Virus record (IMG/VR): IMGVR_UViG_3300042945_001946
Location: 1-28,304 of that record
DNA: 28,304 nt
Source: a virus
Strand: one strand, 5' to 3'
Positions within the stretch are counted from its first letter, which is position 1; every line of letters begins with the position of its first letter. Shown here one piece after another: positions 1-28,304 of the stretch. Made by a program: the position numbers and the translations under genes. The notes under the pieces are model-generated. The model did not search any database, was not told the origin of the DNA, and saw only the letters and a program-made list of their open reading frames with translations.

Positions 1-2040
1 TATTGGGATATAAGTATTTTTTCCATCAGTAATTGTATCACCAGTAGTATAACCATATCCAGGAGCAATTACAATTATATTCTGAACGCAACCAATTACT
101 TTTCCAGTATTTGGAATATTATTAGTAGTATTAATTATAGTTCCACCAGTAGTACCAATTCCTATATTTGTATAATTTCCTTGTGCATAACCAGAACCAG
201 AATTAATTACATATATGGATTCAATTGAACCAGTATCTTTATTAATAATACTTTGTGCTTCTGCTCCAGATCCACAACCACTATTATCAACAATAGTAAT
301 TATTGGTGGACTCGTATATCCAAATCCATTATTAATAATTTCTACTGAAAAAATAGCTCCAGCAGAATCTACAATTGGTATTGCTCTCGCACCGATACCA
401 TCTCCAAAAATTCTAACAATCGGTGGAACGCAAGTTGAATATTTTGATCCAATAGGTAATGGAATAATATCTTCTTGACTTGTTGGATTTTGAACTTTTT
501 CATTACATTGATTGAATATATCATTAAATACTCCTGTTATTCCACCATAAAGTGGTGTTTGATACATTGCTTCTTCTAATGAACCCAATCCATCACTTAC
601 ACCTTTAAATACATTCACACCATTAACCATTTTTTGCCAATCGTCCGCTTCTTTTTCGCTTGGTCCAAATTTAGATGACCAAACATATGGAGTTTTGCAA
701 GCAAGACCAGTGCAATCAAGAAAACTAAAAATTTGTGATGCCAATGAACTTGCTTGATTTAAAATTCCAGAAACAGTTGAAATACCACCAGTCAACCAAC
801 CAATTCCAGAAATAATAGTAGAAAGTGCGCTTTCCATATTATCCATAACTTTTGCAAGAATTCCAGCAGTCCATTGCTCTACTGCACATAATGGAGCATT
901 GATAATATTTGATGCCAAATCACCAAGAAATCCTTCAATATAATCAATAATTTCAGCAGATATTTTTTCAAGAATACAAAAAATAATATCCAAATATTTT
1001 TTCAATTGCTCCATAATAATTTTTTGTTGTGGAAGAGGAACAACCAATCCCACAAGTTTTCTAAATGCCCAGGAAATACATTTAAAAATTGTATTTCTTA
1101 AATTATTAATAATTAATTTTACAATTCCACCAATTTGTCTTGCACAATTTGCAATTGATTGCCCAATATCTACGATCTCATTTAATACTGGATCAATATA
1201 AGTACCCAAATAATTATCCAACCCATTTGTAATTGCAACAAAATCTTGAAGTATTTGGGTAATTTGACTGATTAAATTATTTTGACACCCATTTGAAATA
1301 ATATAAGTTCTATCACATTTTTTTTCTATTCCGTAAGTTGATTGTGCTTGACAAACTAATCTATCTCCTACCAAATTTAAATTAGGATCAAATCCTTTTA
1401 TTTCTGATGTATATCCTTTTTCACTATCCCAAGAAACATTAGCATTTGTAATTCCAACACCTACACCTAAATCTAGATTTGTATTAAAAAGAAAAGGAGA
1501 TATTGGAGAAGTTTCTGCTGATTGCTCGTTTCTTTGCTCCGTAGTTGCAGTTTGATCTATTTCTTTACTTTTCCTTGCTTCTAATTGAGTTGCCTTAACT
1601 TTATTTCCAGGATGTCCAGTAAATGGTTTAAATCCTGAACTCAAATCTGATTGTACATTTTCCTCACTAATTAAATTCTTAACTCCATCACTTCTATGAA
1701 GAAGACCAATAACTACTGGTTGTTGTGCGTCATCTCCATCCAAGAAAAATCCAAAACAAGTTTCTCCGCCTTTCAAATCTAATGTCTTTCCTGTTCCGCC
1801 TTGTCCACTACCGAAAGCAGGATCAATCATTACTTGTGCCCAAGGTAAATCATTATCACTTAAAATTGATCCAGAAAAAGGATGGTATCCGATAATTCTT
1901 ACTTTGCAACGATAATTCCAATCTCCATTGAAATAATCTGCTGCCTTTTTCCAATACTTTGAATGTGCAACTTGACCAATCCACCAATTAAATCCATCTT
2001 TACCGATATAATTTGATTTTAATAAAGATTCTTCAATCAT
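1..2040 (-). CDS. gp5-like baseplate hub/spike protein (C-terminus beyond window)
   Basis: The frame is open from an ATG at 2040 to the window edge, giving 680 codons without a stop, so the gene is incomplete. The N-terminal ~130 residues match cyanophage gp5 proteins (T4 gp5 OB-fold region), including the segments DGFNWWIGQVAHS, DLPWAQVMIDPAFGSG and QPVVIGLLHRSDG. The middle part is long, hydrophobic and Cys-containing. The last visible third carries three spaced Gly-Tyr repeats (NNGFGYTSPP, NSGSGYAQGN, APGYGYTTGD), suggesting a repetitive beta structure. No GH24 lysozyme motif is present in the visible part, unlike T4 gp5, where it follows the OB domain. The start codon overlaps the end of the upstream 69-aa gene by 8 nt, so it is translationally coupled. 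The hub role is inferred from the N-terminal similarity and from the tail-gene neighbours. Confidence 0.8.
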   Translation of the reverse strand, partial: MIEESLLKSNYIGKDGFNWWIGQVAHSKYWKKAADYFNGDWNYRCKVRIIGYHPFSGSILSDNDLPWAQVMIDPAFGSGQGGTGKTLDLKGGETCFGFFLDGDDAQQPVVIGLLHRSDGVKNLISEENVQSDLSSGFKPFTGHPGNKVKATQLEARKSKEIDQTATTEQRNEQSAETSPISPFLFNTNLDLGVGVGITNANVSWDSEKGYTSEIKGFDPNLNLVGDRLVCQAQSTYGIEKKCDRTYIISNGCQNNLISQITQILQDFVAITNGLDNYLGTYIDPVLNEIVDIGQSIANCARQIGGIVKLIINNLRNTIFKCISWAFRKLVGLVVPLPQQKIIMEQLKKYLDIIFCILEKISAEIIDYIEGFLGDLASNIINAPLCAVEQWTAGILAKVMDNMESALSTIISGIGWLTGGISTVSGILNQASSLASQIFSFLDCTGLACKTPYVWSSKFGPSEKEADDWQKMVNGVNVFKGVSDGLGSLEEAMYQTPLYGGITGVFNDIFNQCNEKVQNPTSQEDIIPLPIGSKYSTCVPPIVRIFGDGIGARAIPIVDSAGAIFSVEIINNGFGYTSPPIITIVDNSGCGSGAEAQSIINKDTGSIESIYVINSGSGYAQGNYTNIGIGTTGGTIINTTNNIPNTGKVIGCVQNIIVIAPGYGYTTGDTITDGKNTYIPI

Positions 2041-2242
2041 CGTAAATTCTACACTCTAATGCATCTGGATTTAAATCACAAAATAATTCTAATGCAGTTG
2101 GAATATCAACAGTATCAGGATTGTGCTTTTGATATTTCAAAAGATCTTCTAGATATGATTTTAAATATCTTATTCTTTGTGTGTTTAATGAGGAATTTTC
2201 TAGTTCCTCACATACAGTGTCTATAAGTTCTTGTAATTCCAT
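2033..2242 (-). CDS. Small acidic conserved protein between hub genes
   Basis: A 69-aa, acidic, probably helical protein (MELQELIDTVCEELE at the start, ECRIYDD at the end). It starts 2 nt after the 440-aa protein gene ends and overlaps the gp5-like start by 8 nt, so it belongs to the hub operon. I do not recognise a family. Size, acidity and tight coupling to two structural genes suggest an assembly helper or small structural partner, but that is inference. Confidence 0.7.
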   Translation of the reverse strand: MELQELIDTVCEELENSSLNTQRIRYLKSYLEDLLKYQKHNPDTVDIPTALELFCDLNPDALECRIYDD

Positions 2243-2244
2243 AT

Positions 2245-3567
2245 TTAAATATTTTTAGGTCCGTATAATCCATAACTATCACGAACTAGCCTCATAGATG
2301 TAAGCATTTTGTTAGTAGGATCAAAATGATGCCTTAATTCTTTAATTAGATAAAATCCACTTTGTTCTGGATCTACTTCTCCAGTATTTGCAGGTTCCAT
2401 TTTTGGAAACTGTGCATAAATTATATCACCGCATTTAAGATTGATATTCAATGGCACATTCATATTTAGTGCTTGACTGAATAATAAATTGTATCTTGAA
2501 TATGCCATCGCCATATCAGCACCACTTGTCAATTTATTGCTCACAGAACCATCAAAATTCAATACCCCACGATCTGCAACTTTTACCATAATACGAGATA
2601 CACTATCGCCAAATTCATCAGATACAGCAATACTTTCAGCAGCACCAAGTTTATTTTTGACTTGATTTTTTAATGTATACTTATATAAATCCAATGAATT
2701 GCTATAAAGATCATAAAAATAAGTTTTGTTTGAATACATACCAACTCTTAAAGATTTCATCAAGTCAATATTTTTTTCAAAATTATAATTAATAATTTTG
2801 AAATTATTATTTAAACTATTATGTTCGATTACAAACTGATCATAACTATAATTATAAACTTTTTTCTTATTTGCACTTGATACTGCTATTCTTGTATTTG
2901 ATACCAAACTATCAATGCTTCTAAAATTAAATCCATCTTTATTTTCATAAAAGAAAAATCCAGCAGTTCCTTTTGCTATCCCACTTTGATCGCCACCAGA
3001 AGTTCCTGTTGGTCCACCAGAAGTTGTAGGAACTGCTTTTGGTCCTAACCATTGTAAAGTATGAAATGGTTTTTTATTATTTCCAATAAAAGAATAAGAA
3101 TTTGAGGTTTGTTCTATATTTTCAGATTTAAATTTTTTTGTCTTCAGATCATCTTTAAGAATTTTAGTTACAGTATTTCGTAAATTTCCTCTATAAATTG
3201 TTTGGCATCTTACTGTTTCATTAGTCAATCCTTCTCTTGAAACGAGATGTAAAGTGAATGATTCATTTTTATTTTGTGCATCAAGATTACTTACTTTATA
3301 CACATACATTGCATTGTCGCCATCTAATAAGAATGTTCCAGAAACAGTTTCAATTTCCATCGAAACACTTTCACCACCACGAATTGGTAGTCTATTGAAA
3401 ATAGAATATGAGTTAATGACATCCATTGTCATTGTTATACAAGGAGATAAAATATCCTCATAATAATCCACTGATGTAATTGAATTGGTTAAATCAATTT
3501 TATTCTTACCATCCAATGATTGAATGGTAACTGATTGATATCTTAAACCTTGTACTGAGACTGCCAT
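2245..3567 (-). CDS. Virion structural protein, candidate gp27-equivalent baseplate hub
   Basis: A 440-aa protein with a beta-rich composition and no obvious catalytic motif. Near residues 170-195 there is a Gly/Thr/Ser-rich low-complexity stretch. It lies immediately upstream of the small acidic gene and the gp5-like hub, in the position T4-type phages use for the hub protein gp27, which makes the cup that holds gp5. Its ATG overlaps the stop of the preceding M23-peptidase tail protein (TAATG), showing translational coupling. The gp27 assignment comes from position, length (T4 gp27 is about 390 aa) and context only; sequence similarity is not evident by eye. Confidence 0.6.
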   Translation of the reverse strand: MAVSVQGLRYQSVTIQSLDGKNKIDLTNSITSVDYYEDILSPCITMTMDVINSYSIFNRLPIRGGESVSMEIETVSGTFLLDGDNAMYVYKVSNLDAQNKNESFTLHLVSREGLTNETVRCQTIYRGNLRNTVTKILKDDLKTKKFKSENIEQTSNSYSFIGNNKKPFHTLQWLGPKAVPTTSGGPTGTSGGDQSGIAKGTAGFFFYENKDGFNFRSIDSLVSNTRIAVSSANKKKVYNYSYDQFVIEHNSLNNNFKIINYNFEKNIDLMKSLRVGMYSNKTYFYDLYSNSLDLYKYTLKNQVKNKLGAAESIAVSDEFGDSVSRIMVKVADRGVLNFDGSVSNKLTSGADMAMAYSRYNLLFSQALNMNVPLNINLKCGDIIYAQFPKMEPANTGEVDPEQSGFYLIKELRHHFDPTNKMLTSMRLVRDSYGLYGPKNI

Positions 3568-5705
3568 TATGCTGAAGAAAGATTAGTGAGAAGCATTGTA
3601 GTCCATAGACTATTTAATATCTGACCTTCGGATGGCATTATAACTGTAACGCCACCACCTCCATTCCCAGTTGGAATTGGAAATGGAACAACTTGTGGTT
3701 GTGATGCAACTTGTTGACTTTGATCTCCCATTAAAAATATTGCAGCTTGTTGTGCTGCAGTTGGTGGTGGTGTCAAAATTTGTGCTGGTATTTGATCGCC
3801 TGTTTGTGCTCTTACTTTTGCTTGTGATAATTCATAATCTCTAGAATTTTTGAGGAATGCATCCAATTGATTCTTAAATCCTTTTATCTTTTCGGGATCA
3901 GTAATTTGTTCTCCTTTTTCCGTAAAGTATTTTTTCTCTGCTTGTTGAAAAAGATTTCTTCCCATTACAACACTTCCAACACCAGGAACTTTAATTGTTT
4001 CTCCGCTCCCTGGTTTTGCTTTTGACAATTTATTAAAAACATCGACACCTTTTTCTGGTGCTATTGGTGCTGCTGAGGATTGTTCATTTGCTCCTGCTTT
4101 TGCTTTTGCTTTTACTTTTACATTACCACCAAATCTAAAAATTCTTTTGGCTGCTTCTGTTGGGTCAACCTGACCAGAACCAGCAGGAAGATATTCAAAG
4201 TGTAAATGAGGTCCTTCGGAATTTCCAGATCCAGGAGCACCTGCAGCACCACCAGTATATCCAATAACTTGTCCTGGGGAAATTTTAGAACCAGGAGCAA
4301 CAGATATTCTACTCATATGAGCGTATCTACTTAAAGAACCATCTTTATGTCTAACTTCAATGAGTGCTCCCCATCCACTAGGATTATAATTCATATCTGC
4401 AACAGTCACTGTTCCTTCTTGAATTAAACTAATTGGTGTTCCAGCATTCTTAAAATAATCATTACCATTATGCCTCGGACGACGTGCCGATCTAAAACTT
4501 GAATCTGGAGCTCCAGGAACTTCCCCTCCAGATGCTTCAACATCTTCAAGTTGTAATCCAGTTGATTCTGGATTATTTCCAGTATTAATTGGATCTGTGG
4601 GTTCTATAGAATCGGAGTCTTCTATTTCTTCACTGGAATCATTTTTATTTTGAACTCCAGTCATTCCCAATTTTAATTTTTCAAACTTACTTACAACTTT
4701 ATCAAATTTATCAGTAATACTTGCAAATGTAACGTCACTTGAAGATGCTGCTTCTCGTTGTTTTGTTTCTTGTGCTTTTAATCTTTCGTCTATTTTATCA
4801 GCACCAGTAAATTTATCTGCTAAATTTCCACCAAGTTGTCCTCCACCAAATCCACCAGCAAGAGAACCAATAATTCCCCCAATTACTGCACCAGGAGCTG
4901 CACCAACACCACCAAATAAAGCGCCTATACCTGCGCCTACTGCTGCTCCTGCTTTCCCACCAGCCCAAGCACCGGCAAGACCACCAGCAAGACCACCTCC
5001 CGATCCAACCCCTGCTTGGAGGTTTGATTGTCCTTCGCCTTTTCTTCCCATAAAATCAAGACCAGCAAAAGCAATATTCAATGGTCCAGCAATTCCCCCA
5101 AGTCTTCCTCTTGGTGCTCCTTTAAATCCACCACCTCCACTTCTTCCTGCTTGTCTATATTGTGCTGCGGTTTCTGATGAAAATCCACCACCTCTTACTC
5201 CCTTTCCGTGCCCTGTAAGATACTCATACTCATTCATATTTGAATTTCTCAACAATGCCTGAAAAGCAGCAGAATTATTACTTATTCCACCCTTACCAAC
5301 AAGTCGTTTATAATCTCTTAAAGCAAAATTTTCGCCTTTTGTTAGATTGCTTTTTTTGTTAAGCTTTTTGATAATATCTTCATAACTTCCTTTGAACTTT
5401 CCTTTGGGAAGTCCAAGTTTACCTTTTAAAAAATTTGCTCCTTTTCTAATTCCAAGTGCAGCAAGAAGTGATCCTAATATTCCTCCACCACCGCCACCTC
5501 CTCCACCAAGAGCAGATCCAACAAAAAATTGAAGATCTTCTACTTTCTTCTTTTTTGGTAATTTTATTTTTTTAATATCTTTATTGCTTGTATCCAACCA
5601 ATTAATAAAATCATTATAATCCCTTGCTCTTTTCGGCAAAGAACGCTTCATTTTTACAATGTTATTTGCAGATGATAGTAGGGGAGAAAAAAGTTTAGTT
5701 TCCAT
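3567..5705 (-). CDS. Tail-associated protein with M23 (LytM-type) peptidase domain
   Basis: A 712-aa protein. Residues 1-60 are basic. Residues ~65-90 and 230-295 are Gly/Ala-rich hydrophobic segments resembling glycine-zipper or membrane-active stretches. A charged helical part (~300-350) and an acidic linker (~355-400) follow. An M23 zinc metallopeptidase domain spans about 405-520, with H412xxxD416, YAH463M and H500-L-H502 as the expected zinc and catalytic residues. The C-terminus is Pro/Gln-rich. M23 enzymes cut peptide cross-links in peptidoglycan. In the tail operon this suggests local wall opening during DNA injection, not lysis. The start overlaps the previous stop by one base (TAATG). 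A tape-measure or hub role (T4 gp28/gp29 positions) is possible but unproven. Confidence 0.8.
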   Translation of the reverse strand: METKLFSPLLSSANNIVKMKRSLPKRARDYNDFINWLDTSNKDIKKIKLPKKKKVEDLQFFVGSALGGGGGGGGGILGSLLAALGIRKGANFLKGKLGLPKGKFKGSYEDIIKKLNKKSNLTKGENFALRDYKRLVGKGGISNNSAAFQALLRNSNMNEYEYLTGHGKGVRGGGFSSETAAQYRQAGRSGGGGFKGAPRGRLGGIAGPLNIAFAGLDFMGRKGEGQSNLQAGVGSGGGLAGGLAGAWAGGKAGAAVGAGIGALFGGVGAAPGAVIGGIIGSLAGGFGGGQLGGNLADKFTGADKIDERLKAQETKQREAASSSDVTFASITDKFDKVVSKFEKLKLGMTGVQNKNDSSEEIEDSDSIEPTDPINTGNNPESTGLQLEDVEASGGEVPGAPDSSFRSARRPRHNGNDYFKNAGTPISLIQEGTVTVADMNYNPSGWGALIEVRHKDGSLSRYAHMSRISVAPGSKISPGQVIGYTGGAAGAPGSGNSEGPHLHFEYLPAGSGQVDPTEAAKRIFRFGGNVKVKAKAKAGANEQSSAAPIAPEKGVDVFNKLSKAKPGSGETIKVPGVGSVVMGRNLFQQAEKKYFTEKGEQITDPEKIKGFKNQLDAFLKNSRDYELSQAKVRAQTGDQIPAQILTPPPTAAQQAAIFLMGDQSQQVASQPQVVPFPIPTGNGGGGVTVIMPSEGQILNSLWTTMLLTNLSSA

Positions 5706-7558
5706 TATCCGACAATATTATAAACCATTCTTGAATATAATGTTAAGAAATTATCTGGATTGTATGAAGGCAAAAATGGAGCAGTTGGTCCATTTCCACC
5801 AGTTGGTGATGGTGGTGTAGTTGTGCTTGATGGTCGTGATGGTGATGCTTGTGGTGTTCCACTACCAACATTAACTAAACTCACTTGTGGTGCTTCTGCT
5901 CCAGACGCTTTTGCCGCTGGTGCTCTTCTTAACTGTTGTGGTGATGGTAATACTGGTGCTGATGGTGCTTGTTGTCCTGGTTGAGGTTTAGAGGGGATAG
6001 ATGATGCTTCATCAAATCTTTTTCCTACTGCAGTTCCCCATTTTGTTATTGGAGCGCCCGCACTATCTCTAGGGAGAGTTCCTGTATTAATATAGGAAGA
6101 AACGTTTCCTTCTCCAAGTTGCCCCATACCAAGAGCCACTGCCCTCTCTCTAGGGGACATAGTATTATATTTTGGAGATAGTGATTGTAACCTCCTATGC
6201 ATATATACTGTCCTTCCCATATAAATTTTTTCCTGCAATTCTGGATTATTTAAATATTCCTGTTGCGATGGCACAGGAATCCCCATTACTTTTGCGGAAT
6301 CTGCAATCTCATTAGACCCCATTTGATATCTTCCAGCAAATCTTGTACCTGCACCTCCCATTTGATTATATCTTGCCCCCTCAACGTCTGCCACACCCTG
6401 TTTTAATGCATTATACTGTTCTTGAGTAAGTCCCAATTCTTTCAATGCCTGTGCATCGTCTTTTATCGTTACCCCAGTAGGAGCACCAGAAGGAGAAAGA
6501 GGAGTAGGAGTAGGACTACCTCCACCGCCGCCAGAACCAGAAGGTTTTGTACCAGAATCCGAACCTTTTTTGCCCTTTCCTCCTCTTAAACCATCAAGAG
6601 CTTTATCAAATCTATCTAAAATGGAATTAAATTTATCTAAAAGATTTCCAGGAACTTCTGGTGCAGTATCTCCAGGTTGAACCTCTTCACCGCCAGGTTG
6701 AGAAAGACCACTTACGACAGAACCTGCACCAACAGCAGCAGCACCACCTAAAAGCAATTTACCTATTCCACCACCTTTTGGTAATTTTGATAATAAATTT
6801 CCTTCCTGTTTCATTGCAGGACCAGCAACATTTGGTGGTCGTTTTCCTCCCATTCCAGGAATTAATCCACCAACCAATCCACCAACCAATCCACCAAGTG
6901 CTGACATTATAGCACCAATTATTCCTCCACCACCTCTACCACCAGAAAACCCTGATAGTTGTTCTATAATTTTAAGTATTGCTTTTCTTAATGCCTTTGC
7001 TACATCAAATGTTTCTGTAAATGTAGTTTTTAAATTTTCTATATTTTCTTTAATTTTATCTAAATTCTTTTTTGAACCAAAGAAACTAATAAATCCAATT
7101 GCTTCTTTTACTTTATCAAAAAATCCACCAAATGGTTTAAATCCTTTTTCTGATTTTTCTTTTTTATCTCCAAAAATATTTGAAACTGAATTTGTATTAT
7201 TAAAAATATTAGTAGTTAAAGTGCCAATCAAAGATCCCAAATTATTCTTTTTTGGTGAAATCTTTGCTCTATCAAATCCAACAATATTATTCTTTGCACC
7301 AGAAAGCACAGATGACCCAATAGGAGATCCACCCGAAATAAAATTCAGTGCTGATTCTTTACTTCCTTTCTGGGAACCTACTATTTTTTTTGGATTTATT
7401 CCACTAAATTCTGCTAAAGGATCTCCCTTTTCCTTTAACATTCTTGCGGAATAATCAGATGGTCTCTTCCCACGATAGAAAGTCCCACTAGGAATTGACC
7501 CAAAAGATGGAGTTCCATATCCTCTATATGATGACAATCCCGGAGAATTTTTAAGCAT
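5705..7558 (-). CDS. Gly-rich tail protein with lysozyme/transglycosylase-like domain
   Basis: A 617-aa protein. A basic N-terminus is followed by a helical region (~150-200), a glycine-zipper-like hydrophobic segment (~205-240), a second Gly/Ala segment (~262-285) and a Gly/Ser/Pro linker (~325-360). A peptidoglycan-hydrolase-like domain covers about 372-515. It has a likely catalytic Glu at 393 (VADVEGARYNQ), then a Gly-rich turn and GRYQMG at 409-414, a pattern seen in tail-borne lytic enzymes. The Pro/Ser-rich tail ends in a conserved-looking segment, NFLTLYSRMVYNIVG. It follows gp26 and its extension, the place where many tailed phages put the tape-measure gene, and its length is close to T4 gp29 (590 aa). 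The wall-hydrolase call is moderately sure; the tape-measure or hub role is inference. Confidence 0.7.
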   Translation of the reverse strand: MLKNSPGLSSYRGYGTPSFGSIPSGTFYRGKRPSDYSARMLKEKGDPLAEFSGINPKKIVGSQKGSKESALNFISGGSPIGSSVLSGAKNNIVGFDRAKISPKKNNLGSLIGTLTTNIFNNTNSVSNIFGDKKEKSEKGFKPFGGFFDKVKEAIGFISFFGSKKNLDKIKENIENLKTTFTETFDVAKALRKAILKIIEQLSGFSGGRGGGGIIGAIMSALGGLVGGLVGGLIPGMGGKRPPNVAGPAMKQEGNLLSKLPKGGGIGKLLLGGAAAVGAGSVVSGLSQPGGEEVQPGDTAPEVPGNLLDKFNSILDRFDKALDGLRGGKGKKGSDSGTKPSGSGGGGGSPTPTPLSPSGAPTGVTIKDDAQALKELGLTQEQYNALKQGVADVEGARYNQMGGAGTRFAGRYQMGSNEIADSAKVMGIPVPSQQEYLNNPELQEKIYMGRTVYMHRRLQSLSPKYNTMSPRERAVALGMGQLGEGNVSSYINTGTLPRDSAGAPITKWGTAVGKRFDEASSIPSKPQPGQQAPSAPVLPSPQQLRRAPAAKASGAEAPQVSLVNVGSGTPQASPSRPSSTTTPPSPTGGNGPTAPFLPSYNPDNFLTLYSRMVYNIVG

Positions 7559-7727
7559 TCTGTTGTTGTGCCTTTAGATTTTCTTCTTCAATGTGCTGCT
7601 GTAAAAGTGCCAAATAAACGTCCCGTTCCCAGGGCATAAGATTTTCAATCTCGGTCAAAGAATATTTATGGAACTGTATTAGTGAAAAATTAATTCTAAA
7701 ATATGACTCAAGATCCATATGAGCCAT
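7551..7727 (-). CDS. 58-aa ORF after gp26, likely expressed as its -1 frameshift extension
   Basis: The ORF encodes 58 residues, including TEIENLMPWERDVYLALL and an EEE-rich end. The pattern 'small helical domain with MPWER, acidic tail' is typical of the short ORFs that follow tail-assembly chaperone genes. Its ATG (7727) lies 2 nt after the gp26 stop, in the -1 frame, and has no Shine-Dalgarno sequence. The -1 frame is open from the U UUU UUC heptamer at 7736-7742, so slippage would add Arg-Leu-Ile plus these 58 residues to gp26 residue 240, giving about 301 aa. It overlaps the next gene start by 8 nt (ATGctTAA arrangement). Coding is likely from position and the absence of any other gene here. 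Translation by reinitiation instead of frameshifting cannot be excluded. Confidence 0.7.
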   Translation of the reverse strand: MAHMDLESYFRINFSLIQFHKYSLTEIENLMPWERDVYLALLQQHIEEENLKAQQQNA

Positions 7728-7742
7728 AATTAACCGAAAAAA
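7703..7742 (-). promoter_or_regulatory. Candidate -1 ribosomal frameshift signal at the end of gp26
   Basis: On the minus strand the gp26 codons AGT TTT TTC contain the heptamer T TTT TTC (7742-7736) in the X XXY YYZ register. It is followed by Gly and TAA, an 8-nt spacer (7735-7728), then ATGGCTCA (7727-7720), a 9-nt loop and TGAGTCAT (7710-7703), which pair over 8 bp with one G-U. Slippery site, spacer and hairpin match known bacterial and phage -1 frameshift signals. The lambda G/GT chaperone frameshift is the functional precedent. Confidence 0.65.
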
Positions 7743-8455
7743 CTTGTTAACCCCTCCAGTGTCACCTCGCTTTCTACTTTTGTATTTGGATTCATTACTT
7801 TAAAAGTATGTGCAAGTTTTGGCATTGTGTTGAAAAATTCTTCAATCATTTTAAATTGATTTGATGTCAATGTCTCAATCCAATCGGTCAATTCTTTTTT
7901 AGTGCAATCTGATGCTGACCAAACGTCTTCATTATTATAAACCACATCAATACAAGAAGAAATTACATCAAATGACTTATCAATAGAAGAAATTTCATTG
8001 CTACTAAAATCAAAATTATTCTTAATAAATTCATTCAAAGATGGATACTTCATTTTAAGAATTAAATTGGCATCCAATTTAATTTCTTGTGTGTGATTTG
8101 GATCTTTTTGAACTTCAATTTCATCAATATAAACTTTGACTGGAACTTCTGTTTCTCCATCATCACTACAAGTCACAATTAATTCAATTGATTCTCCAAC
8201 TGACTTTGCACGAACATTCAAAAAGATATATTCAATATCAAAAGTAGGAAGTTCTTCTACTTTAATTCCTCTTGTGAGAATACAATCCTTTAAAGTATTT
8301 TTGATTGCACTAGTGATTTGTTTAACATCTTCACTTTCCAGTGCAAGAATTAAAATCTTTTCTTCTTTGACTAAAAATGGACGATATTTGATTGTTTTTC
8401 CAGTTGATGGCAATTCCAACTCATATGTTGGTGTAGCAATTTTTGGTAAAGGCAT
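7730..8455 (-). CDS. 26: gp26-like baseplate hub subunit / possible tail assembly chaperone
   Basis: A 241-aa protein resembling the T4 gp26 family as found in cyanophages (T4 gp26 is 208 aa). The N-terminus is MPLPKIATPTYELELPSTGK, followed by KYRPFLVKEEK and a long helical, acidic body. T4 gp26 takes part in baseplate hub assembly. Here the gene starts the minus-strand hub operon, has a T4-type late promoter 28-35 nt upstream (8483-8490) and an AGGTC ribosome-site remnant before the ATG. Its last codons form a slippery heptamer leading into a 58-codon extension, which suggests a G/GT-like chaperone role for the following long tail proteins. The family call is fairly sure; the chaperone interpretation is inference. 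Confidence 0.8.
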   Translation of the reverse strand: MPLPKIATPTYELELPSTGKTIKYRPFLVKEEKILILALESEDVKQITSAIKNTLKDCILTRGIKVEELPTFDIEYIFLNVRAKSVGESIELIVTCSDDGETEVPVKVYIDEIEVQKDPNHTQEIKLDANLILKMKYPSLNEFIKNNFDFSSNEISSIDKSFDVISSCIDVVYNNEDVWSASDCTKKELTDWIETLTSNQFKMIEEFFNTMPKLAHTFKVMNPNTKVESEVTLEGLTSFFG

Positions 8456-8482
8456 AATGACCTATAGTAATTCAGTTATAAT

Positions 8483-8490
8483 TATTTATT
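8483..8490 (-). promoter_or_regulatory. T4-type late promoter (AATAAATA) for the gp26 operon
   Basis: Minus-strand AATAAATA fits the cyanophage late motif NATAAATA. It overlaps the gp54 stop codon and would start RNA about 20 nt before the gp26 ATG at 8455. Confidence 0.6.
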
Positions 8491-9397
8491 GGACGTTTTC
8501 TCCTCTAAGTATTGCTGCCTGTCTGTTTGCCTCCTCATTATTACCAAAAGCAGGTCCATAATATTGTTTAGAAGTAGTTGTGGAATTGGGTTGATCTGGA
8601 TTTGCTGGATCTTTTGGTCTTGGTGTATTTGGACTTATTTCAACTCCAGCATGTTTTATTGTAGTATATCTAGTATAACTAAAATTAATTGTAGTTTTAG
8701 TTATTGTACTTCCCTCATACGACAATGGAAGAGCAGTAATATTAGTTGGAAATGCATCAATAAATTGATAAGTTAAAAGATTTTGATTATTTGTAGGACT
8801 ATATGGATTATTTGGATTTAACAAAAAGTCTCTTTCAAATTTAGTGATTGAAATTATTTTTTTATATTTATTTGGATATTTAAATCTAAAATAATTAAAA
8901 CGATCTTCAAATCCAACTTGACCACTATCCTGTGCAGTTTGTGGTCCAGAACTTCTGTTAATTGGATTGATAAAATTCATCCATTCTTCAAACAAACGAA
9001 TGATATTATATTCATTATCCACATAAAAAGTTAAATTAAAATCAGAATATATTCTACGATTTGGAAATCTTTCAATTATGCCCTGACGACTTCCACTTTC
9101 TTCCCCAACGTCAAAAGTTGCTCCAGGAAGAACTGCTTCCGCACACATAAAATCATAAGTAAATGTTTTTGATTGCTCATTAGTTATTCCACAATCTTTC
9201 AAATATGATACCAAATCTTGATCTCCACCTTTGGCATCAGTTGCTGCACCCAAAAACATATTGACTTTAAATTGACTCGTAAGAGACAAATTGCCAAACA
9301 TTTGTTGAACTGAAGGCAAAGATGATCCACCCATATCTCTCGGGGTAGTCATCTTTACATAAAGAGGATCCACTCTATATGTATTTGCTCTAGACAT
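8486..9397 (-). CDS. 54: gp54-like baseplate/tail-tube initiator
   Basis: A 303-aa protein, close to T4 gp54 (320 aa), with the N-terminal block NLSLTSQFKVNMFLGA and a beta-rich body typical of the gp54/gp19 tail-tube-related family. gp54 caps the baseplate hub and nucleates tail tube polymerisation. The C-terminal ~50 residues are Pro/Asn/Thr-rich (NTPRPKDPANPDQPNST) and probably flexible. It is the first gene of the leftward tail block, diverging from gp4 with only 31 nt between start codons. The gene for its usual partner gp48 lies on the opposite strand at 10406-11893. The family call rests on size, context and similarity to cyanophage gp54 annotations; a different tube-like protein is possible. 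Confidence 0.65.
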   Translation of the reverse strand: MSRANTYRVDPLYVKMTTPRDMGGSSLPSVQQMFGNLSLTSQFKVNMFLGAATDAKGGDQDLVSYLKDCGITNEQSKTFTYDFMCAEAVLPGATFDVGEESGSRQGIIERFPNRRIYSDFNLTFYVDNEYNIIRLFEEWMNFINPINRSSGPQTAQDSGQVGFEDRFNYFRFKYPNKYKKIISITKFERDFLLNPNNPYSPTNNQNLLTYQFIDAFPTNITALPLSYEGSTITKTTINFSYTRYTTIKHAGVEISPNTPRPKDPANPDQPNSTTTSKQYYGPAFGNNEEANRQAAILRGENVQ

Positions 9398-9428
9398 CTA
9401 AATATGAGTATAAGATTCTATACTATGT
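9398..9428. promoter_or_regulatory. 31-bp divergent start region between gp54 and gp4
   Basis: The two start codons are only 31 bp apart, with CTAAATATG on the plus strand and TATAGAAT/TTATAC-like stretches on the minus strand. No clear Shine-Dalgarno is present for either gene. Any promoters must lie partly inside the opposing gene. Both transcripts probably begin very close to their start codons, or come from further away. Confidence 0.3.
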
Positions 9429-9893
9429 ATGCCGCATTCAGACGATTCCAAATATCGGCAAGGAAAATTTCGCCCTCAAAATCCAAAAAAGTATGGTGGT
9501 GATCCAACTAATATAGTTTATAGATCTTCTTATGAACTAAAATTTATGCAATATTGTGATTTGACTGAAAGTGTTAATACTTGGAAAAGTGAAGAATTTT
9601 GGATTCCATATCGCTCACCAATAGATAATAAAGTTCATAGATACTTTCCTGACTTTTTTGTAAAGTATAAAGATAAAGATGGAAACACACGAACATTAGT
9701 AGTAGAAATCAAACCAGCGAAAGATTTATTAATGCCAGACACAAATCCCAAAAGAAGAACAAAATCTTGGGCATATTCTGTAAAAACGTGGTCAATCAAT
9801 CAAGCAAAATGGAATGCTGCAAAAGAATGGTGTGCAGATCATAATTATGAATTTCGCATTTTTACCGAAAAAGAATTAGGAATACAAAGATGA
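9429..9893 (+). CDS. 4: gp4 head completion protein (nuclease-fold)
   Basis: A 154-aa protein matching the T4 gp4 (gp50) head-completion family in length and motifs. YRSSYELKFMQYCD occurs near residue 31, YFPDFFV near 72 and VVEIKP near 90, a PD-(D/E)xK-like D...ExK arrangement. gp4 acts after DNA packaging to finish the head so that tails can join. The start is the second of two nearby ATGs (9425 and 9429); the 9425 frame does not continue this protein. The stop overlaps the next gene (ATGA), indicating co-translation with the 171-aa protein. Confidence 0.85.
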   Translation: MPHSDDSKYRQGKFRPQNPKKYGGDPTNIVYRSSYELKFMQYCDLTESVNTWKSEEFWIPYRSPIDNKVHRYFPDFFVKYKDKDGNTRTLVVEIKPAKDLLMPDTNPKRRTKSWAYSVKTWSINQAKWNAAKEWCADHNYEFRIFTEKELGIQR

Positions 9894-10405
9894 TTGCCGA
9901 AAAAATAATCAGAGAAGCTGGGAAAAAATATAGAAGTACTGATTGGTGGACTAATTCTTTAATGAATGAACTTATGAATGTTCAAGATCCAGACATAAGT
10001 GAAAAAGATACTGGATTTATTAGACCTGGTAATTTAGTTTTCTTTTTATATAATGCAAAGTATCCACAAAAATATCAATTTTGGGATAAGCAACCTCTAT
10101 CTTATATTATAGAAATCAATAAAAGAGAAGGGTGGTTTTTTGGGTCAAATCTTCATTATCTAAATCCCCAGTATCGTGGTGGAGTTGCAAATTCTTACAT
10201 AAATAAATTTGGATTTGTAAATGCTCCAAAGAAAACTTTACATAAATATCTTTTCTCTGGTGTGATGTCTGATTTATTTGTAGTTCCAGAAAAGGAGTGG
10301 AGAGAAGTTTCTTTACTTCCTACTGAAAAATTTGTAGATAGAAGAGGACAACCAATATTCAAATCAAAAGTTTGGGATTATTCAGACAACTTATCTTCAC
10401 CATAA
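9890..10405 (+). CDS. Conserved phage protein of unknown function between gp4 and gp48
   Basis: A 171-aa protein with a compact, aromatic-rich pattern: PGNLVFFLYNAKYPQKYQFW, YIIEINKREGWFFGSNLHYL and a late RGQPIFKSKVWDY. Similar proteins (a 'PGxLxFFxY ... GxNLHYL' signature) occur in many large myoviruses. The gene overlaps gp4 by 4 nt and abuts gp48, so it is expressed with head-completion and baseplate genes. A virion or assembly role is likely. In T4 the comparable interval near gp4 also holds neck and baseplate genes (gp2, gp53), but I see no clear similarity to gp2. Confidence 0.7.
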   Translation: MIAEKIIREAGKKYRSTDWWTNSLMNELMNVQDPDISEKDTGFIRPGNLVFFLYNAKYPQKYQFWDKQPLSYIIEINKREGWFFGSNLHYLNPQYRGGVANSYINKFGFVNAPKKTLHKYLFSGVMSDLFVVPEKEWREVSLLPTEKFVDRRGQPIFKSKVWDYSDNLSSP

Positions 10406-11893
10406 ATGTCATCATTACTTTTAAAGTCAAATTTCCACACAGACCTTGTAAATGACAATGAAGGGCAATATGGTGCTGTATATGATTTGAGATATGATCC
10501 AAAAAATGGAAACGTTGAATTGGTAAATCAAGGTGCTGGACTTTTTGGAAATCCAGGAGTTATTTTATTTCAAAATGGCGATTGGACCCCAGAAGGATTA
10601 AAAATAATTCCAGCAAATATCATCAGAGACAATTACAAAATTGAAATACAAATTGAGGTAAGGACAGCGCACAAAAACATTGGTGGAAATGCAGCAAATA
10701 ATATTCTACCTTCTTGGGCACAAGCATCACAACAAGCAGGGCCTCCATTACCATCAGCTCCAGCAACAGGTGGTGGTGATCCATTCAATTTAAATATAGC
10801 AGATTTGAAATCTGATTTTCAATTTGGATCTGTAGATGAAAATTTAAAAAAAACAGATTTACAATATCCAAAAGATGCTTTATATAACAAAACACAAGAT
10901 TACTTACAAATAGGACAATATCATTACCGACCACCAAAATCAGACGAATTATTTGGCAGAACTGATGGAGCAGTAAAAATATTAAAAACTGGACTGCAAA
11001 AAACTTCTGCATTAGCAAAATTTTTAGGAATTGTCAAATTACCTATGCCAAATAGTGTAAGTGATTCTAATAATGTTTCTTGGGGCGATGATAATATGAA
11101 TAATCTTTCTGCTGCTGCTACTGCTGAAATTGTTGGTAATCTTGGCACTTATTTAGGTGCTAGTGGTGTTGGTGCATTAGTAGGATTAATTGCAGGAAAT
11201 GCACAACAAGGAGCAGCATTAGGTGCTCAAGGAGCATTATTATATAAATTATTATCTAATGGAGGTGCAGATTCGCAAGCAGCACAAGCACTATTAAAAA
11301 CTGCTGGTGCATCTAAAGTTCTTTCAATGGCAGGATTTTCAGTATCTCCAGAAAGTATTTTAGCAAGAGGATTTGGAGTTGTTCCAAATAGCAATCTTGA
11401 ACTTCTATTCAATTCACCAACATTAAGAGAATTCACATTTCAATATAGAATGAGTCCAAGAAGTAAAGAAGAAGCAACAGATATTAATAAAATTATAAGA
11501 TTCTTTAAACAAGGAATGGCAGCAAAAAAACAAGATAAAAGATCAGGAAATCAAGAATACGGAACAGCAGGAGCATCATCATATTTCTTGGGAACACCAA
11601 ATGTATTTCAACTGCAATACAAAACTTCTAATGGAAATCCAATTCAAGGTGTAAATAGAATTAAAACTTGTGCATTAGTTGGTTTTTCTATGAATTATAC
11701 TGCTGATGGAACTTGGGCAGCATATGATGACGGACAACCAGTATCTGTGATTATGAATATGTCATTCAAAGAACTTGAACCGATTTATGATACTGATTAC
11801 CAAAGTTCTATTTTTGATGAAAGAAAATTTGTAGATAATATTGATAATTCTGGTGATCTTTATCCAATCTCACCAAACGATGTAGGATACTAA
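10406..11893 (+). CDS. 48: gp48-like baseplate tail-tube cap
   Basis: A 495-aa protein, longer than T4 gp48 (364 aa). The N-terminal half starts MSSLLLKSNFHTDLVND and contains GQYGAVYDLRYDPKNGNVEL. A Gly/Ala-rich hydrophobic insertion lies at about 225-310 and could account for the extra length. The C-terminal third (NLELLFNSPTLREFTFQYRM, then a tube-like beta domain ending in SFKELEPIYDTDY) resembles tail-tube-related domains. gp48 sits on the central hub and works with gp54 to start the tail tube. It follows the 171-aa gene with no gap and precedes gp53. Function is inferred from similarity to cyanophage gp48 proteins and from synteny. Confidence 0.75.
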   Translation: MSSLLLKSNFHTDLVNDNEGQYGAVYDLRYDPKNGNVELVNQGAGLFGNPGVILFQNGDWTPEGLKIIPANIIRDNYKIEIQIEVRTAHKNIGGNAANNILPSWAQASQQAGPPLPSAPATGGGDPFNLNIADLKSDFQFGSVDENLKKTDLQYPKDALYNKTQDYLQIGQYHYRPPKSDELFGRTDGAVKILKTGLQKTSALAKFLGIVKLPMPNSVSDSNNVSWGDDNMNNLSAAATAEIVGNLGTYLGASGVGALVGLIAGNAQQGAALGAQGALLYKLLSNGGADSQAAQALLKTAGASKVLSMAGFSVSPESILARGFGVVPNSNLELLFNSPTLREFTFQYRMSPRSKEEATDINKIIRFFKQGMAAKKQDKRSGNQEYGTAGASSYFLGTPNVFQLQYKTSNGNPIQGVNRIKTCALVGFSMNYTADGTWAAYDDGQPVSVIMNMSFKELEPIYDTDYQSSIFDERKFVDNIDNSGDLYPISPNDVGY

Positions 11894-11894
11894 A

Positions 11895-12554
11895 ATGGCA
11901 TATTTTAACGAATTTCCAAATATTTCTTATCTTTCTCGTTTACCTAATGCAAGCACAAATGAAGATTATATTACCGTCAAAAATCTTTTCAAAAGAGCAA
12001 AGATAAGATCTGATGTCATTAATGCTATTACTGCCTTTGATTATTATCAAATTACTGATGACCAAAGACCAGAAGTAGTTGCATCAAAACTTTATGGTGA
12101 TCCAGAACTTGATTGGGTTATTTTGATCACGAATAACATTACAAACGTAAGAGATCAATGGCCATTGAACAATAATGACTTATATAACTATATGATTGAT
12201 AAGTATGGATCTGATGCAGCATTATCAGATGTCCATCATTATGAAACTACAGAAATCAAAGACCAGTATGATCGTCTTGTGATTGACTCTGGATTTGAGG
12301 TAGATGAAGATTTTACTGTTTCATATACAACCTTTGATAATATAGCAATCACTGCAAATCCCGTAAAAGCAATTACAAACTATGAATATGAAGTAGGTAT
12401 CAATGAAAGAAAAAGACAAATTAGAGTATTAAAACCACAATTCCTATCAGTAGTAATTACAGATATGAGAAATATTATGAAATATGATCAATCATCTCAA
12501 TACATCAATCAACTAAACAAGAAAACTTACAATCCACAATTTACTGGGGTATAA
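11895..12554 (+). CDS. 53: gp53 baseplate wedge subunit
   Basis: A 219-aa protein matching the T4 gp53 family (196 aa in T4): FNEFPNISYL at the start, NEDYITVKNLFKRAKI, VVASKLYGDPELDWVILITN and DLYNYMIDKYG. gp53 completes the baseplate wedge and joins wedges to the central hub. It is the last gene of the rightward structural block, one nt after gp48, and a strong hairpin terminator follows 20 nt downstream. Confidence 0.9.
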   Translation: MAYFNEFPNISYLSRLPNASTNEDYITVKNLFKRAKIRSDVINAITAFDYYQITDDQRPEVVASKLYGDPELDWVILITNNITNVRDQWPLNNNDLYNYMIDKYGSDAALSDVHHYETTEIKDQYDRLVIDSGFEVDEDFTVSYTTFDNIAITANPVKAITNYEYEVGINERKRQIRVLKPQFLSVVITDMRNIMKYDQSSQYINQLNKKTYNPQFTGV

Positions 12555-12567
12555 AAACCTTTTTGGC

Positions 12568-12598
12568 AAAAAAATACCCCCGATTTTTTTCGGGGGTA
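12568..12598 (-). terminator. Intrinsic terminator of gp32, between convergent gp53 and gp32
   Basis: TACCCCCG (12575-12582) and CGGGGGTA (12591-12598) form a perfect 8-bp stem with an 8-nt loop. On the minus strand a run of seven T (12574-12568) follows, so it efficiently ends gp32 transcripts. Rightward gp53 transcripts meet the same hairpin but without a long T run. Confidence 0.85.
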
Positions 12599-12625
12599 AA
12601 ATGGATTTAAAAGTCAATTTTGAAA

Positions 12626-13519
12626 TCAGGACTCTGCCAACTTCTGGAAGTAGGACATCGCATCATCCTCATCATCATCATTACTGAAACTAGTAGAAGC
12701 ATGAACTGAAACCTTTTCCTGAACTGGTTCAAACTCTTCCTCTTCATCGGCAACTTCAGGATCTTGACGACGAGTGGTCCCTTTGTTGCCAAGAACTTGA
12801 TCCAGACGTTTTTTCAAATCTTCATATGATTTGAAGTTTTTCTCATCGGTAAACTCACTCAAATCATAAAGAGATTTGTAGATCTTTTCCAGTTCATCAT
12901 CGTCATTAAGAAGAGCAGAAGGTGATGCAAACTCAGACTTATCATAGTTCCAATAACCATCTTTTTTCACCAGTTTCAGTTTGAAGTTAGCACCTTCCCA
13001 GAAATCAAAAGGATTTACAGGTTTTTCATCATCAAATTCTGGTTGCATAGAAGCCAGAATTTTATCGTAAACTTTCTTACCAAACTTATAGAGGAATACT
13101 CGTCCTTCATTTTGAGGATTTGCTGGATCCTTTAAAACATAGATGTTTGAGTAATAAGATAGTTTGCGTTTACGATCACGAACAATATTTTGATTATCCT
13201 TACTACCAGTATTCCACAGTTCTCGGTTTGCTTCACAGACAGGACATTGACCTTTATTAGTAGTCAGGCAGTTATCAATCAACCAACCACCAGGTCCTTG
13301 AAATGCATGAGACCAAACTTGTGCCCAGGGAAGATCACATCCAGCAGGGGCAGGAAGAAAACGGATAATGGCAGAACCTGTACCACCTTTATCCATTGAT
13401 GGTTTCCAAAAACGATCATCATCTTTGGAACCACTATCGTTAAGTTTCTCAACTTGTTTGATGAGTTTTTCGGTCAAAGAACCCATCTTGGATTGCTTTT
13501 TAAGATCTTGGAAGCTCAT
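12626..13519 (-). CDS. 32: gp32 single-stranded DNA-binding protein
   Basis: A 297-aa protein with the T4 gp32 layout. The basic N-terminal cooperativity domain includes SLTEKLIKQVEKL. The core has a zinc site, H71-x12-C84-x7-C92-x2-C95, matching T4 H64/C77/C87/C90 in order, and a KRKLSYYSNIYV strand. The very acidic C-terminal tail (VADEEEEFEPVQ, NDDDEDDAMSYFQKLAES) docks replication proteins. It coats single-stranded DNA at the replication fork and in recombination. It is the last gene of the operon with gp59 and gp33, has its own sigma-70-like promoter (13564-13592), a GGAG ribosome site 7 nt before ATG and a repeat-bearing leader. A terminator follows. Confidence 0.95.
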   Translation of the reverse strand: MSFQDLKKQSKMGSLTEKLIKQVEKLNDSGSKDDDRFWKPSMDKGGTGSAIIRFLPAPAGCDLPWAQVWSHAFQGPGGWLIDNCLTTNKGQCPVCEANRELWNTGSKDNQNIVRDRKRKLSYYSNIYVLKDPANPQNEGRVFLYKFGKKVYDKILASMQPEFDDEKPVNPFDFWEGANFKLKLVKKDGYWNYDKSEFASPSALLNDDDELEKIYKSLYDLSEFTDEKNFKSYEDLKKRLDQVLGNKGTTRRQDPEVADEEEEFEPVQEKVSVHASTSFSNDDDEDDAMSYFQKLAES

Positions 13520-13521
13520 TC

Positions 13522-13562
13522 GTATTCTCCGTATTAGTAGTATTTGAAGTATTCTTCGTATT
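13522..13562 (-). repeat. Five AATAC units with 9-nt period in the gp32 leader (candidate translational operator)
   Basis: On the minus strand AATAC occurs at 13562, 13553, 13544, 13535 and 13526 (first base), exactly nine bases apart, running through the Shine-Dalgarno into the start codon. The leader is A/U-rich with little pairing potential. T4 gp32 represses its own translation by cooperative binding to an unstructured leader; a regular array fits such a site. The role is inferred. Confidence 0.6.
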
Positions 13563-13563
13563 A

Positions 13564-13592
13564 ATTGTAGCAGGTATGAGGTCAGTCGTCAA
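13564..13592 (-). promoter_or_regulatory. 32: Sigma-70-like promoter of gp32
   Basis: Minus-strand TTGACG (13592-13587), 17-nt spacer, TACAAT (13569-13564). It overlaps the 3' end of the DUF1825 gene and would start transcription about 40 nt upstream of the gp32 ATG. Confidence 0.65.
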
Positions 13593-13914
13593 GTGTTTTT
13601 TTGAGAGAATCAATGGTTTTTTGCATCATATCGTAAAAATCATTGATTGTTTGTCCTTTTTTAAGTCCAAGCATTTTAGCAGATTCAAGAACTTTTTCTT
13701 TCATTTCAATTGCTTTTGGATCATCAGACAATGAAAGTCTAAAGATAAACAATTTTTGCTTTTCCAAGAAATCCGTCATCATTTTAAGATGATCTTTTTT
13801 TTCTTCAACATTTAAAATAGGAAGACGAAGCATATCAACAAAAAGTTGTTCTTGAAGTTCATCAAGTTCGGACATTGATTCTCTAACCACTTCCGAATCA
13901 AAAAATCCACTCAT
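13582..13914 (-). CDS. DUF1825-family protein (cyanobacterial type)
   Basis: A 110-aa helical protein. The start SGFFDSEVVRESM, the middle EKQKLFIFRLSLSDDPKA and a late LGLKKGQTINDFYDMMQ match my recollection of DUF1825, a small family found almost only in cyanobacteria and their phages. No catalytic motif is visible and the biochemical role is unknown. The gene overlaps gp59 by 4 nt (ATGA) and precedes gp32, so it is embedded in the replication/late-transcription operon, where T4 has no equivalent. A link to replication or to phage control of host transcription is therefore possible. Assignment is by motif memory only. Confidence 0.75.
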   Translation of the reverse strand: MSGFFDSEVVRESMSELDELQEQLFVDMLRLPILNVEEKKDHLKMMTDFLEKQKLFIFRLSLSDDPKAIEMKEKVLESAKMLGLKKGQTINDFYDMMQKTIDSLKKTLDD

Positions 13915-14501
13915 AAAACAATCTCCTTAAGAACTTCTTTATACTTTGCTACATCAATATTTAGAAAAGGTTGATACTTTTGAATTCTCAAACTGACGGT
14001 TTCCCACACTGGATCTGTGAGTTTTTTATCAAACTGTTTCACATAATCCAATATCATATTTAAAATTACCATTGTCTCTAAACTAATTGCTTTTTGAAAA
14101 TATTTTTTGAGAATTTCTGGATGTTGATTATTTTTTATTTCAAATAATTTTTCAAAACTATCTTTGTTTATAAAGACTTCGGATTCTGTTTTAAATAAGT
14201 AAAAAAGACTTTGAGATTTCTTTAACCAATTCATATAAATTTCTTCGCCATTTTGGATGATCTCACCAATCCATAAAGATTGTGGGTCATTACATTCTAC
14301 AAAGTTTGCCACAAAATATGCTTTGATTTCTTCATCATTCTTTTGCCTAGAAGTTCGTTCAAAGAAATATCTATCCTTTCTCTTGTGAAAAGAGTCCAAA
14401 GATGCTCTAGACTTTCCACAATACTTAAAATAATCGTAATCTTTTTTGGTAAAATGATTCTTAAAAGCTAGGTAAGTTTTATATACATCAAAAGGTGTCA
14501 C
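13911..14501 (-). CDS. 59: gp59 replicative helicase loader
   Basis: A 196-aa protein (T4 gp59 is 217 aa). The N-terminal block MTPFDVYKTYLAFKNHF followed by YDYFKYCGKSRAS is the gp59 signature of T4-like phages; the rest is basic and helical. gp59 binds forked DNA and gp32 and loads the gp41 helicase. It is coupled by 4-nt overlaps to gp33 upstream and DUF1825 downstream, with gp32 next but one, keeping the T4 association of 33, 59 and 32. Confidence 0.9.
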   Translation of the reverse strand: MTPFDVYKTYLAFKNHFTKKDYDYFKYCGKSRASLDSFHKRKDRYFFERTSRQKNDEEIKAYFVANFVECNDPQSLWIGEIIQNGEEIYMNWLKKSQSLFYLFKTESEVFINKDSFEKLFEIKNNQHPEILKKYFQKAISLETMVILNMILDYVKQFDKKLTDPVWETVSLRIQKYQPFLNIDVAKYKEVLKEIVL

Positions 14502-14752
14502 AGAGGCAAACGTGCTTTAGTAGTTTTCTTTAAAAAGTTAAGTTCAGTTGCATCATTTTTAAGTTTCTCCTTTAATGGTTTGGAAACTAATTTGGATACA
14601 CTTTCAATTTCAATTGAATTTTCCTCACAATAACTAATGATCGCATCGATATAATTGACTTTACAATTTTTTACAATTTGTTCAATCTCTTGTGCAAATT
14701 TTTGAGGACAGATAAATTTGCTGTCCAATTCTTCCTTTATTTTATCATTCAT
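14498..14752 (-). CDS. 33: gp33 late transcription co-activator
   Basis: An 84-aa protein. The core, FAQEIEQIVKNCKVNYIDAI then SYCEENSIEIESV and KEKLKNDATELNFL, lines up with T4 gp33 (its MSYLEATTAFLEENSI region). gp33 binds RNA polymerase and links it to the sliding clamp at late promoters, which fits the NATAAATA motifs in this window. I chose the ATG at 14752, which overlaps the exonuclease stop by 8 nt. A longer reading from 14857 would overlap the exonuclease by over 100 nt and adds no family-like sequence. It overlaps gp59 by 4 nt. Confidence 0.8.
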   Translation of the reverse strand: MNDKIKEELDSKFICPQKFAQEIEQIVKNCKVNYIDAIISYCEENSIEIESVSKLVSKPLKEKLKNDATELNFLKKTTKARLPL

Positions 14753-15422
14753 ATTGCTGAAGTTTATCTCTAACAAATTCTCTAATATATTCGGTGAGTA
14801 ACTTGATGTACTTTCCTTTGTCATATTCTTCATAAATTTCACATTCTCCGTTTTCACAAGCCATTATGATTACAAACTTCTTTACCATTATACCAGTCAT
14901 CTCATATAACATGCAAGCATAAGCAGCACATTGAACGAAATAATGCTCAATCCAATCTCTTGGTTTTGGTTTCTTTGAAGTCTTGAAGTCAATAACTGCT
15001 AATTCACCATTGTATTCGGCAATACAATCAACAGTTCCTGCAATTCCAAGCACCTTACTATATAAAGAATTTTCAAGTGCATGAATATTATTTATCTTAT
15101 TTAAATAAGGTTTGGTAATTCCAAATAACATTTGAGAAATTGGAAGAACTTCAGAAGAGAACTCTTCATTCTTCAAATAATTTTCAGCAAGTGTGTGCAT
15201 ATCAGTCCCACGACTGGTTGCTTGCTTTGTAATTTTATTTGCTTTTTCTTCTCCAACTTTCTTTCTCCAATCAGCAAAGAACTGACGATTTTTATGGCTA
15301 GTCACAGAAGTAATAGAGACAAGTCTCAATAACTCATCTCCTTCTGGTACTTTGTAGTATCTTACTCCATCAATGGTCTCCCTTTCAAGTTGAGGAAGAT
15401 TAATATCAATATGAGTAAACAT
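14745..15422 (-). CDS. PD-(D/E)xK (Cas4/RecB-like) exonuclease
   Basis: A 225-aa protein with the RecB/Cas4-type nuclease core: H76 in RGTDMHTLAE, E117, D132 in GIAGTVDCI, D145-F-K147 in VIDFKTSK and Q164CAAYA in the last motif. This family degrades or trims DNA ends; in cyanophages it is a common component of the replication/recombination set, possibly helping host DNA breakdown or recombination. I see no Cys cluster that would indicate the Cas4 iron-sulfur site. It begins on the PhoH stop (TAATG) and its end overlaps gp33. Confidence 0.85.
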   Translation of the reverse strand: MFTHIDINLPQLERETIDGVRYYKVPEGDELLRLVSITSVTSHKNRQFFADWRKKVGEEKANKITKQATSRGTDMHTLAENYLKNEEFSSEVLPISQMLFGITKPYLNKINNIHALENSLYSKVLGIAGTVDCIAEYNGELAVIDFKTSKKPKPRDWIEHYFVQCAAYACMLYEMTGIMVKKFVIIMACENGECEIYEEYDKGKYIKLLTEYIREFVRDKLQQYE

Positions 15423-16180
15423 TACAATCCAAGTTCAAGTTTAGCAACAATGTATTCTTTGACAAGTCCAGAACGAACAATATCATTAATACCAAATTCA
15501 ATAATATCAAAAGATGGCATTTTACGCAAAATACTCATAAAATCAACAATTCCATTTCTTTCATTTGCTTTCACTAAATCAGACTGCGAAGCATCACCAC
15601 AAAAAACAATTCTACTATTTTCACCAACACGAGTGATAATAGAATCCAATTCGTGAAAATTAAGATTTTGAAATTCGTCAATAATAATAATTGAATTATC
15701 AAGAGTTGTTCCACGAATGAATGAAGTGCTCCAGAATTTAACAGTTTCTTGTGCTTTTAATCCAGCATAAAGCATTTCAAAGTCTGCATCACTTGGCATC
15801 TGGAACATATACTTTACCATATTCTTATAAGGAATTTGATAAAGTGAAGATTTGTCTTCGTGATCTCCAGGAAGAAATCCAATTTCACGAGTTGCTACAA
15901 GAGAACGAACAATATAAATTTGTTCATAAGGAGTAATAGGATTTAAAACATCCTTTAAGGCATTATAAAGACTAATGAAAGTTTTTCCTGTTCCTGCAGC
16001 ACCATAAGCAACTAAATGTTTTCCTTCGCTATAAGAATCAAAAAGTTTTTTTTGATTCTCAGTAAGAGGTTCAATATCTATTAGCAAATCGGCATTGATT
16101 GGTTTTTTTCTTTTTGCTTGTTTTGCAGTCATACCAATTCCAATTGGTTGGTCGCCACTTCTTTTTCTTTGTCTTGCCAT
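15422..16180 (-). CDS. phoH: PhoH-like P-loop ATPase
   Basis: A 252-aa protein. A basic N-terminus (MARQRKRSGD) leads into a PhoH domain with Walker A GAAGTGKT at 60-67, Walker B IIIIDEFQN at 164-172 and a late FCGDASQSD motif. PhoH proteins are RNA-helicase-like ATPases. In marine phages phoH is a widespread marker gene whose link to phosphate stress is uncertain. It is the first gene of the operon leading to the exonuclease, gp33, gp59, DUF1825 and gp32, so a nucleic-acid role is more likely here. Confidence 0.9.
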   Translation of the reverse strand: MARQRKRSGDQPIGIGMTAKQAKRKKPINADLLIDIEPLTENQKKLFDSYSEGKHLVAYGAAGTGKTFISLYNALKDVLNPITPYEQIYIVRSLVATREIGFLPGDHEDKSSLYQIPYKNMVKYMFQMPSDADFEMLYAGLKAQETVKFWSTSFIRGTTLDNSIIIIDEFQNLNFHELDSIITRVGENSRIVFCGDASQSDLVKANERNGIVDFMSILRKMPSFDIIEFGINDIVRSGLVKEYIVAKLELGL

Positions 16181-16189
16181 TATGTTTTG

Positions 16190-16432
16190 TTAGATTTTTT
16201 TTACTGTTGACCCAGGCATTTTTTGGGCACGACCCAATACATCATTCCATCCAGGATTACGGCTGATGAGTTTATCTTTCCATTCCCCAATTTCTCCGGG
16301 ACTTGCAGATCCTTGTGACCAATCACGGGTCCAAGGTTTATTATTTTCATACCAATTCATAATATCATGAACACTCATTTCAATAACCTTTTTTTCACCC
16401 GTTTCCGGATTATAAACTGGATATATTGCCAT
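16190..16432 (-). CDS. Small conserved cyanophage protein
   Basis: An 80-aa protein (MAIYPVYNPETGEKK at the start; NPGWNDVLGRAQKMPGSTVK at the end). The layout recalls phage relatives of FmdB-type proteins (PETGE near the start, 'MPGS' near the end), but the zinc-binding Cys pairs are absent, so this is only a resemblance. The ATG at 16432 is chosen because GGAG lies 9 nt upstream. An in-frame ATG at 16447 would place that GGAG inside the gene. A late promoter motif lies 34-41 nt upstream. Confidence 0.75.
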   Translation of the reverse strand: MAIYPVYNPETGEKKVIEMSVHDIMNWYENNKPWTRDWSQGSASPGEIGEWKDKLISRNPGWNDVLGRAQKMPGSTVKKI

Positions 16433-16465
16433 TAAACTAATCTCCATCCTTTATCAATATAAAAA

Positions 16466-16473
16466 TATTTATT
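16466..16473 (-). promoter_or_regulatory. T4-type late promoter (AATAAATA)
   Basis: Minus-strand AATAAATA directly after the thyX stop codon, about 35 nt upstream of the 80-aa gene start. It matches NATAAATA and would drive the 80-aa gene and possibly phoH and following genes. Confidence 0.55.
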
Positions 16474-17235
16474 CTATGGACTCAACCGTGCTTTATGAAG
16501 ACGCTTCTCTTCATAATAACCCCAAACATTTGGTGCCCACTTTTGAATTTCTGGAGCAACTTGTTCACATAATGCCTGAATTTCAAGTTGAGCATCCAAC
16601 TTAGCACGAAGATCAAGAATATGAAGAATAGAACGAAGATTGCAAGAAACTACAAAGTTCTGACGAATTCCTTGTGCTAGACCATCACGAATATGTTCTT
16701 CACACATTCCCTTTTCATACTTCACAGCATAACGCTTACATCCTTCTACATACCATTTCATCTCATCATCATAATCTTCTTGAGTCCATTCATACTTCTT
16801 ACCCTTACGATTGGTATAGAAACCAGGAGGACGAGAATAGAAAACTTCATCAGGTTTTAGTTCTCCTTGTGCCACCTTCACAACTCTCTTACCAGTGTAT
16901 CGTTGAGATTGAACATCAAATGTCACACCTACCCTGTGAGTTCTTGCTTGCACCATAACGTTGTGAACATACCCAGACACCGAGAAAGTAATACCGGGAT
17001 GTTCTACAGGTCCCCAGTGCCCTCGTTCGTTGCTTAGAAGTTGCTCTACGATCCATTCACCACACTTCTGCGGTGTAGGAATTTCTTGATAATGAATAGG
17101 AATTTCTGAATAGTCACATTTTCCTGCTTGGTAAATTACCTGCTCTGGAATTGGATATCCTTGAAGTTTTACTACTTCAAGTCTTTTATCTAGTTCAAGA
17201 AGGTCTTTTGCTTTTACTGGTTTCATAGTTTTCAA
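16474..17235 (-). CDS. thyX: ThyX flavin-dependent thymidylate synthase
   Basis: A 253-aa protein. The ThyX signature region is R98-T-H-R101 followed by SQRYTGKR (S110), preceded by GPVEHPGITFSVSG and followed by GLAQGIRQNFV and a late LHILDLRAKLDAQLEIQ. ThyX makes dTMP from dUMP using FAD and methylenetetrahydrofolate, supplying thymidine for phage replication. The classical motif is RHR-x7-S; here it reads RTHR-x8-S, a form I associate with cyanobacterial and cyanophage enzymes. It overlaps the 51-aa upstream gene by 4 nt. Confidence 0.93.
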   Translation of the reverse strand: MKTMKPVKAKDLLELDKRLEVVKLQGYPIPEQVIYQAGKCDYSEIPIHYQEIPTPQKCGEWIVEQLLSNERGHWGPVEHPGITFSVSGYVHNVMVQARTHRVGVTFDVQSQRYTGKRVVKVAQGELKPDEVFYSRPPGFYTNRKGKKYEWTQEDYDDEMKWYVEGCKRYAVKYEKGMCEEHIRDGLAQGIRQNFVVSCNLRSILHILDLRAKLDAQLEIQALCEQVAPEIQKWAPNVWGYYEEKRLHKARLSP

Positions 17236-17387
17236 TCGTAGTCTTCAAATACTTCTTCGTAATCTAATTGCAATGGTCCAATACTTTTAGTATTTTTTTG
17301 TTTTGGATCAGAATAAATTTCTGCTTTAAGTGAATCTATTAATAATTCCATATTACGAACAATAAGTTTTAATTTTTCTTTGTCCAT
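17232..17387 (-). CDS. Small conserved protein upstream of thyX
   Basis: A 51-aa protein starting MDKEKLKLIVRNMELLIDSL, helical, with an acidic end (EEVFEDYD). The internal ATG at 17387 is preferred over an upstream one because AGAGAA precedes it and the N-terminal extension is not protein-like. It overlaps thyX by 4 nt. The terminator at 17419-17445 lies just upstream, so this gene and thyX either have a weak promoter of their own or depend on readthrough. Function unknown. Confidence 0.7.
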   Translation of the reverse strand: MDKEKLKLIVRNMELLIDSLKAEIYSDPKQKNTKSIGPLQLDYEEVFEDYD

Positions 17388-17418
17388 TAAATTAGTATTC
17401 TCTTTTAATATTTTACAC

Positions 17419-17445
17419 AAAAAAAGGGAGGATGTCAATCCTCCC
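17419..17445 (-). terminator. Intrinsic terminator after the DUF4278 gene pair
   Basis: GGGAGGAT (17426-17433), a 4-nt loop and ATCCTCCC (17438-17445) form a perfect 8-bp stem. On the minus strand seven T residues (17425-17419) follow. It ends the short DUF4278 transcript. Confidence 0.88.
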
Positions 17446-17449
17446 AGTT

Positions 17450-17551
17450 TCAGGCAACTTGTGATTTCTTTGCCATATTCAGTTGTGCTACTTGAAGAAG
17501 TTTTTCCTTCTTTGCTTTTCTTTTGAGATAGCGAACAAAATAAGTGTTCAT
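17450..17551 (-). CDS. 33-aa very basic peptide downstream of the DUF4278 protein
   Basis: The ORF starts with MNTYFVRYLKRKAKKEKLL and ends KKSQVA. It has a strong ribosome site (GGAGGG, 6-7 nt before ATG), overlaps the previous gene by 4 nt (ATGA), and a terminator follows its stop by 4 nt. This arrangement makes expression likely. The many Lys/Arg residues suggest nucleic-acid or membrane-surface binding, but no family is recognised. Confidence 0.7.
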   Translation of the reverse strand: MNTYFVRYLKRKAKKEKLLQVAQLNMAKKSQVA

Positions 17552-17685
17552 TTGTGTCCCTCCTTCACATACTTAACACCACGATAGGTTTCGTTGTATT
17601 GTTGAGGTTGCTGCATCATTTGCTGTTGGTATTCAATACGCTTTTGAGTATCATATTCAACACCACGATATACGACTTTAGACAT
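17548..17685 (-). CDS. DUF4278-like small protein (YRG repeat)
   Basis: A 45-aa protein with two copies of a Y-R-G-V-x-Y motif (VVYRGVEYD near the start, ETYRGVKYV near the end) separated by a Gln-rich stretch. This matches my recollection of DUF4278, a short cyanobacterial and cyanophage family of unknown role. AAGGAG lies 8 nt before the ATG. It is the first gene of a two-gene transcript with its own promoter, a structured ~130-nt leader and a terminator, so it seems strongly and separately regulated. Confidence 0.8.
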   Translation of the reverse strand: MSKVVYRGVEYDTQKRIEYQQQMMQQPQQYNETYRGVKYVKEGHK

Positions 17686-17693
17686 TAGGTTTT

Positions 17694-17820
17694 CTCCTTA
17701 ATGGTTTAGGTTAAAGAGCGTTCCTTCAGTCGGCTTTTGCGTTCGCTATTCGGAAATAGCGAATGAACGTACCGTTCCGAGTCAACTTACTTCCGTCCCA
17801 TATGGGATGAACGTAGAGGT
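17694..17820 (-). ncRNA. Structured 5' leader of the DUF4278 transcript
   Basis: This stretch is non-coding, more GC-rich than its surroundings and full of pairing: TTCGCTATT/AATAGCGAA (17742-17763, 9 bp, 4-nt loop), a 12-nt palindrome TCCCATATGGGA (17796-17807), and GAACG/CGTTC near 17765-17777. TACGTTCAT occurs twice in the same orientation. It lies between a sigma-70-like promoter and the DUF4278 ribosome site. It could be a cis-regulatory RNA or a stable 5' region; no known riboswitch class was recognised. Confidence 0.5.
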
Positions 17821-17849
17821 ATACTACCTCATTGGAGATATTTAGTCAA
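17821..17849 (-). promoter_or_regulatory. Sigma-70-like promoter of the DUF4278 transcript
   Basis: Minus-strand TTGACT (17849-17844), 17-nt spacer, TAGTAT (17826-17821). CTAAATA, a weak late-like motif, overlaps the -35 region. GAGGTA/TACCTC flanks the -10 box as an inverted repeat. Confidence 0.5.
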
Positions 17850-18033
17850 CTAATTTTGTATCCTTTGATGCAATTTCAGGTTCTTTTAATAATTCACTAA
17901 TTATATTTTCAGTTCCATCCATCACTTTAACTTGATAAAGTGGAGATTTCATATACTTTTTTAGTTTTTTATATTTCTTCTTAATCTTTGTAAATTCTTC
18001 TGGGTCAATATTTGCAACGATTTTATCATTCAT
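17842..18033 (-). CDS. Hypothetical Lys-rich 63-aa protein
   Basis: Starts MNDKIVANIDPEEFTKIKKK and carries a strongly basic helix. Overlaps the 87-aa gene by 4 nt, so it is co-translated. No family recognised. Confidence 0.65.
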   Translation of the reverse strand: MNDKIVANIDPEEFTKIKKKYKKLKKYMKSPLYQVKVMDGTENIISELLKEPEIASKDTKLVD

Positions 18034-18293
18034 TTTTTACTTTTCCTTTCCGGTTTAGTTTGCCCATAAAATTTTGGATTCACCCTTCCACTTGTCCATT
18101 CAATTGATTGAATGGACCCTTTTCCGTATTGATCATAATATGAATCAAATATATGAACTTTACTATTTGATTGTACAATATCATAATAAGTTTTACTTTC
18201 TATAATATAAGTAACCAAATATGAATTTAATGGAAGATTTTTATCATTTGATAATATCTTATCACACTTTTCATGAATAATTTTTAATAACAT
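18030..18293 (-). CDS. Hypothetical 87-aa protein
   Basis: Starts MLLKIIHEKCDKILSNDKNL, with a beta-strand-like middle (YLVTYIIESKTYYDIVQSN) and a basic end (KPERKSKK). A strong ribosome site (GAGGAG, 5 nt before ATG) supports the start. Follows the DUF6433-like gene by 9 nt and overlaps the next by 4 nt. Function unknown. Confidence 0.7.
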   Translation of the reverse strand: MLLKIIHEKCDKILSNDKNLPLNSYLVTYIIESKTYYDIVQSNSKVHIFDSYYDQYGKGSIQSIEWTSGRVNPKFYGQTKPERKSKK

Positions 18294-18302
18294 TTAAACT
18301 CC

Positions 18303-18896
18303 TCAACTGCGGTTTCCCCAAATAATATCTGAGTATGCTTCGGAAACAATTTCTTTTGTAATTTTATATTTTTTCTGAAGTTCTTTATTCTTCACAAGAC
18401 AAACAATTTCTGCTTCAAGTGGATGTAAACCTTCTAGCATTTGAATAAACATTGTTTCTCTGCGAAGAGATGCCAAAGAATCATTTCCACCTTTAATGAA
18501 ATTATAAAATCTTACATATTCTTTACGAATTGTAGTATGGTCTTGAGTTAAGTCTGATGCATTTCCAAGAGAAGTAGTTGCACTATTGTTCATAGCGTCA
18601 ATGAAATTATCAACTTTATTAGTTAAAGTTCCACTAAATTTTTGTTCTGATTTTAAATTAGAGTATGGAACTTCTCCAGGAGGAAGAACAGTAATTACTG
18701 TTTCATCGAAATTCCATATGAACAATGCTTTCAATGATGGATGTTCATATTTTTGTAGAATTTCCACTTTCTTTGAATTTGATCTTTGTTTATTTACAAG
18801 ATCAAAGATTTCAAATGCAAAGGGATTAGAAGGAAGTTCTATATTTACAGAAGAATCAGTTGTCTTCTTCTTCTTCGTCGTTGTTGCTATCGTCAT
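18303..18896 (-). CDS. DUF6433-like conserved cyanophage protein
   Basis: About 197 aa from the ATG at 18896. Recognisable blocks are FIWNFDETVITVLPPGEVPY, FYNFIKGGNDSLASLRRETM and LEGLHPLEAEIVCLVKNKEL, then KYKITKEIVSEAYSDIIWG. These resemble a family of unknown function (which I recall as DUF6433) common in T4-like cyanophages. Start choice is uncertain: the frame is open to 18956, but that would overlap the upstream 80-aa gene by 100 nt, and no clear ribosome site marks either ATG. A Thr/Lys-rich N-terminus precedes the conserved part. Virion or takeover roles have no support here. Confidence 0.75.
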   Translation of the reverse strand: MTIATTTKKKKTTDSSVNIELPSNPFAFEIFDLVNKQRSNSKKVEILQKYEHPSLKALFIWNFDETVITVLPPGEVPYSNLKSEQKFSGTLTNKVDNFIDAMNNSATTSLGNASDLTQDHTTIRKEYVRFYNFIKGGNDSLASLRRETMFIQMLEGLHPLEAEIVCLVKNKELQKKYKITKEIVSEAYSDIIWGNRS

Positions 18897-19098
18897 AATC
18901 GTTTTCAAATCTAATTGCAAGTATTTCATCTGGTAAAATATTACCATTTTCATCAAGCATTTCTGGATGCATAATTATATGGTTTCCTTTATTTAGAAAA
19001 GCATGAGTAATATTGTTTAAGAACCAACCTATAACTCCACCAAAAACAAAAAATAAAAAACTTATTAAGCAAAAAATAGTTAATATTGCGGGTTCCAT
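18856..19098 (-). CDS. Small membrane protein with acidic tail
   Basis: An 80-aa protein with one N-terminal transmembrane segment (~5-28; SFLFFVFGGVIGWFL), the motif HPEMLDENGNILPDEILAI and a strongly acidic end (NNDEEEEDN). GGAG lies 7 nt before the ATG. Similar short membrane proteins with an 'HPEMxDENG' motif occur in other cyanophages. Probably anchored in the host membrane with the acidic tail in the cytoplasm; role unknown. Overlaps the DUF6433-like gene by about 40 nt. Confidence 0.75.
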   Translation of the reverse strand: MEPAILTIFCLISFLFFVFGGVIGWFLNNITHAFLNKGNHIIMHPEMLDENGNILPDEILAIRFENDYDDSNNDEEEEDN

Positions 19099-19100
19099 AT

Positions 19101-19310
19101 TTATTCTCCGAGAGATCTTTTTTTTATATAAACTGAAAACTCAAATTCAAAATGAATCTCTTTTTGAAATAGAGAAAACATTTTGCCAAATTTGAATAAA
19201 AAAGGATTTGGCTTTTTGGGTTTTGATTTCTCCCCCAATATTAACTCTACTCCTCTATTTATTGGAATATCAAATGATTTTGTTTTCCGTGAGATATTTA
19301 ACTGTGTCAC
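19101..19310 (-). CDS. Hypothetical 69-aa basic protein, GTG start
   Basis: Reads from GTG at 19310, which has a near-perfect AGGAGG ribosome site 5 nt upstream inside the 3' end of grx. It overlaps grx by 41 nt. The product is basic and Phe-rich (PFLFKFGKMFSLFQ). The strong ribosome site and the tight fit to the next gene (2 nt) argue that it is real. No family recognised. Confidence 0.65.
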   Translation of the reverse strand: MTQLNISRKTKSFDIPINRGVELILGEKSKPKKPNPFLFKFGKMFSLFQKEIHFEFEFSVYIKKRSLGE

Positions 19311-19518
19311 TACACCCTCCTAATTTAATTTGATTCATAATAACTTGAGGAAACGTAGATCCTTCACCAAATTCACTATAAAATTGTTCTCTAGTAAAAT
19401 CAGATCCAAGAGAATAAACTTTAATCGGACAACCTTTAGTTCCCGAAAGATGATTAAGTATTGAAATCACTTTATCGCAATATGGACAACCTTGTTTTGA
19501 ATAAACAGTAAAATTCAT
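19270..19518 (-). CDS. grx: Glutaredoxin
   Basis: An 82-aa protein of typical glutaredoxin length with the dithiol active site C11-P-Y-C14 (YSKQGCPYCD), a cis-Pro region TFPQVIMN and a GGCSD motif at the glutathione-binding end. It reduces disulfides using glutathione and may supply electrons to ribonucleotide reductase during infection. It lies between speD and small hypothetical genes on the same strand. Confidence 0.92.
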   Translation of the reverse strand: MNFTVYSKQGCPYCDKVISILNHLSGTKGCPIKVYSLGSDFTREQFYSEFGEGSTFPQVIMNQIKLGGCSDTVKYLTENKII

Positions 19519-19563
19519 AATTTTTTTAATGATAGTCGAAACTACTTATACAATTAACAGAAA

Positions 19564-19917
19564 TTATATTCCTCGTTCAATTATAGTCATAGTTGGTTTT
19601 TTTGATTTTAATGCATTTATCATAAAATCACAAGCTTTATCTGGATTGGTGTGTTGTCCACAAGTAAAAATATCTACTGCTGCATATTCTTTTTCTGGCC
19701 AAGTATGAATACTTATGTGACTTTCCGACAATAAGCATATTGCGGTAACTCCTTGAGGAGTAAATTCATATTTAAGCTCATTCAATAAAGTTGCATTCGA
19801 TTGAACAATTGCTTCACGCAATGACATCATAATATGTTCCACATCATTCAGAAGATAATTATCACAAGAACATAAATCCAATATGTAATGTGATCCTAAT
19901 ATTTCTTGTGCTGTCAT
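19564..19917 (-). CDS. speD: S-adenosylmethionine decarboxylase proenzyme
   Basis: A 117-aa protein of the short prokaryotic SpeD type. The motif SESHISIHTWPE carries the self-cleavage site E65-S66, where Ser becomes the pyruvoyl group; H71 and C86 (DIFTCG) are the expected processing and catalytic residues. It makes decarboxylated SAM for spermidine synthesis and is common in cyanophages. A late promoter motif (19939-19946) lies just upstream, so expression is probably late. Confidence 0.92.
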   Translation of the reverse strand: MTAQEILGSHYILDLCSCDNYLLNDVEHIMMSLREAIVQSNATLLNELKYEFTPQGVTAICLLSESHISIHTWPEKEYAAVDIFTCGQHTNPDKACDFMINALKSKKPTMTIIERGI

Positions 19918-19938
19918 TTCAATTCATTTACGCTTGTC

Positions 19939-19946
19939 TATTTATT
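19939..19946 (-). promoter_or_regulatory. T4-type late promoter (AATAAATA) of speD
   Basis: Minus-strand AATAAATA, 22-29 nt upstream of the speD ATG, between speD and the HNH gene. Confidence 0.55.
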
Positions 19947-19951
19947 TTATA

Positions 19952-20323
19952 TCAATATGCAATATTTTTTCTTGGGCGATATGAATGAAGATTTGTTGGA
20001 GGTTCTGGTTTTATCCAATTCTTAATCTTATTATAGTTTTCTTGAGAAAAGAAATCTTGATTATAATACCATTGCTCCCAAGGAGTATGACCCTTGGATT
20101 GATTACAAGATTTACAGCAAGATACCACATTCGTTTTAATATCAAGTCCACCTTTACATTGTGGAATGATATGATCTAGTGTTATATTTTCTTCCGACTC
20201 ACAATAGGCACATTTGTGTTCCCATTGTTCTTTTATATTTCTCCTCCACATTCGTTTTGCTTCTGCTTTACTTGTCGTTTCTAGATTAAACAGATAGTCC
20301 TTAAACGAGTGTAGAGGAATCAT
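19952..20323 (-). CDS. HNH endonuclease
   Basis: A 123-aa protein. C38-A-Y-C41, D50-H51 (TLDHIIPQCKGG), N65 and C70..C73 give the Cys4-type HNH fold (betabetaalpha-metal). The ATG at 20323 is chosen: an in-frame TTG at 20335 lies only about 2 nt from the expected late-promoter start point. Stand-alone HNH genes in T4-like phages are often homing endonucleases sitting between other genes, and here it separates speD from a conserved 104-aa gene and has its own promoter motif. The target is unknown. Confidence 0.85.
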   Translation of the reverse strand: MIPLHSFKDYLFNLETTSKAEAKRMWRRNIKEQWEHKCAYCESEENITLDHIIPQCKGGLDIKTNVVSCCKSCNQSKGHTPWEQWYYNQDFFSQENYNKIKNWIKPEPPTNLHSYRPRKNIAY

Positions 20324-20343
20324 AAGTATTTGCAACTTATAAT

Positions 20344-20351
20344 TATTTATT
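20344..20351 (-). promoter_or_regulatory. T4-type late promoter (AATAAATA) of the HNH gene
   Basis: Minus-strand AATAAATA, 21-28 nt upstream of the chosen HNH ATG (20323), in the 48-nt gap after the 104-aa gene. Confidence 0.5.
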
Positions 20352-20370
20352 CTTTGTTCTTATAATTTCC

Positions 20371-20685
20371 TCATATTATTACTGGTTCTGCCTGACTTTC
20401 TGGTAGTTTGATTTGTGGTAGTTGATTAATTTTTTCAACCATCCAATTTTCTTGATGTTCTTTATAAGGAGTAGAATCAATTTGAATTCCAGTAGTAGGA
20501 AGTTGTTTTGGAATTTCAATATCAACTACTGGACCCATCATAAATTTATTTCTTGTGATTGTCCTATTTTGAGGATCAAAAGAAACCATCGCAAGAGCAT
20601 CTACTTCTTCACCACAATCAGCAATCTTTCTTCCAGTTTTAATTTCAATTACAGAAAAATAATCTTCACTATTGTACTTTTTCAT
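20371..20685 (-). CDS. Conserved hypothetical cyanophage protein, 104 aa
   Basis: From ATG 20685: MKKYNSEDYFSVIEIKTGRK, then EEVDALAMVSFDPQNRTITR and an extended Pro-rich C-terminus. The N-terminal part looks like a small beta domain. The open frame extends upstream to 20766, but that part overlaps the 41-aa gene in another frame, so the internal ATG is preferred. No family recognised. Confidence 0.7.
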   Translation of the reverse strand: MKKYNSEDYFSVIEIKTGRKIADCGEEVDALAMVSFDPQNRTITRNKFMMGPVVDIEIPKQLPTTGIQIDSTPYKEHQENWMVEKINQLPQIKLPESQAEPVII

Positions 20686-20794
20686 TTTTAGAAGTCTTTT
20701 GATTATTATAGGACACTTGGGGTTTCCTGTAAAGACCAGGCCAAGTGTCTCTAATAATCTCCGCAAGTTTATAAGGAGTTTCTGAATTAATCAC
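20669..20794 (-). CDS. 41-aa ORF with GTG start between two conserved genes
   Basis: GTG at 20794 directly follows the stop of the 68-aa gene and has GGAGG 5 nt upstream. The product (VINSETPYKLAEIIRDTWPG at the start) looks like a normal soluble peptide. It overlaps the start of the 104-aa gene by 17 nt. A large inverted repeat (20701-20759) occupies its middle. Coding is supported by the ribosome site and tight packing; the alternative is a structured intergenic RNA. Confidence 0.55.
   Translation of the reverse strand: MINSETPYKLAEIIRDTWPGLYRKPQVSYNNQKTSKNEKVQ
20701..20759. repeat. 59-nt imperfect inverted repeat
   Basis: GATTATTA/TAATAATC (8 bp), GACACTTGG/CCAAGTGTC (9 bp) and CCTG/CAGG (4 bp) nest with small internal loops, giving up to 21 paired positions. 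No T run follows on either strand, so it is not an ordinary terminator. Confidence 0.7.
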
Positions 20795-21001
20795 CTAACC
20801 CTCCCAAGTTTCGTAAATATTTCTAAAATACAAATCAACTTTATTTAAGTCATCCAGATGAACATCACAAGTGTAGTTATGATCATCACACCATTCTAAT
20901 GCAATTTCATGAAATTTTTGTTCCGATATAGTTCTTTCAACTCCATAAGTTCTCGCAAATGAGGACATTATGAAATTCCAGCACTGATCTTCGCGTTTCA
21001 T
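20795..21001 (-). CDS. Hypothetical 68-aa protein after talC
   Basis: Starts MKREDQCWNFIMSSFARTYG and contains FHEIALEWCDDHNYTCDVH and DLYFRNIYETWEG. Overlaps talC by 4 nt (ATGA), so it is co-translated with it. Probably a small alpha/beta protein; function unknown. Confidence 0.75.
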   Translation of the reverse strand: MKREDQCWNFIMSSFARTYGVERTISEQKFHEIALEWCDDHNYTCDVHLDDLNKVDLYFRNIYETWEG

Positions 21002-21657
21002 TCTTTTCCTTTCAGAACTTCCTCCCAGTCCTTCTGGAATAACTCAAGCCCCTTATCTGTCATAATGTTCTTATACATCGCCCAGAATACAACTGGAGGA
21101 ATTGTAACAACATCTGCCCCATATTTTGCACACTGTTCTACTTGCCTTACATCACGAAGAGATGCTGCAAGAATTTGAGTGCTTGTATATGTTTGGTTAA
21201 AAACTTCACGGATATTCTTGATGAGTTCAATACCATCTACAGAATTATCCATCCAACGACCCACGAACGGAGAAATATAAGTTGCTCCTGCCTTTGATGC
21301 AAGTATTGCCTGTGCTACCGAGAACACAAGAGTTACATTTGTTTTGATACCAAGTGAGGAAAGATGCTTACATGCTTTCAATCCTTCTACGGTACAAGGA
21401 ACTTTGATTGTAACTGCTGGTGCGATTGTATAATAATGTTTTGCTTCTGTAAGCATTTCCTCTGCCGTATCTGCAACGACTTCTGCCGAAATGCTTTCTA
21501 ACTCTGGAAATATTTTTGAAATTTCACTAATAACTTCTTGAAGTTGTCTACCACTTTTAAGAATCAAAGTGGGATTTGTAGTAACTCCATCTAGTAGTCC
21601 AGTATCATATGCTGAACTAATCATTGAAACATCTGCCGTGTCTAAAAAGATCTTCAT
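20998..21657 (-). CDS. talC: Transaldolase, TalC/FSA type
   Basis: A 219-aa protein of the short transaldolase/fructose-6-phosphate aldolase class. It has D6 (FLDTADV), TTNPTLI with N28, Schiff-base Lys K85 (TIKVPCTVEGL) and ATYISPFVGRWMD with Y127 and R134. Phage TalC pushes host carbon through the pentose phosphate pathway to make NADPH and ribose for nucleotides, and works with phage photosystem genes. AAGGAG lies 13 nt before the ATG, farther than usual, and sits in the stem of the upstream hairpin. The 68-aa gene follows with overlap. Confidence 0.95.
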   Translation of the reverse strand: MKIFLDTADVSMISSAYDTGLLDGVTTNPTLILKSGRQLQEVISEISKIFPELESISAEVVADTAEEMLTEAKHYYTIAPAVTIKVPCTVEGLKACKHLSSLGIKTNVTLVFSVAQAILASKAGATYISPFVGRWMDNSVDGIELIKNIREVFNQTYTSTQILAASLRDVRQVEQCAKYGADVVTIPPVVFWAMYKNIMTDKGLELFQKDWEEVLKGKE

Positions 21658-21662
21658 AAAAG

Positions 21663-21699
21663 AAAAAGAACTCCTTAGTAATTATAAGAAGTTCTTTTT
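21663..21699 (-). terminator. Hairpin/terminator between the phosphoesterase gene and talC
   Basis: AAAAAGAACT (21663-21672) pairs with AGTTCTTTTT (21690-21699), and CTTA/TAAG extends the stem. The T stretch is partly in the stem, with CTTTT after it on the minus strand. The talC ribosome site (minus AAGGAG, 21676-21671) lies in one arm, so the hairpin may also limit talC translation on readthrough RNA. Confidence 0.65.
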
Positions 21700-21735
21700 A
21701 GGTGTCTATAAATTGTTGGGATTTGAAGATATTAT

Positions 21736-22437
21736 TCAATATTTTTCCAAGCAATAGATTCCGTTCTTTTCCACAATTGCAGAACAAGTATCTACAAAAT
21801 CTCCGCAGCACATATAAGTAATTTTATCAAACTTACGAATATTTCCAGAATGTATATGACCACAAATTACTCCATCATATTTCTTATCTCTCTGAACACA
21901 AAATGATGCAATATCAGTCTCATATTGATTGATATAGTTCTTACCCCGAACACTATTCTTCAGTGCATAAACCAAGGAGAATCTGAAGAATCTTTCCAGG
22001 AACAAACTGAGTGGTGTAATCAATTCATATCCTTTATTAAACATCAATTGTTTCCAGGAACCGGATGAATATTCAGAATACTTATCTCCATGAACACAAA
22101 GAAACTTATTACCTTTTGAATCTTTATGAGTATATTCGTCTACCATTCGGAAGTTCTTATGTTCAAAGTTCGTATAACGACGAATCTCTGCTTCGTGATT
22201 TCCAAGAATATAAATGACTTCTGTTCCTTTCTTTGCTAGATTTAGAATCTGATGAACACATTTTGTATGTTCTTTTGTCCAACGAGTATTATATTTTTCC
22301 ATACAGTAGATGTCTATAATATCACCTACCATTACTAACTTTTTAGTTTTGAGTTCTTTCAAAAACTTTAAGAACTTTTCAGTATTACATCTAGGTGTTC
22401 CTAAATGAACATCACTGATAAAAGTTGCGTCGTACAT
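21736..22437 (-). CDS. Calcineurin-like metallophosphoesterase (LpxH-like)
   Basis: A 233-aa protein with all five metal motifs in order: D9-x-H11 (SDVHLG), G38-D39 (VGDIID), G79-N-H81-E, H116 (CVHGDK) and G193-HIH. The arrangement resembles UDP-2,3-diacylglucosamine pyrophosphatase LpxH. Cyanophage members are of unknown substrate; nucleotide, nucleic-acid or lipid-A-precursor hydrolysis are all possible. The gene stands alone between the endonuclease gene and a hairpin before talC. TATAAT lies about 25 nt upstream, without a clear -35 box. Confidence 0.88.
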   Translation of the reverse strand: MYDATFISDVHLGTPRCNTEKFLKFLKELKTKKLVMVGDIIDIYCMEKYNTRWTKEHTKCVHQILNLAKKGTEVIYILGNHEAEIRRYTNFEHKNFRMVDEYTHKDSKGNKFLCVHGDKYSEYSSGSWKQLMFNKGYELITPLSLFLERFFRFSLVYALKNSVRGKNYINQYETDIASFCVQRDKKYDGVICGHIHSGNIRKFDKITYMCCGDFVDTCSAIVEKNGIYCLEKY

Positions 22438-22462
22438 AAAAAGTTGTGGTTTATCTTATATA

Positions 22463-22528
22463 TTATAGCAGAGACATCAGAAAGAGGAACACTCCAAAGA
22501 GTTGGAAGAGGAGGAGGATGAGGAGCAT
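22463..22528 (-). CDS. Possible 21-aa hydrophobic peptide
   Basis: ATG at 22528 overlaps the endonuclease-gene end closely. The product is almost purely Leu/Phe (MLLILLLFQLFGVFLFLMSLL), enough for one membrane span. There is no ribosome site, so expression is doubtful. It is listed because the interval has no other gene. Confidence 0.25.
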   Translation of the reverse strand: MLLILLLFQLFGVFLFLMSLL

Positions 22529-22529
22529 T

Positions 22530-22958
22530 TTATTGGTGCTTTTGTAGGTATTTAATCATTTCTTCAAGAAGATTTGGATTGTCTCCTACTTGTCCCAATA
22601 CAACATTACAATTTCTACAGAGCAACTGACGAACTTTTCCCGTCTTGTGGTCGTGGTCTACACAAAGTTTTTTCCATCTACCATCACCTTCACCCTTACA
22701 GATAGCACAGGCACCATTTTGTTCTTCATACATTTGTGTATGTTCATCAAGAGTAATTCCATAATTTCTTTTTAGGTCATTATTTCGTGTGCGTTCTGGA
22801 TTTTCTTCGTGCCTTTTTTTTACTCTTTCTTTATCACATTCTTTACATATAGAATGCCGAACCATAGAAACTTTATTTCTCACATAAAAATCCGTAGCAG
22901 GTTTTTCCTTACCACAGGTCATACAAGTTTTATAGAGGTCGGAGTACAGTTTAGTCAT
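22530..22958 (-). CDS. Endonuclease VII-type HNH endonuclease, probable psbA-intron homing enzyme (F-CphI-like)
   Basis: A 142-aa protein. An N-terminal zinc ribbon (C12/C15, C38/C41) is followed by an endonuclease VII-like HNH core: C84-x2-C87, D101-H-D-H104, TGKVRQLLC and C114-x2-C117, LGQVGDNP. It sits directly downstream of psbA, which has a group I intron. In cyanophage S-PM2 a free-standing endonuclease, F-CphI, is encoded at this place and cuts intronless psbA. Position and intron size are the same here, so the same role is likely. It has its own late promoter motif just after the psbA terminator. A general resolvase-type function remains possible. Confidence 0.8.
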   Translation of the reverse strand: MTKLYSDLYKTCMTCGKEKPATDFYVRNKVSMVRHSICKECDKERVKKRHEENPERTRNNDLKRNYGITLDEHTQMYEEQNGACAICKGEGDGRWKKLCVDHDHKTGKVRQLLCRNCNVVLGQVGDNPNLLEEMIKYLQKHQ

Positions 22959-22983
22959 TCTCGTGTTTTCTTTCGTGCATAAT

Positions 22984-22991
22984 TATTTATA
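22984..22991 (-). promoter_or_regulatory. T4-type late promoter (TATAAATA) of the endonuclease gene
   Basis: Minus-strand TATAAATA at the end of the psbA terminator T run, 26-33 nt upstream of the endonuclease ATG. It separates endonuclease expression from psbA. Confidence 0.6.
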
Positions 22992-23016
22992 AAAAAAGAA
23001 ACTCCGAAGAGTTTCT
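22991..23016 (-). terminator. Intrinsic terminator of psbA
   Basis: On the minus strand AGAAACTC, a TTCG tetraloop and GAGTTTCT (23016-22997) form a perfect 8-bp stem followed by six T residues. It begins 11 nt after the psbA stop codon. Confidence 0.92.
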
Positions 23017-23027
23017 CCTTTATTATA

Positions 23028-24322
23028 TCAACCGATAGAAGGAGCAGTTAGAGCAACCGAAGTTGTTTCTGCTGCCGCTAGGTCTAAAGGAAAGTTGTGT
23101 GCATTCTTAAACTTTCCCTAACTATCTGATATTGCTATCAGGATTGGACTATATCATCACCATTTCTGGTGTCGGACGCTTATTCCTGTTATTAAGAGAA
23201 CTATATCTCTCAGGTAGTCTCTGAACCTTTCTCAGATGTATCTGAGACTTGGCTGCTGATTGCCCACTTGGGGTTTCCAGCAATTCATCCGATTTAAAGA
23301 GCGCAAAGCACAACTTGACGCTCGTGCATAACTTCCATACCCAACCCAGCTTTGTTCAATATGTCCGCCCAAGTAGGAATTACTTTGTTCTGACTATCAG
23401 TAATAGACTGGTTGAAATTAAATCCGTTCAGGTTGAATGCCATAGTAGAAACACCAAGAGCGGTGAACCAAATACCAACAACCGGCCATGCTGCTAAAAA
23501 GAAGTGTAACGAACGGGAATTATTAAAGGACGCATATTGAAAAATAAGGCGTCCAAAATACCCGTGAGCAGCTACGATGTTGTATGTCTCTTCTTCTTGT
23601 CCGAACTTGTATCCATAGTTCTGTGATTCATTTTCTGTCGTCTCACGTACAAGACTAGAGGTGACAAGAGATCCGTGCATAGCAGAGAAAAGAGAACCAC
23701 CGAAGACGCCAGCAACTCCCAGCATGTGGAAGGGATGCATAAGAATGTTGTGTTCTGCCTGGAAAACAAGCATGTAGTTGAAAGTTCCTGAAATCCCCAG
23801 AGGCATCGCATCAGAGAAGGATCCCTGACCGAAGGGATAGACCAGAAACACTGCGCTAGCAGCAGCAACGGGTGCAGAGTAGGCAACACAAATCCAAGGA
23901 CGCATACCAAGTCGGTAAGAAAGTTCCCATTCACGTCCCATGTAGGCATAAATACCAATCAGAAAATGGAATACGACCAATTGGAAAGGTCCACCATTAT
24001 ATAGCCACTCATCAAGTGACATTGCATTCCAAATAGGGTAAAAGTGAAGACCAATAGCGTTGCTAGAAGGAACAACAGCACCAGAGATGATATTGTTTCC
24101 ATACATTAGAGAACCAGCAACAGGTTCACGAATGCCGTCAATATCCACAGGTGGGGCGGCAATAAATGCGACGATGAAGCAAATGGTTGCTGCAAGAAGG
24201 GTAGGAATCATAAGAGTTCCAAACCAACCGACATACAAACGATTATCGGTTGAAGTAACCCACTCGCAGAAGTTTTCCCAAATGCTTTCACCACCGCGAC
24301 GTTGTGCGATAGTTGCAGTCAT
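23028..24322 (-). CDS. psbA: psbA, photosystem II D1 protein, two exons joined across a group I intron
   Basis: Exon 1 is 24322-23318 (335 codons); exon 2 is 23105-23028 (25 residues, [20 protein letters not shown] then APSIG, and stop). Together they give a 360-aa D1. The tyrosine-Z region, D170-equivalent (FSDAMPLG), H190/H198/H215-type residues and the H332-E333 equivalents (VMHER) are in exon 1. The D342 and A344 equivalents, needed for the Mn4CaO5 cluster and the mature C-terminus, are in exon 2, so unspliced RNA makes a useless protein (stop after seven intron codons). The residue equivalent to 130 is Glu, as in high-light D1 forms. The phage protein replaces photodamaged host D1 during infection. 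GGAG lies 8 nt before the ATG; a sigma-70 promoter and hairpin precede it. The gene looks more GC-rich than its neighbours. Confidence 0.97.
23106..23317 (-). ncRNA. Group I intron in psbA (212 nt, no ORF)
   Basis: The intron follows exon GAGCGT; the internal guide GCGCTC (7-12 nt after a short loop) pairs with it, giving P1 with the expected U-G at the splice site. It ends in G before AATGCAC. Conserved elements occur in order: TTGCTGGAAACCCC (P4 region), AATCAGCAGCCAAG (Q, 23261-23248), GTTCAGAGACTA (R, 23226-23215) and GATATAGTCC (S, 23155-23146); GACTA and TAGTC form P7. It contains no reading frame, so mobility would need the separate endonuclease. Length and site agree with the psbA intron of phage S-PM2. 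Confidence 0.95.
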
Positions 24323-24353
24323 AGTTAATACTCCGAGTAATTGGGGGATATGT

Positions 24354-24385
24354 AATGTTAAGAAACGATGACATTTCTTAACATT
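24354..24385 (-). promoter_or_regulatory. 12-bp hairpin at the 5' end of psbA mRNA
   Basis: AATGTTAAGAAA (24354-24365) and TTTCTTAACATT (24374-24385) pair perfectly around an 8-nt loop. The hairpin starts within a few nt of the start point expected from the promoter at 24391-24419, so it would cap the mRNA and could protect it from decay or be a light-responsive element. Its position recalls the PhotoRC-type psbA leader motifs, but identity was not established. Confidence 0.65.
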
Positions 24386-24419
24386 TATTTATCATAGCAC
24401 TGTCAGGAAATGCTGTCAA
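24386..24419 (-). promoter_or_regulatory. psbA: psbA promoter: sigma-70 type with overlapping late motif
   Basis: Minus-strand TTGACA (24419-24414), 17-nt spacer, TATGAT (24396-24391) is close to the ideal housekeeping promoter. GATAAATA (24393-24386), a T4-type late motif, overlaps the -10 box. psbA could thus be read early by host sigma factor and late by the gp55-type system. Confidence 0.8.
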
Positions 24420-24444
24420 TAGAAAAAACAAAAGTTTATTTAAG

Positions 24445-24472
24445 TATAAATAACCACTTCTTTCGATAAATA
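24445..24472 (+). promoter_or_regulatory. Tandem late promoter motifs for the genes diverging from psbA
   Basis: Plus-strand TATAAATA (24445-24452) and GATAAATA (24465-24472), 13 nt apart, 24-52 nt upstream of the GTG at 24497. Both fit NATAAATA. Confidence 0.5.
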
Positions 24473-24496
24473 CAATTGCATTTCGCGTTAACTAGC

Positions 24497-24610
24497 GTGG
24501 CAAAATCAGCAAACAAAGGAAAAAAGGGATCTGCTGGAGGAAAACAACCAAAACAAAATCAAGGTAATGCGGCGGCAAAAAAAGCAAAAAATGGCGGCAA
24601 GAAAAAGTGA
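24497..24610 (+). CDS. 37-aa Lys/Gly-rich peptide, GTG start
   Basis: From GTG: AKSANKGKKGSAGGKQPKQ and on to KKAKNGGKKK, made almost only of Lys, Gly, Ala, Gln and Asn. There is no other start codon in the frame and no clear ribosome site, but two late promoter motifs lie upstream and another gene follows by 6 nt. A disordered, strongly positive peptide of this kind could bind DNA, RNA or acidic surfaces. Unknown family. Confidence 0.6.
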   Translation: MAKSANKGKKGSAGGKQPKQNQGNAAAKKAKNGGKKK

Positions 24611-24616
24611 GGTATT

Positions 24617-24808
24617 ATGCCACGCGAATGGAATACTCCTATCAGAGAACCTTGGAACACACCGATACATAACATTCTAAAGGCAATAGATAATCACACT
24701 CATGAGTACTTTAAGAGTGGTGATGAGTGGCATCTAGAAAAAGCAAATCAACTTAGGCAATATTTGCACGAGTTAAAAACGTGGATACATAAACAGGAAA
24801 ATAAATGA
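24617..24808 (+). CDS. 63-aa conserved-looking protein near psbA
   Basis: The N-terminus carries a short internal repeat (REWNTPIREPWNTPIH), then a helical, His/Glu-rich part (EYFKSGDEWHLEKANQLRQY). AGGT precedes the ATG. Its stop overlaps the next start by 4 nt. Similar short ORFs are found close to psbA in other cyanophages, as I recall; function unknown. Confidence 0.7.
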   Translation: MPREWNTPIREPWNTPIHNILKAIDNHTHEYFKSGDEWHLEKANQLRQYLHELKTWIHKQENK

Positions 24809-24906
24809 CAGATACCGTTTGGAGTGTAAATATATTATTGGGAATTGGTCTCATAGCAGTTGCTTGTGTAATATACTACATCCTAATATTAGATTATATT
24901 GATTGA
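24805..24906 (+). CDS. 33-aa single-span membrane peptide
   Basis: MTDTVWSVNILLGIGLIAVA leads a single hydrophobic span (~8-28) with an acidic end (LDYID). It is coupled to the 63-aa gene by an ATGA overlap. Size and topology resemble small photosystem subunits or a tiny holin-like peptide, but no match to a known Psb/Pet subunit is visible. The convergent lysis gene ends 3 nt away on the other strand, with no terminator between. Confidence 0.65.
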   Translation: MTDTVWSVNILLGIGLIAVACVIYYILILDYID

Positions 24907-24909
24907 AAT

Positions 24910-25383
24910 TTATAGTTTTCTCCAAAGTTTTCCTTCAGCAATTCTTCTTCTCAATAATCCTGCTTCTACATCGCTTCCAGGATTTCTGTAAAGTTCAAGA
25001 GCAGCAGGAACTCTACCCCATTCTTTATTCTTAAGAACTCTGGTTATTGTGTCATATCCTCGACTATTATAAAAATTAGCACCAAGGTTATAAGCAAAAG
25101 ACAATAAAGCACCGCGCTGATAATCATTCATCTCACTCCAATAAGGTATTTGTTTCAGTGCTGAAAGAAATTCATTTTGAATCTGCCAATCAAATAATTC
25201 ATCTGCTTCCTTCTGACTAATCTTTTCTCCTAACTTAAAAGGACTTCCATCCTTCTTACGAGTGCTTCCCCATCCTATAGTATAAGGTTTTCCTTTAGTA
25301 TGAGGATCTGGATATGCTACTAATTTACATTTTTCAAATTCTTTAATGAGTTCTATTCCTTCTTTCAGAATAGAACTTTCTAC
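24910..25383 (-). CDS. GH24 lysozyme domain encoded in the -1 frame of the lysis gene
   Basis: 157 codons from the slippage point to the stop. T4-lysozyme-type catalytic residues are visible: Glu at local 17 (IKEFEK), Asp at 26 (AYPD, nine residues on as in T4 E11/D20) and Thr at 35 (YTIGWG). The usual helical part, with GALLSFAYNLGANF and a late GLLRRRIAEGKLW, follows. The frame has no ATG, GTG or TTG between its upstream stop (25393-25395) and the catalytic Glu; the first ATG (25131) lies after the active site. Translation therefore must come by -1 frameshift from the C39 ORF, giving a 388-aa two-domain endolysin, unless the A6 run is a sequencing error. The enzyme cuts the glycan strands of peptidoglycan at lysis. 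Confidence 0.8.
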   Translation of the reverse strand, partial: VESSILKEGIELIKEFEKCKLVAYPDPHTKGKPYTIGWGSTRKKDGSPFKLGEKISQKEADELFDWQIQNEFLSALKQIPYWSEMNDYQRGALLSFAYNLGANFYNSRGYDTITRVLKNKEWGRVPAALELYRNPGSDVEAGLLRRRIAEGKLWRKL

Positions 25384-25408
25384 TTTTTTACATTAAAGAT
25401 TCTTCCCC
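25350..25408 (-). promoter_or_regulatory. Candidate programmed -1 frameshift signal in the lysis gene
   Basis: In minus-strand order: GGGGAAG (25408-25402), a Shine-Dalgarno-like stimulator 12 nt ahead; heptamer A AAA AAG (25389-25383), in frame as GTA AAA AAG; the zero-frame stop TAG (25382-25380); a 6-nt spacer including that stop; then GTTCTATTC (25376-25368), a 9-nt loop and GAATAGAAC (25358-25350), a perfect 9-bp stem. This is the same set of parts, in the same order, as the E. coli dnaX -1 frameshift. Confidence 0.8.
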
Positions 25409-26075
25409 ATCCAGTCTTATCTTTTCCTTTCTCTAACCAACGATACATCAGATCAGACTTCTTATAAACGGCACCCTTTCCGTTCGTTACAGGTCCAGTA
25501 TATCCATCATTCAGAGAACCATAAGGATCATTTACAACATAATCTTCACCCTTCTTACCAATCACTACAACCATGTGCCCACCAGAAGGAGCAGATAGAG
25601 TACCCCTGTGATAGATCCCGATAACAATGGGTCTCCCAGCAGCAAGCTCACGATCAAGATCAGCAAAAGAAAGATTGTAACTAAAGTGTGACTTAACTCC
25701 ATAACCTTCCAGAACTTTTGTCTGAACAGTATGGTCAGTTGTGTCACCAATTGCAAATACTTTTTGAATATAAGCATCATCACCCTTTGCTCCTTGAAGA
25801 GTCCCTGGTTTAAAGTATTCTAAACACATTGCACAAGCAGATGAATTACAGGTTCTTTGAGCATCTCTGTAATTATCTGTTTGTGGATAATAAGGAACTG
25901 AGAGAACACCAGGAACTGTTGGTTTTGTTCTGTAAATACGAACCCAGTTTGAAGTATCATCAATCAAATCAGGATTCTTATCTGCAAGATCCACTTCAAG
26001 TTGCTCTACTGCAGCAACATGCTTTGGATTATTTTCATCAAAATTCTTAAAAAAATTGTGAAGGTCTATTCGCAT
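25380..26075 (-). CDS. C39-like cysteine peptidase domain, N-terminal half of a two-domain endolysin
   Basis: A 231-aa protein. After a ~50-residue helical lead comes a papain-like C39_2 domain: VPYYPQT (Q65), RTCNSSACAM with nucleophile C76, GRPIVIGIYH, then SGGHMVVVIG with H167 and VVNDPYG with D183. Such domains cut peptides, and in phage lysins probably the peptidoglycan stem. No signal peptide is seen, so export would need a holin. The zero frame stops with TAG right after a slippery A AAA AAG, and the -1 frame continues into a complete lysozyme. Two products are expected: 231 aa and 388 aa. A late promoter motif (26097-26104) lies upstream. Confidence 0.8.
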   Translation of the reverse strand: MRIDLHNFFKNFDENNPKHVAAVEQLEVDLADKNPDLIDDTSNWVRIYRTKPTVPGVLSVPYYPQTDNYRDAQRTCNSSACAMCLEYFKPGTLQGAKGDDAYIQKVFAIGDTTDHTVQTKVLEGYGVKSHFSYNLSFADLDRELAAGRPIVIGIYHRGTLSAPSGGHMVVVIGKKGEDYVVNDPYGSLNDGYTGPVTNGKGAVYKKSDLMYRWLEKGKDKTGWGRIFNVKK

Positions 26076-26096
26076 TTTATTCTTAAAGTTTTTTTA

Positions 26097-26104
26097 TATT
26101 TATC
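26097..26104 (-). promoter_or_regulatory. T4-type late promoter (GATAAATA) of the lysis gene
   Basis: Minus-strand GATAAATA overlaps the stop of the 54-aa gene, 22-29 nt before the peptidase ATG. Late expression fits a lysis enzyme. Confidence 0.6.
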
Positions 26105-26264
26105 TACAGTACTCTTCAATTTTATCCAATACTTTATTCAGATATTGATGTGCTAACCACTTTGGGTCGTATCCACTCTTATTCATCCATTCATTATCCA
26201 AATCTTTTTTTAACTTAAGAACTTCACATTTAATAATATCTTTAGTCAGTTGTCCCCTTGGCAT
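26100..26264 (-). CDS. Small conserved cyanophage protein, 54 aa
   Basis: MPRGQLTKDIIKCEVLKLKK at the start; WLAHQYLNKVLDKIEEYCR at the end; mostly helical. Short proteins with 'MPRGQ ... LNxVLDKIxEY' are familiar from T4-like cyanophages, but their role is unknown. It lies between the peroxiredoxin terminator and the lysis gene; no strong ribosome site is visible. Confidence 0.7.
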   Translation of the reverse strand: MPRGQLTKDIIKCEVLKLKKDLDNEWMNKSGYDPKWLAHQYLNKVLDKIEEYCR

Positions 26265-26266
26265 AA

Positions 26267-26305
26267 TAAAAAAAAAACTCTACCCCTTATTTAGAGGTAG
26301 AGTTT
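26267..26305 (-). terminator. Intrinsic terminator of the hli-prx transcript
   Basis: AAACTCTACC (26275-26284) and GGTAGAGTTT (26296-26305) form a perfect 10-bp stem with an 11-nt loop. On the minus strand seven more T residues (26274-26268) follow. Confidence 0.92.
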
Positions 26306-26323
26306 AAAAAATATTTTTTAATA

Positions 26324-26851
26324 TTATGCGAGTACTGCTTCACGCAATTGTGTTTTTACATACTCAAGAACATTTTCTGGAGTTGTCATTTCATAAGGAT
26401 CACTATCAGCATTATCGCGTTGTCCTGCTTCAACAAACAGTTTTTCAATAATACCATCATTTACCACAGCAGCGTAACGCCAACTGCGCTCACCGAACCC
26501 AAGATTTGACTTGTTAACAAGCATACCCATGCTACGAGTGAAATACGCATTTCCATCAGGAATCAGTTTAACTTTTTCGATGTTTTGATCTTCTGCCCAA
26601 GAATTCATTACAAAACCATCATTAACAGAAATGCAGTAGATAGCATCAATACCAAGAGAAGTAAACTCATTATACTTCTCCTCAAATCCAGGAAGTTGGT
26701 AAGCAGAGCAAGTAGGAGTGAACGCTCCAGGAAGTGAGAAGACCACAACTCTTTTATCTTTAAAAAGTTCATTGCTTGTACGAGTTACAAACTCGCCTGC
26801 TTCACGAAATACAAATTCAACTTGAGGAATTTGATAACCTTCTTTACGCAT
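26324..26851 (-). CDS. prx: Peroxiredoxin (Prx5-like)
   Basis: 175 aa from ATG 26851, which has GGAGG 5 nt upstream; the ATG at 26869 in the same frame precedes that site and overlaps hli. The motif PGAFTPTCS holds the peroxidatic C48, and VNDGFVMNSWAEDQ and ERSWRYAAVV fit the Prx5/AhpC-TSA fold. It reduces hydrogen peroxide and alkyl peroxides, probably with glutaredoxin or glutathione. Lying behind two hli genes and under one promoter, it probably limits photo-oxidative damage during infection. Confidence 0.9.
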   Translation of the reverse strand: MRKEGYQIPQVEFVFREAGEFVTRTSNELFKDKRVVVFSLPGAFTPTCSAYQLPGFEEKYNEFTSLGIDAIYCISVNDGFVMNSWAEDQNIEKVKLIPDGNAYFTRSMGMLVNKSNLGFGERSWRYAAVVNDGIIEKLFVEAGQRDNADSDPYEMTTPENVLEYVKTQLREAVLA

Positions 26852-26862
26852 ACTGACCTCCA

Positions 26863-26982
26863 TCACCAAACGTTTGGAATTACTTGTCCGGTGACAAGAT
26901 AAGAACCAACAGCAGCAACAAATCCAATCATTGCTAGTCTACCATTCCAACGCTCAGCAGTTTCAGTGAAAATTTTGTCCAT
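26863..26982 (-). CDS. hli: High-light-inducible protein, short form
   Basis: A 39-aa protein with the canonical chlorophyll-binding motif AERWNGRLAMIGF and one transmembrane helix to about residue 31. GAGG lies 8 nt before the ATG. It protects photosystem II by quenching excess energy and carrying chlorophyll during D1 repair. The 3' end overlaps the ribosome-site region of prx. Confidence 0.92.
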   Translation of the reverse strand: MDKIFTETAERWNGRLAMIGFVAAVGSYLVTGQVIPNVW

Positions 26983-26992
26983 TTGTTTTACC

Positions 26993-27079
26993 TCAATAAG
27001 TTTCAGAAAGTTTTTCTACAGCATAACTCAGGAGAACCAAAAAAGCAACTCCTGTAATTGTAAAGATAATTTCAGTCAT
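26993..27079 (-). CDS. 28-aa single-span membrane peptide between two hli genes
   Basis: The product MTEIIFTITGVAFLVLLSYA plus VEKLSETY is one hydrophobic helix with a short polar tail. Its ATG shares a base with the stop of the upstream hli gene (TGATG), so it is translated by coupling. It does not match PsbT, PsbM, PetN or other small subunits I can recall. A role in thylakoid protein assembly is a guess from context. Confidence 0.65.
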   Translation of the reverse strand: MTEIIFTITGVAFLVLLSYAVEKLSETY

Positions 27080-27273
27080 CAGAAGATCCCGAAGAAGAAG
27101 TTGCCAGTGCTAATATAAGAAATGACACCAGCAACAAAACCGACCATTGCCCAGCGTCCATTAGTTCGCTCCTTTACTTGATTGGGGGTCAGCATTCCAT
27201 AATTTTCATAATACATCGTAGGCTCTTTTGCAAAGATGTTCATTTGCCCACGATCATTAGTCGTTACCGTCAT
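27079..27273 (-). CDS. hli: High-light-inducible protein, longer form
   Basis: A 64-aa protein with an N-terminal extension (~37 residues) and the Hli helix KERTNGRWAMVGFVAGVISY near residues 35-54, ending in FFFGIF. The motif is the NGRxAMxGF version. It is the first gene of the transcript hli - peptide - hli - prx, with a sigma-70-like promoter just upstream. The start has no clear ribosome site. Confidence 0.9.
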   Translation of the reverse strand: MTVTTNDRGQMNIFAKEPTMYYENYGMLTPNQVKERTNGRWAMVGFVAGVISYISTGNFFFGIF

Positions 27274-27300
27274 TTTGATTTTATTTCAAATTGTTACAAC

Positions 27301-27329
27301 ATTATATAGGAGAAAGAAAGGGAAGTCAA
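27301..27329 (-). promoter_or_regulatory. Sigma-70-like promoter of the hli-prx transcript
   Basis: Minus-strand TTGACT (27329-27324), 17-nt spacer, TATAAT (27306-27301). The leader to the hli ATG is about 20 nt. This is the best -10 box in the window and suggests early expression by host polymerase. Confidence 0.82.
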
Positions 27330-27387
27330 GCCCCCCTTTTGTAGTAATTTATACTTACTTTGTCAGGAAATACAAATTTTAAATTTG

Positions 27388-28182
27388 TCAAGTATTTTTT
27401 TCTGGTGGATTTTCTGTCATCCGTCCAAGATAAGGATCATAATCCATCAATTCACGAATATTCAGGTTTGCTCCATTTTGAGACCAAAAATCAATTAGAC
27501 CATCATAACTTGATTTGTGAAAAATGTTAACGTGTTCTGGATGAATAGACGACCCCAAAGCAATCTTATAAAGGAATATTGGAATAGAAAAAGTATTGCC
27601 AGAGTTATAAATTAAATCATCCGCAACTGCTCTGGGTTTAGACCCATTATCAAGTTTATATTTTTCATTACGTATATGCAATTTAAGTAATTTTTCTGCA
27701 TGATGGCGAGTAATCATATAAGCTGCAGTTGAAAAATTATTTACAAATCTACGATGCAATTTTACATGCAATGGACCAGTACAAATAATTGCAAGTTGAA
27801 TAACATCATAATCATAAGGAACAAGTGATTGAAAATCTTTCCAAGTGAAATCCCAATATCTTGCAATTTGCAAATCAACATCGTCTTCCATAAAAATAGC
27901 ACATTGAGAATCTGATGTTTCAATCCAATGTTTAATTGCCTTTAAATGAGAAGTAGTACATCCAATTTCACCAGATGTCATATTATCTGGATATCTTCCA
28001 GAAATAATATCACTTAAATCATCAGTTCTGCCATCATATGCAGAAATTCTAGTATAATTTTCAATTTCCCAATATTTAAATTGTTCTTCCATATATTGTT
28101 TTCTTTCTGGTTGCCCATCAAGATTCAAATAATAAATTGGGGGAAGACCTTTGAGTTTATATACTGATTTATTTTTATCCAT
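27388..28182 (-). CDS. Glycosyltransferase family 25 protein
   Basis: A 264-aa protein of the LPS/LOS glycosyltransferase type: PIYYLNLDGQPERKQYM at the start, MTSGEIGCTTSHLKAIKHW near 70-90 and AIFMEDDVDL with the metal-binding acidic motif near 100. FSTAAYMITRHHAEKLL and a late SSIHPEHVNIFHKSS follow. Such enzymes transfer sugars to lipopolysaccharide or proteins; in cyanophages they may modify the host surface or virion proteins. Its ATG overlaps the stop of an upstream gene, so it is part of an operon entering from beyond the window. Confidence 0.88.
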   Translation of the reverse strand: MDKNKSVYKLKGLPPIYYLNLDGQPERKQYMEEQFKYWEIENYTRISAYDGRTDDLSDIISGRYPDNMTSGEIGCTTSHLKAIKHWIETSDSQCAIFMEDDVDLQIARYWDFTWKDFQSLVPYDYDVIQLAIICTGPLHVKLHRRFVNNFSTAAYMITRHHAEKLLKLHIRNEKYKLDNGSKPRAVADDLIYNSGNTFSIPIFLYKIALGSSIHPEHVNIFHKSSYDGLIDFWSQNGANLNIRELMDYDPYLGRMTENPPEKNT

Positions 28183-28303
28183 TGATGTATTTTTTTAGAT
28201 AATCTTGTGTTGAGTAATATTCAATAAGTTGTTGTTTATCCATTACTTGAATTTTATCCCATTCCGAATTATTCATATTCATATGTGGATTGCTAAACCA
28301 AGA
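28175..28303 (-). CDS. C-terminal 42 residues of a gene entering from beyond the window
   Basis: The open frame (SWFSNPHMNMNNSEWDKIQV, ending STQDYLKKYING and TAA) has no start inside the window apart from internal Met codons and overlaps the glycosyltransferase start by 8 nt. It looks like the end of a real protein because it is coupled to that gene and encodes a normal mix of residues. Too little is visible for a family; another glycan-related enzyme would be no surprise. Confidence 0.55.
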   Translation of the reverse strand, partial: SWFSNPHMNMNNSEWDKIQVMDKQQLIEYYSTQDYLKKYING

Positions 28304-28304
28304 A

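Follow-up and report, generated by a model that had tools for sequence, protein, structure and literature searches.

A cyanophage two-domain endolysin gene apparently read by programmed -1 ribosomal frameshifting

Among tailed phages, the known cases of programmed frameshifting are mostly tail chaperone genes, together with some capsid genes. Possibly the sole earlier lysin tied to overlapping frames is the Lactococcus lysin that Shearman reportedly described in 1994 as two overlapping genes; it belongs to different phages, and we know of no conserved heptamer-hairpin family for it. With reference to Shearman 1994, a 2024 tool paper counts lysins among the genes in which a frameshift is known. 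Tail assembly chaperone G/G-T (Xu, Hendrix, and Duda 2004, cited in PMC3483164) gains a -1 extension from a site just before the 0-frame stop, in some phages with the heptamer A_AAA_AAG. That heptamer is slippery in Escherichia coli, where a single tRNA-Lys(UUU) reads both codons, and bacteria with a second lysine tRNA may rely on polymerase slippage (PMC5009743). Endolysins with a long and a short product from one gene are described for internal starts, as with CTP1L, LysIME-EF1, and Ply2638A (PMC4777826, PMC7098653, and PMC12203907; survey, PMC9430671), and in the staphylococcal phage phi2638A a long and a short endolysin made in this way speed progeny release (PMC12203907). The survey of such two-polypeptide endolysins covers internal starts only (PMC9430671), and the word endolysin is absent from the examined part of the text of a 2016 recoding review. 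We found no frameshift-made endolysin described in open-access text, and the sequence-only reading that drew attention to the present locus had known of none either.

The window, meaning the whole 28,304-nucleotide stretch of viral DNA that was analyzed (IMG/VR record IMGVR_UViG_3300042945_001946), carries on its minus strand an open reading frame (ORF) of 231 aa at 25380..26075. By domain content it fits a C39-like peptidase, with a Peptidase_C39_2 match over residues 58 to 185 (PF13529, E = 2.6e-13, 51 bits against a cutoff of 24) and a match to PHROG 3617 (E = 9e-89). The domain is preceded by an N-terminal module of about 55 residues, and a PDB sequence search with the predicted peptidase gave no match. 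The ORF ends GTA AAA AAG TAG, in which A AAA AAG (25383..25389, minus strand) is a slippery heptamer in the 0-frame register within the frame overlap, as an X_XXY_YYZ -1 signal has it, and the TAG (25380..25382) is the 0-frame stop directly after it. The -1 frame, 157 codons plus a stop at 24910..25383, reads V-E-S-S-I-L-K-E-G-I-E-L-I-K-E-F-E at its start and continues through a full Phage_lysozyme domain (PF00959, E = 2.4e-19) down to 24910. Its catalytic Glu codon is at 25335-25333 (minus strand), within KEFEKCKLVAYPD, its top fold matches are GH24 structures, and its closest solved relatives are phage lysozymes, so that by sequence it qualifies as a GH24 muramidase. Joined through the heptamer, the two domains would form a protein of 388 aa with the junction Val-Lys-Lys-Val-Glu.

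The GH24 frame of the window contains no ATG, GTG, or TTG ahead of the catalytic Glu. Its first ATG (25129..25131), from which the ORF list gives a 73-aa ORF, lies past the Glu codon and is not a usable start, as the sequence-only reading had said. The positions it gave for the C39 ORF end, the heptamer, a GGGGAAG element, and a hairpin all agree with the sequence. Its statement that the catalytic E, D, and T are spaced as in T4 lysozyme holds for the E-to-D distance, which is 9 as in T4; the D-to-T distance is 9 here and 6 in T4. Among relatives, dN/dS is 0.06 to 0.15 for the C39 domain (ten pairs) and 0.08 to 0.27 for GH24, which shows that both domains are under purifying selection and rules out a pseudogene.

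We consider it very probable that this locus is one two-domain endolysin gene, read by programmed -1 ribosomal frameshifting to give a peptidase of 231 aa and a peptidase-muramidase of 388 aa. Most ribosomes would end at the TAG and release the free C39-type peptidase as the main product, the stop directly after the heptamer ending the 0-frame product at once. A fraction of ribosomes, held by the hairpin, would slip from GTA_AAA_AAG to AAA_AAA with Lys-Lys unchanged and would read on in the -1 frame to yield, as the minority product, the 388-aa protein with its C-terminal GH24 muramidase. We infer the efficiency of the shift, the accumulation of both forms, and the fixed ratio that the sequence-only reading proposed, and also that the two would act jointly at lysis, cutting stem peptides and glycan strands; phi2638A offers an analogy.

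Relatives were collected by protein-guided scans of IMG/VR and a phage collection, which gave several hundred loci, and were classified by the reading frames of the C39 and GH24 domains relative to each other. The frameshift class is defined by a GH24 domain in the -1 frame where none of ATG, GTG, and TTG overlaps the 0-frame stop. With duplicates removed, it comprises 98 distinct junctions, which are related to one another and are not counts of independent events. In 97 of the 98, an X_XXY_YYZ heptamer lies no more than four codons from the 0-frame stop: A_AAA_AAG in 93, T_TTT_TTT in 3 (S-CAM7 and two contigs), and C_CCA_AAG in 1 (L437). The remaining junction, L428, has A_AAA_AAG and a 10-bp bulged hairpin, and its 0-frame stop is far downstream. 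The stops of the relatives are TAG (85), TAA (12), and TGA (1), and in nearly all they stand 0 to 3 sense codons from the heptamer. For 82 of 97 junctions, the open stretch of the -1 frame begins just 10 nt before the end of the heptamer, and therefore the frame switch must occur there. The open GH24 frame has no ATG anywhere in 91 of 98 junctions, and none of ATG, GTG, and TTG in 42 of 98; in the roughly half that have one of the three somewhere in the frame, an alternative start is possible in some relatives, and it is excluded in the window.

The heptamer is conserved as DNA, beyond what the protein requires. The third base of the codon preceding AAA AAG is invariably A, despite changes of residue among Val, Ala, Ile, Thr, and Glu (GTA 46, GCA 42, ATA 2, ACA 2, and GAA 1), and lysine codons elsewhere in the same genes are mixed (895 AAA and 549 AAG). 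A DNA scan blind to synonyms, looking for Trp-Gly-X-X-Phe-Asp-(Val/Ala)-Lys-Lys-stop (WGRIFD[AV]KK-stop) in every possible spelling, found 80 stretches, of which 36 were distinct; every one of the 80 was spelled GYA AAA AAG and had GH24 in the -1 frame. In a control class, where GH24 has its own ATG at an ATGA overlap, the heptamer is missing in 26 of 29 loci.

Downstream of the heptamer, at the roughly 5 to 9 nt where a -1 signal of this type has its stimulatory RNA structure, there is a hairpin. In the window the putative stimulator (25350..25376, minus strand) begins 6 nt after the heptamer and has a perfect 9-bp stem and a 9-nt loop; the inverted repeat is GTTCTATTC/GAATAGAAC, and counting a flanking A-U pair and a flanking G-U pair brings it to 11 bp. 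By itself it is not statistically compelling against synonymous shuffles (z = -1.3, p = 0.11), and it is the comparative data that make the signal far more than chance. A stem with a ΔG of -6 kcal/mol or lower follows the heptamer in 95 of 98 junctions (median about -12), and the first G-C pair is 6 to 9 nt past the heptamer in 90 of 98; L252 is nearly without a hairpin and L034 has a weak one. The z score against synonymous shuffles has a median of -2.1 at the frameshift junctions, compared to about 0 elsewhere and 0.0 in the control class, which shows no excess structure. Rfam has no model for the junction hairpin.

The stems fall into three main families that are mutually dissimilar (UCUAYUCC, ACAYCACA, and GCCAACYAAY), with rarer stems including CCCCACUAU and AAUCCACCCCA. 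The 3' arm encodes the conserved Gly-Val-x-Leu of GH24, and the 5' arm lies in the variable linker. Third codon positions in the 3' arm take all four bases and the 5' arm follows, as at the Gly codon, where the pair is A-U in 39, U-A in 25, G-C in 12, and C-G in 3. Covariation was tested across stem families because the alignment of the largest same-length subfamily is too uniform to show much of it. In an arm-swap test, the arms of the same locus paired at a mean of -15.6 kcal/mol versus -8.5 for arms from different loci, and none of 20,000 permutations paired as well. This test, and not the percentage of paired stem positions, which is 100% by construction, serves as the evidence for pairing. 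The heptamer, frame, stop, and covarying hairpin are thus kept over 98 junctions in related cyanophages, isolates included, which is the conservation that the sequence-only reading had proposed to look for and which strongly supports its claim that a -1 frameshift makes the C39-GH24 fusion.

That reading had also likened the set of elements to the dnaX cassette. The likeness to E. coli dnaX (tau/gamma) stands for A_AAA_AAG, for a downstream hairpin at similar spacing, and for a single tRNA-Lys(UUU) in the host proxy. A possible anti-Shine-Dalgarno pairing element, GGGGAAG (25402..25408, minus strand), lies in the window 12 nt upstream of the heptamer. However, this upstream element is not conserved in the lysin junctions: the Trp-Gly-Arg that GGGGAAG encodes is conserved but its DNA spelling is not, and a motif such as GGGGA or GGAG/GAGG/AGGA occurs within 20 nt upstream in 39 of 95 A_AAA_AAG junctions and is absent from the other 56, which rules out a conserved Shine-Dalgarno stimulator. 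The product logic is likewise reversed, in that the dnaX shift leads to a shorter protein and the lysin shift to a longer one, in another gene with another function; among the relatives, a possible dnaX polarity is seen only in ACG-2014f. The G/G-T tail chaperone has the longer -1 product but is a structural chaperone, whereas the part added to the lysin is an independent catalytic domain. Two-polypeptide endolysins share one stop and differ at their N termini through an in-frame internal start, while the products of the frameshift lysin would start together and differ at their C termini.

A fusion could be read without any ribosomal slip if RNA polymerase added an A, so that a share of the mRNAs carried A7. 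Thermus dnaX uses such slippage (PMC5009743), the site is a run of A6 (T8 in S-CAM7-type phages), and natural A7 templates do occur as plain fusions. However, the run is merely A6 and always stands as A_AAA_AAG in codon phase, with neither AAA AAA G nor longer runs enriched, and a hairpin 6 to 9 nt downstream is a ribosomal signature. Ribosomal slippage is further favored because the host proxy, Synechococcus RCC307, resembles E. coli in having a single tRNA-Lys(UUU), its 41 tRNA genes including none with CUU; the C_CCA_AAG of L437 argues likewise, since that locus keeps the frame and the hairpin with no useful homopolymer. We regard transcriptional slippage as very improbable. Termination at the TAG and reinitiation nearby on a non-ATG codon, giving a free GH24, strikes us as slightly less probable still. 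A -1 relation is also typical of ATGA overlaps, and relatives of the overlap class do make a free GH24 gene from ATGA or GTGA. However, the window has no ATG, GTG, or TTG before the active site, all three are missing in 42 of 98 relatives too, and no near-cognate codon is conserved at that position. Reinitiation would also leave the invariant heptamer and hairpin unexplained, and both vanish where a real ATG exists.

A homopolymer error in sequencing or assembly, the true gene being an in-frame A7 fusion, has next to no chance of being the explanation. It would find precedent in L120 and in L125, the latter with identical contigs from several assemblies, which have A7 in frame, and in a marine clade that is a plain fusion. 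However, the A6 run is seen again and again, in 93 distinct junctions and with identical sequence in two S-PM2 genome records, which rules out a plain sequencing error; the T8 version is common to three S-CAM7 isolates, and selection acts on the stop, the heptamer phase, and the hairpin.

With programmed ribosomal frameshifting as the preferred reading, it appears that in many phages infecting Synechococcus-type cyanobacteria a single gene yields the lysis enzyme in two lengths. In the isolate S-PM2 the site is GCA AAA AAG TAA with the stem GCUCUACUUC/GGAGUAGAGC, and across the gene the original record shows no difference from that of a deletion mutant, which was deposited separately. The GH24 of the frameshift locus is the sole PF00959 domain in the complete S-PM2 genome. 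GenBank lists for S-PM2 a hypothetical protein of 231 aa and, as a "putative lysin" (p154, L082:3957-4175), a 72-aa product that begins past the catalytic Glu, a fragment like the 73-aa ORF of the window. S-CAM7 is likewise wrongly annotated, its "lysin" (L089:2753-3025) being a C-terminal fragment without the catalytic Glu. These entries lack the Glu because the frameshift was missed, and standard annotation thus splits a two-domain lysin gene in two. A phage-borne tRNA-Lys(UUU) gene is present in S-PM2 and, of four further related phage contigs that were examined, in three; the phage loci are L274:453-527, L277:4752-4824, L278:713-787, and L279:520-594, and they might bear on slippage at A_AAA_AAG.

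The sequence-only reading had named homologs with a single continuous frame as evidence against itself, and such homologs were found in part. A marine clade has C39 and GH24 fused in frame, and two lineages, L120 and L125, are A7 fusions in which the hairpin is still present; that of L125, recurring as identical contigs in several assemblies, is probably real. The frameshift class stands nonetheless, with these fusions beside it or partly inside it. A predicted model of the natural L125 fusion has a confident GH24 matching phage lysozymes, a flexible linker at 231 to 239, and a C39 part of lower confidence. On the C39 tree there are at least 37 changes of architecture, and therefore the junction has often been shuffled. 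S-SRM01 keeps the heptamer, lacks the hairpin, and has an ATG where the frames overlap. In DSL-LC02 and DSL-LC03, GH24 is a gene of its own (L084:2767-3435 and L085:3024-3695) and begins with a copy of the N-terminal ~50 residues of the C39 protein at 50 to 54% identity, which suggests a shared binding or targeting module. The GH24 genes of the ATGA class (L046, L047, L053, L071, and others) begin with a different N-terminal module of about 55 residues (MSIKFIDAVKNHKDLPHQNDAWNFLQ...). S-CREM1 (L086:1938-3119) has a single ORF in the reversed order, GH24 and then C39, and the Met-Ala-Met at its domain border could act as an internal start.

The ACG-2014f fusions (L087 and L090 to L093) read GCA AAA AAG TCT GAG followed by a GGAGGG/CCCUCC hairpin, and a -1 shift there meets UGA at once. 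Such a signal would have dnaX polarity and would yield a short form. We treat it as a lead only because the clade is shallow and because the fused relative L405 has the heptamer without such a design; the L405 heptamer was judged to be chance, its near relatives spelling Lys-Lys as AAG AAG. A tentative and rather doubtful extension is that selection keeps the output of a short peptidase and a long peptidase-muramidase whatever the decoding, with most lineages shifting -1 to the long form, ACG-2014f shifting to the short form, and S-CREM1 possibly using an internal Met to make a peptidase; the ratio between the forms would then be a conserved lysis trait set by recoding.

What appears to be new here is the use of classical -1 frameshifting for a two-domain endolysin, with conservation over a large group of phages. 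If true, frameshifting sets the makeup of the infection-ending enzyme in widespread picocyanobacterial phages, and the three heptamers, several stem families, and fused and split variants form a natural series for studying what is gained from two lysin forms.

The window holds other features. Its psbA gene (23294-24322) is interrupted near the 3' end by a group I intron (23125-23327, minus strand; Rfam RF00028, 86 bits), the conserved D1 tail continuing in exon 2 near 23106-23030, and a short way downstream there is an HNH/endonuclease VII-like ORF (22530-22958). Glutamine riboswitches are known from cyanobacterial and cyanophage leaders, and one is present at 17715-17815 on the minus strand (RF01739, 48.9 bits).
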